A stretch of DNA of 64,000 nt, taken from positions 1 to 64,000 of the forward strand of contig CAISDA010000088.1 of NCBI GenBank assembly GCA_903884005.1, given 5' to 3'. Below the pieces are notes generated by a model. The model made no database searches and had not been told where the DNA came from. It saw only the letters and a list, made by a program, of their open reading frames with translations. Below are positions 1 through 64,000 of this stretch, piece after piece; positions within the stretch are counted from its first letter, which is position 1; each line of letters starts with the position of its first letter. This stretch comes from an uncultured Ignavibacteriota bacterium (GTDB taxonomy: Bacteria; Bacteroidota; Ignavibacteria; UBA10030; UBA8401). The translations under genes were made by a program, and so were the position numbers.

Positions 1-297
1 AACATATGTACTCGTTGCGATTATGCGAAAAAAACTGAACAGCAAATTATCGCTCTACACAATTCTACAAATATTGAGTGTGTCTTTATTTGAGAAAACC
101 CTTATTTCTCAACTACTTACGGAGATACCACTGCAAATTGAAACTTCATCAGATGATAACCAGTTGTATTTATTCGACTTATAACCGGACACTACTGGAT
201 CAACAGTATGTTCGCCACTGGCTCACTGAATTTGAAAATATTATAGAACGCAAACTCGTTCAGGAATTAGGACGTTTATCAGACGAAATTTCTTAAG
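1..297 (+). other. Unassigned gene debris at left edge
   Basis: Short open stretches in all three forward frames abut one another here. The first frame is open to a stop at 91-93, the second gives a protein-like run ending at a TAA near 182, and the third is open from 78 to a TAA at 294-296. The third run ends with a plausible amphipathic segment (LDQQYVRHWLTEFENIIERK). This pattern suggests a decayed gene with frameshifts, but no family was recognised, and the 5' part lies outside the window. It is followed at once by another truncated gene. Confidence 0.3.
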
Positions 298-414
298 ATG
301 ACAAATTCCATTTTTCAATTAAAGATTATATTGATTGATTCAAAACCAACGATCTGGCGACGGATTCAAATCGATGCAAATACATTGCTGACCGATCTCC
401 ATAAAATCATATGA
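298..414 (+). pseudogene. Truncated pRiA4b ORF-3-like protein stub
   Basis: A 38-codon reading frame starts at ATG 298 and stops at TGA 412-414. It reads MTNSIFQLKIILIDSKPTIW, then RRIQIDANTLLTDLHKII. This closely resembles the first 40 residues of the plasmid pRiA4b ORF-3-like family (PF07929), whose conserved opening has the pattern KPxIWRRI then LxxLHxxI. The family domain is normally well over 150 residues, so the C-terminal three quarters are missing. The sequence after the stop belongs to an unrelated ABC transporter remnant, so a deletion or rearrangement junction lies near 415-480. The family often travels with mobile elements and plasmids. The identification rests on motif recall only. 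Confidence 0.6.
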
Positions 415-480
415 CCTGCCCCCGTTTTATGTGCCAGTACGTAATTTAGTTTTTGCCTCAGGCACTAGCAAACTGAAGCG

Positions 481-1197
481 GTAAAAACACCTCCGGTGCC
501 GGCGGCATTTTTCATCGTCATTATTTTTAATTCGGCCGCGATCTTCGTGTATCTGCAACGCGAAGTACAACTGATGCCGATGCTTGTCGAGATCAACAAA
601 ACAGAGATCAGATTCTTCGAGTCGCTCGCCGATGTTCTGGGGGGATAAAAGAGGTAAAGCTCAGCGAAGGCAGAAGTAACGCCCTTGCCTCTCTCATCCG
701 AGCGATCTCGGAAGAGTTGAAGATCCTCAAGGGGCGGATCGGAGGCAAATATGCCGAAAATATTATTTTCCCACAGGCATCGTACATGATCCTGATGGGA
801 GTTGTCGTTTTCGTTCTGCCGCGGTTTGGCGAAGGCTACCGTGATGTGGTCACCGATCTAACTGTTGCCATTTTCTTCATGTTCGGGCCTGTCAGCAACA
901 TCGTCAGCCTGATGCCCCAGCTGGACAAGGTCCGGATGGCAATGGGCTACATCTACGAATTGGAAGCACAACTCGACCAGTCTGTTGAGCTTCACGACAA
1001 GCAGCCCGGCGACCCGCCTCCAGTCCCGGCAGATTTGAAAGATCTTCTATGAAGTGATCTTGAAAAATTTAAAGAAACAAGGGAAGACCGTCATCGCCGT
1101 CAGTCACGGTGACAGGTACTACAAGTATGCGGATCGTGTCGTGAAGATGGAATACGGCACGGTCGTCCGAGACGATACCCTGAAGGTAAAAAAATGA
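481..1197 (+). pseudogene. Decayed cyclic-peptide-type ABC exporter
   Basis: Three frame-shifted pieces form one eroded gene. The first (about 481-647) encodes a membrane helix and a coupling-helix region reading QLMPMLVEINKTEIRFFESL. At 638-645 a six-G run shifts the frame. The second piece continues with IKEVKLSEGRSNALASLIRA and another membrane segment, and runs to the stop at 1050-1052. The third, in the first frame, ends at TGA 1195-1197 and reads KKQGKTVIAVSHGDRYYKYA, the post-Walker-B H-loop end of an ABC ATPase. Walker A, the signature loop and Walker B are absent between the second and third pieces, so an internal deletion removed the ATPase core. The layout matches SyrD/PvdE/YojI-like exporters with fused membrane and ATPase domains. 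The N-terminal membrane helices are also missing. Confidence 0.65.
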
Positions 1198-1794
1198 TCG
1201 GTTGTGACATCCCTGAAAGCCGAAACGACGAAGGCCTCATAATGCCAGTCTTTGCGTGGATCGGAGTTGCGTGCCCGATCGGACTGATCGGACGGAAAAC
1301 GTTGTTCGGATTCTGGGGCACTTTTGTGCTGCCGATGCTCTTTAGTCCTTTAACACCTCCGAATTCCCATGAGATGAAACGTTATTCACCGAACTGCGCG
1401 CTCAATCTCCTCATCAGCGTCTATCGACCGATCTCGACCAGTCTGGGATACTCGTACAATCTGAGCATGGAGGCGGGTTTGCGGGCGCGAGTAAAATTGA
1501 CGCCGGCCAGCGTGTGGGAATCAACGTTGCCCTCTAAACGATCACCTTCACTGGTGTACCCGCCTCAGCCCGCATCATCTTAAGTGCCAACCATTTTTTG
1601 CCGAAACCGTTCACCGTCGGCCAGCCGTGTGAACTTACTACTCGTGATGAGCCGACGCAGCAATGGTGCGCTGCGTGACAGGCGTGAATTGTTTTTGTAT
1701 ATTTCTATAGGTGGCTGCGACAGAATGAATAGCCTTCTGCGGCCCCATCATCAACATTTGAATACGTACTCCAGGTTCACGAAAGGTATCTGTA
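1198..1794. other. Gene-poor stretch, probable decayed sequence
   Basis: No convincing gene is visible. A frame open from 1194 to 1583 begins with a hydrophobic run (residues about 17-50) that could be the end of a small membrane protein, but it then loses protein-like character and has no good ribosome-binding site. The last 60 bases serve as the leader of the GH3 gene, with GAAAGG about 8 nt before its ATG and an AT-rich TTGTTTTTGTATATTTC segment near 1689-1705 that could be a promoter. Confidence 0.3.
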
Positions 1795-3903
1795 ATGGCC
1801 ATTGCTTTCCGGTTTCTTCGCATCAGTCTCTTCTGTCTCTTCATCATTGAAACAGCACCGGCTCAGGTGCCCGCGTATAAAGACCCAAGCGCCCCCGTTG
1901 CGTTGCGTGTGAGTGATCTTCTCGGCAGAATGACGTTGGACGAGAAGATCGGCCAGATGATACAGGTCGATCATCCCGCCGTCATCAGCAACCCGTCGGA
2001 CGTGACAAAGTACTTCATGGGGTCCGTGCTGAGCGGCGGCGGATCCGATATCGGTGACAATACAACATCCACCTGGGCCGCGCTTCACGATACGATGCAG
2101 GTGTATGCATTGAAAACACGTCTCGGTATTCCGATGATCTACGGCATAGACGCGGTCCACGGGAACAATAATATCGTCGGGGCAACGGTCTTCCCGCACA
2201 ACATCGGCCTTGGCTGCACCCGGGATTCGGCCCTGGTCTATGAGGCCGCGCGAGTGACGGCGGAGGAAGTGGCTGCCACAGGCATTGAATGGACGTTTGC
2301 GCCGTGCATCGCCGTTGCGAGGGATGAACGGTGGGGACGCACCTACGAGGGGTTCGGCGAAACGCCTGAACTCGCGCGCATGATGGGAGCCGCCGCGGTC
2401 CGGGGCTTTCAGGGCGATTCGTTGAACGGACCGACGAGCATCGTGGCGTGCGCTAAACATTTTATCGGCGACGGCGGCACAACGAACGGAGCCAATGCCG
2501 GAAACACCCAGTGCACGGAAGCAGTCCTCCGGGCAATTCATCTCCCGGGCTACAAAGCCGCGATCGATGCCGGCGCGGGATCCATTATGGTGTCGTTCAA
2601 CAGCTGGAATGGAGCGCTGATGTCGGGAAACACATTCCTGCTCACGACGGTCCTGAAAGGAGAACTGGGCTTCAAGGGATTCCTTGTATCGGACTGGGGA
2701 GCCATTGACGCTCTCGGTTCCAACTATACACTGGACGTCGCCGCTTCGATCAACGCCGGCATGGACATGGTGATGCTGCCGACCCGCTACCAGGATTTTC
2801 AGACCTCCATGCGGGCCCTGGTCGGAAGCGGTACCATCTCCGCATCACGTGTCGACGACGCGGTCCGGAGGATCCTGACGGTGAAATTTGCGAAGGGCCT
2901 GTTCGAGAAACCATTCGCGAACAAGGCGCTCCAGGCCGGCGTGGGTTCGGCGGCCCATCGGGCAGTGGCGCGAAAATGTGTCCGGGAATCGATCGTGCTC
3001 CTGAAAAACACGATCGGCGTCCTGCCGCTTGCAAAGCTCGGGAAACGAATTCTTGTGGCCGGGTCGCATGCAAATAATATTGGCAATCAGTGCGGCGGGT
3101 GGACGATCTCCTGGCAGGGACAGAGCGGCGCCATCACACCCGGCACGACGATCCTGCAGGGGATGTTGAACGCGGCACCCGGCGACCAGATCGTGTATTC
3201 GCAGACCGGTGATTTTGCGGACACACATGCAGATTGCTCCGTGGTGATAGTCGGGGAAGTGCCGTACGCCGAAGGTTCAGGCGATAGGTCAGACCTCTCT
3301 CTTGCAGCATCAGATGTTTCGCTGATAGCCAAGATGAAAGGGTACGGCAACCCGGTTGTCGTGATCCTTGTTTCGGGCCGGCCCATGATCATCGGAGGGA
3401 TACTGACCTCCGCCGATGCCATCATGGCTGCGTGGCTCCCCGGAACCGAAGGAGACGGCGTTGCAGATATTCTCTTCGGCGATTACAGTCCGCGGGGGCT
3501 GCTCTCGCATTCCTGGCCGCGCGCGATGGCACAGATTCCCATCAATGTCGGCGATGCCGTCTATGATCCTCTGTACCCGTACGGATATGGGTTGACGTAC
3601 TCGGGCACTGCGGTGAACCCTCGCGAGAATCACATGCCGGACCGGTTCTTGCTTGACCAGAACTACCCGAATCCCTTCAACCCCTCGACGACAATTACAT
3701 TCAGCATCCCGGTCAGATCGTTCGTCACGCTGAAAGTATTTAATACGCTGGGGCGTGAAGTGTCTATGCTTGTGCACGGCGAACTGCAGCCCGGATCATA
3801 TACGAGGGAGATGAACGGCGAATCGCTGCCAAGCGGTGTGTATTTCTATCGGCTGCAGGCGGGAAGTTTCGCCGATACGAAGCGATGTACGATGGTGAAG
3901 TGA
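1795..3903 (+). CDS. GH3 beta-glucosidase with T9SS C-terminal sorting domain
   Basis: This secreted exo-acting glycosidase would release glucose or other beta-linked sugars from oligosaccharides at or outside the outer membrane. Residues 1-23 form a signal peptide ending in AQ. The GH3 N-terminal TIM barrel covers about 30-365 and carries the family motif KHFIGDGG (K221, H222) and SDWGAID with the expected nucleophile D300. The GH3 C-terminal domain covers about 395-600. From about 612 a T9SS sorting domain begins, with NYPNPFNPSTTI at 622 onward, ending in the typical short basic tail. The start ATG has GAAAGG 8 nt upstream. The gene stands alone between pseudogene debris and a convergent gene. 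Substrate specificity cannot be read from the sequence; xylosidase or another beta-glycosidase activity is possible. Confidence 0.9.
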   Translation: MAIAFRFLRISLFCLFIIETAPAQVPAYKDPSAPVALRVSDLLGRMTLDEKIGQMIQVDHPAVISNPSDVTKYFMGSVLSGGGSDIGDNTTSTWAALHDTMQVYALKTRLGIPMIYGIDAVHGNNNIVGATVFPHNIGLGCTRDSALVYEAARVTAEEVAATGIEWTFAPCIAVARDERWGRTYEGFGETPELARMMGAAAVRGFQGDSLNGPTSIVACAKHFIGDGGTTNGANAGNTQCTEAVLRAIHLPGYKAAIDAGAGSIMVSFNSWNGALMSGNTFLLTTVLKGELGFKGFLVSDWGAIDALGSNYTLDVAASINAGMDMVMLPTRYQDFQTSMRALVGSGTISASRVDDAVRRILTVKFAKGLFEKPFANKALQAGVGSAAHRAVARKCVRESIVLLKNTIGVLPLAKLGKRILVAGSHANNIGNQCGGWTISWQGQSGAITPGTTILQGMLNAAPGDQIVYSQTGDFADTHADCSVVIVGEVPYAEGSGDRSDLSLAASDVSLIAKMKGYGNPVVVILVSGRPMIIGGILTSADAIMAAWLPGTEGDGVADILFGDYSPRGLLSHSWPRAMAQIPINVGDAVYDPLYPYGYGLTYSGTAVNPRENHMPDRFLLDQNYPNPFNPSTTITFSIPVRSFVTLKVFNTLGREVSMLVHGELQPGSYTREMNGESLPSGVYFYRLQAGSFADTKRCTMVK

Positions 3904-3927
3904 CTCATAAGCAATTCACAAAAACAT

Positions 3928-3972
3928 GCACCGCTTCGCTCGAGCGGGCGAGATACCATCTCGCCCTACATG
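3928..3972. repeat. GGGCGAG palindromic repeat, copy 1
   Basis: Hairpin GGGCGAGAT / ATCTCGCCC at 3946-3966, followed by TACA and preceded by an ACCGCTTCGCTCGAGC arm. It lies between two convergent genes, where it may also help end transcription. It belongs to the nine-copy family described in the findings. Confidence 0.75.
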
Positions 3973-3995
3973 CGCACTGACCGTACGCTTGTGTG

Positions 3996-4616
3996 TCAGC
4001 GCTTAAAATAGATAAATCCCAGGACGACAGCCGTTATACCGAGCACACCGATGATCATCAGTGACATTCTCATCACGGCAATGATTCGCGCATTAATTTT
4101 GTGCTGCAATTGCGCAATACTGTCGACAGTACTTTCGAGTGATTTAACATTTGTTTCCATCTGCGGAATTCGCTCTTCCAACATCTGAATTCGGCTTTCC
4201 ATCGCCTCATACTGCCGCGCATTTTTCTCATCGAACGAATGTACCACTTCGCCCATTGTGTTCACTTTGTTGTCAATCGCGGTATACCGTTCCTGATATT
4301 GCTCTTCAGCAGCATTGAGCGCAGTCGCAATAGCCTTGGTTTGGACGCCGAACGTCTCATTCACAGACAGAAGGACGCTTTGCAATTGAGTGATCGTATG
4401 ATCGATAGAGTGCGATACAGTATCAATCAAAACAACTTTGTCATCGAGAAGCCGGATCTGTTTTTGGTTTTTATCCAGCTCCTTCCGCACGCCCGCCTTG
4501 AAAGTTTTCATATCATCGGCGATCGGCGCAATACTTAGCTTTGTTGCCCGGGCACGTTTGAGAACGCTCACTGACTTTCGGCTTTCATTCTTTTTGGTCT
4601 TGATGCTTGTTTTCAT
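3996..4616 (-). CDS. Coiled-coil protein with C-terminal membrane anchor
   Basis: I do not recognise a named family. The 206-residue product starts with a Lys/Arg-rich segment (1-30). A long helical, heptad-like region follows (about 45-175), rich in Glu, Gln and Lys, with little Pro or Gly. A single membrane helix near the end (about 182-203, MSLMIIGVLGITAVVLGFIY) is followed by a short basic tail. This suggests a cytoplasmic coiled coil tethered to the inner membrane by its C-terminus. A TTG codon three residues upstream is an alternative start; the ATG at 4616 was preferred. It is convergent with the GH3 gene, and no partner is evident nearby. Confidence 0.65.
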   Translation of the reverse strand: MKTSIKTKKNESRKSVSVLKRARATKLSIAPIADDMKTFKAGVRKELDKNQKQIRLLDDKVVLIDTVSHSIDHTITQLQSVLLSVNETFGVQTKAIATALNAAEEQYQERYTAIDNKVNTMGEVVHSFDEKNARQYEAMESRIQMLEERIPQMETNVKSLESTVDSIAQLQHKINARIIAVMRMSLMIIGVLGITAVVLGFIYFKR

Positions 4617-4853
4617 AATGATCAATTGGTTGTCGTCATTCTCTTTGGGAACACTCGTCCCCCGGCACCGCCCGATACAAAACCGTTAGCATGACTACTA
4701 TGGTAATTATTTTTAATGGAAAGTGCAATTCATCGGGGCAGTCGTGCTATGTCACAGATGGATGAAGAAGGCGCGGAGGTTGCAAGTTGCCTTTTCAGTT
4801 AAAATTTTACTAGTTAGAGTAAGTGAGTTATTTATTTATTCGAGGACGATCAC

Positions 4854-5018
4854 ATGACGTATGATGAAAAGCGGGCTGTTCTGGGCGAACAATTAGACAA
4901 CATCTTGTCGCGGCTCATTGTTTACAGCAAAGAAGACAATACACGGCAAATCAATCAATGTAAAATCGAGGCGAAGAGGTTATTGATGGAGATCGAAACG
5001 TTCATTTCAGACCTATAG
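4854..5018 (+). CDS. Small 54-residue hypothetical protein
   Basis: The reading frame runs from ATG 4854 to TAG 5016-5018 and has a GAGG sequence about 8 nt before the start. The product is helical and charged. It opens MTYDEKRAVLGEQLDNILSR and ends with a Lys/Glu helix, with no signal peptide or membrane segment. It sits alone between the coiled-coil gene and the hybrid kinase, preceded by an AT-rich stretch at 4793-4840 that could be its promoter. No homologue was recognised. Codon use and the ribosome-binding site support expression, but the short length leaves doubt. Confidence 0.45.
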   Translation: MTYDEKRAVLGEQLDNILSRLIVYSKEDNTRQINQCKIEAKRLLMEIETFISDL

Positions 5019-5036
5019 AAATAGAAATTCAAAAGC

Positions 5037-5090
5037 AATGCATACCGCTTCGCGGTGCGGGCGAGCCAACAGCTCGCCCCTGCAACGCAC
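5037..5090. repeat. GGGCGAG palindromic repeat, copy 2
   Basis: Two nested hairpins: ACCGCTTCGCGGTG and GGGCGAGCCAACAGCTCGCCC, ending CTGCAACGC. It is located between the 54-codon ORF and the 3' end of the hybrid kinase gene, in a convergent gap. Confidence 0.75.
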
Positions 5091-5133
5091 ATTTTTACGT
5101 TCGTTCCCCGGCACTATCGGCCAATTGGCATGG

Positions 5134-7437
5134 CTACTCGACACCTTCCAACACGCGCTGCACAATGGAGAGCAGCGTCTGCAGACGGTACGGTTTTTGA
5201 ATAAATCCGGACACTTCAGCAGCGCCAATTTTTCTAGTGACTTCTTCCTGCGAATACCCCGACGTAATGATGATCTTAACGCCGGGATCGATCGCCCTCA
5301 GCGCGTCCACGACTTCTTTTCCCGACATTTCCGGCATCGTCAGATCGAGCAGCACCGCTCCGATGTCCGACCGGCGTTGTTTATAGAGTTCTATTCCCCG
5401 CAGTGGATTCAGTTCGACCAGCGTTTGATAATTTTCTGTCTCCAACATTTCCACGGCCATGCCGGCAATATTCGGTTCGTCGTCGATCACAAGAATTGTT
5501 GCGGCCATTGTCTGCGTTCGGATGCCGATGGCCGCCGATACTTGGACTGGAGCCGGCGCCGCGACGCTTGGCAGAACAATGCGGAATGTTGTTCCCCCGC
5601 CTTCCGTACTTTCAACGGCGATGCCGCCTTTGTGTCCCTGCACGATCCCGAGCATCGCAGAGAGCCCTAAGCCACGTCCCGTAAATTTCGTCGTAAAGAA
5701 CGGGTCGAAGATCTTCACGAGCGTTTCCTGGCTCATCTCTATGCCGCTGTCGGTGACTTCAAGAGACGCATACGAACCTTCATGCATCGTGGTGTGAGCG
5801 ATGCGGCTATAGCGTGCAAGCTCCTCGGTTCCCAATGTGACAGCAGACAAAGTGATGGAAACGACTCCCCTCTTTTCTCCGACCGCCTCTCCGCCGTTGA
5901 TGATCAGATTCATGATGATCTGTTCGATCTGCGACGGGTCTCCATTCACATAGACGGGAGTCGAGGGAAGGTGCGTGGTCAGTGTCACGTTCTTGGGCAG
6001 CGACACGTTGAACAACCCCACATGTTCGGAGACCATCGCGGCAAGATCCATCGTGCAGATGTGGAATTTTCCTTTGCCGGAATATGCGAGCATTTGCTGC
6101 GTCAATTTTGCCGCACGCTCCATGGCCGTTAATGCTTTCTCCATATTTTTTATGGCGGGATGGTGAACAGGCAAATGCCCCTGGGCAAGCGAGATATTCC
6201 CCATCATACTGCCGAGCAGGTTGTTGAAATCGTGGGCGATGCCGCCGCTGAGTATGCCGATGCTCTCCCTCCGCTGCATATCGCGGAGCAGTTGTTCCGT
6301 CGCTTTGAACTCCGTGATATCGCGAAAGACTCCGTAGGTTCCTGCGAAGCCGTTTTCTTTGTCGATCTGCGGAACGGCTGTAACGATAATATTCCGTTTG
6401 CCGCCGTCCGGCCGGATGATCTCGAGCTCGTACACGCTTTTATTTCCCTGGATCCGCAGCGCTGTCTCGTTTTGAACAAGCGCGTATTGCTCGTCGGTAA
6501 CAAACTGATCGAGACTCTTTCCCACTAACCCGCAGCCAAAGATCTCTTCGGCGGCGGTATTGGCAAAGACAAAGCGCTCCTCGGCATTGACAAAACCGAT
6601 CCCTTCGCCGATGTTCTCAATGATGGTGCGGTAGCGCTCCTCACTCTTACGCAGCGCCTCTTCACCCGCCTTGCGCTCGGTGACATCGCGAAAGGACCAT
6701 GTTCGTCCTGCCGGCTCGCCCGCAACAAGCATCGGTTTCGAATTGCGTTCAAAGACGCGTCCATCTTTGAAATACACCAAATCGAAGCTTTCCGCTCTCG
6801 GCTCCAGGTAGAGCTGCTCGACCTTGGCAAGAAACGCCTCGGGATCGGAGAGCTGAACGAGAATATATCTCAGCAGCCTGTCATCCTCGCCCCTGGCGAT
6901 GATCGCATTCGGGATGCGCCACATGTCTATAAATCTACCGTTCACTTTCAGGACACTCCCGTCCGCGCCGACCACGAGAATGCCGTTATCGGTCGATTCA
7001 AGAATTGTTTGCAGAAGCGCGATGGAACTCTTCAGCGCTTCTTCCGCCCGCTTTCGTTCGGTCACGTCCCGCAAGACTCCTTCGTTATAGAGTACGCCGC
7101 CTTCCTCGTCGAGCACCTGCCGTCCATGATCTTCGACCCAGACCTCAGAGCCGTCCTTCTTCCGAAGACGATAAACTGCCGTCTTGTGCTTCGTTTCTTC
7201 AAATGCGGCATTTTCGCGTTCTACCGGCGTGAAATACAGATCTGCAATAATATCGATCGCAAGGAGTTCTTCTTTGCTGTCGTATCCGAGAATTTCGACC
7301 AGGGCCTGATTGACTTCGATGAATTTCCCCTCGCGGCTGCTTCTATACAGCCCGTCGGGCATTGTTTCAATTAACAGGCGGTATCGCGCTTCGCTTTCGT
7401 GCAGGGCCTTTATGGTTTTCTGTTCTTGTGCTTTCAT
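5134..7437 (-). CDS. Hybrid sensor histidine kinase, three PAS domains and receiver
   Basis: A soluble multi-sensor kinase of 767 residues. Three PAS/PAC modules occupy about 15-130, 140-258 and 265-385; the first two are closed by DVTERK boundaries and the third by a matching DITEFK. The dimerisation domain carries the phospho-accepting H402 in GGIAHDFNNLL. A HATPase domain follows (about 440-625), with an N-box and glycine boxes (GRGLGLSAMLGI). The C-terminal receiver (about 645-765) has DDE at its start and phospho-acceptor D698 in LLDLTMP. There are no membrane segments or signal peptide, so it senses a cytoplasmic signal, possibly redox or a small ligand via PAS. It is an orphan with no output regulator next to it. 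It diverges from the DUF6526 gene. Confidence 0.92.
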   Translation of the reverse strand: MKAQEQKTIKALHESEARYRLLIETMPDGLYRSSREGKFIEVNQALVEILGYDSKEELLAIDIIADLYFTPVERENAAFEETKHKTAVYRLRKKDGSEVWVEDHGRQVLDEEGGVLYNEGVLRDVTERKRAEEALKSSIALLQTILESTDNGILVVGADGSVLKVNGRFIDMWRIPNAIIARGEDDRLLRYILVQLSDPEAFLAKVEQLYLEPRAESFDLVYFKDGRVFERNSKPMLVAGEPAGRTWSFRDVTERKAGEEALRKSEERYRTIIENIGEGIGFVNAEERFVFANTAAEEIFGCGLVGKSLDQFVTDEQYALVQNETALRIQGNKSVYELEIIRPDGGKRNIIVTAVPQIDKENGFAGTYGVFRDITEFKATEQLLRDMQRRESIGILSGGIAHDFNNLLGSMMGNISLAQGHLPVHHPAIKNMEKALTAMERAAKLTQQMLAYSGKGKFHICTMDLAAMVSEHVGLFNVSLPKNVTLTTHLPSTPVYVNGDPSQIEQIIMNLIINGGEAVGEKRGVVSITLSAVTLGTEELARYSRIAHTTMHEGSYASLEVTDSGIEMSQETLVKIFDPFFTTKFTGRGLGLSAMLGIVQGHKGGIAVESTEGGGTTFRIVLPSVAAPAPVQVSAAIGIRTQTMAATILVIDDEPNIAGMAVEMLETENYQTLVELNPLRGIELYKQRRSDIGAVLLDLTMPEMSGKEVVDALRAIDPGVKIIITSGYSQEEVTRKIGAAEVSGFIQKPYRLQTLLSIVQRVLEGVE

Positions 7438-7666
7438 GAGACACCGATCGGAAAAATATACATCACGCTGCTTTAGCTACTGCGTATAGATGAATTTATG
7501 ACAAAAACGCACTACATGCAATGCGACCACAGGGCAGCTTTTTCACATGCTGCTTTTTCACACATTGTTTGTATGACGATGCAATCGCGACAGGCGCCAC
7601 ACAGCGGCGGTGTATGAAATATTTTTGCATCTATCGTCTTTTCTTCATACCATTGACGATGAACAC

Positions 7667-8143
7667 ATGACAGCTATTTCTCACCGGTTCCACGAAAGGA
7701 CAATACCATTGGAAACTCAAAATTTCGCCAACCACCGCCGATACGTACCGATGTATCACGGTGTACTCACCTTCTTGCTGTTCGTCACGTTCATCGGATC
7801 CCTGGTCAATGTGTACCTCTCCTTCGGCGACCATGCGCGCATCTACAGCGCGTCCTTAATTACCACACTCACGTTCTGCGGAATTATCCAATTCTGGTAC
7901 GGCAGAGCGTTTGCAACAAAAGCGCAGGACCGGGCGATACACGCGGAAGAAAATCTTCGCCACTTTGCGATGACAGGCGCACTGCTTGATTCGAAATTGA
8001 CGATCGGGCAGGTCGTTGCGCTCCGGTTCGCATCTGATGAGGAATTTTTAGCGCTTGCGAAGAGGGCTGTTGCAGAGAACATGTCGCGGGATGACATCAA
8101 AAAAGCGATACAATCGTGGCGTGCGGATTACGATCGGGTGTGA
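7667..8143 (+). CDS. DUF6526 family membrane protein
   Basis: The 158-residue protein matches the recalled DUF6526 pattern: an N-terminal QNFANHRRYVP motif, two membrane helices (about 33-55 and 62-82), and a C-terminal helical region containing LRHFAMTG, LTIGQVVALRFASDEEFLAL and a closing DDIKKAIQSWRADYDRV. Function is unknown in the family. The ATG at 7667 was chosen because it places the conserved QNFANH close to the N-terminus; a GTG at 7610 would add 19 residues. It diverges from the hybrid kinase and converges on the DUF4249 gene, from which it is separated by only 16 nt. Confidence 0.8.
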   Translation: MTAISHRFHERTIPLETQNFANHRRYVPMYHGVLTFLLFVTFIGSLVNVYLSFGDHARIYSASLITTLTFCGIIQFWYGRAFATKAQDRAIHAEENLRHFAMTGALLDSKLTIGQVVALRFASDEEFLALAKRAVAENMSRDDIKKAIQSWRADYDRV

Positions 8144-8159
8144 CCCATACGCTCGTGCT

Positions 8160-9011
8160 TTATTTGAGTATTATTTTCCGTGAGTCGTAGGCATAGGCGG
8201 CAAAATATCCCAACGATCCGTTCGTGAGATTCGTGTTGGGATTTGCGGGCGACAGGGCTGTCGCGCTCTGGTCGGACGACCGTATCGCCTGCAGCGTCCT
8301 ATAATAGTCGTATGTCGCCTGGTCGATCGACAGCAGGTCGACAGTGATGGTATCGCCGACGTTGACGGTTCCCCGGTCTCCGTTGTGTATGCGCACACCT
8401 ATTCGTTCCGTGATTTCGGTACCATTGGCGAGTTTGTCGGTATAGAGGAAATTTCTCGCCCCGTTAATCGAATCGGGGGGCAGGGAATTCACACGCGGGC
8501 GTATCCTGTAGAAGTTGCCGCTTTCCGCCGGATCCTTAAACATCACATAGATGTCGTACCCGATCCCGCCGTTGCGCTCCTGCACTTGTATCGAGTATAA
8601 CGAGTCGATCAGCACCTTATTCGGCATATACGATACCGCGCTATAGGCAATGCCTTCCGAAAGCACGTTGAGCGTATAGCGCTTGCCGGTGACGCCTTTC
8701 AGTGTCGGAGATTGATATGTTCCATTCCACGCTTCTTTCAATGTGTCGCTTTTCCCAAGGTCATCCGTGATCGTCACGATCGCATGCGACACGGGCGGCA
8801 CGTTAATGGAGGATGAAAAATACGTGCCCGTTTTGCTGATGACCACGGTCGCGGTGTCGTGCTGGTCCGTGATATTCCCTTCGATCACCATGTGCGGAGC
8901 GGCGGCGTTCAGGTCAATCGATACGATCTTTTGGCAGGACGACAGCGTACACAGAAGCACCGTCAATACCAGCATCGTGTGCATGCGCAGAGAAGACATT
9001 GGTGTTTTCAT
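8160..9011 (-). CDS. DUF4249 outer-membrane lipoprotein
   Basis: The 283-residue lipoprotein has a signal peptide and lipobox (LSSC, near residue 22), then a beta-rich DUF4249 domain with a typical early segment (VIEGNITDQHDTATVVISKT) and a YxPNK motif. DUF4249 proteins are usual downstream partners of TonB-dependent receptors in Bacteroidota, probably acting as surface-exposed substrate-binding or accessory lipoproteins. The TonB receptor gene ends 7 nt upstream on the same strand, so the two are co-transcribed. The frame is open further upstream inside the receptor gene, but the lipoprotein signal only makes sense from ATG 9011. The transported ligand cannot be deduced. Confidence 0.88.
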   Translation of the reverse strand: MKTPMSSLRMHTMLVLTVLLCTLSSCQKIVSIDLNAAAPHMVIEGNITDQHDTATVVISKTGTYFSSSINVPPVSHAIVTITDDLGKSDTLKEAWNGTYQSPTLKGVTGKRYTLNVLSEGIAYSAVSYMPNKVLIDSLYSIQVQERNGGIGYDIYVMFKDPAESGNFYRIRPRVNSLPPDSINGARNFLYTDKLANGTEITERIGVRIHNGDRGTVNVGDTITVDLLSIDQATYDYYRTLQAIRSSDQSATALSPANPNTNLTNGSLGYFAAYAYDSRKIILK

Positions 9012-9018
9012 TGTGGTA

Positions 9019-11361
9019 TTAAAAATTAAAATTGTATGAGACCGACGGTATGAACGGGAATATTGTCGTTTGGACGGCTTCTGTTTTCGTCGGATCATCT
9101 TTATTGCGCCGGAAACTGATCGAATAGGGATTCCACCGATCGTAGGCGTTATATATGGAGACGGTGATATTCGATTTTTCACTGAAGCTGTAGGTGGCAG
9201 AAAGATCCAGCCGATGATAGGCCGGCATGCGATACCCGTTTCGTTCCGTGTAGTAGGGAACCAATCGCCCGTCCACAAAATAATTGCCGCTGGGGAATGT
9301 GACCGCATTCCCTGTATAATAGACCCACGTCGCGGAATACTTCCATCGGCTGTCCGGGTCATAGATGACGACGACGGAAATATCGTGCGTGCGATCCTGC
9401 CGCGCCGGAAACGCGGCTCCGTTATTGATCTTCTCGAATTGCTCCATGCTCCGGGACCATGTATAGCTCAGCCACCCGCTGAATTGTCCGAATTGTTTTT
9501 TCACAAGAAATTCCGCCCCATAGCTCCATCCTCGTCCGTAGGATAACAGGGACTCTACATTCGGATTGAGCTGAAGGTCCGCCCCGTTCTTGTAATCGAT
9601 GATGTTTTGCATCCCTTTATAATAGACCTCAACGGAGGTTTGATATTCGTTCTCTTCATAATTCCGAAAATATCCCACTGCAACCTGGTCGGCCAATTGC
9701 GGCTTCACATTTGTGCTGCTCGGCACCCACAGATCGCTAGGATTCGTTGTTGTGGAGTTGGAGAGCAAATGCAGGTACTGGCTGTTCCGTGTAAAGGAGG
9801 CTTTGAGGGAACTTGCGTTGTCGACGGAGATGTTTGTCGAAATGCGAGGCTCAAGGGTTGAAAATGTGATGATGTTTTTCCCGGACGCATAGACGGCCGA
9901 ATCGATCACATCGCCGCTCGCGTCATACGTGTAAGCCGTACCCGGTCCCAATTGAGTGAATGACGACGCTCTCAGGCCGTAATTGATTTTAATACCCGGC
10001 AGAATAGTCGCTTCGTGCGACAGGTAGGCGGCATTTTCGAGAGCGTATTTGTGCGGCACCGATTGCGCATTGCTCGGACTCGACGAGCTGGCGGTCAGCG
10101 TGCCGGGAATGAATGTGTGGTAAATGGCATTGATGCCAAACGACAGCGTGTTGTCGGAATCTAAAAAATACTGAAAATCCATTTTCCCATTCACATCCTG
10201 TATCCCCGAGTTGATGGTATACTGGCTGGTTCCCGTTCCCAACGTATTGGTGTATTCGTAATTGCTGTAGATGAGCGAAACGTTGCCGAAAAATTTATCG
10301 CCGTAGATGTGATTCCATCGCGCCGTGGCGGTTGCATTGCCCCAATTGAACCCGAACAGATTCGGATAATTGAAATTATCCCTGCCGAAATATCCCGACA
10401 GAAACACCCTGTCTTTGTCTCCCAGCGCGTAATTGGCTTTCACATTCAGATCGTAAAAATAGAGGCTCGTCTTGTTGATCGCCGTATCGCTCGAGAGTCT
10501 CAGAAAAATATCCGCATACGTTCTCCGCGCAGAGACGATGAAAGACCCCTCGTCCTTCACGATAGGCCCCTGCACGGTCAGCCGTGAGGTCAAAAGGCCG
10601 ATGCCGCCTTTGACGTCATATTCTTTCATGTTCCCGTCATCGGTTTTGACATCAAGGACCGATGAGAGCCTCCCGCCATACTCCGCGGGAATTCCCCCGG
10701 TGATGACTGTGACGTCTTTGATCGCGTCGGAATTGAACACCGAGAGAAAGCCGAGGGCGTGCGATGAATTATAGACGGGCGCTTCATCCAGCACGATCAG
10801 ATTCTGGTCGGTCCGTCCGCCGCGCGCAAAGAACCCGGTGCTCCCTTCGCCTGCCGATTTTATGCCCGGCAGCAGCTGGATCGTTTTGAGAATATCTTTC
10901 TCGCCCAGCAGCACGGGGATCGACTGCAGATCGCGGATCTGCAGCTTGTTCGCGCTCATGTCCATGGAGGTGACGTTCTGGTTCGTTCTTTCGCCGGTGA
11001 TGACCACCTCGCGGACTTTTATCGGCTCCGGGGCGAGATCGATATTTCTCGTTTGATTCCGATTTGCGACAAGCGTGTCCACTCTCGTCGTATAGCCGAC
11101 AAATTGCATCTGTACGACATACGTTCCTTCGGGAAGCGTGAGCGAGTAAAAACCGTACGCGTTCGTCGTGGCGCCTAGTATTTTTGCGCCGCGCGTTGAA
11201 ACAGTTGCGCCGATCAAGACTTCGCCGTTCTCTTTGCTTTTAATGATCCCGCTGAGTGTATACGAATTGACCGCGGCAGACACGCACTGTGTGCCGGCCA
11301 TGGTGAAAAGGAAGATGAAGAAAAAAAAACTACCGCAAATATTTTTCATAGAAAGGTTCAT
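9019..11361 (-). CDS. TonB-dependent receptor with CarboxypepD-reg N-terminal domain
   Basis: This outer-membrane active transporter has a signal peptide after the hydrophobic N-terminus (SAAVNSY region), a carboxypeptidase-regulatory-like beta domain (about residues 34-115), and a plug domain (about 125-250). The plug carries ARGGRTDQNLIVLDEAPVYN and GGIPAEYGGRLSSV. A 22-strand type barrel follows and ends in a terminal Phe (SVSYNFNF). Length (about 780) is usual for FecA/BtuB-like receptors of Bacteroidota that pair with DUF4249 rather than SusD. Three near-by start codons exist (GTG 11370, ATG 11361, ATG 11349) with no clear ribosome-binding site to decide among them. A GGGCGAG repeat lies in the upstream gap. 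The substrate is unknown; no sugar-utilisation genes adjoin it. Confidence 0.92.
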   Translation of the reverse strand: MNLSMKNICGSFFFFIFLFTMAGTQCVSAAVNSYTLSGIIKSKENGEVLIGATVSTRGAKILGATTNAYGFYSLTLPEGTYVVQMQFVGYTTRVDTLVANRNQTRNIDLAPEPIKVREVVITGERTNQNVTSMDMSANKLQIRDLQSIPVLLGEKDILKTIQLLPGIKSAGEGSTGFFARGGRTDQNLIVLDEAPVYNSSHALGFLSVFNSDAIKDVTVITGGIPAEYGGRLSSVLDVKTDDGNMKEYDVKGGIGLLTSRLTVQGPIVKDEGSFIVSARRTYADIFLRLSSDTAINKTSLYFYDLNVKANYALGDKDRVFLSGYFGRDNFNYPNLFGFNWGNATATARWNHIYGDKFFGNVSLIYSNYEYTNTLGTGTSQYTINSGIQDVNGKMDFQYFLDSDNTLSFGINAIYHTFIPGTLTASSSSPSNAQSVPHKYALENAAYLSHEATILPGIKINYGLRASSFTQLGPGTAYTYDASGDVIDSAVYASGKNIITFSTLEPRISTNISVDNASSLKASFTRNSQYLHLLSNSTTTNPSDLWVPSSTNVKPQLADQVAVGYFRNYEENEYQTSVEVYYKGMQNIIDYKNGADLQLNPNVESLLSYGRGWSYGAEFLVKKQFGQFSGWLSYTWSRSMEQFEKINNGAAFPARQDRTHDISVVVIYDPDSRWKYSATWVYYTGNAVTFPSGNYFVDGRLVPYYTERNGYRMPAYHRLDLSATYSFSEKSNITVSIYNAYDRWNPYSISFRRNKDDPTKTEAVQTTIFPFIPSVSYNFNF

Positions 11362-11430
11362 TAGGAACACGGTCAGTGCGACTGCGGGACATTATCGTCA
11401 GCGAGAGTAACCCAGACGAAACAAAATCGA

Positions 11431-11492
11431 CGCATATGCAGGGCGAAATGTTATTTCGCGCGTGGGCGAGTTATCAGAACGCCCTACATGTG
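11431..11492. repeat. GGGCGAG palindromic repeat, copy 3
   Basis: Tandem arrangement of two hairpins: GGGCGAAATGTTATTTCGC, then GGGCGAGTTATCAGAACGCCC with a damaged arm, then TACA. It lies between the TonB receptor start and the Rieske gene end. Confidence 0.7.
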
Positions 11493-11510
11493 TCGATGAG
11501 TTACCATGCC

Positions 11511-11921
11511 TTACGAATATACACGGATTGAAGTTCCAGTGATCGTTATTTGATATTGTGTCAATGGTGCATTTGCCGGGCCGGCGAGCCTCGTCCCGTT
11601 TGTTGAAAAGCTGGATCCGTGCGCGGAACAATAAAATTGGCTGCCGGTGAATTTGACGTTCTGTCCCTGGTGCGTGCAAGCCGCACTGACGGCGACGAAA
11701 TTATTGGCTGAAATGCGGGCGACGATCACACCGGCATTGTAGATGTATCCCCCGTTCGCATTCAAGGCGGCATTCGCCGCCGCGGTCAAATCGAGCGTAA
11801 AGTCGACGTTCGACGGCGCGCTGACGGGATTCCCGGCAGGACTGCATCCGTTGAGGTATGTACTGGCGATGAGCGATGCCGCTCCGACTCCGAGCATTGC
11901 CAAGAATTCTTTTCTATCCAT
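11511..11921 (-). CDS. Rieske [2Fe-2S] lipoprotein
   Basis: A 136-residue electron-transfer protein. The cluster ligands are C82 and H84 in CTHQG and C98 and H101 in YCSAHGSSF, the C-x-H / C-x2-H pattern of Rieske domains, with a usual short cluster-binding loop. The N-terminus has a hydrophobic signal segment ending in a lipobox (YLNGC, C26), so it is probably anchored on the periplasmic side of a membrane; its MDRKEF opening lacks the twin arginine. It is the last gene of a three-gene unit with a YceI protein (gap 44 nt) and a His-rich membrane protein. This context suggests a small periplasmic redox chain rather than a bc1 complex, because no cytochrome b or c1 genes adjoin. AAGGCGGA precedes the ATG. 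Confidence 0.92.
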   Translation of the reverse strand: MDRKEFLAMLGVGAASLIASTYLNGCSPAGNPVSAPSNVDFTLDLTAAANAALNANGGYIYNAGVIVARISANNFVAVSAACTHQGQNVKFTGSQFYCSAHGSSFSTNGTRLAGPANAPLTQYQITITGTSIRVYS

Positions 11922-11965
11922 AGTTTCCGCCTTCGTGCAGTTGTGAGTAGTAGTGGTGATTTTTT

Positions 11966-12511
11966 TTACAGCGCGTATGCGGTCGTCAAGGAAAACCGCA
12001 GATCATCGTGAACGGGAACCAACAGCAGGGCCGGGCGTTCAATTTGAAAGGCGGTCAGGCTGATGGAGAATCCCGCATGGATCGTTACTTTATGAGCGGA
12101 CCATTGCGTCTGGGAATTCATCGTGATTTCGCGCGTCACACCGTGGAACGTCAGTTTTCCCGTGACCCAGACGCTGTCGTTGCGCGACGATACGGAAGTG
12201 CTGGTAAAACTCGCTTCCGGAAAACTGATCGCATCGATCACTTCCATTGCGTGAGAATCGCGGTTTGAATTACCGCTGTTGAATGTCATCACATCGACTG
12301 TAGCGGAAACGGCGTTGATCTTTTTCGCCGCCGCGTCCACACTGATAACGGACGACACATCCTTGCTTGTCGACTCGATCTCGTGCAGCGGATGCACAAG
12401 ATAATACGTCATCGACGTTTCGTCCTTCAGCGAAGGCACATTTTTATATTGAGCGAGCGTGCATGTGCAGAATCCAATGACCATCACAACTGCTGCGATT
12501 GTTTTTTTCAT
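11966..12511 (-). CDS. YceI family periplasmic protein
   Basis: The 181-residue product has a signal peptide (cleavage after TLAQ near residue 20) and a YceI lipocalin-like barrel. Recognisable YceI features are the early MTYYLVHPLHEIEST segment, the central SHAMEVIDAISFPEASFTST and VTGKLTFHGVTREITM. Family members bind isoprenoid-type ligands in a beta barrel, and in many bacteria they lie beside cytochrome b561 genes; the exact role is unresolved. Here it sits between a four-helix His-rich membrane protein (gap 20 nt) and a Rieske lipoprotein, in keeping with a quinone- or lipid-linked redox role (inference). GGAGAG lies 6-7 nt before the ATG. Confidence 0.9.
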   Translation of the reverse strand: MKKTIAAVVMVIGFCTCTLAQYKNVPSLKDETSMTYYLVHPLHEIESTSKDVSSVISVDAAAKKINAVSATVDVMTFNSGNSNRDSHAMEVIDAISFPEASFTSTSVSSRNDSVWVTGKLTFHGVTREITMNSQTQWSAHKVTIHAGFSISLTAFQIERPALLLVPVHDDLRFSLTTAYAL

Positions 12512-12531
12512 TGCGTCTCTCCGATAGGTAC

Positions 12532-13332
12532 TTAGAATGTAACGACGATCATTGATGCGGCGAATGTCGCCGTTGTAACGTAGCCCGAGATCTGGTGGAA
12601 TCGGGCTATCTGATCATAATTCTGGCTGTGCCTCAGCATTCCCCCGATGATCGGCGTCAGGATCATTCCGGCGACATGAACCCAGGCCAGCGTTTTATGC
12701 AGCGTGGTCGTGCTGTTTTCATCGCGGCGGATGAGGGGCGGCGGCGACAAGACGGACAACAGTCCCGTTGCCGTATAGCTGACGATTGTGGCCGAAATAA
12801 ATGCCTTATGCGTCGGAAGCAGATCACGATGTCCGTTCAAGACTTGCTGGCCATAATAGGCGGTTGCCATCATCAACCCGAGGCTCACAAAGCCGCCGAT
12901 CTGATGCGTCGTGAGCATCGTACGCCGCAATGAGAGTTCAAATTTTCGTTCTTCGGGCGTCAGGGCCGGAACGATTCCGATGCCCCGCATAATACCATTA
13001 TCGCCCCACATCAGCCGTTCGCCAAAACTTATATTCTTTGGCAGCAATCGGGCGTGGGCGGCGGCGGCACGCGCGGCGGAATCCTCCTGGAACACCACAG
13101 ATTGCACAGGAGCACCGACGGTCGAGTCTGTTTCGCCGTCAAATGTCTGAGCCAATATTTGACTATCAAACGGTTGCGTCTGCATGTGTATGTCGGACGC
13201 CTGAGTATGAAGTTGCCCGTCGGAAAATTGCGACTGCATCCGAGTGTCGGATGTTTGAGCATGCACGCGGCCGGCTTCGGTCATTACAACGAGGAATACA
13301 AAACCGGTCAATATTTTTAGATAGTTGTTCAT
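12532..13332 (-). CDS. Four-helix His-rich membrane protein, b561-like
   Basis: Family not firmly recognised. A signal-like hydrophobic start (1-25, ending VHAQ) leads into a repetitive Gln/Asp/Ser-rich linker with a roughly 9-residue period (about 28-70). Then come four predicted membrane helices at about 140-160, 176-196, 214-232 and 246-264. Histidines fall in or at the ends of the helices (H143, H175, H212, H219, H246), as expected for a b-type haem protein of the cytochrome b561/DUF4405 kind. The ATG has AAGGAG 6 nt upstream, the strongest ribosome-binding site of this operon, and the gene is first of three (with YceI and Rieske). Haem binding is inferred from histidine placement and context, not shown. 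Confidence 0.6.
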   Translation of the reverse strand: MNNYLKILTGFVFLVVMTEAGRVHAQTSDTRMQSQFSDGQLHTQASDIHMQTQPFDSQILAQTFDGETDSTVGAPVQSVVFQEDSAARAAAAHARLLPKNISFGERLMWGDNGIMRGIGIVPALTPEERKFELSLRRTMLTTHQIGGFVSLGLMMATAYYGQQVLNGHRDLLPTHKAFISATIVSYTATGLLSVLSPPPLIRRDENSTTTLHKTLAWVHVAGMILTPIIGGMLRHSQNYDQIARFHQISGYVTTATFAASMIVVTF

Positions 13333-13867
13333 GCAGGCTCCTTATGTTGTTCGGCTGATGAATACGGTCGAGTCGCGGCAATGGCCTACAGTCCATTAGA
13401 CGATCGTGACCGTGAGATTGTGATGCGTAATAAGTGTGTAATGGAACGATGCCGCAGTGAAATAAAACGGTATGGAAAATGATTGCAGTGCATTGGCTGG
13501 CCGGCTGTTCGAGACGCGACAGTCGTCTACAACCGCGGATGGTGAGGATTCGGGAGAACGGCGCGGGTCTGATAGTGCTCTTGCGCGCGCGAGCAGGCCG
13601 GTACGATTCATCATGTTCATCCAAAGAATATGTATAATATTTGATAGAATACTGGTATTTTGAGTAGTATCAAATTTTATATGGGTCGTATTCCTTGGCA
13701 GTAATAAAAATAATGAGTACACTACCCTTTGATCGACAAAGAGTGGTCACGCTGTTGACAGGTACAAGATACTCTTTCCAGATGAAAATAACATGAAATT
13801 GCATGTTTCGAGGATGATAATTTTCAACGCTTCTATCCATGATGTATAAGTGAATGATCGTTCCTCC
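13333..13867. promoter_or_regulatory. AT-rich divergent intergenic region
   Basis: No gene is supported. The left part (13333-13600) is the leader of the leftward His-rich protein operon. The right part (13615-13850) is strongly AT-rich against a GC-rich background and precedes the rightward two-component operon. Candidate promoter-like AT tracts occur around 13630-13690. A leftward open frame at 13396-13722 has no homology, signal or ribosome-binding site and was not annotated. Confidence 0.4.
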
Positions 13868-14545
13868 ATGAGAATCCTCATAATAGAAGACGACAAAAAA
13901 ATTGCAGCGGCGATCGCAAAGAATTTGCGCGCCGAAAGCTACGCAGTCGATCTTGCGACGAACGGCGTTCAGGGTGAGGAATTGGCGAATGTCAATGAGT
14001 ATGACATCATTCTGCTCGATCTCTTGCTTCCCAAACAGGACGGATGGACGACATGCACGCATTTGCGCCGCGACGGCATCCTGACCCCGATCCTTATGTT
14101 AACCGCATTCGACGACGTCGCCGATAAGATAAAAGGCCTGGACGCCGGAGCAGACGATTACCTGTCGAAACCATTTCACATCGGCGAACTGTTTGCGCGC
14201 ATCCGGTCGTTGACACGGCGGACCACGGAGGTGCGGACAACGCGCATAGAGCACGCCGGATTGAGCCTCGACTTGAACACGCATCGCGCGTCGCGCGACG
14301 GAAAAAGCATCAAATTATCGACGAAGGAATTCGCCCTGCTGGAATTATTCATGATGCATCCGGAAGTCATCATTTCGCGGGAGATGATCTCCGAGCACCT
14401 GTGGGATATGAACTTCGAACCGCGCAGCAACGTCATAGAGTCGTTCGTCAAGTTTCTTCGCCAAAAAATCGACCGTGGATTTTCGAGATCCCTCATTCAC
14501 ACCGTCCGCGGTGCCGGCTATATATTTTCCATCAAAGAACCATAA
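13868..14545 (+). CDS. OmpR/PhoB-family response regulator
   Basis: A transcription factor of 225 residues. The receiver domain (1-120) shows the acidic pair EDD at its start, phospho-acceptor D51 in LLDLLLP, a conserved Thr in MLTAFD and Lys in LSKPF. The C-terminal winged helix (about 130-222) includes the KLSTKEFALLELFM recognition-helix region and ends with the usual HTVRGAGYIF. The internal ATG 13868 was preferred to ATG 13850 because it puts the first beta strand at the N-terminus and D at position 51. The kinase gene begins 2 nt after its stop, so the two form a translationally coupled pair. Confidence 0.93.
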   Translation: MRILIIEDDKKIAAAIAKNLRAESYAVDLATNGVQGEELANVNEYDIILLDLLLPKQDGWTTCTHLRRDGILTPILMLTAFDDVADKIKGLDAGADDYLSKPFHIGELFARIRSLTRRTTEVRTTRIEHAGLSLDLNTHRASRDGKSIKLSTKEFALLELFMMHPEVIISREMISEHLWDMNFEPRSNVIESFVKFLRQKIDRGFSRSLIHTVRGAGYIFSIKEP

Positions 14546-14547
14546 CG

Positions 14548-15939
14548 ATGTTCTCCATCAAAACCCGATTGATCATTTCCTATTCGCTGATGTTCGAAAT
14601 CGTGCTCATTGCATACTCGATATTCATTCATCATACGGTAAGGGACGCTGCGATCACAACATTGGACACGCGTTTGGTGAGCACCGCCGGCCGATTCGAA
14701 GATGAGCTGGAGGAAATATTTCACGATAAACAGACGATCGACTTCACCGATATTCTGCATGCAAAAAAACAAACTCCCGCGCAATTCTCGGTGCGCCTGT
14801 GGGATATGACCGGCTCGTTGCTCTACGCCGATACAATGCTCGCGTTGGTGCCGGCGGCGTTCGTGGCAGACGCACTGCGGGGAACAACACGGTTCGATAT
14901 GATTCAGATACAGTCTCAAGAGTATCGAACGGCATTCCTTCCGATATCAATTCGCAACGTCCCCTATTGCATCGCTCAATTCACCGTTCCGATGACCGAG
15001 ATTGAAGAAAGCATGAGCCATCTCCAAACGATTTTTTATATCTCGTTCCCATTGGCGTTTGTATTGTCCGCTCTTGTCGGATATATTATAGTCTATGCCG
15101 GGTTCCGCCCCATGACCCGCATGATAGAAAGCGCTAAAAATATTTCGGAGAAGAATCTTGAAGAACGGCTGCCGACCCCCGGAAAGAACGACGAAGTGAA
15201 AACACTGGGCATGACATTTAACAGGATGATCGAGCGGATCGAATCGGCGTTTCAAAGCCAGCGCCAATTTATCGCCGATGCATCGCATGAGATCCGCTCG
15301 CCTCTGACCATTATCAGCGCCGAGTTGGAATTTGCGCAACGGTCACTCGCCGATGGCGATGTAAAAAACAGCATCCGGATATCTTTGGACGAGGTCGGCC
15401 ATCTCAAGCACTTGACGGACGATCTTCTTCTGCTTGCAAAGCTCGATTCGCAGCAGCTGACGCTCAATCGGCGGTATTTTCGGTTCGACGAACTTGCCGC
15501 CGATTGCATACGGAAGGTGAAACAGGTCGCAGCAGCGAAGGGAACGACGATCCAGCTGCAGGTAGAACCGGGAATTGAATGGTATGGCGATGCGGAAAAA
15601 ATAAGCAGCGTTATCATCATTCTTCTGGACAATGCGATAAAATATTCATATGAAAAGTCCGCTATCTGTGTTGATCTCTTCCTCCGCGACGCGAAGGAAA
15701 TACACCTTCATGTCACGAATAGCGGCATCGGTATTTTACCCGCAGAACTCCCGCTCGTCTTCGGGCGTTTTTTCCGCTCAAGCGCGACACGGAACGAGTC
15801 GAGCGGCAACGGACTCGGATTAGCGATCGCCCGAAGAATTATTGAGCTGCATTCGGGAACGATCGCCGTGTCCAGCATCCCGCAGGACAAGACAGTCTTT
15901 CGTGTTCAATTGCCTGCGATTCAACCGGCACTATCGTGA
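14548..15939 (+). CDS. Membrane sensor histidine kinase, partner of the OmpR-type regulator
   Basis: The 463-residue inner-membrane kinase has an N-terminal membrane helix (about 8-30), a periplasmic sensor region (about 31-165), a second helix (about 166-188), a HAMP linker (to about 240), a HisKA domain with H247 in DASHEIRSPLT, and a HATPase domain (about 345-460) with N, G1 and G2 boxes (GNGLGLAIARRI). The architecture is of the EnvZ/CusS/PhoR class. The start is the ATG two bases after the regulator stop; the frame is open further upstream within the regulator gene, but that extension reads through an unrelated frame. The signal is unknown. The region upstream of the pair is AT-rich. Confidence 0.93.
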   Translation: MFSIKTRLIISYSLMFEIVLIAYSIFIHHTVRDAAITTLDTRLVSTAGRFEDELEEIFHDKQTIDFTDILHAKKQTPAQFSVRLWDMTGSLLYADTMLALVPAAFVADALRGTTRFDMIQIQSQEYRTAFLPISIRNVPYCIAQFTVPMTEIEESMSHLQTIFYISFPLAFVLSALVGYIIVYAGFRPMTRMIESAKNISEKNLEERLPTPGKNDEVKTLGMTFNRMIERIESAFQSQRQFIADASHEIRSPLTIISAELEFAQRSLADGDVKNSIRISLDEVGHLKHLTDDLLLLAKLDSQQLTLNRRYFRFDELAADCIRKVKQVAAAKGTTIQLQVEPGIEWYGDAEKISSVIIILLDNAIKYSYEKSAICVDLFLRDAKEIHLHVTNSGIGILPAELPLVFGRFFRSSATRNESSGNGLGLAIARRIIELHSGTIAVSSIPQDKTVFRVQLPAIQPALS

Positions 15940-15960
15940 ATCTCCTCGCATTCGGCCGCC

Positions 15961-16626
15961 CTACTTGGCACGCAGCCGAACACGCATGACCCTGTCGAGT
16001 CCGGGAAATTTCGCATCGAGCCAGCGGATGCCGCGGATGCTGATCGAGTCTTGCAATTCGGACGGCGCGTTGCCATAGCGTCCCTCGAGACTGTCCAGAA
16101 CGTTCATTCCCTCGACCACCTCGGCGACCGGCGGATATCCGATGACGCCTTGCGCATTCACCGTGTCGTACCGAGGCGAATTATTTCTCAGGTTGATGAA
16201 GATCTGCGACGACCGGGTCTGCGCGCCTGCGCGGGCAAACGACACGCGGCCGCGCACATTGCCCGTGAGCACTGGTTCGTCCGGAATGCTCCTGGCTTCC
16301 CATCCTGCATCCACGGCGGAATCGCCCGTGAGCCCGAACTGCACGAGCTTCCCCGGCAGCATACGGAACATGGGGACACCGTTATACACGCCTGCGCCGG
16401 CCAATTCGAACAGCCGGTCGGCCCCGTATGGCGACCATGCCCGGTGCGCCTTCAGCACGAATATTCCTTTCGTCGTTTCAAACTCCACGAAAAAACTGTC
16501 GGGTGCTGCTGCCATGCCGGCAGCAGAGATGCGCGGAGCCCGTTCGGGAACGCGCGTGCATGCGGAAGGAAGACAACTCAATACAACGGCACAACAGCAG
16601 ACGATCGAAAGTGTGGTATGCGACAT
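15961..16626 (-). CDS. Cyclophilin-type peptidyl-prolyl isomerase lipoprotein
   Basis: A 221-residue periplasmic foldase. A hydrophobic signal ends in a lipobox-like LPSAC near residue 23. The cyclophilin domain (about 45-205) includes an FETTKGIFVLKAH first strand, the PYGADRLFELAGAGVYNGVPMFRMLPG helix-strand, and the active-site-like strand SSQIFINLRNN. Some catalytic residues typical of human CypA (the R in FHR, the W of the binding pocket) seem to be replaced, for example FRMLPG in place of FHRVI, as is usual in bacterial short cyclophilins. It is convergent with the kinase gene and divergent from the PAS kinase; no operon partner is seen. Confidence 0.88.
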   Translation of the reverse strand: MSHTTLSIVCCCAVVLSCLPSACTRVPERAPRISAAGMAAAPDSFFVEFETTKGIFVLKAHRAWSPYGADRLFELAGAGVYNGVPMFRMLPGKLVQFGLTGDSAVDAGWEARSIPDEPVLTGNVRGRVSFARAGAQTRSSQIFINLRNNSPRYDTVNAQGVIGYPPVAEVVEGMNVLDSLEGRYGNAPSELQDSISIRGIRWLDAKFPGLDRVMRVRLRAK

Positions 16627-16881
16627 GGGGATCCGTTTCTTCCGAAGAATGAGTAAAATCTATTATACAGTATTCCGCCGATACATGCCACACATCGCGG
16701 CAGTCTGTACCGCGACGCACGCCCGAAGCGTCTGCGGCCCTATTCACCGGTTGACGGAGCCGGCGGCAGTACAACCGGGCACTGCCGTGGTTCGTCTTCA
16801 GGAAGTCGTGAAAGATTCTTATATTAGTATAGATACATCGGAGATCAAGCCGAAAATCGTATTTCGCAAGGATGCGCAACT

Positions 16882-18066
16882 ATGGAAATAGAAAACAGAT
16901 ACGGCAAGCTCATCAATTATTTGACGGACTACATCTATACCGTCACAATACAGGACGGAGAGGTTGTCGATACATTCCACGGCCTGGGCTGCGTGTCGGT
17001 GACGGGGTATACATCGGATGATTACAAAATAAATCCGGAGCTCTGGTACAACATGGTGCCTCAAAAAGACCGGGCACAGGTATTGGAGAAGGCCCGGCTG
17101 GCGCTAGCGGGAGAAGAGACGCTTCCGCTGGAGCACCGAATCATTCATCGCGACGGCACAACACGATGGATCCGCAACAAGATTATCGTCACAAAAGATG
17201 CGGACGGCATACCAATCGCATACGACGGATTGATCAACGATATTACGGCGCTGAAAAAAGCGCAGGCCGCAGAGGCGATCAAAAACCGTCAGCTCATACA
17301 GGCCGATAAAATGGCCTCGCTCGGGATCCTGGTCTCGGGCATCGCGCACGAGATCAATAACCCGAACAATTTCATCCTCCTGAACATACAGCTGTTCTCA
17401 AAGATCTGGAAAGACGTCGCGCCGATACTCGATTTGTATCATGCGGAGAACGGCGATTTCAGCATTGCGGGCATATCGTACGCCGCATCGAAGGAAAAGA
17501 TCGCCCAGTCGCTCGAGGGCATACTGATCGGATCGGAGCGCATACAAAACATCACGAAGCGCCTGACCGACTATGCAAAGACGGACAGCGGCATCTTGAA
17601 CGAATCCGTCGATATCAACAAGGTTGTCAGCATGGCCATCGTCATCACCAACACGCTGATCAAGAAATCGACGACGAAATTTTCAGTCGACTACGGCAAG
17701 GATCTCCCCAGGATCCGGGGGAACGCACAACAGTTGGAGCAGGTGGTCATCACGCTCATCAATAACGCCTGCCAGGCGCTTGTGCGGACAACCGAAGAGA
17801 TCCATATTGTGACATACTTCGACCGGCTGCGCGGAAAAGTGCGCATCAAGGTCAGGGACGAGGGCATCGGGATCAAGGAAGAAGATCTGAAATACATCAT
17901 GGACCCGTTCTTCACGACGAAACGGGACATGGGCGGAACCGGACTGGGGCTGTCCGTGTCGTACAACATCGTTAAAAATCACGGGGGCAGCCTCATCCTG
18001 AAGAGCGAACCGAACAAGGGAACCACGGCGCGACTCTCGCTGCCGATGGAGACGGAAACAGAATGA
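16882..18066 (+). CDS. Cytoplasmic PAS-domain histidine kinase
   Basis: The 394-residue kinase has no membrane helix. A PAS fold covers about residues 5-130; its closing motif (AYDGLINDITALKKAQAA) leads to a HisKA-type helix with H156 in SGIAHEINNPNNFI. The HATPase domain spans about 270-390 and carries GGTGLGLSVSYNI. Its SGIAHEINNP sequence is of the NtrB/AtoS class, whose members commonly phosphorylate sigma-54 activators. The activator gene follows 16 nt downstream, supporting a cognate pair. AAGGA lies 9 nt before the ATG. The long leader from 16627 is shared with the divergent cyclophilin gene and has an AT-rich tract (CTTATATTAGTATAG, near 16816) that may be its promoter. Confidence 0.92.
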   Translation: MEIENRYGKLINYLTDYIYTVTIQDGEVVDTFHGLGCVSVTGYTSDDYKINPELWYNMVPQKDRAQVLEKARLALAGEETLPLEHRIIHRDGTTRWIRNKIIVTKDADGIPIAYDGLINDITALKKAQAAEAIKNRQLIQADKMASLGILVSGIAHEINNPNNFILLNIQLFSKIWKDVAPILDLYHAENGDFSIAGISYAASKEKIAQSLEGILIGSERIQNITKRLTDYAKTDSGILNESVDINKVVSMAIVITNTLIKKSTTKFSVDYGKDLPRIRGNAQQLEQVVITLINNACQALVRTTEEIHIVTYFDRLRGKVRIKVRDEGIGIKEEDLKYIMDPFFTTKRDMGGTGLGLSVSYNIVKNHGGSLILKSEPNKGTTARLSLPMETETE

Positions 18067-18082
18067 CAAGAAGGTTGGCACT

Positions 18083-19522
18083 ATGAGCCGGAATATTTTT
18101 CCATCAAACCCGATCCTCTTCGTCGACGACGAAGCGCATTTCCTGTTGAGCGTCGAGCTGACGCTTTCATCGCATGGCATCAACAATATTGAAACGTGCA
18201 AGGACAGCCGCACGGTGATGGAGCTCCTGTCCAAGCGGCAGTATTCTCTGGTCGTGCTGGATATCAATATGCCGTACGTCTCCGGCGTGGAGCTGTTGCC
18301 GCGGATCGTCGATGCGTATCCCGATACGCAGGTGATCATGATGACGGCGATCAACAACGTGGAGAGCGCGGTGCTCTGCATGAAACAGGGCGCATTCGAT
18401 TACGTCGTGAAGCCCGCCGACGATACGCGGCTTGTGACCGCAATACGGCGCGGGCTGGAACTCACCGGTGTGCGCGACGAGAATGAGATGCTGAAAAAAT
18501 CGTTCCTCCGCGAAAAGATCGAACACCCCGAAGCGTTTGCCGAGATCGTGACGCGATGCAACACGATACAATCGATATTCAAATACATCGAAGCGATCGC
18601 AACAACAAATCTCCCCGTGCTCATCACCGGAGAAACCGGCAGCGGCAAGGAACTCTTCGCCAAGGCGATCCATACCTCCAGCGGCAGAACCGGCGAACTC
18701 GTCCCAGTGAATGTGGCCGGAGTGGACGATACGTTTTTTTCGGATACGCTCTTCGGACATAAAAAAGGCGCGTTCACGGGAGCCGCAATGGAACGGAAAG
18801 GGCTCATCGAGAAAGCGGAGAACGGCACGCTGTTCCTCGACGAGATTGGCGACTTGAGCATCGAGTCGCAGGTGAAATTATTGCGCCTCCTTCAGAACGG
18901 ACAGTACTATCCGCTGGGATCGGATATTGCCGTCCTCTCCAACGCGCGCATCATTGTCGCAACGCATCGCGACATACGGACCATGCAGGCGAGCAACACG
19001 TTCAGGCAGGATCTGTATTACCGGCTGAAGTCGCATCTCATCACGATTCCCCCGCTGCGCGAAAGGAAGATCGATCTGCCGTATCTCGTCGATCATTTCA
19101 TCACGAAGGCCGCCTCGGAGCTCGGGAAAAAAAGGCCGACGGCGCCGAAGGAACTCTACACACTGCTCGGCACGTATCCGTTTCCGGGAAACGTCCGCGA
19201 ACTGGAAGGCATGATCTTCGATGCGATCAGCGTGCATGACTCCGGAATGTTATCGCTTGTGTCCATACGGAAGACCATTGCCGAATACCACAACGACAGG
19301 AACCTGAAACCGGCGCACGGGAACGAGCAACAATCCCAGGTCGACGAGATCGTAAATTTTCCCGGCAGGTTTCCGACATTAAAAGAGACCGAAGAGTGCG
19401 TGATCGCCGAAGCCCTGAAGCGCGCGGAGAACAATCAGACCATCGCCGCAGAACTGCTCGGCATCTCGCGAAGAGCCTTGAACAACCGTCTGCGCCGCAC
19501 CGGCGATGATGTGGAAGCATAG
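18083..19522 (+). CDS. NtrC-family sigma-54 activator response regulator
   Basis: An enhancer-binding protein of 479 residues. Receiver domain 10-125 has phospho-acceptor D60 (VLDINMP). The AAA+ domain (about 155-385) has Walker A GETGSGKE (183-190), the sigma-54 contact loop GAFTGA (229-234), and Walker B LFLDEIGDL. A Fis-type helix-turn-helix lies at the C-terminus (ETEECVIAEALKRAENN, then AAELLGISRRALNNRL). GAFTGA means that it activates sigma-54 promoters by ATP hydrolysis. It is paired with the preceding kinase. A matching sigma-54 promoter and two upstream inverted repeats lie immediately downstream, in front of a secreted-protein gene, which is the obvious target. Confidence 0.95.
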   Translation: MSRNIFPSNPILFVDDEAHFLLSVELTLSSHGINNIETCKDSRTVMELLSKRQYSLVVLDINMPYVSGVELLPRIVDAYPDTQVIMMTAINNVESAVLCMKQGAFDYVVKPADDTRLVTAIRRGLELTGVRDENEMLKKSFLREKIEHPEAFAEIVTRCNTIQSIFKYIEAIATTNLPVLITGETGSGKELFAKAIHTSSGRTGELVPVNVAGVDDTFFSDTLFGHKKGAFTGAAMERKGLIEKAENGTLFLDEIGDLSIESQVKLLRLLQNGQYYPLGSDIAVLSNARIIVATHRDIRTMQASNTFRQDLYYRLKSHLITIPPLRERKIDLPYLVDHFITKAASELGKKRPTAPKELYTLLGTYPFPGNVRELEGMIFDAISVHDSGMLSLVSIRKTIAEYHNDRNLKPAHGNEQQSQVDEIVNFPGRFPTLKETEECVIAEALKRAENNQTIAAELLGISRRALNNRLRRTGDDVEA

Positions 19523-19590
19523 CATGTGTTGCATGATAGCACAGTCTGTGCTGCTGCAGCGGCCTATTTTCAACGAGGGTAACACAACAG

Positions 19591-19665
19591 AGCCTACATC
19601 GGGGCGATGTAGGGCGAAATGTTATTTCGCGAGAGGGCGAGTTAACAGCTCGCCCTACAATACGG
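19591..19665. repeat. GGGCGAG palindromic repeat, copy 4
   Basis: Three short hairpin arms in a row: CCTACATCGGGGCGATGTAGG, GCGAAATGTTATTTCGC and GGGCGAGTTAACAGCTCGCCC, then TACAATACGGCG. It separates the sigma-54 activator gene from the regulatory region of the 19942 gene and may end transcription of the former. Confidence 0.75.
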
Positions 19666-19680
19666 CGAGGTACACATGAT

Positions 19681-19696
19681 TGCCACATTTTGGCAC
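19681..19696. promoter_or_regulatory. Candidate activator site 1 (UAS) for sigma-54 promoter
   Basis: Inverted repeat TGCCACATTTTGGCAC (arms TGCCA and TGGCA). It agrees with the second site at 19780-19795 in 12 of 16 positions. It lies about 210 bp upstream of the predicted start site of the 19942 gene, within the usual range for enhancer-binding proteins. Binding by the regulator encoded just upstream is inferred. Confidence 0.5.
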
Positions 19697-19779
19697 AGAG
19701 CCACAGACCGGTTATTCATGGTAATGCATTGTAATAAATGAAGTTACAGCCGATTTCCATTGTAAACGCTTTCATGGAC

Positions 19780-19795
19780 TGCCGTTTTGTGGCAC
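19780..19795. promoter_or_regulatory. Candidate activator site 2 (UAS) for sigma-54 promoter
   Basis: Inverted repeat TGCCGTTTTGTGGCAC, similar to the site at 19681. The sites are 99 bp apart, and this one is centred about 115 bp before the predicted start site. Confidence 0.5.
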
Positions 19796-19872
19796 CCATT
19801 TCACTCCTTCAGACATTCCTCTTTTCCCCGCTATCATATTACTTATCAATACGTTATAGCGTCCGATGCGTT

Positions 19873-19889
19873 TTGGCATTCTTTTTGCT
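19873..19889 (+). promoter_or_regulatory. Sigma-54 (-24/-12) promoter
   Basis: TTGGCATTCTTTTTGCT matches the sigma-54 consensus TTGGCAC-N5-TTGCT almost perfectly, with the invariant GG and GC exactly ten bases apart. It lies 53 bp before the ATG at 19942 and directly follows the gene for a sigma-54 activator. Confidence 0.8.
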
Positions 19890-19941
19890 GTAGTATAAAG
19901 GGAAGGCCAAATACACAACAACCAGGGAGAGGAACCGCATC

Positions 19942-20370
19942 ATGACACTACGCACCGTAAAAAAAGCAGTCATCACCATCGCAGCGTTGGCGATCACAAT
20001 CAACGCTTCTGCACAAACATCCTCAACCGACGGCACTCTGCCGAAGGTCCGTCAGGAAAAAATCCTGCAGAATTTTCGCGCGTCGCTCAAAAGCGACTGC
20101 CTAGGCATCGTGGAAGGAACCATTTACAACGTCGTCGTCTTCAAGAAATATTATCCGGGCCTGGACTATTCCCCGCTCCTGACCGAACTGAATCGGAGCG
20201 CTCAGGCGAATGAGGACGCATCGGTGCGTTTCAAAGCGCATCTTGCGGCGATGTATCTGACTGACGATTCAGGACTGGAGATTGTTCCGCTCGCGCGCCC
20301 GTCGGACCATGAATATCTCTTTCGGCAGATCGTGCAGCAGTTGGAGAAAAAATTTCTGGTTACCAATTGA
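19942..20370 (+). CDS. Small secreted protein of a sigma-54 module, function unknown
   Basis: The 142-residue protein has a Sec signal peptide (1-24, NASAQ) and a mature part of about 118 residues. The mature part has one Cys (SDCLG), helix-rich segments and no T9SS domain or lipobox. The 40-140 region reads like a small alpha-helical repeat protein. No family was recognised. It is preceded by a strong AGGGAGAGGA ribosome-binding region and a near-consensus sigma-54 promoter, and followed by an intrinsic terminator, so it is a single-gene transcript. Its position after a kinase/activator pair suggests it is their output, made on demand in the periplasm, perhaps for sensing or stress protection (inference). 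Confidence 0.8.
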   Translation: MTLRTVKKAVITIAALAITINASAQTSSTDGTLPKVRQEKILQNFRASLKSDCLGIVEGTIYNVVVFKKYYPGLDYSPLLTELNRSAQANEDASVRFKAHLAAMYLTDDSGLEIVPLARPSDHEYLFRQIVQQLEKKFLVTN

Positions 20371-20425
20371 TGAATGGTTGATGCAGAGGGTCGGACACTT
20401 CGGAGCGAACCCGATCCTATAACGG

Positions 20426-20462
20426 AAAAAATCCTTCGTTGTATCAACGAAGGATTTTTTTT
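20426..20462. terminator. Bidirectional intrinsic terminator
   Basis: A perfect 11-bp stem ATCCTTCGTTG / CAACGAAGGAT with a three-base TAT loop is flanked by A5 on the left and T7 on the right, so it can work on both strands. It lies between the convergent 19942 gene and uvrC. Confidence 0.92.
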
Positions 20463-20471
20463 GATCACAGA

Positions 20472-22511
20472 TCACTCCAGAGTCGTCCCCTTTGGCACCG
20501 GCGAATCGAGCGCGTCGTCGTCAGAGGGAGATGCTCCGGGAGGAGGCGCATCGGGCCCGTCGTCGTCGGACGCGGGCGCACCGGGCGCACTCTGGAGAGA
20601 CTGCCCTGCATCGGCTGCGTTTACCTCGGGTACCGGACTGCCAGAAGAGTCGTCGGCCTGAAGAAAATATTCGACAATGGCGGCTGCGACTTTTTCACCG
20701 ACAATCTCCGTGAGCTGTTCGGGAGTGGCGAAGCGGACGCCCTGCTTCGAGCCGAACGCCTCGAGCAGCATTTGCGCCCGTTTTTTTCCGACGCCGTGTA
20801 TCTGGTCCAGTTCGGTCTGAAGTGTGCGCTTGTCGCGAAGCGAACGGTGAAACGTGATGGCAAACCGATGAGCCTCGTCGCGCACCTGCTGCAGCAGACG
20901 CAGCGCAGTGGACGACTTCGGGATGATGATCGGTTCGCTCTCGTGAGGCACGAACACTTCTTCGAGGCGCTTGGCCAAACTGACGACAGCCTGGTCGTGC
21001 AGCTTCAAGTCGGCCAGGATTTCGAGCGCGCTCGAAAGCTGCCCCTTGCCGCCGTCGATGAGGATCAGGTCAGGCAGCGCCGACTGTTCTTCGATCACGC
21101 GCGCGTAGCGGCGGCGCACTACTTCGCGCATGCTCGCAAAATCGTCCACCTCGCCCGGGGCCACCGTGGTGATCTTGAATTTCCGGTACTCGCTTTTTTT
21201 CGGCTTGCCGTCTTCGAAGACGACCATCGAGGCGACTGTTTCGGTGCCCTGGAAATGCGAGATGTCGAAGCACTCGATCTTGCGGGGCAGCGTCTTGAGG
21301 CGCAGATCTTTTTGCAGCGACTGCACGGCGTGAGGCACAAAGTCCTTCGCCTTCATTTTCTGCAGTTTCAATTCGTCCAGCAAAAACTTGGCATTCTTCC
21401 CGCACATTCGCAGCAACCGGGAGAGTTCCTCCTCTTCCGGAACCACAACGGCCACAGGAGACGCGCGGCGCTCGCTCAGCCATCGTTCGAGCACCTCTTT
21501 GTCGTCGAGCGCGACGGGCACCATCACATCGGCCGGCACATCGGGCGAGTCGAGATAATACCGCTTCGCGAGCGCTTCCAGGAGTTCCGCATCGGTGACG
21601 CCCTCGATCGAGCTCATGTAAAAATGCTGGCGGCCGATCATCTTTCCTTCCCTCACTTTGAAGATCACACCGCAGGCGTCGTCCCCTTCGCTCGCCACGG
21701 CGAGGAAGTCCCGGTCGTGCTGTTCCACATCGACCACCTTCTGCTTCGAGGAGTACACTGTGAGTTCGCGTATCCTGTCGCGGAACAGCGCCGCGTCCTC
21801 GTAGTTGAGCGCCCCAGCCGCGTACTGCATTTGCTGCTGCAGGTACTCGATAACGACGCCGGTCTTCCCTTCCAGCACTTTTTCAACCTGCGAGATCATG
21901 TCCGCGTAGCGTTCCTGGGTCACGAATCCCTCGCACGGCCCTTCGCATTTCCGTATGTGATAATCCAGGCAGACGCGCGTTTTTTTCTTCGCAATGAACT
22001 CTTCGTCGATCAGGAAGTTGCAGCTGCGGATCATGAAGATGTCGCGCACCGTTTTCAGCGCGGACCGAACCATCTGCACGTCCGTGTAGGGACCGAAATA
22101 CCGGGACCCGTCGCGCCGGACGCGCCGCGTGACGAACACTCTGGGGTACGGCTCGTTCGTGATGACGATGTAGGGGTAGCTTCTGTCGTCCTTCAGGACG
22201 ACGTTGTAGCGCGGCTTGTGGAGCTTGATGAGATTCGCTTCGAGGATGAGCGCTTCGACTTCAGAATCGGTCGTGATGATCTCTACATCGACGGCCTTGC
22301 CGATCATGAGCGCGATACGGGGATCGAGCGCACGCGACTTGTGGAAATAGGACCGCACGCGGTTGCGGAGGTTGATCGCCTTGCCAACGTAGAGGATCTT
22401 GCCGTCCTTATCCTTGTACTGGTACACGCCCGGAGACGTCGGCAGATTCTCGAGCTTGTCTTCCAGCGTCACATCGTTAGTGCTGAGGCGTATTTCAGGT
22501 TCCTGGGACAT
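20472..22511 (-). CDS. uvrC: UvrABC excinuclease subunit C
   Basis: Nucleotide-excision repair endonuclease that makes both incisions around a lesion in the UvrB-DNA complex. The N-terminal GIY-YIG nuclease domain (about 25-105) has SPGVYQYKDKDGKILYVGKA. The Cys-rich segment (CLDYHIRKCEGPCEG) follows at about 175-195, the UVR motif that binds UvrB at about 205-240, and the UvrC RNase H-like domain at about 370-535 (IECFDISHFQG, LILIDGGKGQLSSA). The helix-hairpin-helix region is at about 555-610. The product is 679 residues against about 610 in the family: the last 65 form an acidic, Pro/Ser/Ala-rich disordered tail. The start lies 10 nt after the stop of the paralogue gene upstream, so it may be co-transcribed with it. 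Confidence 0.97.
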   Translation of the reverse strand: MSQEPEIRLSTNDVTLEDKLENLPTSPGVYQYKDKDGKILYVGKAINLRNRVRSYFHKSRALDPRIALMIGKAVDVEIITTDSEVEALILEANLIKLHKPRYNVVLKDDRSYPYIVITNEPYPRVFVTRRVRRDGSRYFGPYTDVQMVRSALKTVRDIFMIRSCNFLIDEEFIAKKKTRVCLDYHIRKCEGPCEGFVTQERYADMISQVEKVLEGKTGVVIEYLQQQMQYAAGALNYEDAALFRDRIRELTVYSSKQKVVDVEQHDRDFLAVASEGDDACGVIFKVREGKMIGRQHFYMSSIEGVTDAELLEALAKRYYLDSPDVPADVMVPVALDDKEVLERWLSERRASPVAVVVPEEEELSRLLRMCGKNAKFLLDELKLQKMKAKDFVPHAVQSLQKDLRLKTLPRKIECFDISHFQGTETVASMVVFEDGKPKKSEYRKFKITTVAPGEVDDFASMREVVRRRYARVIEEQSALPDLILIDGGKGQLSSALEILADLKLHDQAVVSLAKRLEEVFVPHESEPIIIPKSSTALRLLQQVRDEAHRFAITFHRSLRDKRTLQTELDQIHGVGKKRAQMLLEAFGSKQGVRFATPEQLTEIVGEKVAAAIVEYFLQADDSSGSPVPEVNAADAGQSLQSAPGAPASDDDGPDAPPPGASPSDDDALDSPVPKGTTLE

Positions 22512-22521
22512 AGATACATTC

Positions 22522-25248
22522 TTACCAATGGTCGGGGATCGTCACTGCCGGAATCACGGCCAGCTTCAGTATCTTTTGCGTGCCGAGATCGGGTAACGAA
22601 ATATACACAACATACATGCCCGCGGCAACCTGCGCGCCGCTTTCGTTCGTCAAATCCCACCTCAGAAACTGCGACGGATCGTCCTTTACGATCACGCGCA
22701 GACGGACGCCGGTGAGCGTGAGTATGTTGATGATCGTCTTTTGCGGCAGGTGATTGAACGTGACGAAGTGCTCGTACTTGTTGGACTCGAGCGCGTTGCC
22801 GGCGAAGTACGGATTGGGATACACGTTGATCTTCTGCACATCGGTCTCGGCCCTGTCGGGCGAGAAGGTGCTTTCAAGATGCGCTGTGGACAGCGTCCAT
22901 TGATACGATGCGGAGATGGGAGGATATCGCACGCTGAATTGCAGGCCGTCGGCGACCGGGTCGGTGGGATCCGTTCCATAGATCGGTATGCCGACGCTTG
23001 TATACGCCCGGGCGTACTGTTTCTGATCGCTGATAACAAATTTTTTCATGGTCGAATCGAACACTCCCCATCGGGCAGTCGGAGTGACGTCCGAGAAGAC
23101 GAACGAATAGACGTGGCCGGTGATTCTTGTCGGATCGATGACGGTGACGAATACTGAACTATTCTTCATGCCTGCACTGCGGACACGTGACGCGTCATTG
23201 GAAAGAAGTTGTCCATATTGCGCCTGAAGCACATGGCCCGGCAGCGGCGTCTGCGGCACAGCCGCAAGGATCGACGGCGCGCTCTCGATGATTTTCGTGC
23301 CGCCGGAGGCTGCCGCATCGTACGCATATGAGGCTACCGCGTAATAATATTTCGTGCCATTGATCATGTGTCCGCCGGTCAACGAATCGCCCGCGGTGGA
23401 ATAGAAATGCTGAAGCCCCGAATTTGTGCCGAACGCTGTTTTCTTTGGAACGATCAAATTCGATGACGCATCATACATGGTGTCGATCACCCATGCAACA
23501 TCGTCGATAACGTCGAATGTGGCGATCCGCTCCGCCCTCGAGAAATCTCCCTGCGGCAATTGATACACATTGTATCCCTGGAAAGTATATCCGGCGTTCG
23601 CATACGATTCGGCAGAAGCGCCCGATGCGGCATCGGTCCAGTCCAAGAGGATGCGGCCATTCAGTTCCACAACACGCACAGCAGGCGGCACGGGCAGTGT
23701 CGCAAATCTGAACCCGGTTCTGAAAATTTTCCGGACTGCGTCGGCATTCGATTGCAATGCTGCAATGCTCCCGATCCTGTCCGCACCGATTCCAACCATC
23801 TCTGCGAAGACGATCTCCTGCGTGTCTGAGGGGGCCATCGTGAACGGGCCGGAAGTGATACGCATGCGGCGATCAGCAGGATTATAGATGAGGCCCGAAG
23901 TATTATACGGATCCCCTTCGATCCACCCTGTGCGTGCCACGGGATCTCCGGGAAACAGAAACGTCGTGACTTTGCCTGTTTCAGGATTCACCAGCTGCTT
24001 GCCCGTGATTTCCAAACCTTTCATAATATTAAAATATTGAATCGTACCGCGAGGATCGTTCAGATACGGATCGCCGATATTCTTGAACGCCGATACGAAG
24101 GATGTCATCGGTAAATTTTTTACCCCCTTGCGGTACGAAAAATTCACAAACGCAGAATCCGCAGCCGATGCGGGCACCATGGGCCCGGCAAGCAGCACCA
24201 TTCCGGCTGCCGGCGCATGCGCTCCGTAGTATCCGTCATTATCGGTCGCATTATAGGCGAACCCCATTTGGCGCAGCGTGTCGCAGGCGATGTAGTCGTC
24301 CGTGTACCCGAGCGAACCGCCGATATCAGGATCGGCAAACTGAGTGAGAAACATGCTGTCGATCGGCACACCGCTTTTATTGATGATGCGCGTGCGCTGG
24401 AAAATAGTGTTGTCGAGCGCGCCTGGACGGTGATACGCCCATACCGTTCGCTGCATTTCGATGCCGATGGGCAGGGAACCGGCGGCAGCTTTTGAACGGA
24501 CACTGTCCATGTCGTTGGCGACGTACCAGAGCGTCTGTCCTGCACCGGGCACGCCGGGAATGTCGATTGCCGGTTCGTACACTCCGTTATGATTCACATC
24601 CGTATAGGGAGCCCCCTCCGCACCCGGCCATTCATTCCAATCCCGGCAGTACTCGTCATACAGCCGGCGAGCCGTCATCGATTGTTCATATCTGACGATC
24701 AAGGGGAGATCCTGCACCGAAAGCAATGCTGCGGCCAGGTCGGCAGGAACGGTTATCGAAATATCGGGACGGACGCGATAAACACGATACCGGGCCTGAG
24801 TCCGGTCTGCAGCGATCGGCCGTGTTGCCTGTGTACCCGGAGTGAGGATGGGACCCGCCTGCAGCCCTCCGTTATATGTCGCGCCCCCGACCTTCAACGC
24901 ACCTCGTTGGTATCCTCCCCAGACCAGGCCTTCCGAAAACATCGTTGCGCCCTGCCCCTGCCAGCGGACGGGGATCAGCCCCTGTTGTATTTCCAGGCCG
25001 TCGTCGTTTGTGTACGGATTGAGCGCACCCATCCCATTATTGGTGAAATAGCTGAAGAGGTTATTGATGAGAATGGCCTTCGCATCATCAAGCGTTTCGC
25101 TTTTCGCCAATCGCTGTGATGAATATTTCGAGGATTCACCAGGCTGCGCATTGATCTGCACACAGAGAACGGCGCTCTGGATTGTGAGTGCAAGAATACA
25201 TAACCGTGTCATAAGCATCGAAGATGATAGTTTTTGCAAAGCCCGCAT
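22522..25248 (-). CDS. Large secreted T9SS-type protein, tandem paralogue A
   Basis: A 908-residue exported protein with an N-terminal signal region (about 1-34). Function is unknown. A conserved N-terminal region holds the SQRLAKSETLDDAKAILIN start and a GLVWGGYQRGALKVGG segment. Around 210-240 is a calcium-site-like DVNHNGVYEPAIDIPGVPG, followed by LWYVANDMDS. A fibronectin-III-like module with VELNGRILLDWTDAASG lies further on. The C-terminal 102 residues form a sorting-type domain beginning INVYPNPYF, with an unusual invariant end AVTIPDHW. It is the most downstream of three tandem copies; the last 102 residues differ from copy B at only about 8 positions, while the bodies differ much more. 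A cell-surface or extracellular role is inferred from the secretion signature. Confidence 0.88.
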   Translation of the reverse strand: MRALQKLSSSMLMTRLCILALTIQSAVLCVQINAQPGESSKYSSQRLAKSETLDDAKAILINNLFSYFTNNGMGALNPYTNDDGLEIQQGLIPVRWQGQGATMFSEGLVWGGYQRGALKVGGATYNGGLQAGPILTPGTQATRPIAADRTQARYRVYRVRPDISITVPADLAAALLSVQDLPLIVRYEQSMTARRLYDEYCRDWNEWPGAEGAPYTDVNHNGVYEPAIDIPGVPGAGQTLWYVANDMDSVRSKAAAGSLPIGIEMQRTVWAYHRPGALDNTIFQRTRIINKSGVPIDSMFLTQFADPDIGGSLGYTDDYIACDTLRQMGFAYNATDNDGYYGAHAPAAGMVLLAGPMVPASAADSAFVNFSYRKGVKNLPMTSFVSAFKNIGDPYLNDPRGTIQYFNIMKGLEITGKQLVNPETGKVTTFLFPGDPVARTGWIEGDPYNTSGLIYNPADRRMRITSGPFTMAPSDTQEIVFAEMVGIGADRIGSIAALQSNADAVRKIFRTGFRFATLPVPPAVRVVELNGRILLDWTDAASGASAESYANAGYTFQGYNVYQLPQGDFSRAERIATFDVIDDVAWVIDTMYDASSNLIVPKKTAFGTNSGLQHFYSTAGDSLTGGHMINGTKYYYAVASYAYDAAASGGTKIIESAPSILAAVPQTPLPGHVLQAQYGQLLSNDASRVRSAGMKNSSVFVTVIDPTRITGHVYSFVFSDVTPTARWGVFDSTMKKFVISDQKQYARAYTSVGIPIYGTDPTDPVADGLQFSVRYPPISASYQWTLSTAHLESTFSPDRAETDVQKINVYPNPYFAGNALESNKYEHFVTFNHLPQKTIINILTLTGVRLRVIVKDDPSQFLRWDLTNESGAQVAAGMYVVYISLPDLGTQKILKLAVIPAVTIPDHW

Positions 25249-25261
25249 TTTTTATGCTGGG

Positions 25262-25291
25262 GTGTTGGCGAGAAGGCGTTCGCTCAATGCA
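25262..25291. repeat. 30-bp repeat next to paralogue A
   Basis: The sequence GTTGGCGAGAAGGCGTTCGC with its flanks lies 14-43 bp upstream of the paralogue A start. The same sequence occurs at 28211-28240 and 30967-30996, at a similar place before copies B and C. It may be a duplicated leader element. Confidence 0.75.
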
Positions 25292-25320
25292 TGTAACTGT
25301 TCATCGCCCTCTCAAGTCCA

Positions 25321-25470
25321 TGTCATTAATAGGGAGCGTAGCGACCGAAGAATCTCGCCGGCTGCTATCACGACGCAAGATTCTTCGCTTGCGCTCAGAA
25401 TGACAGAGTACTAATGTCATGTGCATGACGATTCTTGGCGCAGCCAAGATGCCTTACCTCAGGACAGTGA
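25321..25470 (-). repeat. TCATTCTGA miniature element, copy 1
   Basis: A roughly 150-bp element contains an imperfect hairpin, GAAGAATCTCGCC and GCAAGATTCTTCGCTTGCGC, plus a CTTGGCGCAGCCAAGATG segment. Its outer ends are damaged compared with copy 2. It lies in the gap between paralogues A and B. Confidence 0.65.
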
Positions 25471-25501
25471 TTTGGATGCATGCTGAGTAGTAACCAATGC
25501 A

Positions 25502-28195
25502 TTACCAATGGTCGGGGATCGTTACGGCCGGGATCACGGCGAGCTTCAAAATTTTCTGAGTGCCGAGCTCCGGCAGCGAAATATAGACAACATACATGCC
25601 CGCGGCAACCTGTGCGCCGTTTTCGTTCGTCAGGTCCCATTTCAGAAACTGCGACGGATCGTCCTTTACGAGAACGCGCAGACGGACGCCGGTAAGCGTG
25701 AGTATGTTGATCACCGCCTTTTGCGGCAGATGATTGAACGTGACGAAATGCTCGTACTTGTTGGTCTCGAGCGCATTATCTGCGAAGTACGGATTCGGAT
25801 ACACGTTGATCCGCTGCACATCGGCCGCGGCCTGATCGGCAGAATACGTGCGTTCAAGATGCGACGTCGACAGGCTCCACCGATGGACGAGCACTACAGG
25901 AGGAACAACGACGCTGAATTGAAGACCGTCGACGACGGGATCGGCTGGATCGTTGAAGTATTTTGGATAATTGTAGTATGTGAGGACCTTCGTATAATTT
26001 TTCTGGTCCCTAATGACCATCGTGTTTGCGGTGGAATCGAAGACACTCCACGAAGCATGTGCTCCCGTGTCCGAAAAAACAACGGCGTATGTGTGGCCTG
26101 CAACTTTCGCGGGATCGATCACGCGGACAAGGACGGAACGGTCCTTCATACCAGCGCTGCGAACGCGCGACGGATCGTCGGACAGGATTTGTCCGAACTG
26201 CACATGCACGGCAGTGCCGGGCAGAGGCGCTTGCGGAATGGCTTCGAGCACCACAGGCCGGCTCTCGATGATCTTCGTGCCGCCGGTGCCCTTCGGATCG
26301 TACGCATACGATGTTACCGCATAATCATATGTTCTCCCATTGACCATGCGCGCACCTGTAAGTGAATCAGATCCGGTATAATAGAAACGCTGTATTCCCG
26401 AATCTTTTCCGAATGCAGTCCGCACGGGCAAGTTCATGTTGGCTGCGGCGTCGTACAGCGTATCTGTTACGGATTGGACGTTGTCCACAATGTCGAATGT
26501 GGCGATGCGCTTTGCCTTGGCAGCATCCCCACCCGGCAGCTGATACACATTGTATCCCTCGAAGCGATAGTGTTCGCTCGCATACGATTCGGTTCTCGCC
26601 GCGGATGCCGCCTCAGTCCAGTCGAGGAGGATGTGTCCGTCCAATTGCGACACATGCACAGACGGGGCAGGCGGCGTGGCGGGAAGCCGGAATCCGTTCC
26701 TGAATATTTTCCGGACGGCGTCGGCGTTCGACTGCAGGGCCGCAACGCTGCCGAGATTGTCGAATCCCATGCCGACGATCTCGGCGAGAAGGATATCCTG
26801 TGTGTCGGCCGGAGCCATTGTAAAGGGACCCGAGGTCAACTGCAGGCGCCTGTCGGCGGAGGGCAAGATCTCGCCCGAGGTGAAATACGGCGTTCCTTCG
26901 ACCCATCCCGACTGTGTCACGGGATCGCCGGGGAACACAAAATTTGTGGCTCTGCCAGTTTGAGGATTCACGATCGGCGTTCCGGTCCGTGAAAGGCCCT
27001 TTAAAACATTATAGAATTCCCTCCCTTGTGTGTATGCCGCCACATACGGTTCATCCCCGAATCGGCGGACCATGACCATGGAGGTCATCGGTAAATTTTT
27101 CATTCCCTTCCGGTATGAAAAATTCACGAATGCAGAGTCAGCAGCAGAGCCGGGAACGGTCGGACCTGCAAGGATTGCGAAACCAATGGCGGGAGGCTGC
27201 GACCCGAAATAGCCGAGTGTGGTCGCATCGAAATAGGCAAAGCCCATATTGCGGATCGTGTCGCAACCGGTATAGTTGTTATAATATCCGTTGCGTCCGC
27301 CGATATCCGGATCGGAAAATTGCGCAACGTACATGCTGTCTATCGGCAGACCGCTTTTATTCAGGAGCCGCGAGCGCTGAAAAATTGTGGTGTTGAGAGC
27401 GCCGGGACGATTGTATGCCCATAGAGTTTTTTGCATTTCCAACCCTGCAGGCAGGAGGCCGGCGATCCACGTTGTCCGGAGGCTGTCCATATCGTTGCAG
27501 ACATACCATAGCGTCTGATCGGCTCCCGGAACGCCGGGAATGTCAATAGCCGGTTCGTAGACACCGTTGTTATTCACGTCCGTGTACGGTGCCCCCTCGG
27601 CGCCCGGCCATTCGTTCCAGTCGCGGCAATAGTTCGCAAAGAGCTGGAGGCCTGTGATCGGTTCATACCCACTTGTCCACGGGAGTTCATCCTTCGCGAG
27701 CATGGCGGCAGCCAAATCGGAAGGAACGCTGCTTGAGATATCGGGACGTACCCGATACACCCTGTAATGAGTATTTGTCCGGTCGGCTGCAACAGGACGC
27801 TGAGAAGACGTGCCCGGTGTCACAATTGGGCCGGCCTGCAAACCGCTTACCCAATAGGCACCTCCCATTTTGGGAACACTACGTTGGTAACCGCCCCAGA
27901 TGAGGCCTTCTGTATACATCAACAGGCCGCCATTCTGCTTTATGACCAAACTATTCTCATCACCTGGATTATGTCCTCCTGAACCATCATTTGAAAAATA
28001 CGTGAGGAGGCCATTGATCAAGAGCGACTTGATATCATCCAGCGTTTCAGTTTTCTTCAATCGCTGTGATGAATATTTCGGGTCATCACTTCGCGGCGCG
28101 GAGAGCACCGGATATAGAACGAGCGTGGCTAAAGCAAGCGCGATAACGATATTTCGTTTCATGCGAGTCATAAAGAAAGCAGTCGATAAGTCCAC
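25502..28195 (-). CDS. Large secreted T9SS-type protein, tandem paralogue B
   Basis: The 897-residue middle copy has the same order of parts as its neighbours: a signal peptide (about 1-32), the SQRLKKTETLDDIKSLLING start region, and a GLIWGGYQRS segment. Next come DVNNNGVYEPAIDIPGVPG, a candidate calcium-binding loop, and VCNDMDS in place of VANDMDS. A fibronectin-III-like part (LDGHILLDWTEAAS) and the near-invariant C-terminal sorting domain ending AVTIPDHW complete it. The stop is separated from the copy A gene by a 252-bp gap holding two repeats. Copy C ends 46 bp before its start codon. The function is unknown. Tandem duplication with later divergence of the exposed body and conservation of the tail is the simplest reading. 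Confidence 0.88.
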   Translation of the reverse strand: MDLSTAFFMTRMKRNIVIALALATLVLYPVLSAPRSDDPKYSSQRLKKTETLDDIKSLLINGLLTYFSNDGSGGHNPGDENSLVIKQNGGLLMYTEGLIWGGYQRSVPKMGGAYWVSGLQAGPIVTPGTSSQRPVAADRTNTHYRVYRVRPDISSSVPSDLAAAMLAKDELPWTSGYEPITGLQLFANYCRDWNEWPGAEGAPYTDVNNNGVYEPAIDIPGVPGADQTLWYVCNDMDSLRTTWIAGLLPAGLEMQKTLWAYNRPGALNTTIFQRSRLLNKSGLPIDSMYVAQFSDPDIGGRNGYYNNYTGCDTIRNMGFAYFDATTLGYFGSQPPAIGFAILAGPTVPGSAADSAFVNFSYRKGMKNLPMTSMVMVRRFGDEPYVAAYTQGREFYNVLKGLSRTGTPIVNPQTGRATNFVFPGDPVTQSGWVEGTPYFTSGEILPSADRRLQLTSGPFTMAPADTQDILLAEIVGMGFDNLGSVAALQSNADAVRKIFRNGFRLPATPPAPSVHVSQLDGHILLDWTEAASAARTESYASEHYRFEGYNVYQLPGGDAAKAKRIATFDIVDNVQSVTDTLYDAAANMNLPVRTAFGKDSGIQRFYYTGSDSLTGARMVNGRTYDYAVTSYAYDPKGTGGTKIIESRPVVLEAIPQAPLPGTAVHVQFGQILSDDPSRVRSAGMKDRSVLVRVIDPAKVAGHTYAVVFSDTGAHASWSVFDSTANTMVIRDQKNYTKVLTYYNYPKYFNDPADPVVDGLQFSVVVPPVVLVHRWSLSTSHLERTYSADQAAADVQRINVYPNPYFADNALETNKYEHFVTFNHLPQKAVINILTLTGVRLRVLVKDDPSQFLKWDLTNENGAQVAAGMYVVYISLPELGTQKILKLAVIPAVTIPDHW

Positions 28196-28210
28196 ATTTT
28201 TTGTGCTCCG

Positions 28211-28240
28211 GCGTTGGCGAGAAGGCGTTCGCTCAAGGCA
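28211..28240. repeat. 30-bp repeat next to paralogue B
   Basis: Second copy of the GTTGGCGAGAAGGCGTTCGC element, 15-45 bp upstream of paralogue B. It ends at the base before the stop codon of paralogue C and fills most of the 45-bp gap between the two genes. Confidence 0.75.
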
Positions 28241-30919
28241 TTACCAATGGTCGGGGATCGTTACGGCCGGAATCACGGCGAGTTTCAAAATTTTCTGAGT
28301 GCCGAGCTCCGACAGCGAAACATAGACGACATACATGCCCGCGGCAACCTGTACGCCGTTTTCATTTGTCAGGTCCCAACGCAAAAATTGCGAGGGATCG
28401 TTCTTGACGATCGCCTTCACGCGCACGCCGGTGAGCGTGAGTATGTTGATGACGGCTTTTTGCGGAAGGTGATTGAACGTGACGAAATGCTCGTACTTGT
28501 TCGACTCGAGCGCGTTGCCGGCAAAGTACGGATTCGGATACACGTTGATCTGCTGCATGTCCGCTGCGGCCTTCTGCTGCGAGTACGGCTTCGGTTCGAG
28601 GCCGGCAGTCGTGATCAACCACTGAGTCGATGAATGTACGTGTCCGTTAACGGCTGAGAAATGCAGTCCGTCGGCGATCGGGTCCGTGGGTTCGTTCGCA
28701 TAATTAAATGTACTGCCGGGCAAGTACGAAAACGGCGCATACTGTGTCTGGGTTGTGATGACCACTTTATTCGCCGTGGAATCGAAGACGCTCCAGGGCG
28801 CATTCGACGCCGTGCCGGCAAAGCGCATGACGTACAGATGGCCGGTGATCTTCGCCGGGTCGACCACACTTACCACGGCGATCTCGTAATGCACATCCGT
28901 CCCCAGCACGCGGGATTGGTCATGCGAGATGACTTGACCGGGCACAGCCGGGACTGTGGTTCCGGGAAGCGGCTGTTGCGGCGTCACCTCGACGATGGCC
29001 GGTGTGCTTTCAAGCATCTTCATTCCTCCCGACGCCGCCGGGTTGTACGCATACGATGTGACCGCATACCAATAGTTCGTCCCGTTGACCATGGGCTTGC
29101 CGGTGAGCGAATCGGCAGAAGAGATAAAATAATGCCGAGGTCCGGTGTTCGCGCCATACGCCGTCGTCTTCGGATAAAACAAATTCACGGCGGGGTCGTA
29201 CACCGTGTCCACAATGAGTTTCACGTCGTCAATGATATCGCTTGTGAGGAGGCGTTTCGCTTTCGAGAAATCCCCATCCGGAAACTGATACAGGTTATAT
29301 CCCTGGAACGTGTATCCGGCGCTGGCATATGCCTCGGCGGTTGAGTAAGATGCCGCATCGGTCCAGTCCAGAAATATCCGTCCATTCCATCCCGATGCAT
29401 GCACTACGGGAGCAGTCGGCATGGCCGGAAGCGAGAAGCCGCCCCGGAATATCTTTCGGACGGCATCGGCGTTCGACCGCAGAGCGGCGAGGCTTCCCAA
29501 ATTATCGCTGCCCATACCGACCATCTCGGCAATGAGTATGTCCTGCGTGTCGGCAGGCGCCATGGTGAACGGCCCGGACGTGAAGCTCATCCGCCTGTCC
29601 GCCGGTGTGAACACCGCCCCTGTCAACTTGTATGGATATGGATCTCCTTCGACCCACCCGGCTTGTGTAATGGGATCCCCGGGGAATAGGAATGTGGTCG
29701 GCTTCCCGGTTTCAGTATTGATGAGAGCGTTTCCCGATATCAGACGGCCGCGCATGACATTATAGAATTCCAGTGTTCCGCTGTAGACGCCATTATGGGG
29801 TTCATCATAATTTTTGAGGATATAGACCATGGAGGTCATGGGCAGATTCCTGTATCCGCGGCGATACGTGAAGTTCACGTATGCAGAATCGGTACCCGAT
29901 GCGGGCACGGCCGGACCGGCAAGAAGCATGAGGCCGACGGCAGGCGGATGAGCGTGGAAGTAGGGGTCGTTATTCCCGGCATTATAGGCGTACCCCATGT
30001 TCCGGAGCGTATCGCAGCCGGCATAATCGTCCTGATTACCGAGTGAGCCGCCGATTTCGGGATCGGTGAATTGGGTGATGTACATGCTGTCTATGGGAAG
30101 GCCGCTCTTGTTGATGATGCGCGAACGCTGAAAGATGGTCGTATTCAACGCACCGGCACGTTGATACGCCCAGACCGTTCGCTGCATTTCGATGCCGATA
30201 GGCAATGAGCCGTAGAGCGGTTTTGTGCAAAGGCTGTCCATATCATTTGCCACATACCACAACGTCTGGCCGGCGCCCGGCACGCCGGGAATATCGATGG
30301 CCGGTTCATACACGCCGTTGTGATTCACATCGGAATACGGCGCGCCATCGGCTCCCGGCCATTCGTTCCAATCGCGGACGTACTGATCGTACAACGAACG
30401 CGCCGTCGTCGACGGTTCATATTTTAAAAGATACGACACTTCCTGCTTTGTCAGCAGCGTCTCCACCTGTGCGAACGCGGCACCAAATGGCACATCGGGG
30501 CGGACGCGATAGATCCTGTATCTGCTGTTCGCGGGATTGGCCGCGACGGGAAGCGCCGCAGAGGTCCCGGGCGTGATGATGGGTCCGGCCTGAAGTCCGC
30601 CAAAATATCCACCGCCGCCGACTTTCACAGCACCCCGGGCATAGCCGCCCCAGATGAGTCCTTCGGCAAACATAGTTTGGCCGCCGTTGGACTTCAGCTC
30701 GAGCCCGCAGTCGCCCGTATACGGATTGGATGCTCCCACGCCATTGTTTGTGAAATAAGTGAACAGATCATTGATGAGGATCGCCTTGCCGTCCTTGAGT
30801 GTCTGCGTTTTTTGCAGACGCGATGACGCAGAGAGTGCCGTTTCACCCGCATCGGAACGAAGGGCGGACAGAGACAGGAGGACAAGGAGAATCAGGACGT
30901 GGAGAATCGGACGTTTCAT
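28241..30919 (-). CDS. Large secreted T9SS-type protein, tandem paralogue C
   Basis: The 892-residue, most upstream copy has a signal peptide (1-25, cleavage near SDAG) and the SSRLQKTQTLKDGKAILIND start region. GLIWGGYARGAVKVGGGG, DVNHNGVYEPAIDIPGVPG and LWYVANDMDS follow, then a fibronectin-III-like WNGRIFLDWTDAASY and the C-terminal domain ending AVTIPDHW. The C-terminal 102 residues differ from copy A at about 11 positions. It is probably the first gene of a unit C-B-A-uvrC on the minus strand, although repeats in the gaps may interrupt transcription. I cannot name a function. Related proteins with the same calcium-loop and NKSG/DSM pattern are, as far as I recall, common in Ignavibacteria. 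Confidence 0.88.
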   Translation of the reverse strand: MKRPILHVLILLVLLSLSALRSDAGETALSASSRLQKTQTLKDGKAILINDLFTYFTNNGVGASNPYTGDCGLELKSNGGQTMFAEGLIWGGYARGAVKVGGGGYFGGLQAGPIITPGTSAALPVAANPANSRYRIYRVRPDVPFGAAFAQVETLLTKQEVSYLLKYEPSTTARSLYDQYVRDWNEWPGADGAPYSDVNHNGVYEPAIDIPGVPGAGQTLWYVANDMDSLCTKPLYGSLPIGIEMQRTVWAYQRAGALNTTIFQRSRIINKSGLPIDSMYITQFTDPEIGGSLGNQDDYAGCDTLRNMGYAYNAGNNDPYFHAHPPAVGLMLLAGPAVPASGTDSAYVNFTYRRGYRNLPMTSMVYILKNYDEPHNGVYSGTLEFYNVMRGRLISGNALINTETGKPTTFLFPGDPITQAGWVEGDPYPYKLTGAVFTPADRRMSFTSGPFTMAPADTQDILIAEMVGMGSDNLGSLAALRSNADAVRKIFRGGFSLPAMPTAPVVHASGWNGRIFLDWTDAASYSTAEAYASAGYTFQGYNLYQFPDGDFSKAKRLLTSDIIDDVKLIVDTVYDPAVNLFYPKTTAYGANTGPRHYFISSADSLTGKPMVNGTNYWYAVTSYAYNPAASGGMKMLESTPAIVEVTPQQPLPGTTVPAVPGQVISHDQSRVLGTDVHYEIAVVSVVDPAKITGHLYVMRFAGTASNAPWSVFDSTANKVVITTQTQYAPFSYLPGSTFNYANEPTDPIADGLHFSAVNGHVHSSTQWLITTAGLEPKPYSQQKAAADMQQINVYPNPYFAGNALESNKYEHFVTFNHLPQKAVINILTLTGVRVKAIVKNDPSQFLRWDLTNENGVQVAAGMYVVYVSLSELGTQKILKLAVIPAVTIPDHW

Positions 30920-30966
30920 GAGCGTACGTAATTGTTTTAAAGAAGAGCCCCCATTGTTGTACTGCG

Positions 30967-30996
30967 GCGTTGGCGAGAAGGCGTTCGCTCAATGCA
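30967..30996. repeat. 30-bp repeat next to paralogue C
   Basis: Third copy of the GTTGGCGAGAAGGCGTTCGC element, 48-77 bp upstream of the paralogue C start. The rest of the gap up to 31065 shows no other feature. Confidence 0.75.
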
Positions 30997-31065
30997 TGAG
31001 CACGTGTTCGGCGATCCTTGCATCCTGAAGGACGACGGTCATTCAGATTCGAATGAACTCAGGAT

Positions 31066-31980
31066 TTACGGGTGACGCGGTTTGCTGTTAGAGAGCACAC
31101 GCCTCAGTTCCGCGGCGTTGGCGATGATGATGCCGCTTAAGACGCATGCTGCGCCGGCGGCCATTTGTGACGAGAACGACTCATGGTTGAGAAGGACGCC
31201 GACCACAACGGCGATGATCGGAGTGATGAATGCCGATAATGCAAGGATCACTGCTTCCATGTGTTTGAGCAGCCAGAAATAGCTGACAAAGGTGACGATC
31301 GATCCGATGATGGCAAGATAGGAGATTGAAAACACTGCGGCAGGCGTGAACGAGACGGCCGAAAGATTTTCCAGCGCCAGGCTCGATGCGAGCAGCGCGA
31401 CGGAGCTCAACGCCGTGGGCATGAGCAGCGTCACGAACGGACTGACCAGGTGCGCTTCCTTCTTGATGACGATCACTGAATACGCCTGCATTACCGCGCT
31501 GGCAACCACGGCCGCCATGCCCCAGGCGGCCTTCGTATCGTTCATGTGAATGTCGTTCGCGAAGATGATGAAGACGCCGAGAAATCCGAGAACGATGCCG
31601 GCGATCTTCGAGGGGTTCAATTTTTCGGACGGAAGAAAGATGTATGAAAAGAGAGCGACGCTGAACGGGTAGATCCCGAACAGGACGGCGGTGAGGCCGG
31701 AGGAAATATGCTGCTCTCCCCAGTAGACAAGCGCGAACGGCACGCTGAATGAATAGAACGCCACCGTCACATAGAATTTCTTCATGCGGGCGTCGAACGG
31801 AATGGGGATCTTCGCCATCTTCACGTACGCATAGAGCACAGCGCTTGCCAGCGTGAATCGGCAGCCGGCCGAAAACAGGGGCGGCATCGTTTCCAGCCCG
31901 ATCTTAATGACGAGCCACGTCGTTCCCCAGATGAGGCAGATGAGCGCGTAAAGAAATATTATTTTGGGGCGGTCGTTCAT
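31066..31980 (-). CDS. EamA-family (DMT) membrane transporter
   Basis: The 304-residue inner-membrane protein has ten predicted helices arranged as two EamA repeats (about 10-140 and 155-290). The first begins with the typical ALICLIWGTTWLVIKIG, and the second includes SYLAIIGSIVTFVSYFWLL and the conserved ALSAFITPIIAVVVGVLL. Family members usually export amino acids, metabolites or drugs; the substrate is not predictable. The gene starts 21 nt after the DUF1015 stop and is likely co-transcribed with it. Confidence 0.9.
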   Translation of the reverse strand: MNDRPKIIFLYALICLIWGTTWLVIKIGLETMPPLFSAGCRFTLASAVLYAYVKMAKIPIPFDARMKKFYVTVAFYSFSVPFALVYWGEQHISSGLTAVLFGIYPFSVALFSYIFLPSEKLNPSKIAGIVLGFLGVFIIFANDIHMNDTKAAWGMAAVVASAVMQAYSVIVIKKEAHLVSPFVTLLMPTALSSVALLASSLALENLSAVSFTPAAVFSISYLAIIGSIVTFVSYFWLLKHMEAVILALSAFITPIIAVVVGVLLNHESFSSQMAAGAACVLSGIIIANAAELRRVLSNSKPRHP

Positions 31981-32001
31981 AGCTGCTGTTGATTCAGATT
32001 G

Positions 32002-33273
32002 TTACGACATTTTGTTGAGCACGAGTCCGGAGATCAGCTTCGGATAGAAGAACGTCGACTTCTGGGGCATTGTGTGCCCGGCTTTGGCGACGGCGCGCAC
32101 CTGGTCGATCTTCGTAGAATTCACGATGAAGGCAACCTGGGCGATGTCCCGGGCGACTTCGTTCGCGCATTCTTCGATCTTCTGCAGATAGTGGATGTTT
32201 CGTTTCTTTTCCTGCGCTTCGATGGAAATATTCAAGAGCGTGCCCAGAATGTATGTATGCAGCAGCACAACGTCGAGGTCCTTCACTTCGGCCGGCACCG
32301 ATTGAGGAATGAGCTCGTCGATGGAGCTGCCGCTGTTCAGCGTCGCGACATGGAATGCGGCCTTCGTAATGATGCCGTAGGCATACTGCGGTTTCGAGGC
32401 GAGCGCAGCAGTCATGGCGCCATGCGACTCGTATGTGTCGATGATGAAATGTTTCCTGAGCGTGTCAAGGAGCGCTCCGGCATCGAACGAGGGCAGGCTG
32501 TGCACGACGCGATGCGTCGGGAAGATCACGAGCCCTTCATCGTCCAGATTCGTGAAGAACATCATCACATAGTTGTAGAGCTCGGTGCCGGTATCGTTCG
32601 GATTGTTGGAGCGCATCAGGTCCCGGTAGGCAAGGGCCGTTTCGTACCGATGGTGCCCGTCCGCAATGAGAATCTGCATCGGCTCCACAAGCCCGGCGAT
32701 AGTGGCGATCACAGCGGGATCCGTAATGGACCAGAGCTGATTGCGCACTCCTTCGAATTCGACGTCGATCACGGGCGCGGATGCATGAACAGGCGTGATC
32801 GACGCGTCGATCTGTTTCTGCGGATCGGAATAGAGGCCGAAGATCTGGCTGAAATTGGAATTGGTAGCCTTGAATAATTTGAAGCGATCCTCTTTTGCTT
32901 TCGAGAGTGTCTTTTCGTGCGGCAGTACGATCCCTTTACTGAATTCCTCGAGGTGGCAGAGGGCGATGAATCCCTTGCGCTGCACCTGAGCGCCGGTGGT
33001 GGTGATGAATGTCTGGACCAGCGGATAGAGCGCCGGCTGCTCGTCGCGCACGAGCACCTGCGATTCCTGCCACTCTGCAAATGTCTTTGCGGCGGCGCTG
33101 TAGCGGTCCTCTTCGCGTCCCAGAATGAGCCGGACGATGTTGAACGGGGCCAGATCGTAATACGCGTTCTGTTCGGCGGGCGTGATGACATCGTACGGAG
33201 GCGCAACAACGGTGCGCATGGTAATTTTTGTTTGATTATAGCGAATTGCCCTGAATGGGAGAATCGTTGCCAT
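32002..33273 (-). CDS. DUF1015 family protein
   Basis: The 423-residue cytoplasmic protein matches DUF1015 in length and motifs: an N-terminal LPFRAIRYN, VVAPPYDVITPAE, and YYDLAPFNIVRLILG. The central LIADGHHRYETALAYRD is the family hallmark, and the HRVVHSLPSF segment follows. The family is conserved in Bacteroidota, Clostridia and others, and a link to serine or amino-acid kinase activity has been proposed for some members. The histidine-rich GHHRYETA core suggests an enzyme. The partner downstream is an EamA transporter. The start ATG lies at the beginning of the conserved LPFRAI motif, so no extension is needed. Confidence 0.9.
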   Translation of the reverse strand: MATILPFRAIRYNQTKITMRTVVAPPYDVITPAEQNAYYDLAPFNIVRLILGREEDRYSAAAKTFAEWQESQVLVRDEQPALYPLVQTFITTTGAQVQRKGFIALCHLEEFSKGIVLPHEKTLSKAKEDRFKLFKATNSNFSQIFGLYSDPQKQIDASITPVHASAPVIDVEFEGVRNQLWSITDPAVIATIAGLVEPMQILIADGHHRYETALAYRDLMRSNNPNDTGTELYNYVMMFFTNLDDEGLVIFPTHRVVHSLPSFDAGALLDTLRKHFIIDTYESHGAMTAALASKPQYAYGIITKAAFHVATLNSGSSIDELIPQSVPAEVKDLDVVLLHTYILGTLLNISIEAQEKKRNIHYLQKIEECANEVARDIAQVAFIVNSTKIDQVRAVAKAGHTMPQKSTFFYPKLISGLVLNKMS

Positions 33274-33339
33274 GGTCCACGTCCGGATGATGAGTGTATA
33301 AATTCAGTTAGGATCAGTGATACAATGTACGTGTTCACA

Positions 33340-33436
33340 CGCATGGGCGAGATAACATCTCGCCCTACAATGCTGCGTCTGCGAAACGGGTATTTTCATT
33401 CGGGGTAGTGAATCCCGAATTCATGAACGCTACAAA
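33340..33436 (+). repeat. GGGCGAG palindromic repeat, copy 5 (long form)
   Basis: GGGCGAGATAACATCTCGCCC, then TACAATGCTGCGTCTGCGAAAC, then a second part, TTCATTCGGGGTAGTGAATCCC and GAATTCATGAACGCTACAA. It shows the full ~100-bp form of the family. It lies between the DUF1015 leader and the era 3' end. Confidence 0.8.
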
Positions 33437-33451
33437 AGTGCAAGTGAACGG

Positions 33452-34360
33452 CTAATAGCCGAGCCGCTTCAGCCACTGCGATTGTTCGCGCCACTGTTCG
33501 CGCACCTTCACGTGCAGTTCAAGAAAGACCTCGTGCCCGAGAAACGTTTCGATCTCCTTGCGCGCATCGCCGCCGAGCGCCCGTAAGGCCCTGCCCTCTT
33601 TGCCGATCAGGATGCCCTTCTGCGACTGCCGTTCGACGTAGATGTCGGCGCTGATGAAGTGTTTTTTGGTCGAGCGCTCCTTGAATTCGATGATGTCCAC
33701 CGTTGTCGAATACGGAATTTCGGCGGAGTACCGCTTGAAGATCTTTTCACGTATGATCTCGCCGACGAAAAATTTTTCCGGCGCTTCGCTGGCAATGTCC
33801 TCGGGATACAGCGGAGGGTGCACGGGCAGACGCTTGACGATGCCTGCCACGAGTTCGCGTGTGCCGTAATTCTTCAGCGCGGAGATCGGATACACTTCGT
33901 CGAACGGGTAGATGGTGTGCAGATGCGCGATCATGTCCAGCACATCCCCTTTTTCAACCGTGTCGATCTTATTGATGACGAGGAATGTCGGCTTCTTATG
34001 GACCGACACTTTTTCCAGCGTGTCGGTCTGCTCTGTGAAGCCCCCGTGTTTGATCTTTTCGGCGTCGACCAGGAGCAGTATCACATCCGCGTCGTCGATC
34101 GCCGAGGCGGCGAATTGCATCATCACCTCCTGCAGCAGATATGCGGGCTTGATGATGCCCGGAGTATCGAGAAAGACGATCTGCGACTGCGTGCCGCTCA
34201 CGATGCCGGCGATTTTGTGGCGCGTGGTCTGCGGTTTATCGGTGACGATGGAAATCTTCTGGCCGAGAATGGCATTGAGCAGCGTCGATTTGCCGACATT
34301 CGGCTCGCCGACGAGCGCTGCATACCCTGTTCGAAATTCACTTTGTTCTGTCGTTGTCAT
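33452..34360 (-). CDS. era: GTPase Era
   Basis: An essential GTPase for 16S rRNA maturation and 30S assembly. It has 302 residues from ATG 34360. G motifs: GEPNVGKST near residue 18, the switch I TTRHKIAG, DTPG (G3), and NKID (G4) near 130. The C-terminal KH domain is at about 210-300 (IGKEGRALRALGGDARKEIE) and ends with WLKRLGY. An ATG 39 nt further upstream is open but adds a segment without family similarity, so the inner start was chosen. The gene is divergent from the rlmI-like gene; their starts are about 100 bp apart. Confidence 0.95.
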   Translation of the reverse strand: MTTTEQSEFRTGYAALVGEPNVGKSTLLNAILGQKISIVTDKPQTTRHKIAGIVSGTQSQIVFLDTPGIIKPAYLLQEVMMQFAASAIDDADVILLLVDAEKIKHGGFTEQTDTLEKVSVHKKPTFLVINKIDTVEKGDVLDMIAHLHTIYPFDEVYPISALKNYGTRELVAGIVKRLPVHPPLYPEDIASEAPEKFFVGEIIREKIFKRYSAEIPYSTTVDIIEFKERSTKKHFISADIYVERQSQKGILIGKEGRALRALGGDARKEIETFLGHEVFLELHVKVREQWREQSQWLKRLGY

Positions 34361-34463
34361 AGGTGCATTAAATATAGGCAAGATGGCGTCAATATTCAAC
34401 GAAAGAATGAATATGGTTTTGTCCTTATCGTTTTCTTTCGTACTTTATAGCAAAGGAGAACCA

Positions 34464-35639
34464 ATGGCACACAAAAAGCATGTAATTCTGAAAAAGAACG
34501 AGGACCGCCGTCTGCGCGCGGGACATCAATGGGTATTCAGCAACGAGGTCCACAGGGTTGTCGGCGCACCGATGGCAGGTGAGATCGTCGAAATTTTACG
34601 GGCCGACGGAATTTCGCTCGGCGTCGGCTTCTATCACCCCAGTTCGCTCATTGCTGTCCGTCTGCTGTCGCAGAAGGACGAACCCATCGACGAACAATTT
34701 TTCGAACGCCGGATCCGCCAGGCGCTTGCGCTGAGGGAAAAATTATTTCCGGGATCGACCGTGTATCGGGTCGTCCATGGCGAAAGTGATTTCCTCCCGG
34801 GCCTGATCATCGACCGGTACAACGAATATCTGTCCATCCAGACATTCACAGCCGGCATGGACCAGCGCCTGGATCTCATCGGCGAAGTGCTCGTGTCGAT
34901 CTTTGCGCCGCGCGGCATTGTGGAACGCAACGAATCGCCGCTTCGTCTTATGGAGCAGCTGCCCATGCGGAAGGCCATACTCCGGGGCACGGTTGAACAC
35001 ACGATCATCGATCTGAACGGAGTCAAATTCAACGTCGAGGTAATGGAAGGACAGAAAAGCGGTTTCTTCCTCGATCAACGCGACAATCGCATCTCGCTGG
35101 CGTCATTGGCAAAGGGCGCAACGGTGCTCGATTGTTTCTGCAATGAAGGCGGCTTTGGCATGCATGCCGCTGCGGCGGGCGCAACGAACGTCGATTTTGT
35201 GGACGCCCAGGCCGAGTGCATTACAAAGGCGAAGGTCAATGCAACGCTCAACAAACTGACGAATGTGCATTTTGAGAAAGCCGATGCGTTCGAATTTTTG
35301 GCGAACGCGGTGAAGGAAAAAAAGACATACGATATCGTGGTGCTCGATCCGCCGTCGTTCACGAAAAGCAAGAAAACGCTTGCAACGGCATTAAAGGGAT
35401 ACAAGGAGATCAACGCAAACGGCATCAGGCTCGTCGCGCCGGGGGGATTTCTCGCTACGGCATCCTGTTCGCAGCATGTCGACGAGACGATGTTTCTTTC
35501 GATGATCAACGAGAGCGCGGCAAAGACCGGACGGGCTGCACAGGTGGTGTCGATCTCCGGCGCGGCCGGCGATCATCCGACACTGCCGTCGATGCCTGAA
35601 ACCAAATACCTGAAATACGCGTTAGTACGAGTGTATTGA
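34464..35639 (+). CDS. rlmI: Class I SAM-dependent rRNA methyltransferase, RlmI-like
   Basis: The 391-residue protein has an N-terminal PUA RNA-binding domain (about 1-75, LKKNEDRRLRAGHQWVFSNEV), a linker domain (75-185), and a Rossmann methyltransferase domain (about 190-385). The latter carries motif I LDCFCNEGGFGMHAAAAGA and the catalytic-region VLDPPSFTKSK, with ATASCSQHV near the end. RlmI makes 5-methylcytosine in 23S rRNA; the catalytic Cys expected of m5C enzymes fits the SCS motif. AAAGGAG lies 6 nt before ATG 34464. The frame is open far upstream on the strand opposite era, but that is antisense overlap and is not part of the gene. Confidence 0.9.
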   Translation: MAHKKHVILKKNEDRRLRAGHQWVFSNEVHRVVGAPMAGEIVEILRADGISLGVGFYHPSSLIAVRLLSQKDEPIDEQFFERRIRQALALREKLFPGSTVYRVVHGESDFLPGLIIDRYNEYLSIQTFTAGMDQRLDLIGEVLVSIFAPRGIVERNESPLRLMEQLPMRKAILRGTVEHTIIDLNGVKFNVEVMEGQKSGFFLDQRDNRISLASLAKGATVLDCFCNEGGFGMHAAAAGATNVDFVDAQAECITKAKVNATLNKLTNVHFEKADAFEFLANAVKEKKTYDIVVLDPPSFTKSKKTLATALKGYKEINANGIRLVAPGGFLATASCSQHVDETMFLSMINESAAKTGRAAQVVSISGAAGDHPTLPSMPETKYLKYALVRVY

Positions 35640-35661
35640 ACCATGTGGAGGACACACAGCC

Positions 35662-36396
35662 ATGAAAAAGATGATCGTCAGCGGCATCCTGGCAGCGTGC
35701 ATGACCGTGACGGCAGCCTCGCAGATCCGGTCGACCGAGTTCCAAACGCGCGCCGCAAGCGCTTCGGACAGCGCAATGGTCTTTACGTCTCCCCATCAGG
35801 AAAAGACAGCGGGGGCCGCCTCTGCGTCCGATCTGAAACATGCCTGGGGCGTCGACGTGATGCTCTCGGGAAACGGATTCGGGCTCGGCGGCTTTTACCG
35901 GCACGAATACACGCGCGATCTGTTCGGCACGATCACATTGGCCATTGCCGATTCGAAGGATGACAATGAAGTCGAATACTACGACTGGTACGGACAATCG
36001 TATGTGCCGAACAAGATCAACCGGTTCCTCGTGATGCCGTTATTTTTCGGCGCGCAGTACAGACTGTTCGCCGACGACATCACCGAGACGTTCAGGCCGT
36101 ATGTGAACGCGGGTGCTGGGCCGGCGCTCATCCTGTCGGCGCCGTACGACCGCGAATTTTTCAACAGTCTGCATTATGCCGAAGCCCACTACACGGCAGG
36201 CGGGTATGTGGGCTTCGGAGCATTTTTCGGATCGGACAAAGGCAGTTTGATGGGAGTGAACTTCAGGTATTATTACATTCCCGTTTCCGGCGGCATCGCC
36301 AGCATGGTCAATTCAGACCCTGTCAATCCGGCGATCATCAAGAAAAATGATTTCGGCAGTTTCTTCATCACCGTCAACATCGGCTCGATCTATTAA
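35662..36396 (+). CDS. Putative outer-membrane beta-barrel protein
   Basis: The 244-residue secreted protein has a signal peptide (1-20, ASQ) and a mature domain of alternating short amphipathic strands typical of eight- to ten-stranded outer-membrane barrels (SGNGFGLGGFYRHEYTRDLF; AGGYVGFGAFFGSD), ending in aromatic Tyr (ITVNIGSIY). Family not named with confidence. GGAGG lies about 9 nt before the ATG, 22 nt after the methyltransferase stop, so it may share its transcript. The gene downstream is a GH92 pseudogene on the opposite strand. Confidence 0.78.
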   Translation: MKKMIVSGILAACMTVTAASQIRSTEFQTRAASASDSAMVFTSPHQEKTAGAASASDLKHAWGVDVMLSGNGFGLGGFYRHEYTRDLFGTITLAIADSKDDNEVEYYDWYGQSYVPNKINRFLVMPLFFGAQYRLFADDITETFRPYVNAGAGPALILSAPYDREFFNSLHYAEAHYTAGGYVGFGAFFGSDKGSLMGVNFRYYYIPVSGGIASMVNSDPVNPAIIKKNDFGSFFITVNIGSIY

Positions 36397-36428
36397 ACGG
36401 CACGATCATCAAGCAACTCGTTGTATTG

Positions 36429-36526
36429 CAGCGTTCATGAATGTGGGTTCACCACCCCGCATGGAAATGCCAGTTTCGTAGACGCAGCATTGTAGGGCAA
36501 GCTGTTAGCTCGCCCTGCTATGCTGC
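36429..36526 (-). repeat. GGGCGAG palindromic repeat, copy 6 (long form, inverted)
   Basis: The reverse of the copy 5 arrangement: GCGTTCATGAATGTGGGTTCACC, TTTCGTAGACGCAGCATTGTAG and GGGCAAGCTGTTAGCTCGCCC with one arm mismatch. It lies between the barrel gene and the GH92 pseudogene, both of which end toward it. Confidence 0.78.
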
Positions 36527-36586
36527 AATTCAGCTCCTATTCCCAACTTCCGTAAAATTTCACTAAAACAATCAACACGCCATTCC

Positions 36587-37535
36587 TTACAGTTTCGGCT
36601 TCGGGCCCATGAGGAATTTCAGCGTGCCGCCTTTCATTACCGCGCTGACGGGAAGGAAGGATGATGTCCATTTTTTCCCGTTGAGCACCGCCGACTGTAT
36701 GTAGATATTCTCCGCCGAAAGACTGTCCGCGATCATCGTGAACGTCTTGCCGTTCGAGAGTTTCATGACGGCGCGCTTCACACACGGACTGCCGATCGCA
36801 TACTCACCGCTTGCAGGCGCAACGGGATAGAATCCCAATGCGCTGAAGATATACCACGCCGACATTTGGCCGCAGTCGTCGTTGCCGCAGAGTGAGTTCG
36901 GCTTACTGCCATACTGCGTCTTCATGATCTCGTGCACGCGCTGCTGTGTCTTCCACGGCTCCGCGGCGTAATCGTAGAGATAGACGATATGGTGGCTCGG
37001 TTCATTGCCGTGCCAATATTCGCCGATGTTGCCCTGAATGTCGCCGGGCTCCTGAAATTTCCCCTCCGCCTTATGGGTGAAGAGCGAATCGAGTTTCCTC
37101 GTGAATGCACGGCTGCCGCCGAAGAGTCCGATGAGTCCCGGCACGTCGTGCGGTACGTGTCCCACAGCGAGAACACGGCATAGTTCGTGAAGTTGTTTGC
37201 GCGATGGATATTTTGATCCAGGCCGCGGTATTCCCCGGTGACATCCTGGTAGATATTCGGCGCAAGGAACGCATGATACATCGACGTGTAAAAAATTTCT
37301 TTGTCCGCCTGTGAGCCGTCGATTTGAATTTTTGCAAGCTCGTGTTCCCATTTGTCCTGCGTCTGCCGGACGACAGACTCGAAGCTCCACGATGGAATTT
37401 CGGCGTTCCCACCTGGGGCATGATGAGAAAATCTCCAAGATCGGGAATGCCCGTGCCATTGAGATGCGTCAGTGAGAAACCTATGATGGAGCTGTCATGC
37501 CAATCTCCAAAGTGTACTGTCTTGTATTTTCATTC
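36587..37535 (-). pseudogene. GH92 alpha-mannosidase, deleted and frameshifted
   Basis: Three pieces of one glycoside hydrolase family 92 gene are visible. The most upstream piece (about 37535-37400) encodes the family hallmark IIGFSLTHLNGTGIPDLGDF. It is joined directly to a piece in another frame (about 37380-37140) reading KEIFYTSMYHAFLAPNIYQ and ANNFTNYAVFSLWDTYR, so several hundred residues between them are missing. After a further frame change near 37140 the last piece continues (GLIGLFGGSRAFTRKLDSLF; GNDDCGQMSAWYIFSALGFY) to the stop at 36587. A signal peptide and the first ~80 residues are also absent. The intact enzyme would trim alpha-mannosides; here it is certainly inactive. The deletion indicates loss of a glycan-degrading function. 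Confidence 0.88.
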
Positions 37536-37537
37536 AG

Positions 37538-37590
37538 CCTGCACCGCTCTGCGGTGCGGGCGAGACAACATCTCGCCCTACAGTGCTGCG
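37538..37590. repeat. GGGCGAG palindromic repeat, copy 7
   Basis: ACCGCTCTGCGGTGC arm, then GGGCGAGACAACATCTCGCCC, then TACAGTGCTGCGG. It lies between the GH92 pseudogene and folA, close to the pseudogene's truncated 5' end. Confidence 0.75.
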
Positions 37591-37652
37591 GTTCAATTAC
37601 TATTGGCGAACGAAGAGCAGCACACCGACTGAAAGGACTGCTTATGACAAAT

Positions 37653-38141
37653 TCAGTGTCTCGTCTGGTCGTCTGGTGCTCGACGCTGGTAATCCCTGAA
37701 GATCCAGCCTTCGTGATGTTCTTCTGCGGAGAGCATGAAATTGTTCGAAAGGAATTCTTCGTACGGCGGGAAGAACGTGTCGCCGTCGCACTCATTCTCC
37801 ACGATCGTCAAGAGGAGCTCGTCCGCGCACTCGAGCGTCTGCGCGTAGAGCTGTCCCCCGCCGATGACGAACACTTTTTCCTCGCCCTTCAGCGCCTCGA
37901 GCGCGGAATCGAGCGACGCGAATGTTTCAACGCCGGAGAGCGGATGCGAGGAGAGCACGGCATTGCGGCGGTTCGGCAGGGGCCTGCCGATGGACTCGAA
38001 GGTCTTGCGTCCCATGAGCACGGTGTGGCCGGTCGTCAATAGCTTGAACCGCTTCAGGTCGTCCGAAATGTGCCACGGCAGTCTGCCGTCGACACCGATG
38101 ACGCGCTTCGCATTGACCGCGGCAATAAGGATGAGTTTCAT
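37653..38141 (-). CDS. folA: Dihydrofolate reductase
   Basis: NADPH-dependent reduction of dihydrofolate to tetrahydrofolate, which recycles the dihydrofolate made by thymidylate synthase. The 162-residue protein shows IAAVNAKRVIGVDGRLPWHI near the N-terminus, with the catalytic acidic residue in the following SDDLKRFK, MGRKTFESIGRPLPNRRNAVLS (the NADPH site), and VIGGGQLYAQTL. Length is normal. It starts 19 nt after thyA on the same strand, and the two are surely co-transcribed, as expected for linked folate reactions. Confidence 0.96.
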   Translation of the reverse strand: MKLILIAAVNAKRVIGVDGRLPWHISDDLKRFKLLTTGHTVLMGRKTFESIGRPLPNRRNAVLSSHPLSGVETFASLDSALEALKGEEKVFVIGGGQLYAQTLECADELLLTIVENECDGDTFFPPYEEFLSNNFMLSAEEHHEGWIFRDYQRRAPDDQTRH

Positions 38142-38160
38142 GGGACGTTGAATTGATGGA

Positions 38161-38973
38161 TCACACGGCTACATCAAATTTAATGGACGGATCACAGACA
38201 TAATCGAGCAAGGCGAAATCATCGAACCGCAGGTCGTCCACCGGCTTATGCGCGATCACGAGCTGCGGGAGCGGCTTGGGCGTGCGCTTCAGCTGCTCTT
38301 TCAGCCCGTCGATGTGATTCACATACACATGGGCATCGATGATCGTGTGGCTGAAGAATCCTGGTTCCATGCCCACATCCTGGGCGATGGCCTGAGTGAG
38401 CATGGCATACGCCGCAATGTTAAAGGGAATGCCGAGAGCGATATCGCCCGAGCGCTGCGTGAGATGGCAGTTCAACTTTGTTCCGAAGACATTGAATGCG
38501 AATGTATAATGGCAGGGCGGCAGTTTGCTGAAGAGCGCATTGCCTGGTTCCCATGCGGTGACGACCATGCGGCGCGATTCGGGCTGCGTTTTCAAGAGGC
38601 GTATCACCTCGGCGATCTGGTCGATCTCCCGCACTTCGTACTGGCCCGTCACGGGATTCATCTGTGCGCTGGGGAAGCGGCGCCAGAACCGGCCGTATGC
38701 CGTTTCAAGATTCCCGTCCGCATCCGCCCACGCGTCCCAGATCTTCGTGTGCAGACGGAGGTTCCGGATATGGTCGTCGCCCGAGAGATACCAGAGCACT
38801 TCATGAAGCAGCGACTTGAAATTCACTTTTTTCGTCGTGACGAGGGGAAAGCCCTTGCTCAAGTCTATCGTGTAATGCTCTGCGAAGCAGGAAAGAGTAT
38901 CGACGCCCGTGCGGTTGTGCTTGCGGATGCCGTTCGTCAACACTCGGTCGACCAGATCTAAATATTCTCTCAT
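38161..38973 (-). CDS. thyA: Thymidylate synthase
   Basis: Converts dUMP and methylene-tetrahydrofolate to dTMP and dihydrofolate. The 270-residue protein (ThyA family length 264) carries the nucleophile C154 in LPPCHYTFAFNV, the dUMP-phosphate arginines within QPESRRMVV, WDAWADADGNLETAYGRFWR, and a standard C-terminus (IKFDVAV). The folA gene follows at 19 nt. Upstream on the same strand, 59 nt away, is a methyltransferase gene. Confidence 0.97.
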   Translation of the reverse strand: MREYLDLVDRVLTNGIRKHNRTGVDTLSCFAEHYTIDLSKGFPLVTTKKVNFKSLLHEVLWYLSGDDHIRNLRLHTKIWDAWADADGNLETAYGRFWRRFPSAQMNPVTGQYEVREIDQIAEVIRLLKTQPESRRMVVTAWEPGNALFSKLPPCHYTFAFNVFGTKLNCHLTQRSGDIALGIPFNIAAYAMLTQAIAQDVGMEPGFFSHTIIDAHVYVNHIDGLKEQLKRTPKPLPQLVIAHKPVDDLRFDDFALLDYVCDPSIKFDVAV

Positions 38974-39032
38974 AAGAACATGCAGTTAAAGTTGTGACTG
39001 TTGAGCATCGGTGCTTGGCGGCTGATTGCGTT

Positions 39033-39824
39033 TCATCGACCCACAATATAGAATGCTGTGGTGGTGAAAAAATCCCGAAGATACGGGATGGCGGCAATGA
39101 GCTTGAACTGCACTCTCGGCTCGAGATTAAATTTGATTTTATAATTCGGATTGATCAGATAGAGCGCCCGCGACACCGTCGTGAGTTTGGCGGAACGGAG
39201 AATTTTTTCGAACCGCTGGAGCGATATCCTCGTGGAATAAATATTTTCCAGCTCGTCGATGATCGTGGGGTCTTCGTTCGCGGCATTGAGAACGGCCTTA
39301 TACACGGACAGCGGCAGCAGATGGAAATACGGAATGAGGGAAAGCCATTTTACGCTGCACATCTGCTGATGGCCGCCGAACGGCATGCACCACGGCGGAA
39401 ATGCGAAGAAGATGACGCCGCCCGGAGCCAGCATTGCGCTCAGCACGGGAATGAGTTGTTCTTGACCGGGAATGTGCTCCAGCGTGTCTTTCAATACGAT
39501 GAGGTCGAATTTTCCCTTGAACCGCGTGATGCATTCATCGTCGTAAATGCTCAGGGCTTCGAACGACGCAAGCCCTGCATCGATCTCGTTCTTCATGAAT
39601 TCTTTTGCGAGATCGCAGCGATACGTGTGCGGGTCGACACCGGTGCCGATGCACCCCATCTCGACGAACGGCTTGAGCACTCCGCCTTCCCCGCATCCGA
39701 CCTCAAGCACCTGCATTCCCGGTTTCACATGAAATGAGCGCTCGATGAACGGGATCACATATTCTTTGGTGTTCTGCTGCTGCTGCTGGTAATACAGGGT
39801 GCGGTCATTATGGAAATCGAACAT
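39033..39824 (-). CDS. Class I SAM-dependent methyltransferase
   Basis: The 263-residue soluble enzyme has SAM motif I VLEVGCGEGG at about 40-49, an acidic motif II region GTGVDPHTYRC, and a motif IV DLIVLKDTLEHIP; motif VI is APGGVIFFAFPPW. This is the UbiG/COQ5-like Methyltransf_11 type. The C-terminal part (about 170-263), with PYFHLLPLSVYKAVL, is hydrophobic and may bind a lipid or contact a membrane. The acceptor is unknown. It lies between thyA and the S8 peptidase gene, with 60-odd-nt gaps, so linkage is possible but not clear. Confidence 0.88.
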   Translation of the reverse strand: MFDFHNDRTLYYQQQQQNTKEYVIPFIERSFHVKPGMQVLEVGCGEGGVLKPFVEMGCIGTGVDPHTYRCDLAKEFMKNEIDAGLASFEALSIYDDECITRFKGKFDLIVLKDTLEHIPGQEQLIPVLSAMLAPGGVIFFAFPPWCMPFGGHQQMCSVKWLSLIPYFHLLPLSVYKAVLNAANEDPTIIDELENIYSTRISLQRFEKILRSAKLTTVSRALYLINPNYKIKFNLEPRVQFKLIAAIPYLRDFFTTTAFYIVGR

Positions 39825-39888
39825 GTCGTCACGGAATTTTATGAAAGGAATATCATAATATATAAAAATAAAATGAAACTCAGCACGA

Positions 39889-42324
39889 TCATTTTTGGAG
39901 AAGGAGTTTTTTCACGGCAACATACGAGCCCGCGTCCAGACGGCAGAAATACACGCCGCTTGGTGCGGCGTCTGCATTCCATTCCACGCTATACGAGCCG
40001 GGCTCCATCCGACGATCGGCGAGCACGGCCACCGTCCTGCCAAGAAGATCGAAGACCCTCAGGCGGACGCGGTCTGCGGCGCCGACGGTGAACTGCACCG
40101 TTGTCGAGGGATTGAACGGATTGGGATAATTTTGCGAGAGCGAGCAGCGCGTCGGCCCCGAGGACGACAACACTTCAATGACGGCACTGTATGCATAATT
40201 CCCGTCGCGGTCTATCTGCTTCAGCCTGTATGCAGACGTGCCTGCGGACAGGTGTCTGTCCATAAATCGATACTCGTGCGCGGCATTGCTCGTGCCGCTG
40301 CCGGGCGTGAACCCGATCTTCGACCACAGGCTTCGATCGGACAGCGAGTTTCCCGACACGTCATGCGTCACTTCTTTTTTTTCAATATCGAACCCGTAGT
40401 TATTTGTTTCGGAGGCCGTGTGCCAGCTGAGCACCACGGTGCCGGCATCGAGCGACGCGGAAAACCTGGTCAATTCCACGGGGAGCGCAATATTTTTTAT
40501 CGCGGAACTCACATCGAGCTTACCGAATCCCCACGTCGGATTGGGAATCGACCCGGTCGACGCATCCGCGAGACCGTTCACCATGATGGCATCGTAGATC
40601 TGCTGAGGCGTTGAGACCGGAGCATGCTGATACAAGAGTGCGGCACCGCCGGCACAGATCGGGCTCGCCATGCTCGTACCTTCCATGACATAATAATTTG
40701 CAGGGCCGCCAGTTGTGCCGTCGTTGTCGACGCAGTTCATTGTCGACGATGTGTACACGTCGTGATCGCGCAGTGAAATAATCTTGCTTCCCGGCGCCGT
40801 AATATTCGGCTTCAACACCCCGTCCACGCGCGGACCGCGGCTTGCGAAGGAAGCGATCGTGTTGATCACCTGACCGGAAGGATGATCGAGTCCATCCATC
40901 CCCGTCCACATGGTTCGCGAGACGTACGCGCTGACGGTGAACGCATGGTTCGCATCCGCAGGATAGGTGATCGTATACTTTGGATCGGGATTGGCAAAAA
41001 CAACACGGCCGGAATGAGAACTTTCGTAAATATGGAATTGCTGCGTCGACGACGACGGATTCACGATGCGCACGTAATATGTTCCGGACTGTTCAGGCGC
41101 CGGGGAATAATACGATGAATATTCCGATTCGGTCCCGAACGAACTTTCTGTCGTACCATACTGCGCTGCGGTATTCAGGATGTTTTTCTGAACGTCATAA
41201 TACAGCAGTGATAAATTATTATGTGTGCCGAGACCATCGAACCACACGAGATTGAAGTAGAGTGTAATCGCCTTACCGGTACCGGCAACAGTCACCGGTA
41301 TGAAATCGCTTGTATCCGACGCAGGAGCAACACCGGACGCATGCAATGCCGAGGCCCCGGAATTTCCCGCCGCAACAAAGCACGCCACACCTTTGCTGTA
41401 GGCATAGTCGATCGCCTGGGATACCGGATTTGAACCGTCATGATAATCGTCCCATCCGCCGTAACTCATATTGAGAATATTCACGTGGAATGAATCGGCT
41501 GCGGCAATGATAGCGCCGATCTCCGCGGCGTCTGTGGCGCCGCCGCTAAAATCCAGCCCTATCTTAAGGAACACCAGGCTCGCGTTCGGCGCCATCCCTT
41601 TATACGCACCGCCGCCGTTTGCTGTATTCGACACCGAAAGGCTCCCGCGTCCCAGAATGGATCCGGTCACATGCGTGCCGTGGCCGGTGGCGGCATTGTT
41701 CACCGTGGTATCGAGCGTCGGGAAATTGGAATAATCGCAGACAGTGATCGCGCCGGGAAGTTCGGTTCCCTTAAAGCTGATATCAAGTCCCGAATCGAGC
41801 ACACCGACCCGCACGCCCGCACCGGTCCAGCCCAGCGCCCATGCAGCATCGGCTCTGATGAGCCGGGCGGCCTGATTATTCAACGGAGAGGATTCGGATT
41901 CGGCCGTGTCCATTTTTTTCACTTCACGAAGGGCCAGCACATCGGCGACCTTATCAGTGGGAACCTGTGCGAGGAAAAATCCGAACGGATGAACCTGGCT
42001 TGGAGGAATCCACGACGCGGGGAATGCGCGAACGCCGTATGCGGCAAGTTCGGCGATGAACGCCTGCGACGGAGGGTCCGATGCATAAATGGCGGTGATG
42101 ATCGTCGAGGCAGCAACAGAAACGCCCATGGTGCGGGCGTGAGAATATTTTTGAGAGAGATGCTGAAGGAGTCTTCCACTTGCGACTTTCTGCTGTAATG
42201 CGGCAGAGAGTACTGGCGCGGCATCGGGCCCCGGCATTAAGGCGGAGGGTGTGAATTGCTGCGACACGAGCATCCATGGTATCATCACCATGGCGACGAT
42301 CGGTAAACAGCTGGCAGTTGTCAC
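39889..42324 (-). CDS. Secreted S8 (subtilisin-like) serine peptidase with T9SS domain
   Basis: The 811-residue exported protease begins at GTG 42324, which is preceded by AGGAGG at a spacing of 5; the ATG 27 nt upstream lacks a site and places the Shine-Dalgarno inside the frame. A signal peptide covers about 1-30, and a propeptide region about 35-150. The catalytic triad is D177 (VLDSGLD), H215 (ATGHGTHVTGS) and S551 (GTSMASP). A C-terminal fibronectin-like VVLSWHTASETNNYGFDI and a T9SS sorting domain (NYPNPFNPSTTV) end with a short basic tail. The product cleaves extracellular proteins. It lies immediately downstream of a sigma-54 activator gene and has a candidate sigma-54 promoter at 42376-42394. 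Confidence 0.92.
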   Translation of the reverse strand: MTTASCLPIVAMVMIPWMLVSQQFTPSALMPGPDAAPVLSAALQQKVASGRLLQHLSQKYSHARTMGVSVAASTIITAIYASDPPSQAFIAELAAYGVRAFPASWIPPSQVHPFGFFLAQVPTDKVADVLALREVKKMDTAESESSPLNNQAARLIRADAAWALGWTGAGVRVGVLDSGLDISFKGTELPGAITVCDYSNFPTLDTTVNNAATGHGTHVTGSILGRGSLSVSNTANGGGAYKGMAPNASLVFLKIGLDFSGGATDAAEIGAIIAAADSFHVNILNMSYGGWDDYHDGSNPVSQAIDYAYSKGVACFVAAGNSGASALHASGVAPASDTSDFIPVTVAGTGKAITLYFNLVWFDGLGTHNNLSLLYYDVQKNILNTAAQYGTTESSFGTESEYSSYYSPAPEQSGTYYVRIVNPSSSTQQFHIYESSHSGRVVFANPDPKYTITYPADANHAFTVSAYVSRTMWTGMDGLDHPSGQVINTIASFASRGPRVDGVLKPNITAPGSKIISLRDHDVYTSSTMNCVDNDGTTGGPANYYVMEGTSMASPICAGGAALLYQHAPVSTPQQIYDAIMVNGLADASTGSIPNPTWGFGKLDVSSAIKNIALPVELTRFSASLDAGTVVLSWHTASETNNYGFDIEKKEVTHDVSGNSLSDRSLWSKIGFTPGSGTSNAAHEYRFMDRHLSAGTSAYRLKQIDRDGNYAYSAVIEVLSSSGPTRCSLSQNYPNPFNPSTTVQFTVGAADRVRLRVFDLLGRTVAVLADRRMEPGSYSVEWNADAAPSGVYFCRLDAGSYVAVKKLLLQK

Positions 42325-42375
42325 TTCCCCCTCCTCGGAAAAAGCCTCCACACTTCGCGGTCATTGGTACATACG

Positions 42376-42394
42376 TTGCAAGATCAGCACCCTG
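42376..42394 (-). promoter_or_regulatory. Candidate sigma-54 promoter of the S8 peptidase gene
   Basis: Read on the minus strand it is GGGTGCTGATCTTGCA, with GG and GC exactly ten bases apart and a perfect TTGCA -12 element. The -24 element (GGGTGC instead of TGGCAC) deviates, so this is a weaker match than the one at 19873. It would start transcription about 40 nt before GTG 42324. Confidence 0.4.
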
Positions 42395-42431
42395 TACTGT
42401 ACGAGGTAGTAGAAGAGGATGCTAATTAGAA

Positions 42432-42453
42432 TTTTCTATTGAGAATTAGAAAA
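42432..42453. promoter_or_regulatory. Inverted repeat upstream of S8 peptidase gene
   Basis: Arms TTTTCTA and TAGAAAA with an 8-bp spacer. It lies 15 bp after the activator gene stop and about 75 bp before the predicted start site of the peptidase gene. It may be an activator binding site, or a weak terminator of the activator gene; the sequence does not decide. Confidence 0.35.
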
Positions 42454-42467
42454 CTCTCACAAACAGA

Positions 42468-43880
42468 TTACGTCACATTTTTGGCGACTTCGATGCCCAG
42501 CTGCTCCATGCGGTACCGGAGCTTTGAGCGCGAGAGTCCCAATATTTTTGCTGCCTGCACCTGATTGCCGTCGGTCAATTTCAACGTCCGTGTAATGACC
42601 TCGTGCAGGACAATATTCATTTTCACACCTGCGCTCGGAATGCGTATGGCGAATGTATCGCCGCCCGGCAGCGGAGCCCCTTCACCCGGCTGAAGCTTGG
42701 GGCCGGCCAGGAATGAAAGATGCTGTGGTTTCACCACATCGCCGTCGATCAGAAGAACGATGCGTTCCATCGTGTTGCGGAGTTCGCGCACATTTCCCTT
42801 CCAGGCATGCGATTCAAGAATTTTAATGGCGTCGGGAGCGATGCCGCGCATGGACTTGTTGAATTTTTCCCCGAACTCGTTCATGAACGCGTAGGCAAGG
42901 AGCGAAATGTCTTCCCGGCGCTCACGCAGCGGAGGCACAATGAGCGTCGCAACATTGAGCCGGTAGAAGAGATCTTCGCGGAACGTGCCTACTTCAACGG
43001 ATTTTTCGAGACTCCGGTTAGTGGCAGCCAGCACGCGCACGTTCACGGTGATCTCCTTCGATCCTCCCAGACGATAGAATGTCCGCTCCTGAAGAACGCG
43101 CAGCAGCTTCACCTGCACATCGAGAGACAATTCGCCGATCTCGTCCAGCAGGATCGTGCCGCCGTTGGCGAGTTCAAACCTGCCCTGGCGCATCTTCTCC
43201 GAGGCGCCGGTGAACGCGCCTTTTTCGTACCCGAAGAGCTCGCTTTCTGCGAGGTCGCGCGGGATGGCCCCGCAATTGATGCTCACGAACGGGCCATCGG
43301 AACGGCGGCTCGATTTATGAATGAACCGGGCGATGAGTTCCTTGCCGGTGCCGCTTTCGCCTTCGATGAGCACCGTCGTGTCTTCGCTTTGGGCGTACTT
43401 TTCGGCGGCGAGCATCACGGACATCATCGGCTTGCTGGCGCCGAGCACGCGCACATTCGTCGAGCCCCCGTCGGCCTCCATGAGCGTGCGCAGGCGCGCC
43501 ACTTCATTTTGCAGGCTGCAGTACTGCAGGGCCTTATGAATGATGATATCGAGCTGGTCCAGATTGATCGGCTTGACGATGAAATCCTCCGCGCCGTTTT
43601 TCATGGCGTTGACCGCCAGCTGCACATCGGAATACGCCGTCATCATGATCACCGGCAGCTGCGGATAGAGCTTCTTCACTTCGGGAAGAATGTCCAGGCC
43701 GCTCGCATCGCCGAGATAAATGTCCAGCAGCATCACTTCCGGCTGCTCGTTCATCAGCGCATCCATCACGGCGCCGCCGCTGGTGCATACGGCCACGTCA
43801 TAATTTTTTGTCGACAGCACTCTTTTTAACGACGAATAGATGAGCTGATCGTCGTCCACGATCATAATTTTATGTTTCAT
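42468..43880 (-). CDS. NtrC-family sigma-54 activator response regulator
   Basis: The 470-residue enhancer-binding protein starts at ATG 43880, overlapping the kinase stop by 11 nt. The receiver (1-120) has DDD at the start and D53 in LLDIYLGD; the AAA+ domain (about 145-380) has Walker A GESGTGK (174-180), GAFTGA (221-226) and GGTILLDEIGELS. The C-terminal Fis-type helix-turn-helix is LKLTDGNQVQAAKILGLSRS. Upstream in-frame ATGs add a stretch read from the kinase gene in another frame, without similarity. It is translationally coupled to the kinase. The S8 peptidase gene that follows 143 nt later is a candidate target. Confidence 0.95.
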   Translation of the reverse strand: MKHKIMIVDDDQLIYSSLKRVLSTKNYDVAVCTSGGAVMDALMNEQPEVMLLDIYLGDASGLDILPEVKKLYPQLPVIMMTAYSDVQLAVNAMKNGAEDFIVKPINLDQLDIIIHKALQYCSLQNEVARLRTLMEADGGSTNVRVLGASKPMMSVMLAAEKYAQSEDTTVLIEGESGTGKELIARFIHKSSRRSDGPFVSINCGAIPRDLAESELFGYEKGAFTGASEKMRQGRFELANGGTILLDEIGELSLDVQVKLLRVLQERTFYRLGGSKEITVNVRVLAATNRSLEKSVEVGTFREDLFYRLNVATLIVPPLRERREDISLLAYAFMNEFGEKFNKSMRGIAPDAIKILESHAWKGNVRELRNTMERIVLLIDGDVVKPQHLSFLAGPKLQPGEGAPLPGGDTFAIRIPSAGVKMNIVLHEVITRTLKLTDGNQVQAAKILGLSRSKLRYRMEQLGIEVAKNVT

Positions 43881-45441
43881 TGAATCCATCTTCCTGTGCG
43901 TTCTGGGCGGGCAGCGTAATGGTGAAGGTCGTTCCAAAATTCGTCGAACTGTGCACGCAGATCTGACCGTTATGCGATTGAATGATCTGCTGACTCATCG
44001 ACAACCCGAGTCCCGTGCCGTGCGCCTTCTTCGTGAAGAATGGACTGAATATTTTTTCCATGTCTTCTTTTTTGATGCCCAACCCGTTGTCTTTCACATC
44101 TATTTGAACACATTGTTTATCAATGTCGTTCAAATAGCGTGTCGTAATTTCGATCGTGCCGGCATCGTTCACTGCGTCGGCGGCATTCGTGAGAAGATTG
44201 ATCATGACCTGTTGTATCTGCCCGTTATCGATGAGCAGCACCGGGAGGTCGTCGGCCAGATGAGCGATGATTTTTATGTTCTTCTTGGTGAAGATCGTTC
44301 GGCACAGTTCCGCCGCACGTGTGATCACGCCGTTGATATTTTCGTATTTCTTCACGGGCTTCGTGGGACGGGCGAAGTTCAATGTGTTCTCGATGATATG
44401 ATCGATGCGCACCGCGCCCTGCAGCGTTGCTTCGATGGCTTCGCGCACATCCTCATTTTCCCGGGGCAGCACCGCCTGCAGGAACTGAAGGTTCATGCTG
44501 ATCGCCGCCAAGGGATTGCGTATCTCGTGGGCGATGCCCGCCGAGAGCCGCCCCAGCAGCGACAGTTTGTCTGCCTGCAGCAGCTGTTCGCGGAGCTGGC
44601 GTTCAACGGTCACGTCGCGCACATAGGCGATGATAAATTCCTGCGTATCGTAAAGCACCTTCCCCGCATGCGCCTCGCAGATCAACGCCTCGCCGTTGGG
44701 GCCTTCGTACTGAAACTCGACGGTCCCTTCGGAGTGCTGGTCGACCATGCTCTTGATATCGATGGGCAGCGGCGACGACATGCGCAACAGGTCGTGTTTT
44801 TGAATGCCGAGCAATTGTTCGGCGGCATGGTTGCAGTCCATGAGCGCCATGCCGCGCGCCGGGTCGAGAAGGAAATAGGCGACGAAATTGTTCTCGAAGA
44901 GGCTGCGATAGCGCGACTCGGATTCGAGGAGCTGTTTGTTTTTTTGGAGCAGCGCATTGTTGAACTGTTCCAGTTCCTCCATCTTGTCTTCGATCTTCTT
45001 GATGAGGACAAGGTTGTGCGCCTTCAGAAAATCTTTTTCCTCCGCGGTGATGTCGTTCGTCACTTCCGGCGGCGCCGCGGTGATCAGCTCCTTCACCGTG
45101 TTTAAGAGCGTTTCGATGCCCGAATATTTTACGACATAACGGTTGACGCCTATCGAATACCCGAATTGTTCATCCTCAGGAGAAACGTAATTGCCGGTAT
45201 AGAGGATGAACGGGATATGCCGCATCTGCGGATTTCCCTTGATCTCGCGGCAGAGCTGGAAGCCATCTAATTTTGGCATCATGGCATCGCTGATCACCAA
45301 TTGAACCTTATGCGTCTGAAGTATTGCCAGCGCTTCGAGTCCGTTCGATCCGCGGAGCACATCGTATTCCTGCGTCGACAAAATATCTTCAAGCAGATCT
45401 AAATTTGCTCGAATATCGTCAACGATGAGAATTGAGGGCAT
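43870..45441 (-). CDS. Receiver-PAS histidine kinase
   Basis: The 523-residue soluble kinase has an N-terminal receiver (4-118, phospho-acceptor D52 in VISDAMMPK), a coiled-coil linker (about 130-175), and a PAS domain (about 175-285, closing YVRDVTVERQLREQ). A HisKA domain has H305 in SAGIAHEIRNPL, and a HATPase domain (about 395-515) has KAHGTGLGLSMSQQI. The N-terminal receiver suggests that its own activity is controlled by another phosphorelay. The downstream gene overlaps its 3' end and encodes its probable partner. The leader region 45442-45649 contains an AT-rich TGTACAATATACATT palindrome near 45523 that may be a regulatory site. Confidence 0.93.
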   Translation of the reverse strand: MPSILIVDDIRANLDLLEDILSTQEYDVLRGSNGLEALAILQTHKVQLVISDAMMPKLDGFQLCREIKGNPQMRHIPFILYTGNYVSPEDEQFGYSIGVNRYVVKYSGIETLLNTVKELITAAPPEVTNDITAEEKDFLKAHNLVLIKKIEDKMEELEQFNNALLQKNKQLLESESRYRSLFENNFVAYFLLDPARGMALMDCNHAAEQLLGIQKHDLLRMSSPLPIDIKSMVDQHSEGTVEFQYEGPNGEALICEAHAGKVLYDTQEFIIAYVRDVTVERQLREQLLQADKLSLLGRLSAGIAHEIRNPLAAISMNLQFLQAVLPRENEDVREAIEATLQGAVRIDHIIENTLNFARPTKPVKKYENINGVITRAAELCRTIFTKKNIKIIAHLADDLPVLLIDNGQIQQVMINLLTNAADAVNDAGTIEITTRYLNDIDKQCVQIDVKDNGLGIKKEDMEKIFSPFFTKKAHGTGLGLSMSQQIIQSHNGQICVHSSTNFGTTFTITLPAQNAQEDGFNET

Positions 45442-45614
45442 TTGTCTTTTGTCTTGGGCCTACCAGCCTCTCTCCTAATTACCGAGAGGGGTCGCATAGT
45501 ACGATGAAAGCCATTTGGCGAATAATGTACAATATACATTCCAGGCGGGAAGAAAGCAAGCGGAGAGCCCGCCTCGCGACGCGGCTGCTGTCCGAGGCGT
45601 GTCACTAACGGCAA

Positions 45615-45638
45615 CGCTTTCCGAGGAGGCGGAAAGCG
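45615..45638. terminator. Hairpin after the 45650 gene
   Basis: An 8-bp stem CGCTTTCC / GGAAAGCG with an 8-base loop lies 12-35 nt after the stop of the propeller-barrel gene. No T-run follows, so termination would have to be factor-assisted; assignment is tentative. Confidence 0.35.
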
Positions 45639-45649
45639 CTGGGAACAGT

Positions 45650-48600
45650 CTAGAAATCTCCCCCGAGAGAGAAATAATATTTCGGCTCCGAGAAACCGTT
45701 GATATCATACGACCAGGCAACATCGATTTTCAGGGGAAGTCCGAAAATATAGAAACGCAACCCTGTTCCCATGCCGATCAGGAGGTCTTGTGTAACGGTG
45801 CTGCCATCGGCATTTGTGCCCACGGCCCGGTACGCCTTGTCGGACGTCCACGAGGAACCAACGTCTGTAAAGAGCAGTCCCGTGACGTTCTGGAATGCGA
45901 GCGGAAGTCCGCCGGTGACCAGATATCGGATGAACGGAAAGCGCAGCTCATAATTCATGAGCCCGAAGCGCGTTCCATTTTTGACATTATAGTTGTAGCC
46001 GCGCAGGGGCAGTGCCGGCGACAAGAATGCGTAGTCTTCTACGTTCTCTATGGGAATGCCGCCGTTGAATTCGCGGTTGATCCAGCCATCGGTGCCGCCG
46101 ATGAAGAACCGCTGGGGATTGGCGCCCATACTCACGCCGCCCGACCATCGCACGGCAAATGTATAATCGCGGTAGAGACTGAAATACGTACGATAATCCA
46201 GATTAACCGTCTGGAAGTTAAGCGAATTTTCGCCCAGGGCCGGAGAGACCATCGCGCTGACGTTATACCGTGTGCCGTTCGAAGGGGCGGTATACCCCCA
46301 GAGCGTATTGTCGTGCACAATGCTGATGGCCGGTATAATCAATGATCGCTTCTGAGTCGGTATATAGGTGTAATCCAGATTTTCGCGAAGCAGGTTCATC
46401 CACGACAAGCCGAATTCAAGCCGGTTGAACCGATCGACCGGATACGATGCCGAAGCCGAAAGGCCCCAGGTGCGGAACCGATAGAGCGACACATCGCCCA
46501 GTGGATCGTTGAGGTAGAGGAAGCGCGCGCTGTGATACCCCTGTATGCCATAATCGATCAGGTCCGGCAGGTAGTAGTATGCCAGAACATAATCGCTGTT
46601 TTTCAGATCGAGCAGCAGGTTGGTCAGGAAATAAATCTGATGATCGCCGAGCATGTCGCTGAATGCCATCATGGTCGTGCCCTGCACGCCGTAGAACGTG
46701 CTGAAGGCGGCATTGCCGTAAACGATATCGGGCGTAAAATTGAGTTTATACTTGTTGATCTTGTAATTCCCGTCGTCGTCAACATTGTTTTCGACCGCAA
46801 TATTCTTCGCACCCGCAGCCGATGCGGTCGTCGGAATGATCTGCCTCACTTTCGTGGTTTCCTCGGCGAACACATAGTTGTTGAAATCGATGCGTATATT
46901 TTCGCCATAGACAGCAGTGGTATCGCTTTTTTTCACATTCTTCGCTGCAACCAGGGCCTGCGCTTCACTTGAATCGGCGAGGTGTTTTGCGATGCTTGCC
47001 TTTCGTTTCAGATATTCCGTGGACTCCACCTCGTTCGTCTGAATCTTTTTTTCGAACGGCGTCTTGAGCAGGAAAATATCGAAGCCCGCTTCGTTCAGGC
47101 AGGAAAAGGACAGCTTGTTCGCATCGGCCGAGAGCGAAAGCTGGTACACGCCGGTGATGGAATTAGTGATCGGCCGGTCGACTCCGGTAGCCAGCGTCCG
47201 CTCGTAGATATTATTGATGCCGCTCCGGTCCGTCACATAGAGCAGCTTGGTGCCATCGGGAGAAGGAACCGGATTTGTCTTATCGCAATTCGGTTCGTTC
47301 GTGATGCGCTTCATGACGCCGCTGTCAGTCGTGTATGAATAAATATCCAGCTGCGAATAATCATACTTCGAGATCTTGAATTTCGGAGGGAGCTGCACGG
47401 GCGTGATAAAATCGCGGCGGTCGGAAACAAAATAGATCGTCTTCCCATCCGAGGTCCAGATGGGATCGGAATCGCTGAAGACATCGTCGGTGATCTGCTT
47501 CAATTCATGCGTCGACAGCGAGTACGTATATATATCCGACTGATTGGATTTGTCGCCGACGAACGCCAGCTTGTCTCCGACGGGAGACCAATGGATCGAA
47601 AAAATTCCTTCCAGCGGGATCTCGATTTTTTCAATATCCTTCGAGGCGACATCCACGAGATAGATGGCATCCCGTTCTCCGCTCTTTGCGGCAAGGGCGA
47701 TCTTTTTCGAATCCGGAGACCAGCCGATGCCGGGAGTGAGCAGATGGAGTTCCTCGAAATTTTTCGTGCGCTGCCCGTCGACGATTTTCGTGATTTTGTT
47801 GTCGATCGTCGACATGAGAAAGACGTCGAAGTAATCATTCCTGTCCGAGATGAACGCGATTTTGTCGCCCTGCGGCGAGATCGCGGGACTGGTGTTATAG
47901 AAATTTCCGTCCTTCGTGTGGTTCGTGAGCCGCGTCGCATAATCCGCCGGGTCTTCGCGCTTCGCGATATCGGGCCAGTAGAGCACCTTGTTTTCCTTTT
48001 GCCATCGCTCGTTGAGCTCGGAGACGCTCAGGCCGATCGCGGCCTTGAAGCCCGCATCGACGTTGCGCGCGCCCTTGATGCGATTGAGTATTTCGGATAT
48101 TTTCGGATCGCCGTACTTATTGGCGATGTAATACCACACGGATTGTCCGCCCCTGTAGGCGAAGTAGCCGCCCAGATAGTCGATCGGCGGAAGATAGGTA
48201 TGGATCGCCGCGTCGCGCATGAACATGTCTGAATTCGTGTCCCATTTCAGCGATTCGTATTCGGCGAGGCCCTCATTGAACCACATCGGCAGCTGGAGGC
48301 GGATATTATTCGAAATGATGGACTGGATCGAGCCCCCGTAGAACATATCGTTCAAGACCGCATGCACAAGTTCGTGATGGATCACGTGGCGGAACTGCCG
48401 GTAGCTGCCTTCGAACGGGACAACGACGCGGTTCTTGAAGAGTTCGGTGACGCCGCCAATGCCCTCTTCCATGTATTCGCTGACGACGTTGGTCTGCTGA
48501 AAATCGTTGTGCGAGTTGTAGACCATAATCGGCACGCGGTTGTTGATCTGGTAGCGGAAGCTCTTGCTGATGGAGGCGTAAGCCGATTCGGCGGCAGCGG

Positions 48601-48772
48601 CGGTAAAATACGCAAGCGGCTGTCCTTCCTGGTAGAAATAAATGTCGAAGTGATCGGTCTGTATGAACGACCAGTCGAATTTTTTATACTGGACCTTGTT
48701 TTTTCCGAAGTTGCCTTCCTGCGCGACGGCCGCAGTGGAAAGCATCAGAAGCAAGAACAGAATTTTTTTCAT
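45650..48772 (-). CDS. Peptidase MA-like / WD40-like propeller / outer-membrane barrel protein
   Basis: The 1040-residue exported protein combines three parts. After a signal peptide (1-17) comes a gluzincin metallopeptidase-like domain with HHELVH (H133, E134, H137) and NEGLAEY (E171 as third ligand). A TolB-like WD40 propeller of PD40 repeats follows (about 300-640; KIAFISDRNDY, GWSPDSKKIALAA, WTSDGKTIYFVSDR). The C-terminal part (about 690-1040) is of Omp85/BamA-barrel type, with GVSMGANPQRFFIGGTDGWI and a terminal Phe (YYFSLGGDF). The start was set at ATG 48772, with GAGG 8 nt upstream; upstream frame extension has no signal peptide. Its role is unknown, but the build suggests a surface protease or assembly factor in the outer membrane. 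Confidence 0.82.
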   Translation of the reverse strand: MKKILFLLLMLSTAAVAQEGNFGKNKVQYKKFDWSFIQTDHFDIYFYQEGQPLAYFTAAAAESAYASISKSFRYQINNRVPIMVYNSHNDFQQTNVVSEYMEEGIGGVTELFKNRVVVPFEGSYRQFRHVIHHELVHAVLNDMFYGGSIQSIISNNIRLQLPMWFNEGLAEYESLKWDTNSDMFMRDAAIHTYLPPIDYLGGYFAYRGGQSVWYYIANKYGDPKISEILNRIKGARNVDAGFKAAIGLSVSELNERWQKENKVLYWPDIAKREDPADYATRLTNHTKDGNFYNTSPAISPQGDKIAFISDRNDYFDVFLMSTIDNKITKIVDGQRTKNFEELHLLTPGIGWSPDSKKIALAAKSGERDAIYLVDVASKDIEKIEIPLEGIFSIHWSPVGDKLAFVGDKSNQSDIYTYSLSTHELKQITDDVFSDSDPIWTSDGKTIYFVSDRRDFITPVQLPPKFKISKYDYSQLDIYSYTTDSGVMKRITNEPNCDKTNPVPSPDGTKLLYVTDRSGINNIYERTLATGVDRPITNSITGVYQLSLSADANKLSFSCLNEAGFDIFLLKTPFEKKIQTNEVESTEYLKRKASIAKHLADSSEAQALVAAKNVKKSDTTAVYGENIRIDFNNYVFAEETTKVRQIIPTTASAAGAKNIAVENNVDDDGNYKINKYKLNFTPDIVYGNAAFSTFYGVQGTTMMAFSDMLGDHQIYFLTNLLLDLKNSDYVLAYYYLPDLIDYGIQGYHSARFLYLNDPLGDVSLYRFRTWGLSASASYPVDRFNRLEFGLSWMNLLRENLDYTYIPTQKRSLIIPAISIVHDNTLWGYTAPSNGTRYNVSAMVSPALGENSLNFQTVNLDYRTYFSLYRDYTFAVRWSGGVSMGANPQRFFIGGTDGWINREFNGGIPIENVEDYAFLSPALPLRGYNYNVKNGTRFGLMNYELRFPFIRYLVTGGLPLAFQNVTGLLFTDVGSSWTSDKAYRAVGTNADGSTVTQDLLIGMGTGLRFYIFGLPLKIDVAWSYDINGFSEPKYYFSLGGDF

Positions 48773-48857
48773 AGTCGCCTCGATAAAGAATTCGATGACC
48801 TTCTTCATGCGTAAAAGATATTGATCATAAATACCTGACACCACGCACCATAGTCCC

Positions 48858-49006
48858 TGTCATTCTGAAGAAGCTCAAGCGACTGAAGAATCTCGCCGGC
48901 TGCACACGCGATGCAAGATTCTTCGCTTGCGCTCAGAATGACGGAGTACATATGCCATTGTAATGAAGATTCTTAACGCAGCCAAGATGAAACCTCAGAA
49001 TGACAT
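48858..49006 (-). repeat. TCATTCTGA miniature element, copy 2
   Basis: The best-preserved copy: about 149 bp, bounded by TGTCATTCTGA and TCAGAATGACA as terminal inverted repeats. It has an internal hairpin of GAAGAATCTCGCCGGCTGC and GCAAGATTCTTCGCTTGCGC. It lies between the rnr 3' end and the 45650 gene leader. Confidence 0.75.
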
Positions 49007-49054
49007 CCGGCCCTGCAATATTTCAACACACCGGAAACGGCATTAATTCCAATG

Positions 49055-51343
49055 CTAGCGCCGACGCCCTTTTGATTTTTTTCCAGGACGGCCGAAGTGC
49101 GCGGATTCTTTTTTGCCGTGTGTGACCGAAGGCGCATTTTTTCTTCCGGGAACGGTATGGCTTGTCGCAAGCTTGAATCGCGGCAGAGGCTTCTCGGCTT
49201 TCTCTTCCGGTGCCAGTGCAAAGTCGATCATGCGCCTGCTCACATCGACGGCAAGCACCACGACACGGATCGCATCGCCCAGGCGGAACTGGCGGCCTTG
49301 CCTCTCGCCGATGATGGAAAACTGTTTCTCGTCGTACCGGTAATAATCGTCGCCCAGGTTCCTCATATGCAGCAACCCCTCGACAAGCACGTCGTTCACC
49401 TCGATGAACAGGCCGTAGGGCGCAACGCCGGAGACGACGGCTTCGTACACGCTGCCGATGCGGTCGCGCATATACTCCACCTGCATCACCTTCACTGATG
49501 CGCGTTCGGCTTCCATGGCGACGCGTTCGCGGTCGGAGCACCATTTGCATTCGACCGGAAGTTGTTTCACCAGATCTTCGCGGCGCGCGTGCGTCATGCC
49601 GTGCGCGTATTCGTCCAGCAACCGGTGCACCATGAGGTCAGGGTAGCGCCTGATGGGCGATGTAAAATGCGTATAATGATCGAACGACAAGCCGAAATGC
49701 CCGATGTTCTTATCCGAGTACACAGCCTTCGCCATCGACCGGATCGCGACCTCGTTGATGACATTTTCTTCCTTGCTGCCTCGCGCGTCGGCCAGGAGCT
49801 TCTGCAAATCTTTAGACGAAACAGAACCCGAAACGTCCAACGTATAGCCGAATTTTTTCACGAACAGTGATAATTCCTTCAGTTTGTCCTTGTCGGGAAG
49901 GTCGTGTATGCGATAGACGAAGGGCTTCAGCGCTTCGTCTTTTTTCACCTTGCCGATGTGTTCGGCCACCGTGCGGTTGGCGAGCAGCATGCATTCTTCG
50001 ACCAGCTGATGGCTCTTGAGCCTGACCTTGACCTTTATTTCGACCGGCGTGCCGTGCTCGTCGTACTGAAATTTCGCCTCGGGCGAATCGAAATCCACCG
50101 CCCCGTTCTTCATGCGCTTTGCACGGAGGGCCGAGGCGATTGTCCACAGTTGTTGCAGCTCCTCCGAATAGTCGCCTGCACCGTCATCCAATACCCGTTC
50201 GGCCGCTTCGTACGAAAAGCGGCGCTTCGAATTGATGACACTGTGCACGATCTCGTAGGCTTTGACGACGCCTTTTTTGGTGACGGTCATGAAGCAGGTG
50301 AATGCCAGACGGTCCTTGAGGGGAACGAGGCTGCAGAGATTATTCGAGATGCGTTCGGGCAGCATTGGCACCACCTGGTTTGCCAGATAGACGCTCGTGC
50401 CGCGTTCGTATGCTTCCGTGTCGAGCACGGTGCCCGGCTTCACATACGCGCTGACATCCGCGATATGAACGCCGAGACGGAACGTGTCCGCCTCGAGGTG
50501 TTCGATCGAGAGCGCGTCGTCGAAGTCCTTTGCATCCTCTGGATCGATCGTCATTGCCGCCAGGCCGCGAAGGTCCGTGCGCGCGGCCACTTCCTTCGCC
50601 GAGATTTTCCCCGGCAGCGCATCGGCCGCGGCGTCCACGGCAGGCGGAAATTTTTTCGAGAGGTGATACGTCTCGATCACGGACGAGATCTCGGTGTGTA
50701 TGTTACCCGCCCGGCCGATGACCGAAAGGACCCTGCCTTCCGGGTTCAGGTGATCGGATTCCCACGACTCGAATGCGACGAGCACTTTTTCTCCGGCGTT
50801 CGCGCCGTTCAATTGCTGCGGTGGGATGTAGATGTCTCGCGGCACGGTGGGATCGTCGCAGATCACAAAATAAAAATTCCGGCTGTGTTCCAGCCGGCCC
50901 ACAAATTCGGTCTTGGCGCGAGAGACAACCTCGATCACTTCGCCTTCCACATTTTCATCCCGGTTCTTTTTGCTTTGCCGCCCGCCGAAGAGCGCAACCC
51001 GCACCGTATCGCCGTTGAACGCCGTCGAGAGCGAACGCTTGGCGATATACACATCGGCCTCGCCGGGAACGGCCACGAATCCCATGCCGGCCTTCGTGAT
51101 CATCAGCGTGCCTGTCACGACATTGGAGCCGGAGTGCGGACGCTGGTATCCTTTCGACTTGTTGTAGACAAGTTCGTTGTTGTCCGCCATCGCGTGGAGC
51201 ACGCGCCGCAGCGTCTGGAATTCGGCCTCATCGTCGATATTCAGTTTCGAGCGAAGTTCGCGTGACCGATATCCCTCGTTCGGATGGCGGTCGAATAATT
51301 TTTGGACCCGGGCGTAGAGTACTTTTTCCTGTGAGGATGTCAT
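49055..51343 (-). CDS. rnr: Ribonuclease R
   Basis: A processive 3'-5' exoribonuclease of the RNB family, used in RNA quality control and decay of structured RNA. The 762-residue protein shows an N-terminal winged-helix region (1-65), OB-fold cold-shock domains (about 70-240), and the RNB catalytic domain (about 250-590) with DPEDAKDFDDA at 267-277 (metal-binding aspartates). An S1 domain (about 620-705) has GSVYEAVVSGVAPYGLFIEV, and the tail is Lys/Arg-rich (KKSKGRRR), as is common in RNase R. It begins 12 nt after the TamB-like gene stop, so the two share a transcript. Confidence 0.96.
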   Translation of the reverse strand: MTSSQEKVLYARVQKLFDRHPNEGYRSRELRSKLNIDDEAEFQTLRRVLHAMADNNELVYNKSKGYQRPHSGSNVVTGTLMITKAGMGFVAVPGEADVYIAKRSLSTAFNGDTVRVALFGGRQSKKNRDENVEGEVIEVVSRAKTEFVGRLEHSRNFYFVICDDPTVPRDIYIPPQQLNGANAGEKVLVAFESWESDHLNPEGRVLSVIGRAGNIHTEISSVIETYHLSKKFPPAVDAAADALPGKISAKEVAARTDLRGLAAMTIDPEDAKDFDDALSIEHLEADTFRLGVHIADVSAYVKPGTVLDTEAYERGTSVYLANQVVPMLPERISNNLCSLVPLKDRLAFTCFMTVTKKGVVKAYEIVHSVINSKRRFSYEAAERVLDDGAGDYSEELQQLWTIASALRAKRMKNGAVDFDSPEAKFQYDEHGTPVEIKVKVRLKSHQLVEECMLLANRTVAEHIGKVKKDEALKPFVYRIHDLPDKDKLKELSLFVKKFGYTLDVSGSVSSKDLQKLLADARGSKEENVINEVAIRSMAKAVYSDKNIGHFGLSFDHYTHFTSPIRRYPDLMVHRLLDEYAHGMTHARREDLVKQLPVECKWCSDRERVAMEAERASVKVMQVEYMRDRIGSVYEAVVSGVAPYGLFIEVNDVLVEGLLHMRNLGDDYYRYDEKQFSIIGERQGRQFRLGDAIRVVVLAVDVSRRMIDFALAPEEKAEKPLPRFKLATSHTVPGRKNAPSVTHGKKESAHFGRPGKKSKGRRR

Positions 51344-51355
51344 GATGCGTGTGAG

Positions 51356-54300
51356 TTAAAAGATGAACCGGTAATAGAGCCGGGCAAGCATGTAGGTCGA
51401 ATTTTTATTGTCGCCGATATCATCCACACGCCGCTCCACTTCGAGGATGAAGTTGCGCCGGGCTTTGTCGCCGAGCGGATATTGCACCGAGACATTCATG
51501 TTGCCGGGGTCCGCCGAAAGCACACGGCCGCCAATCGTGTAGTATGCGTCGAGCACTTCCCCGCTCAAGCGCATATCCAGATCCGTTCTTGATGCGACTC
51601 CTGTTGTGCTTGTGGTGGATCCGATGCCGCCTGTCGGACGGATCTCGATTTTTTTAACGAAGGGGATCTTGTTGCGCTGCATAAAATCCACGATCGCACT
51701 CGAGACGAGGCCCGAGACCGAGCCGATGAGGACATTGCCTACCTTAGAGGCGATGTTGGCGCGGTCCTGGTTGCTCAATTCCTCGCGGAACTTGCCCGGC
51801 ACGCCCGGACTCGACGTCATTAAAAACGACACCGCATTATTCTGCACATCGTCTGTGACTTCGGTCTCTTTCAGATTTTTATCGACACGGGTCACGGTGA
51901 ATTTGATCGGGTCGGGCCGCAGACGCATACCGGTGATCTTCATGGTGACGACCACTTTTTCATCTTCCGCGTTTGCGACACCCGCCGGCGTGTGCGTCCC
52001 ATCATATTTTGCCGTGATGTCGAGCGACGGATTATCGGGCGGCCCGGTGAAAATAAGCGAGCCGGATGCGGAGAATTTTTTGAACCAGGTATAACTGGAC
52101 TGATCGGCAACGCGGATGGTCCCCGTGAGGCGGACATTGTTCCCCTCTTTGATGAGGGTCAAGCGGCCGTTCAATTCGGCATACAGCTCTTCGTATGCAG
52201 CCGGATTGGCGTTGAAGATCATTCGGACGCTCACGTTGCCCTGCGTCTGTATCTGCAGATCGTACGAGAGGCCGTCGATGAACGTGGACTCGAAGCCCGG
52301 CGCCTTTGCGAATGTGCGGTCGAGGTCGTTGATGAATTCGAGCGCAAGCGCGGAGTCGGCTGAGATGCGGCTTGTATCATCGATCGTCACGATGCTGCTG
52401 ATGCGTGTCGATGACGAGGATTGCTGCGCAGTGGGGGGGAAATCGAGATTTGCCTGACGCACGAGTATCACACCCGCAAGCCGCGAACGCTCATACGTGC
52501 CCTCAAAACGCATGCCGTCATCACCTGTGGCCGCAACGAGGTTCCCGAAGAACGACCGATTTTCCGTCCGGACGCGTTCCTGCATCACCATTAACTCTCC
52601 GCGGCCGCGAAGATGGTATTCGTCCGGAGCGAATCCTTTCATCAGCACGTAGCCGTCCACTTCGGCGCCCCCGGCGTCGTAATCCGTCGGAAGATTATGG
52701 AGCGTGAATTCGTTGAGCGTCACGCTTGTGCTGTCGAGTTTAAGTTTGCCCTCGGCCTGATAGGTCATGCCGTTGTTGAGCAGCCGGAACGATCCGGTAT
52801 GCAGAGTTGCTCCGCCCTTGAATCGTGGATCCTTCAGCGACCCGGTCAGGCGGATCGAACTTTTCAGGATGCCCCGCACGTTTGAGATCTCGGGGATGAA
52901 AGGATCGAAGAGGCTCATCTGTATGTTATCAGTCGTGAGCAGCACGTCCATGCCCTCGATGCCGGTCCTGTTGTCCGCTCCGATGAATGCAAGATCCAGC
53001 GGGATCGTCCCGTGCAGATCAAGATCTTGCTGCGCGCCGGAGGCTGATTCGTGCGAGATGCGGCACGTGACGTCGCCGAGACGATCTGCATATTCAATTT
53101 TGGCGGCGATCGTTCCGAATTTCGTTTCACGGTACGCGATGTCGTATCCGCGAAATGACGAATAGATTGTGGGCGACCGCAGCGTCCCGCCGACCAACAG
53201 ATCCGCATCCCACGCGCCGCCGAAGAGAGCGGCATTGGCGCGAAACCGGGGCGACAAACTGAAATGCCGGATGTCCGGAAACTGGAAATTCGTCAGGAAC
53301 GCCGCGCCCGACAACCGGCTTCCATAATCGAGCGAACCATAGACGACAAGCTGCGATTCCCCATGAGCGAACAGCGACGAATCGAGCTTGATCCCGGTTT
53401 CACCGATGGTGAGAGTGACGGGTTGCAGATTGTGCAGATCGAATCCGTGATAGCGGAAATTCAGCGTCGAGAATGCAATATGATGCGACGGCTGCACCAG
53501 ATCGACGGTGCCGGAGGATGCAATGGACATGGTGGTATCGATGTCGCCCGCGACCGCAAGCGTGCCGTGGCGGCCCTGAAGGTTCAACAACACCGAGGGT
53601 GAATGGAGGATCGTCGCGCCGATGCGGAGATCTTTGGCTGCAAAATGAATGTCCACTTTCATGGGACTCTGCTGACTGAAGAGACTGTCGCGCTTCATAT
53701 GCGTCAGCCCGTACGTCAGCCAGAGATCGCGCACAGCCACGGGCGTTTCAGACTGCGTGTACGAACCCTTCGTTACGGCAATTCTCCCCTCGGCAGAGAG
53801 CGTGTCTGCATCGCCGGCAATTGTCCCTTCGAGCGTACCGAGTGCGCTGATGGATGCAGTATTGAAAAACACAGACAACGGCTTCAGGTCCTTCAGCGTC
53901 GCCGTATAGGCGATGTGAAATGGCTCATTCTGCACCGTGCCCGAATGAACGGGTGCGGGCATATCGGCGACGGCGGAATCGCCGTAGGCATACCCGAAGA
54001 GCCGCCGCTGTTCCCGATATGCGTCCCTGATACCGATCGCGTGTGCCTTGACGGCGGCAACAACGTTGTCGAATGTGAAATCGCCCTTCAACGTGACATC
54101 GGCGATCGGCGAAAATGCACGGATTGTTTTTCCACCTGCGGTCTGCCGGGTCTCGGCGCTGACGCTGGCGCTGTCGAACATGTACGCGCCGAATGCCGAC
54201 GGCATGAACTGGAGACGTACATTGGCATTCGCCTCGAGCAACGAGAAACGGTCGGCATCGGCGGCAAAGGAAAAAGAAATTGCCGATCCGTAGTACGGAT

Positions 54301-55894
54301 CTTTCAGGACGGCAGCAAGGTCCAGCGCACGCACCGAGCCGGTGAGCCGGTATGCCGGACCGTCCGGTTCGGTGAAATCGAGCGAACCCTGGATGCCGGC
54401 ATTTCCCTTCGGCGACGAAAGGAAACACTCGCCCTTCACCGTCTTATCGGCGGCTGTGAGTGAACTGCTGAAATGCGCTACGGGGATATCGTAGAACACT
54501 GAAGAATCGACGGCAACATCCAGATGTGTGCGGAGTTCGCCGATTGAGGACCCTTCGCCGTCGATACGCGCGGTGAAATTGAGCCGGGAGCGGAGTTCGG
54601 GCTGCCTGAAAAACGCCTTCAGGTTCACATGCTGCCCCGTCGCCGTTCCCGCATAGGTCATGACGCGTCCGGTCAAATTCATGACGCCGTCCACGCCGAG
54701 TATTCCTTCGGCAGTCTCGAGAGTTCCCTTGGCGTGAAAGTCGAGCGGCTTCCCGTGGAATGTGCAGTCAAGGACCGCACTGCCTGCATCGCCGTAATCG
54801 GGAATGGAAAACGAGGGCATCAGCGCCGGCACGTCCGAGGGCTGGATGACGCTCTTCACAGACTCGCCGTGTATGAACAGTTCTCTGGGGCGGTGAAGAT
54901 TGCTCACGGTGCCCTTCAGGTGCAGCGCCGACTGGTTGAAGGAACAATCGAGCCTGGTCACGTCGATGGAACTGAATTTTCCGGCCGCACGCGCGTCGAT
55001 GAAGACCGTCCCATTGAGAAACATGAGCGACGGCAGAAACGTCTGAATGTCGCGCGAGGCGACGGTGGATGTAACAATTTTTGCTTCGACCGGGATGAAC
55101 TGCAGTTCGCGCATGTCGTGAATGTCCAGGACGTCGATGCCCGAGGCCGATGCGCTGAGCTCGATATGCGAAAACGGAGTCGCCAGCAGGAGCGATGAGA
55201 CGGTCGTCAGAACGGGCGTGTGGACGATCTGTGCGGAGAATCTGTCGAGACGGAATTTTTCTCTGGGCGATTCGAACGACACATTATGGATCGCGACAGT
55301 TTGTTCCCGCTCCGAATACGTTCCGCTGAGGTCGATGTTGACCGAGTGCAGGTCGAGATGCGAATAATTGAGCGTGCGCAGGGAAAGCGAGTCGTCGTGT
55401 GTATCGGCAAGGGTGGTCGAGTCGATCAGCCGGAAATGCGCATTGCGGATGACCAGATGTTTTGCAATAACCATCCACGGTGACGGAGTCGAATCCCGCT
55501 CGGCCTTCGCCTTCACGAGACGGTTCACGTTCCACGTGCTGTCGGCGAATTTAATGAGCGTGACGGAGGGATTGTTCAGCTCGAGCGACACGATATTCAC
55601 TTTTTTTCGCCACAGAGGGAGAGGATCGTACCGGAGCGCAATGGAGCCCGACTCGATGAACGGCGCATTGTTGACATAGAGCGCAACCGTATCGATCTGA
55701 AATCCCGTGATGATATTCCCGTGTATATCGCCGATATAGACGGTGGCGTTGAGAGAATTCTCGACGGCCTTGTACAGCGACGCGCGCAGCGTGTTCTTGA
55801 ACGCAATTGTCTGCGTAAAAACCGCGGCGCCGACCAGCAGTATAATCAGCACAATGGCGGTTGAGACAAATATTTTGGCGAGTGTTCGCAGCAC
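51356..55894 (-). CDS. tamB: TamB-like translocation and assembly module protein
   Basis: The 1512-residue protein is anchored by an N-terminal helix (about 8-30) and has a long AsmA/TamB-type periplasmic body of beta repeats; the conserved DUF490 domain lies at the C-terminus (about 1200-1512), with SADPGNMNVSVQYPLGD and a final Phe (RLYYRFIF). TamB proteins bridge inner and outer membranes and are thought to move lipids or assist outer-membrane protein insertion. Length slightly above E. coli TamB (1259) is usual in Bacteroidota. rnr follows at 12 nt. Upstream lies rfaE2, separated by a 258-bp gap with a miniature repeat. Confidence 0.9.
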   Translation of the reverse strand: MLRTLAKIFVSTAIVLIILLVGAAVFTQTIAFKNTLRASLYKAVENSLNATVYIGDIHGNIITGFQIDTVALYVNNAPFIESGSIALRYDPLPLWRKKVNIVSLELNNPSVTLIKFADSTWNVNRLVKAKAERDSTPSPWMVIAKHLVIRNAHFRLIDSTTLADTHDDSLSLRTLNYSHLDLHSVNIDLSGTYSEREQTVAIHNVSFESPREKFRLDRFSAQIVHTPVLTTVSSLLLATPFSHIELSASASGIDVLDIHDMRELQFIPVEAKIVTSTVASRDIQTFLPSLMFLNGTVFIDARAAGKFSSIDVTRLDCSFNQSALHLKGTVSNLHRPRELFIHGESVKSVIQPSDVPALMPSFSIPDYGDAGSAVLDCTFHGKPLDFHAKGTLETAEGILGVDGVMNLTGRVMTYAGTATGQHVNLKAFFRQPELRSRLNFTARIDGEGSSIGELRTHLDVAVDSSVFYDIPVAHFSSSLTAADKTVKGECFLSSPKGNAGIQGSLDFTEPDGPAYRLTGSVRALDLAAVLKDPYYGSAISFSFAADADRFSLLEANANVRLQFMPSAFGAYMFDSASVSAETRQTAGGKTIRAFSPIADVTLKGDFTFDNVVAAVKAHAIGIRDAYREQRRLFGYAYGDSAVADMPAPVHSGTVQNEPFHIAYTATLKDLKPLSVFFNTASISALGTLEGTIAGDADTLSAEGRIAVTKGSYTQSETPVAVRDLWLTYGLTHMKRDSLFSQQSPMKVDIHFAAKDLRIGATILHSPSVLLNLQGRHGTLAVAGDIDTTMSIASSGTVDLVQPSHHIAFSTLNFRYHGFDLHNLQPVTLTIGETGIKLDSSLFAHGESQLVVYGSLDYGSRLSGAAFLTNFQFPDIRHFSLSPRFRANAALFGGAWDADLLVGGTLRSPTIYSSFRGYDIAYRETKFGTIAAKIEYADRLGDVTCRISHESASGAQQDLDLHGTIPLDLAFIGADNRTGIEGMDVLLTTDNIQMSLFDPFIPEISNVRGILKSSIRLTGSLKDPRFKGGATLHTGSFRLLNNGMTYQAEGKLKLDSTSVTLNEFTLHNLPTDYDAGGAEVDGYVLMKGFAPDEYHLRGRGELMVMQERVRTENRSFFGNLVAATGDDGMRFEGTYERSRLAGVILVRQANLDFPPTAQQSSSSTRISSIVTIDDTSRISADSALALEFINDLDRTFAKAPGFESTFIDGLSYDLQIQTQGNVSVRMIFNANPAAYEELYAELNGRLTLIKEGNNVRLTGTIRVADQSSYTWFKKFSASGSLIFTGPPDNPSLDITAKYDGTHTPAGVANAEDEKVVVTMKITGMRLRPDPIKFTVTRVDKNLKETEVTDDVQNNAVSFLMTSSPGVPGKFREELSNQDRANIASKVGNVLIGSVSGLVSSAIVDFMQRNKIPFVKKIEIRPTGGIGSTTSTTGVASRTDLDMRLSGEVLDAYYTIGGRVLSADPGNMNVSVQYPLGDKARRNFILEVERRVDDIGDNKNSTYMLARLYYRFIF

Positions 55895-55941
55895 GTGATA
55901 GTCTTGTGTAAATGTAATTACTCAGTGTCTACCAAAATCAT

Positions 55942-56094
55942 TGTCATCCTGAAGTAACGCATCTTGACTAAGGTCAAGAATCTTCATGCATACGACATAA
56001 GTATTTTGTCATTCTGAGCGCAAGCGAAGAATCTTGCATCGTCTTTGTATCCGGCAAGATTCTTCGGTCGCTGCGCTCCCTCAGAATAACAGGG
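55942..56094 (+). repeat. TCATTCTGA miniature element, copy 3
   Basis: About 153 bp from GTCATCCTGAAG to CCTCAGAATAACAGGG, in the opposite orientation to copies 1 and 2. It shares about 30 bp of 5' flank (TAATTACTCAGTGT, then ACCAAAATCATT) with copy 4. It lies between tamB and rfaE2. Confidence 0.75.
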
Positions 56095-56152
56095 ATTATT
56101 AATTACATTGAGTTACGTGTAAATAATGAATCTGCGCAGAGACGGGTATGTG

Positions 56153-56635
56153 TTATGTGAATCGTTCTTTGATGATATCGATGATATTCGTCGTGGAGCG
56201 GTCCGGTATGAATTCGATGGTCTGCACCGTTCCGCCGGCGGCTTCAACAACATCCTTGCCGACGATCGCGTTGATATTCCAGTCGGCGCCTTTGACGAGC
56301 ACATCGGGAACCACGGCGGAAATGATCGTGATGGGCGTATCCTCTTCGAACAGACACACGGCATCGATGCACGCGAGCTGCGAAACGATGTATGCCCTGT
56401 CCGCCTCGGGCACGATGGGACGAAGCGGCCCTTTGATGCGTTTCACGGACGCATCAGAATTCATGCCGACAACGAGTATATCGCCCAATTTTTTGGATGC
56501 GTTCAAATATTCCACGTGGCCTCGGTGCACAATGTCGAAGACGCCGTTGGTGAAGACGACGGAAAGGCCGAACGCCTTCCACTCCGCGCGCTGTTCGACG
56601 AGCTCTTTCAGCGTATACACACGTCCCATAGTCAT
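56153..56635 (-). CDS. rfaE2: D-glycero-beta-D-manno-heptose 1-phosphate adenylyltransferase
   Basis: Makes ADP-heptose from heptose-1-phosphate for the lipopolysaccharide inner core. The 160-residue nucleotidyltransferase has the HxGH signature (H37, H40) in GVFDIVHRGHVEYLNASKKL, the KRIKGPLRPI loop, and LVKGADWNINAIVGKDVV. It corresponds to the second half of E. coli HldE. It follows rfaE1 on the same strand, as in other bacteria with split HldE, but a 208-bp gap with a miniature element separates them. A second ATG lies two codons downstream (MTMGRV). Confidence 0.95.
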   Translation of the reverse strand: MTMGRVYTLKELVEQRAEWKAFGLSVVFTNGVFDIVHRGHVEYLNASKKLGDILVVGMNSDASVKRIKGPLRPIVPEADRAYIVSQLACIDAVCLFEEDTPITIISAVVPDVLVKGADWNINAIVGKDVVEAAGGTVQTIEFIPDRSTTNIIDIIKERFT

Positions 56636-56679
56636 TCCATTTTTTGTTGGTAATTACTCAGTGTGCACCAAAATCATTT

Positions 56680-56830
56680 TCATCCCGAGGCAAGGCATCT
56701 TGGCTGCGCCAGGAATCGTCATTACAATGACATACGAACTCTGTCATTCTGAGCGCAAGCGAAGAATCTTGCAACGTGTGTGCAACCGGCGAGATTCTTC
56801 AGTCGCTCGAGCTCCTATAGAATGACGGGG
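56680..56830 (+). repeat. TCATTCTGA miniature element, copy 4
   Basis: About 151 bp from TTCATCCCGAGGC to TATAGAATGACGGGG. It contains TCATTCTGAGCGCAAGCGAAG and the CCGGCGAGATTCTTCAGTCG arm. It sits in the gap between rfaE1 and rfaE2 and resembles copy 3 in orientation and 5' flank. Confidence 0.75.
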
Positions 56831-56843
56831 AATGAAGGAACGG

Positions 56844-57842
56844 TCATGCTCTTCCGTCGGACAGGATCTTCTGTTTCAGTATATCCGCGTCGATGGGCAC
56901 AATGCCGACTTCGCCGCACACGATGCCGCCTGCGTAATTCGCGATCGCGGCCGCTTCTTTCACTGTCGCGCCGCAGGCCAGGAGCATGGTCAATGTGGCA
57001 ATAACGGTGTCGCCCGCTCCGGACACATCGGCGATCTTCCGGGCGACGGTCGGGATATGCGTGACGTCCCCACTGCGCTCGAACAGGGTCATTCCCTTTT
57101 CGCTGCGCGTTAACAGAATGTTTTCCGCATGGAGCTTTTCAAGCAGCAGGCGGCCCGCATCCAGCACATCGGCCTCAGTCCTGAATTTGTTGCCGATGGC
57201 CTCTTCGGCCTCTTTTTTGTTCGGCTTGAAGAGCGTGACATTCTGATATTCAAAGAAATTGTTGAACTTCGGGTCGATCGTGACGATCTTGCCCTTTGCG
57301 TTGGCGAGGTCGATGATGCCGTGAATCAGGTCCTTCACGACGACGCCCTTATTGTAATCCTCAATGATGACCGCGTCGATCGAGTCGATATGTTCGGTCA
57401 GCACGTCGAGGATCTTCTGCTGTATGTCGCGGCTGATCTCGCGTTTATCCTCGCTGTCCACACGCACCACGTGCTGGTCCTGGGCGATAACGCGTGTCTT
57501 GATCGTGGTCGGACGGGTCACATCGGTGATAATGCCGTACGTCGGGCACTCCATTTGTTCGAGCAGTGTCCGAAATTCGCCTCCATGCAGGTTGTTGCCG
57601 ACGACACCCACCAAGATGGGCAGCCCTCCGAGCGACTTGATATTATTGGCGACATTTGCCGCTCCGCCGAGCCGTGAGGTTTCGCTTTCAATTTCGACCA
57701 CAGGCACTGGCGCTTCGGGTGAAATGCGCGAGACGTTTCCCCACATATACCGGTCTATCATCACGTCGCCGACAACGGCGATGCGTTTGTGTTTAAAATG
57801 CGCGAAAAGCTCGTTCAGCCGCGCAGACGAGAATGACTTCAT
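56844..57842 (-). CDS. rfaE1: D-glycero-beta-D-manno-heptose-7-phosphate kinase
   Basis: PfkB/ribokinase-family enzyme that phosphorylates heptose-7-phosphate at C1 in the ADP-heptose pathway. The 332-residue protein carries AVVGDVMIDRYMWGNVSRIS near the start, the substrate and lid region SRLGGAANVANNIKSLGG, NPK-loop residues in LFKPNKKEAEEAIG, and the anion-hole/catalytic motif VSGAGDTVIATL near 270. It matches the first domain of HldE. It is upstream of rfaE2 (208-bp gap) and may be transcribed with it. The upstream region 57843-58287 is gene-free and full of repeats. Confidence 0.95.
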   Translation of the reverse strand: MKSFSSARLNELFAHFKHKRIAVVGDVMIDRYMWGNVSRISPEAPVPVVEIESETSRLGGAANVANNIKSLGGLPILVGVVGNNLHGGEFRTLLEQMECPTYGIITDVTRPTTIKTRVIAQDQHVVRVDSEDKREISRDIQQKILDVLTEHIDSIDAVIIEDYNKGVVVKDLIHGIIDLANAKGKIVTIDPKFNNFFEYQNVTLFKPNKKEAEEAIGNKFRTEADVLDAGRLLLEKLHAENILLTRSEKGMTLFERSGDVTHIPTVARKIADVSGAGDTVIATLTMLLACGATVKEAAAIANYAGGIVCGEVGIVPIDADILKQKILSDGRA

Positions 57843-57968
57843 TCTGGAATCCTCTGTTATAATCCATAGTTACGGAGCTCAACGCCCGTAGTCCCTCAGT
57901 AAAAAATATACCCAAATTGAGGCCGTAAAGCAAGGCGCGGGACGGGGTGGGGGTCTGCGCGCGCGCAG

Positions 57969-58064
57969 GCCGGGCGAGATAACATCTCGCCCTACAATGC
58001 TGCGTTTGTGAAACAGGTATTTTCATGTGCTGTGGAGAACCCCACACTCATGAATGCTACAATG
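57969..58064 (+). repeat. GGGCGAG palindromic repeat, copy 8 (long form)
   Basis: GGGCGAGATAACATCTCGCCC, TACAATGCTGCGTTTGTGAAAC, then CTCATGAATGCTACAATG. Closely matches copy 5. It lies in the gene-free gap before rfaE1, facing copy 9 head to head. Confidence 0.8.
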
Positions 58065-58091
58065 TGTGTCTGCCGTTGATCGTGGCTTTTT

Positions 58092-58205
58092 GTAGCGTGC
58101 ATGAACCGGCGCTCACCACGCCGGGTGAAAATTGCGATTTTACGCTAATTTGGGCGCGTGTAATTCTATTTTCATAGCAGGGCGAGCTGTTAGCTCGCTC
58201 CCATG
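58092..58205 (-). repeat. GGGCGAG palindromic repeat, copy 9 (long form, inverted)
   Basis: Inverted relative to copy 8: TGTAGCGTGCATGAACC, CACCACGCCGGGTGAAA, then GGGCGAGCTGTTAGCTCGCTCC. Together with copy 8 it makes a ~240-bp inverted pair that fills most of the gap, followed by the terminator at 58211. Confidence 0.75.
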
Positions 58206-58210
58206 TAAAT

Positions 58211-58247
58211 AAAAAAGGCCGCTGCGATTTCGCGCAACGGCCTTTTT
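58211..58247. terminator. Intrinsic terminator of the 58288-64000 operon
   Basis: Stem AAAAAGGCCG / CGGCCTTTTT with a GC-containing inner loop (CTGCGATTTCGCGCAA). A-rich on one side and T-rich on the other, so it can act on the leftward operon ending at 58288. Confidence 0.85.
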
Positions 58248-58287
58248 GTAGACTTGCTTGCTGAGAACAACAGCGTTCCCGAACGAC

Positions 58288-59658
58288 TTATTTCATGAGC
58301 AGCATTTTGCTGGACTGAACGAATCCAGTGGATGTGCGCAGCGTATAGAAATATACGCCCGAGTTCATCTGCTTCGCGTCGAATGTGGCTGTGAAAGAAC
58401 CTGCTTCATAACGGCCTTCGGCCAATGTCGCAACTTCCTTGCCCAGCACATCGTACACTTTCAAGCTGATGTTGCTAGCCTGCGGCAGCGAGAACTTGAT
58501 GTTTGTGGTCGGGTTGAACGGGTTCGGATAATTCTGGCCCAGTGTGAATGTGGATGCAACGGCTTCGTTGTTGCGGTTCACAGAGGTCGATCCCTTGACA
58601 AAACGCTGAATGGTATACACGCCTGCTTTTGACCCGAACATGATCACATACACCGTATCGCCGTTTGTTGTCGTGGCCACACCGCGCGGACGCAATCCAA
58701 GGCTGTCGGCATTCGTGAAATTATTTGTACCAACCCATTTAATGCTGTCTTTGATGGCGTTTGTTGCCGGATCCCACAGATACCATGCATGCGAGCTAAA
58801 ATAGGTGATCTTGCCGGGGTTTTGGTTCGGCTTGTCGTTTCCCGAACCCGATGATGCCCACAACATGTCTGTTTTTCCCGAACGTGTGATCGATTCGCAA
58901 TCGAATCCTTTGAGCACGGTATCGGCTGTAAAGCCTAACAACGGATCGCCTGTATAGCGAACGATGCAATGCATTGTGTAACCGGCATAATACACTTTAT
59001 CGCCGGCCCTGGAAACGGTAATCGAACGGGAATAACCGCCCGTGGTATCCGTCACATTGCCTTGTTTCACACCGGATTTATTGAACATTTGCAGCGGTTC
59101 CTGACCCGGGAATACCGACGCTGTATAGAAATTGCCAGCCACATCGGAGGCGGCGGCAGTACTGCCGTTGGTCGCCTTTAAGACTGTTTTCAAGAGAACG
59201 GCACCCGTACGATAATCCAACAGATACACGTTATCGAACCAGACGAACAGGATATTGCCGTCGACTGTTGATGTCAGGCCGCGTCCCGTGCCGCCCTGTG
59301 CGCCGCCGAGAATTCCACCTTTGAATAAAGTATCGGCAACGGCTCCGCCTTTCAGGATCATGAGCGGTGAAAATGAGGCGGGTGTTCCATCAGCCTTAAA
59401 CACGCGTACCGGAAGTACGGCTTTCGTCACGCCAGTGCCTTGTTCTTTCAAGCTGTCGCCGGGCACATAGTAATTGTAATTGACCGTCCAGACGTTGCCA
59501 TCGAGACCGACTGCCACGCCGTGAAGGCCGTTTCCCTGACCGATCAGTACAGAGTCGGCTTTCGTATTGTTGGGGAACGATGCATCGTATTTATACTGTG
59601 CCTGCGTTACGGAAAGAACCGTCAGCATCGCTATAGCAAGAAGGAAAATTTTTTTCAT
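58288..59658 (-). CDS. Secreted propeller-type protein with T9SS sorting domain
   Basis: The 456-residue exported protein starts at ATG 59658, with GAGGA 6 nt upstream; an ATG 12 nt earlier overlaps that site. The signal peptide covers about 1-21 (TQAQ). The body (about 35-365) has repeats like NHL or quinoprotein beta-propeller blades (GLHGVAVGLDGNVWTVNYN; DGNILFVWFDNVYLLD), which commonly bind ligands or proteins. The C-terminal T9SS domain begins NYPNPFNPTTNIKFSLP and ends LLMK. It is the last gene of the operon with PorV-like and TIG proteins, and an intrinsic terminator follows. The function is unknown beyond secretion. Confidence 0.88.
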   Translation of the reverse strand: MKKIFLLAIAMLTVLSVTQAQYKYDASFPNNTKADSVLIGQGNGLHGVAVGLDGNVWTVNYNYYVPGDSLKEQGTGVTKAVLPVRVFKADGTPASFSPLMILKGGAVADTLFKGGILGGAQGGTGRGLTSTVDGNILFVWFDNVYLLDYRTGAVLLKTVLKATNGSTAAASDVAGNFYTASVFPGQEPLQMFNKSGVKQGNVTDTTGGYSRSITVSRAGDKVYYAGYTMHCIVRYTGDPLLGFTADTVLKGFDCESITRSGKTDMLWASSGSGNDKPNQNPGKITYFSSHAWYLWDPATNAIKDSIKWVGTNNFTNADSLGLRPRGVATTTNGDTVYVIMFGSKAGVYTIQRFVKGSTSVNRNNEAVASTFTLGQNYPNPFNPTTNIKFSLPQASNISLKVYDVLGKEVATLAEGRYEAGSFTATFDAKQMNSGVYFYTLRTSTGFVQSSKMLLMK

Positions 59659-59707
59659 GTGCTTCCTCATAATTAATTAGTGGATTGGGGTTGATTAACG
59701 ACTGTAC

Positions 59708-60964
59708 TTATTCTCGGCCGAAATACGGCGCACTTTGCGTTTGCATGTCAACTTTTAAGAGCACCTGCGGCGTCTTTGACGTCGGGTCATTCGCACGAAC
59801 AACATAGAGTATCGTTCCCGTGCCCCATTGGAACGTCACCACCGCGGGTCCGATCAGACCGCCGTAGAGTGGAACAGGAGCGGCGCCTTGTCCTGACACG
59901 ATGAAAATACCGGCGGCGCCATCGGTGCCGACGTAGAGGTTTCCCTTCACGTCGAATGTGATCGCGCTGATCTTGTTAAATTTGTATCCGGACTGGACGC
60001 CCAGATCGAAATATTTTACCGGCGTTCCCAGCGTGGCATCGGCGGCATTGATCGGGAATTTATAGACCGCCTCCGTCGTGTCGGTGGACGTCAGCACTCG
60101 TGCCGCGACGTATAAAGCGCCATTATACACACGGATCGAACGGACAGTGCCGTCGAATGGGAATTCACGAGTCTGTTTGTTTCTATCGATGCGGTAAATC
60201 CCTGTGTTCAGGTCGCCGCCGCCCCACATATTTTTTTGCGCATCATAATCGAAATCGTCGATGTTGTTCATCGGCGGAGCAGATGTTTTCGACACGTATA
60301 TTTTGGGCGCCACAACGGCCGTCGGGTCGCAATAGAACAGCGCAATGGCCCTGCGCGCGGCAAAGACCGTGTCACCGGGTCCTACTTTTAACGTTGAAAA
60401 ATTCGTCTCGGTTCCCTTCAGCGCGTACTGTTTCCGATTACCCGTGGAGGTGAACTTATACACGCCCATGCCGATGCCGCCGGTCGTGGTCATGGACACA
60501 TAAATATTTCCGTACTTGTCTGCAGCCACCGCCCACGCTTTTTCTTTTTCGAAATCGAGGCTGTCCGCATTGACGATGGACGGTTTGATGTTCACATATT
60601 TTGTGTCGCTGAATTTGTCGACTCCGATGATGGAGACCTTCACTTTGACCGAATCCTTGAAAAAGGCCGGTGACTTCACGCGAATGAGCGTCGGCGTTGC
60701 AGACAGGATCTGCGCGGGCGTGGCGTCGAAAAAGACGATCATCTGCGAAAGGTCCGTCGTAAAATTCGACCCGACAAGGTCAAGCGTCGTGACGCCCGAG
60801 AGCGCATACGGCGCATTTTCGGGCGTGATTGCCGTCACAACAGGTTGCGCGCCGGGCACAAAATTGGGATCATACAGACTTGTCGGTGCGTCCTTCTTGC
60901 ACCCGCTCATGAGTATGAAGAGTGCAGCGGCGAAGCAAAGGATTCGAGTATTCGTATTTTTCAT
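59708..60964 (-). CDS. IPT/TIG-domain lipoprotein with propeller repeats
   Basis: The 418-residue lipoprotein has a lipobox LMSGC near residue 22. An IPT/TIG immunoglobulin-like domain covers about 42-128 (VVTAITPENAPYALSGVTTL). A propeller-like region follows (about 135-415), with blades such as AWAVAADKYGNIYVSMTTTG and ISAITFDVKGNLYVGTDGAA. The IPT-plus-propeller build is like other surface lipoproteins of Bacteroidota. Genes on both sides are 24 and 37-49 nt away, so it is part of the PorV-like operon. A surface-exposed role is inferred. The upstream frame is fixed by its own signal peptide. Confidence 0.85.
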   Translation of the reverse strand: MKNTNTRILCFAAALFILMSGCKKDAPTSLYDPNFVPGAQPVVTAITPENAPYALSGVTTLDLVGSNFTTDLSQMIVFFDATPAQILSATPTLIRVKSPAFFKDSVKVKVSIIGVDKFSDTKYVNIKPSIVNADSLDFEKEKAWAVAADKYGNIYVSMTTTGGIGMGVYKFTSTGNRKQYALKGTETNFSTLKVGPGDTVFAARRAIALFYCDPTAVVAPKIYVSKTSAPPMNNIDDFDYDAQKNMWGGGDLNTGIYRIDRNKQTREFPFDGTVRSIRVYNGALYVAARVLTSTDTTEAVYKFPINAADATLGTPVKYFDLGVQSGYKFNKISAITFDVKGNLYVGTDGAAGIFIVSGQGAAPVPLYGGLIGPAVVTFQWGTGTILYVVRANDPTSKTPQVLLKVDMQTQSAPYFGRE

Positions 60965-60988
60965 ATGCGTCTATTCTGTCAAATGATG

Positions 60989-61987
60989 TTAAAAAAACAT
61001 TTGTATCGAAAAACGATTGACGTTGCCAAACACGCCGAACGGTGTGTATGCGTAATCCAGCCCGATTCCGATGCCGTCGAATGTGTGTTGAAGACCCATG
61101 CCAAGGGAATAACTCTGTTCATCGTAGCCGAACATATAGCCGCCGCGTAGCGCGAGCGTTTTCATGAACACGTATTCGCCGCCGATATTGATCGTTTCAG
61201 AAAAATCGCGGGCATTGATCGCATCCACCGAGACGAGGAACGGATCGGCGTTTTTATTGTCAGAGATCATTTCCATTACGTTTGCCGAGACGCCAATGCG
61301 GAACATGAGCGGCAGTTGAAAGCCTTCGCGCTGATATGTCACTTCTTTGGAGAAATTCTTCACGCTCGCCGCAAACGCCAGACTCTTAAAGCCGGTTTTA
61401 TACAACATGCCGAAGTCGAACGACATGACTTCGACCTTGTTGCCGGATGCGACAGGGTTCTTATTGGCATCGACGGAATTGAACCCGTCGCCGAGGTCCT
61501 GAATATTATAGGCGGCGCGGGCGCCGATCGAAAACCTGTCGCTGAGCGCACGGGCATATCCTATACCGAGGGATACGGCCACAGGCTGAAACGTTCCCAT
61601 ATCCATGTATCCATCGGCGTTGTCCGCCCGCACGGTGCGCAGGAACTCGCCGTAGTTGACGGATTGATACGTGAAGCCGAAGACGCCATATTCGTCATTG
61701 GGTGTTGCGATCGCAACGCTGCCGTAATAATGTTTGATGTCTGCGATCCATTGCGTGTTCCCGAACTCGACGTTCGTGGCCGATTGCATGCGCGCCATTC
61801 CCGCCGGATTAAAGAACATCGAGGAGGAGGAACCCTCAACGGACGTAAACGCTTCACCCATCGCCACGGCGCGGGGATCGGTCGCCACATTTAAAAATTT
61901 CAAACCTGTTTGCGCAAGTTTTGTGTTTTGTGCAAACGCCTGAACGCTCACACACACGAGGAAGACAACAACAAAATATTTTTTCAT
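60989..61987 (-). CDS. PorV/PorQ-family outer-membrane protein
   Basis: The 332-residue barrel-forming protein has a signal peptide (1-19, AFAQ) and the PorV/PorQ N-terminal pattern GLKFLNVATDPRAVAMGEAF, followed by SSMFFNPAGMARM (the family's NPAG motif). It has further strand-turn repeats and ends in FSIQMFF. PorV shuttles T9SS substrates from the translocon to the attachment complex; other family members are paralogues of unclear role. Here it is encoded within an operon of secreted proteins, 24 nt from both neighbours, rather than with the core T9SS genes. It may be a dedicated paralogue for these clients (inference). Confidence 0.88.
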   Translation of the reverse strand: MKKYFVVVFLVCVSVQAFAQNTKLAQTGLKFLNVATDPRAVAMGEAFTSVEGSSSSMFFNPAGMARMQSATNVEFGNTQWIADIKHYYGSVAIATPNDEYGVFGFTYQSVNYGEFLRTVRADNADGYMDMGTFQPVAVSLGIGYARALSDRFSIGARAAYNIQDLGDGFNSVDANKNPVASGNKVEVMSFDFGMLYKTGFKSLAFAASVKNFSKEVTYQREGFQLPLMFRIGVSANVMEMISDNKNADPFLVSVDAINARDFSETINIGGEYVFMKTLALRGGYMFGYDEQSYSLGMGLQHTFDGIGIGLDYAYTPFGVFGNVNRFSIQMFF

Positions 61988-62011
61988 AGTGGCCTGCTAA
62001 TTGAGAAACGC

Positions 62012-62650
62012 TTATTTCAGAATATCTATTCCAGTGACAGTGAACGCCATGGTGCTCACTTTGACGGAGATTTTTGTTGTTTTTAAAGTATCGATCACAG
62101 CCGGACCGGTGTATTTGTTCCAGTTGAGAATGAGCTGCACATACAATTGCTTGCTGCACGAATCGGGGTGAACGCTCGGCGCATACGTGAACTGAGCGTC
62201 GGAGACGAACGCGCGCGGCGACGTGAGCACACTGTCTTTACCATAGGTTCGAAGATTGCCGTGCACCGCGCCGAGTTGAAAGAACGTGTAGAGCGCGCCA
62301 TTCGCGCCGGCAGTTTTGAGCTTCATCGAATCGGGCTTGGAAGCCACGGTGGCGAAGATCGTGAACTGCGCATCGGCACCGGTTTCGATATTAGAAATCA
62401 TATACATTGTGGGAATAAACGTCAGCTTCACGCCGAGCGTGTCCACGACGTTCGCGGACGTGATCGAGGCGTCGAAACTGAACCCTCCATCCGTCGCTGA
62501 AAAATTGGACGCGGACGAAGGCGAGCTCCAGACGGTGCTGGCATACGGCCGCCAGACGGAGTCGTATTCCGAGGAGGATGTGGATTTGATGCAGGACGAC
62601 GTGAGACAGGCTCCTGCAACAACGAGCAGCATAGTGAAATTATGTTTCAT
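62012..62650 (-). CDS. Hypothetical lipoprotein
   Basis: The 212-residue lipoprotein has a signal peptide with lipobox LTSSC (near residue 20). The rest is beta-rich and Ser/Thr-rich, with no recognised family. It contains FSATDGGFSFDASITSANVV and PDSCSKQLYVQLILNW segments that suggest an immunoglobulin-like or jelly-roll fold. The ATG 62650 was preferred over an open extension 36 nt upstream because it begins a proper signal peptide. It lies 24 nt before the PorV-like gene and 19 nt after the previous stop, so it belongs to the operon. Confidence 0.78.
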   Translation of the reverse strand: MKHNFTMLLVVAGACLTSSCIKSTSSSEYDSVWRPYASTVWSSPSSASNFSATDGGFSFDASITSANVVDTLGVKLTFIPTMYMISNIETGADAQFTIFATVASKPDSMKLKTAGANGALYTFFQLGAVHGNLRTYGKDSVLTSPRAFVSDAQFTYAPSVHPDSCSKQLYVQLILNWNKYTGPAVIDTLKTTKISVKVSTMAFTVTGIDILK

Positions 62651-62669
62651 GCGAGTGTCCAAACTGTGA

Positions 62670-64000
62670 TTACCGAATAACAACAAATTTATAAATTCCG
62701 CGATCCCCTTGCGGTGTGCTGATGACTGCGATATAGATACCGCTCACAATGATCTGTTGTGACGACGTTGTCAGGTTGTAATCCTGCGAGCCGGTTTGGT
62801 CCGTATGCTCTATGGTATTGACCAATTCACCGAGTTCCGTGTAGATCTTTATAGTGCAGATACCCGGAATATTTTTGAATACGATCTTGTCCTGCTGTCC
62901 CGGCCACAACATCGTGGAGGCTGCGCCGAGATTGTATGGATTGGGCACGATACGTACTTTATTGTGATCCATCGTCAGCGGAGCACCCAGCCGCCGATAT
63001 GCGGGTGAAAACGTGTTCGTATAATAACGACCGCTGCTCAATCTGCCGGCCGGTGTAAGCCCCACTCCGGTATTGTCCGACGCCTTGCCCACGGCAACGA
63101 CGTAGTAGTAATATGCCGCGTCGAATGTGGCCAGCGTATCGTCGAACGAACGCGATGACGCAGAACCTTCCCAAATTTTATAGTACGTGCTGTCGTACTG
63201 CGCCGATGCCCGCCACACTTCCCATCCGTCAATTTTGGGATCACCCGATGAGGTCCAATCGAGATGAATTTTATTCGCCTGGCTCGACACATTCACAAGC
63301 GTCGGCGGGGGCGGTCCCATGGGAATATTGTATCCGCTGTTGTAATTTGCCAGCGCGCGCCGCACCGAGGCAAAGAGGGAATCTTTTCCGGTAAAGACCC
63401 AGTCGTTTTTCGATAATGTGGTTCCGTTGTAGGTGATGGACGCGGTGCCATTCTTGAACGCCGCCCCGATCTTTATCGATGCATCGCGTGAAATGCCCGC
63501 GGCAACTTCGGCGATGACGATATGAACGCTTTCCGACGGAGCGATCGTATACGGCCCGTACCCCATGGCCATCGATTGTCCGCCCGAGGTGCCAAGCGCC
63601 GGATCACCGACTGTCGGCGTGAGCAGATCGGCATGACGCGGGATGACGTGCCCTTTGGTCATCATCTTAAATTGGGCGTCCATTGCAGTCGAATTGTATT
63701 GGTCGATGCTGCCGGATCCCACGAGCGGTCCGTCCGAGCCTTCATAGGACGTTGTGGCCGGCTGCCGCTTATCATCGCTGGTGTCCTTGGTGGATTTGTC
63801 TGCGTGCAGTGTCGCCCATCCGATGAATTGGTATGCGCCTAAACGACCGACGGTATCGCCGGCAAGGTGGCCTGTGGCCGGTTTAAAGATCGGGCCGCCG
63901 ATATTATCATATCCTCCCGAAAATGAGGGGTAAAAACCATGCCACGCAAAACTGACGCGAAGATCGTTGTTGTCTGTGTTCTTCGAAAAATATTTTGCCG
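62670..64000 (-). CDS. Secreted FN3-containing T9SS-type protein (5' end beyond window)
   Basis: The reading frame stays open from the stop at 62670 to the right edge, giving at least 443 C-terminal residues; the start lies beyond the window. The visible N-terminal portion reads KYFSKNTDNNDLRVSFAWHG, later QFIGWATLHADKSTKDTSDD. In the middle is a fibronectin-III-like module (ANKIHLDWTSSGDPKIDGWE), and the C-terminus has VRIVPNPYNLGAAS and VSGIYIAVISTPQGDRGIYK, a sorting-type tail. The phrase GYGPYTIAPSESVHIVIAEV resembles the matching segment of the tandem paralogues (GPFTMAPSDTQEIVFAEMVG), so it is a distant member of the same broad group. It is the first visible gene of the operon. Confidence 0.88.
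   Translation of the reverse strand, partial: AKYFSKNTDNNDLRVSFAWHGFYPSFSGGYDNIGGPIFKPATGHLAGDTVGRLGAYQFIGWATLHADKSTKDTSDDKRQPATTSYEGSDGPLVGSGSIDQYNSTAMDAQFKMMTKGHVIPRHADLLTPTVGDPALGTSGGQSMAMGYGPYTIAPSESVHIVIAEVAAGISRDASIKIGAAFKNGTASITYNGTTLSKNDWVFTGKDSLFASVRRALANYNSGYNIPMGPPPPTLVNVSSQANKIHLDWTSSGDPKIDGWEVWRASAQYDSTYYKIWEGSASSRSFDDTLATFDAAYYYYVVAVGKASDNTGVGLTPAGRLSSGRYYTNTFSPAYRRLGAPLTMDHNKVRIVPNPYNLGAASTMLWPGQQDKIVFKNIPGICTIKIYTELGELVNTIEHTDQTGSQDYNLTTSSQQIIVSGIYIAVISTPQGDRGIYKFVVIR

Follow-up and report, generated by a model that had tools for sequence, protein, structure and literature searches.

A probable two-component switch acting through sigma-54 in Ignavibacteria, dedicated to the one output gene detected, which encodes a predicted secreted helical-repeat protein

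INTRODUCTION

In the Cpx/CpxP and Bae/Spy systems, a two-component system (TCS) induces a small exported helical protein, which is also what we propose for the locus described here. Their regulators, however, are of the OmpR type and work without sigma-54, whereas the regulator of the present module is predicted to be a sigma-54 activator, and their outputs are LTxxQ hairpins, while the model of ours is HEAT/ARM-like instead. With NtrBC, AtoSC, and other group I bEBP systems, the module shares the receiver-AAA+-Fis HTH architecture, the GAFTGA motif, dyad enhancer sites, and looping, which would operate here as well. AtoC and NtrC give the best NCBIfam scores of the regulator (333 and 329 bits), but the cut-offs are 714 and 559, and the target in our case is a single unrelated secreted protein.

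The closest known analogue is ZraPSR (HydHG) of enterobacteria, a locus at which a kinase and an NtrC-type sigma-54 regulator control a sigma-54 promoter that drives the gene of a small exported protein (PMC4987338). The logic is the same, with a kinase, a sigma-54 regulator, and a small protein that is predicted to be exported, but the layout, the output family, and the regulator score differ, and these set the module apart. While zraP and zraSR have divergent sigma-54 promoters, the module is co-directional, with neither a box pair nor a sigma-54 promoter upstream of the kinase gene; its output, for which Pfam and NCBIfam have no family, is not of the ZraP/LTxxQ type; its kinase is soluble; and its regulator scores 251.8 bits against NCBIfam ZraR, which has a cut-off of 760, the ZraS score also being far below cut-off. 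Judged by its sequence, the module is a variant of the two-component/sigma-54 theme and no new kind of system. The Melioribacter multi-omics paper mentions a different TCS only, and our literature searches on this class with sigma-54 and a secreted protein, the coverage of which is incomplete, retrieved no paper, in agreement with the first-pass annotation of this DNA, which had suggested that the system may be one not yet described.

RESULTS AND DISCUSSION

Organization of the locus

The features of the module within the window (the whole 64-kb stretch of DNA analysed) are collected in Table 1. The first-pass annotation had read here a PAS kinase, a GAFTGA activator 16 nt further on, a near-perfect -24/-12 promoter, and a 142-residue signal-peptide protein of no known family ending in an intrinsic terminator. 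Pfam and motif searches uphold the first two, together with the 16-nt gap; the promoter match to the consensus is in fact perfect, and the predicted terminator is a strong hairpin with a T-run.

Table 1. Coordinates of the module features in the window
Feature	Position	Strand	Basis
PAS sensor histidine kinase, soluble, 394 aa	16882..18066	+	Pfam PAS_3, HisKA, HATPase_c
NtrC-type response regulator/sigma-54 activator, 479 aa	18083..19522	+	Receiver-AAA+-Fis-type HTH by Pfam
Enhancer box 1 (predicted), TGCCACATTTTGGCAC plus third half-site GCCAC	19681..19704	+	Conserved form TGCCACATTTCTGC-N5-GCCACA 5' of the output genes of the module
Enhancer box 2 (predicted), TGCCGTTTTGTGGCACC, box 1 motif on the other strand	19780..19796	-	TTTTGTGGCACC conserved
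Candidate bend site for IHF/HU, TATCAATACGTTA, in the enhancer-promoter interval (tentative)	19844..19856	+	Matches WATCARNNNNTTR
Sigma-54 promoter TTGGCATTCTTTTTGCT (-24/-12)	19873..19889	+	Consensus match, conserved in orthologues, rpoN in genome
Output gene, 142-aa secreted (predicted) HEAT/ARM-like helical-repeat protein	19942..20370	+	ORF, signal peptide, AlphaFold2 model
Intrinsic terminator hairpin (predicted) 3' of output gene	20423..20463	+	19-bp stem including T-run, -23.2 kcal/mol, z -6.2

The H-box of the kinase (HEINNP) is found at residue 156, and no transmembrane segment is predicted from hydropathy (maximum 19-residue value, 1.31). The regulator contains the Pfam domains Response_reg, Sigma54_activat, AAA lid, and HTH_8, and with them all three features of the NtrC type, namely, a receiver (PF00072, 1.9e-25) with the phospho-acceptor Asp at D60 in DINMP, an AAA+ domain (PF00158, 1.4e-56) with Walker A GETGSGKE at 183 and GAFTGA at 229, and a Fis-type HTH (PF02954, 4.1e-10).

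A region of 419 bp separates the regulator from the output gene. Within the window, TTGGCATTCTTTTTGCT holds the sole perfect match to TGGCAY-N5-TTGCW, and no sigma-54 site other than TGGCATTCTTTTTGCT fits the consensus perfectly; perfect matches to TTGGCAY-N5-TTGCW number 8 in the 4.5-Mb genome, the window promoter included. As rpoN is also present, in one copy, the genome has all the features of a sigma-54 unit (-24/-12 promoter, predicted upstream enhancer, and rpoN). The candidate IHF/HU site occurs at the same position (-93 to -98 from the ATG) in L151, L112, and L117 only. Rfam and tRNA searches of the 64-kb window gave no matches.

The two similar 16-bp inverted repeats of the first-pass annotation (TGCCACATTTTGGCAC, starting at 19681, and TGCCGTTTTGTGGCAC, starting at 19780) are present, but as dyads they are only imperfect. 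What has been kept in each dyad is a single strong half, TGCCAC, which occupies the outer side and makes boxes 1 and 2 face each other. A third half-site, GCCAC, often accompanies box 1, 18-19 bp inward. TTTTGTGGCACC of box 2 has a single mismatch-free copy in the whole genome. Another repeat in this intergenic region, at 19590-19670, is unrelated to the boxes and has 49 matches in the genome.

Output protein

The assignment of the output to no known family was borne out, as no Pfam or NCBIfam family was found (only stray sub-threshold Pfam matches over 17 homologues), and the protein has no sequence relative in the PDB. A signal peptide was called by eye on the homologue alignment (alignment A3), where a basic n-region, a hydrophobic core, and an end of the AxA type followed by Q are seen across homologues; in the window protein it covers about residues 1-24 and ends at ASA, before Q. 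The AlphaFold2 model, made with 17 homologues, consists of a signal helix and five helices (mean pLDDT 80, >90 across the core). Its best structural matches are HEAT/ARM proteins, with Z up to 12.1 and an rmsd of 2.6 over 79 residues, a Z of about 12 falling in the range that the tool flags as common for helical repeats; Foldseek matches to HEAT/ARM have E > 0.1, and sequence profiles gave no match. We model the protein as a HEAT/ARM-like helical repeat, and with matches of this kind a role as a binder of envelope proteins or peptides is a guess.

Conservation of the module

Close relatives of the output protein occur in 12 of the 98 genomes of the order, nearly all of which also contain the regulator or the kinase. 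Among 391 genomes of the class, regulator orthologues (identity of at least 59%) were found in 32, and the output gene, scored at about E <= 1e-18, accompanies them in 31; in the exception, G391, the contig stops about 120 bp past the regulator. This co-occurrence gives a Fisher p of about 1e-36 over the 391 genomes, in a test that ignores shared ancestry. Kinase, regulator, and output are contiguous in families f1, f6, f12, f14, and f24, and overall the trio is contiguous in most cases or broken only by assembly ends or small inserts, the compared genomes being mostly metagenome assemblies. All the named records are Ignavibacteria or unclassified Bacteroidota MAGs. When contigs were searched for output relatives, a single-protein query gave none and an alignment query gave matches. 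The first-pass annotation had suggested looking for the 142-residue family behind the same kinase-regulator pair elsewhere, and in other genomes this arrangement was seen many times. A chance adjacency of a TCS and an unrelated gene is refuted by this comparison, given that linkage, co-occurrence, and operator are conserved across several families, and we attach practically no weight to it.

Among kinase orthologues, the PAS domain is 52-90% identical, with a mean identity of 66%, next to 66 and 62% for the catalytic domains, and the output protein is about 24-48% identical outside the window's genus. As the PAS domain has been conserved to the same degree as the catalytic domains while the output protein has diverged, the sensed cue is probably common to all modules. 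The recognition helix of the regulator, RRALNNRL, is the same in all 23 module regulators read; in three diverged regulators without these boxes, it reads RKTLVSRL, RATIIKRL, and RATIIKRV.

Conserved facing boxes upstream of the output genes

When repeats and promoter were compared between related genomes, both turned out to be conserved upstream of output genes, as the proposal of the first-pass annotation would have it. At nearly every output gene, the motif TGCCACAtttcTGCA is followed by its reverse complement at a near-constant distance. We tabulated 31 output genes with a box pair and a sigma-54 promoter upstream, for which the box 1 consensus is TGCCACAtttcTGC-N5-GCCACA and box 2 is tGCAatTTTGTGGCACC, the same motif on the opposite strand; the two hexamers are invariant in this table by construction, as they were the search seeds, but the flanks, the spacing, and the promoter were not so selected. 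The TGCCAC-to-GTGGCA distance is 93-99 bp in 29 of the 31 genes and 108-109 bp in the window's genus (108 bp in the window itself), and the promoter of the orthologues mostly starts 82-86 bp after box 2. Of four more loci opened once the rule had been fixed, three conform to it, with distances of 93, 96, and 97 bp, although box 2 of one of them contains GTTGCA. The fourth belongs to genus g82; its box 2 is altered and is separated from box 1 by about 41 bp. Two other g82 loci show this short form as well (L236, L261, and L265 in all; distances counted by hand), and it is counted against the switch reading, as is the -12 GC, which reads GA or GT in many orthologues. The uniqueness of box 2 in the genome and the recurrence of pair, spacing, and promoter at orthologous loci confirm, at the level of sequence comparison, that the box pair is more than chance.

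Five genomes (G084, G086, G087, G173, and G304) have an output gene that does not adjoin the regulator and still has the boxes and promoter upstream, and no boxes follow the regulator gene in G086 and G173. Since the boxes stay with the unlinked output and are absent after the regulator, it is the output gene that owns the footprint, and action of the regulator must be in trans. One of these genomes, G087 (92% complete), counts against a dedicated switch, as it keeps output gene, boxes, and promoter, while kinase and regulator were not found. The same cases bear on whether the facing boxes form an attenuator-like stem in RNA that reads through from the regulator gene, a possibility for which the complementarity of TGCCACA to TGTGGCA speaks. 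We rejected this reading as highly improbable: the flanks of box 1 vary freely without compensating changes after box 2, where the bases are mostly CC; each of the boxes forms a dyad on its own; and both are located 5' of the promoter and are retained at output genes unlinked from the regulator gene.

The regulator could also control a wider gene set, with the secreted protein merely its nearest target, as the pair pattern would miss sites that are weaker or have one box only, and seven further perfect TTGGCAY-N5-TTGCW sites exist in the genome. In 22 genomes, however, the pair pattern is overall no commoner elsewhere than a reversed-pattern control, and at the inspected loci a box pair is followed by a sigma-54 promoter nowhere except at the output genes, the promoter pattern of this check missing TTCGC-type -12 elements. 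A wider regulon reached through the box pair was accordingly not found, no second target was detectable in the loci examined, and the exact box 2 is unique in its own genome, all of which makes a larger gene set unlikely. Autoregulation of the kinase gene was likewise considered and discarded, with a single TGCCAC half-site upstream of it in the window, without pair or promoter, and nothing in two orthologues.

One of the three diverged regulators, that of G094 (L143), is followed by facing boxes of its own, GTGCTTC and GAAGCAC, about 100 bp apart, ahead of a PAS-protein gene, with a sigma-54 promoter about 83 bp past the boxes (distances counted by hand). The box geometry is the same as that of the module, and the letters are different.

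Distant output homologs under a second two-component system

In many genomes, a two-transmembrane kinase and an OmpR-type regulator immediately precede a distant member of the output family; other distant members stand alone. These loci resemble the module in having the same output family directly downstream of a TCS, but they differ in the transmembrane kinase, with an extracytoplasmic region of roughly 200-250 aa, in the OmpR-type regulator, and in the operator. The module box pair is present in 0 of 42 more distant members, and many of the distant members, both TCS-linked and solitary, share the element TGACAT-N5-TACAA-N4-TGACGC...GACATCTT upstream; its 10-11-bp repeat pattern is of the type that OmpR-type regulators bind. 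Members that are even more remote, from other families of the phylum, lack a TCS neighbour of this kind, with one possible exception (L256). As the output family lies behind both TCS types, the same kind of secreted protein appears to have been placed under two unrelated TCSs. A bolder and less likely reading is that the family may be a general envelope protein of Ignavibacteria and relatives, dedicated to signalling, wired in evolution to two unrelated TCSs with their own conserved operators and itself carrying or modulating an extracytoplasmic signal.

These loci also bear on the possibility that the secreted protein serves signalling from the periplasm, as an accessory or feedback factor like CpxP and ZraP for their kinases, and is no effector itself. 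Direct contact would be possible where distant members follow a transmembrane kinase with a sizeable extracytoplasmic region, and ZraP is reported, in the title of a work cited by PMC4987338, to repress its own ZraSR system. In the present module, however, feedback would be indirect, because the kinase has no transmembrane segment, and we regard this role as a minority option.

Proposed circuit

We consider it likely that the module is a two-component switch that works through sigma-54 and is dedicated to the one output gene detected. That kinase and activator switch on the secreted-protein gene had been proposed in the first-pass annotation, and the proposal finds support in the linkage and co-occurrence of the parts, the conserved boxes and promoter, the presence of rpoN, and the cases that call for action in trans. 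In the chain of phosphotransfer, binding, activation, and looping that we infer, the cytoplasmic PAS kinase would sense an internal cue and phosphorylate the NtrC-type regulator, which would bind at both facing dyads, located about 190 bp (box 1) and 85 bp (box 2) ahead of the promoter, and contact RNA polymerase-sigma-54 through looping. The 142-aa gene would then be transcribed from the promoter at 19873-19889 and its product exported via the signal peptide. Once exported, the HEAT/ARM-like protein would most likely bind an envelope protein or peptide, and we would guess that it is a stress or adaptation effector.

The module offers a complete predicted circuit (sensor, regulator, sites, promoter, and single output) that is testable and comes from a little-studied bacterial class, and a predicted secreted family that appears linked to signalling in two independent ways. 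The near-fixed facing boxes, kept at unlinked outputs and echoed at L143, may be seen as a natural experiment on how a sigma-54 enhancer is built.

Variation among the module loci

In genus g82 (loci L236, L261, and L265), box 2, the second of the two facing predicted enhancer sites, is altered, and the spacing between it and box 1 is about 41 bp rather than the usual ~96 bp, although the sigma-54 promoter is retained. At locus L243 (G265:C34), two large histidine-kinase-like genes are found between two module-type output genes, downstream of the kinase-regulator pair, with boxes at each of the output genes.

A diverged regulator (54% identical, with an altered recognition helix) is encoded at L143, on the reverse strand of G094:C95. 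Downstream of its gene, the boxes GTGCTTC and GAAGCAC face each other at a distance of about 100 bp. A sigma-54 promoter lies about 83 bp beyond them and precedes a PAS-protein gene. The box-promoter geometry is the same as in the module, while the box sequence and the target gene differ.

Other features in the window

The genome contains 49 matches to the intergenic repeat. Between the OmpR-type regulator/HAMP kinase pair and the module lies a cyclophilin gene, encoded on the opposite strand.

Additional features around the module
Feature	Position	Location
Intergenic repeat with inverted arms GATGTAGGGCGA / TCGCCCTACA	19590-19670	Between regulator gene and box 1
HAMP kinase with an OmpR-type regulator, a second pair separate from the module	13850-15939	Upstream of module

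Distant relatives of the secreted protein

The element TGACATCTTTTTACAACTnnTGACGCAACcGACATCTTT, with a periodicity of ~10 to 11 bp, is conserved upstream of distant relatives of the 142-aa protein (L028 to L038, L118, L119, L121, L122, L124, L126, and L240), even those without adjoining two-component genes. A transmembrane histidine kinase and an OmpR-type regulator directly precede such relatives at L118 to L127 and L131, with a looser linkage at L027, L039, L040, and L130. With this pair, the same secreted family is wired to a second two-component system, unrelated to that of the module.
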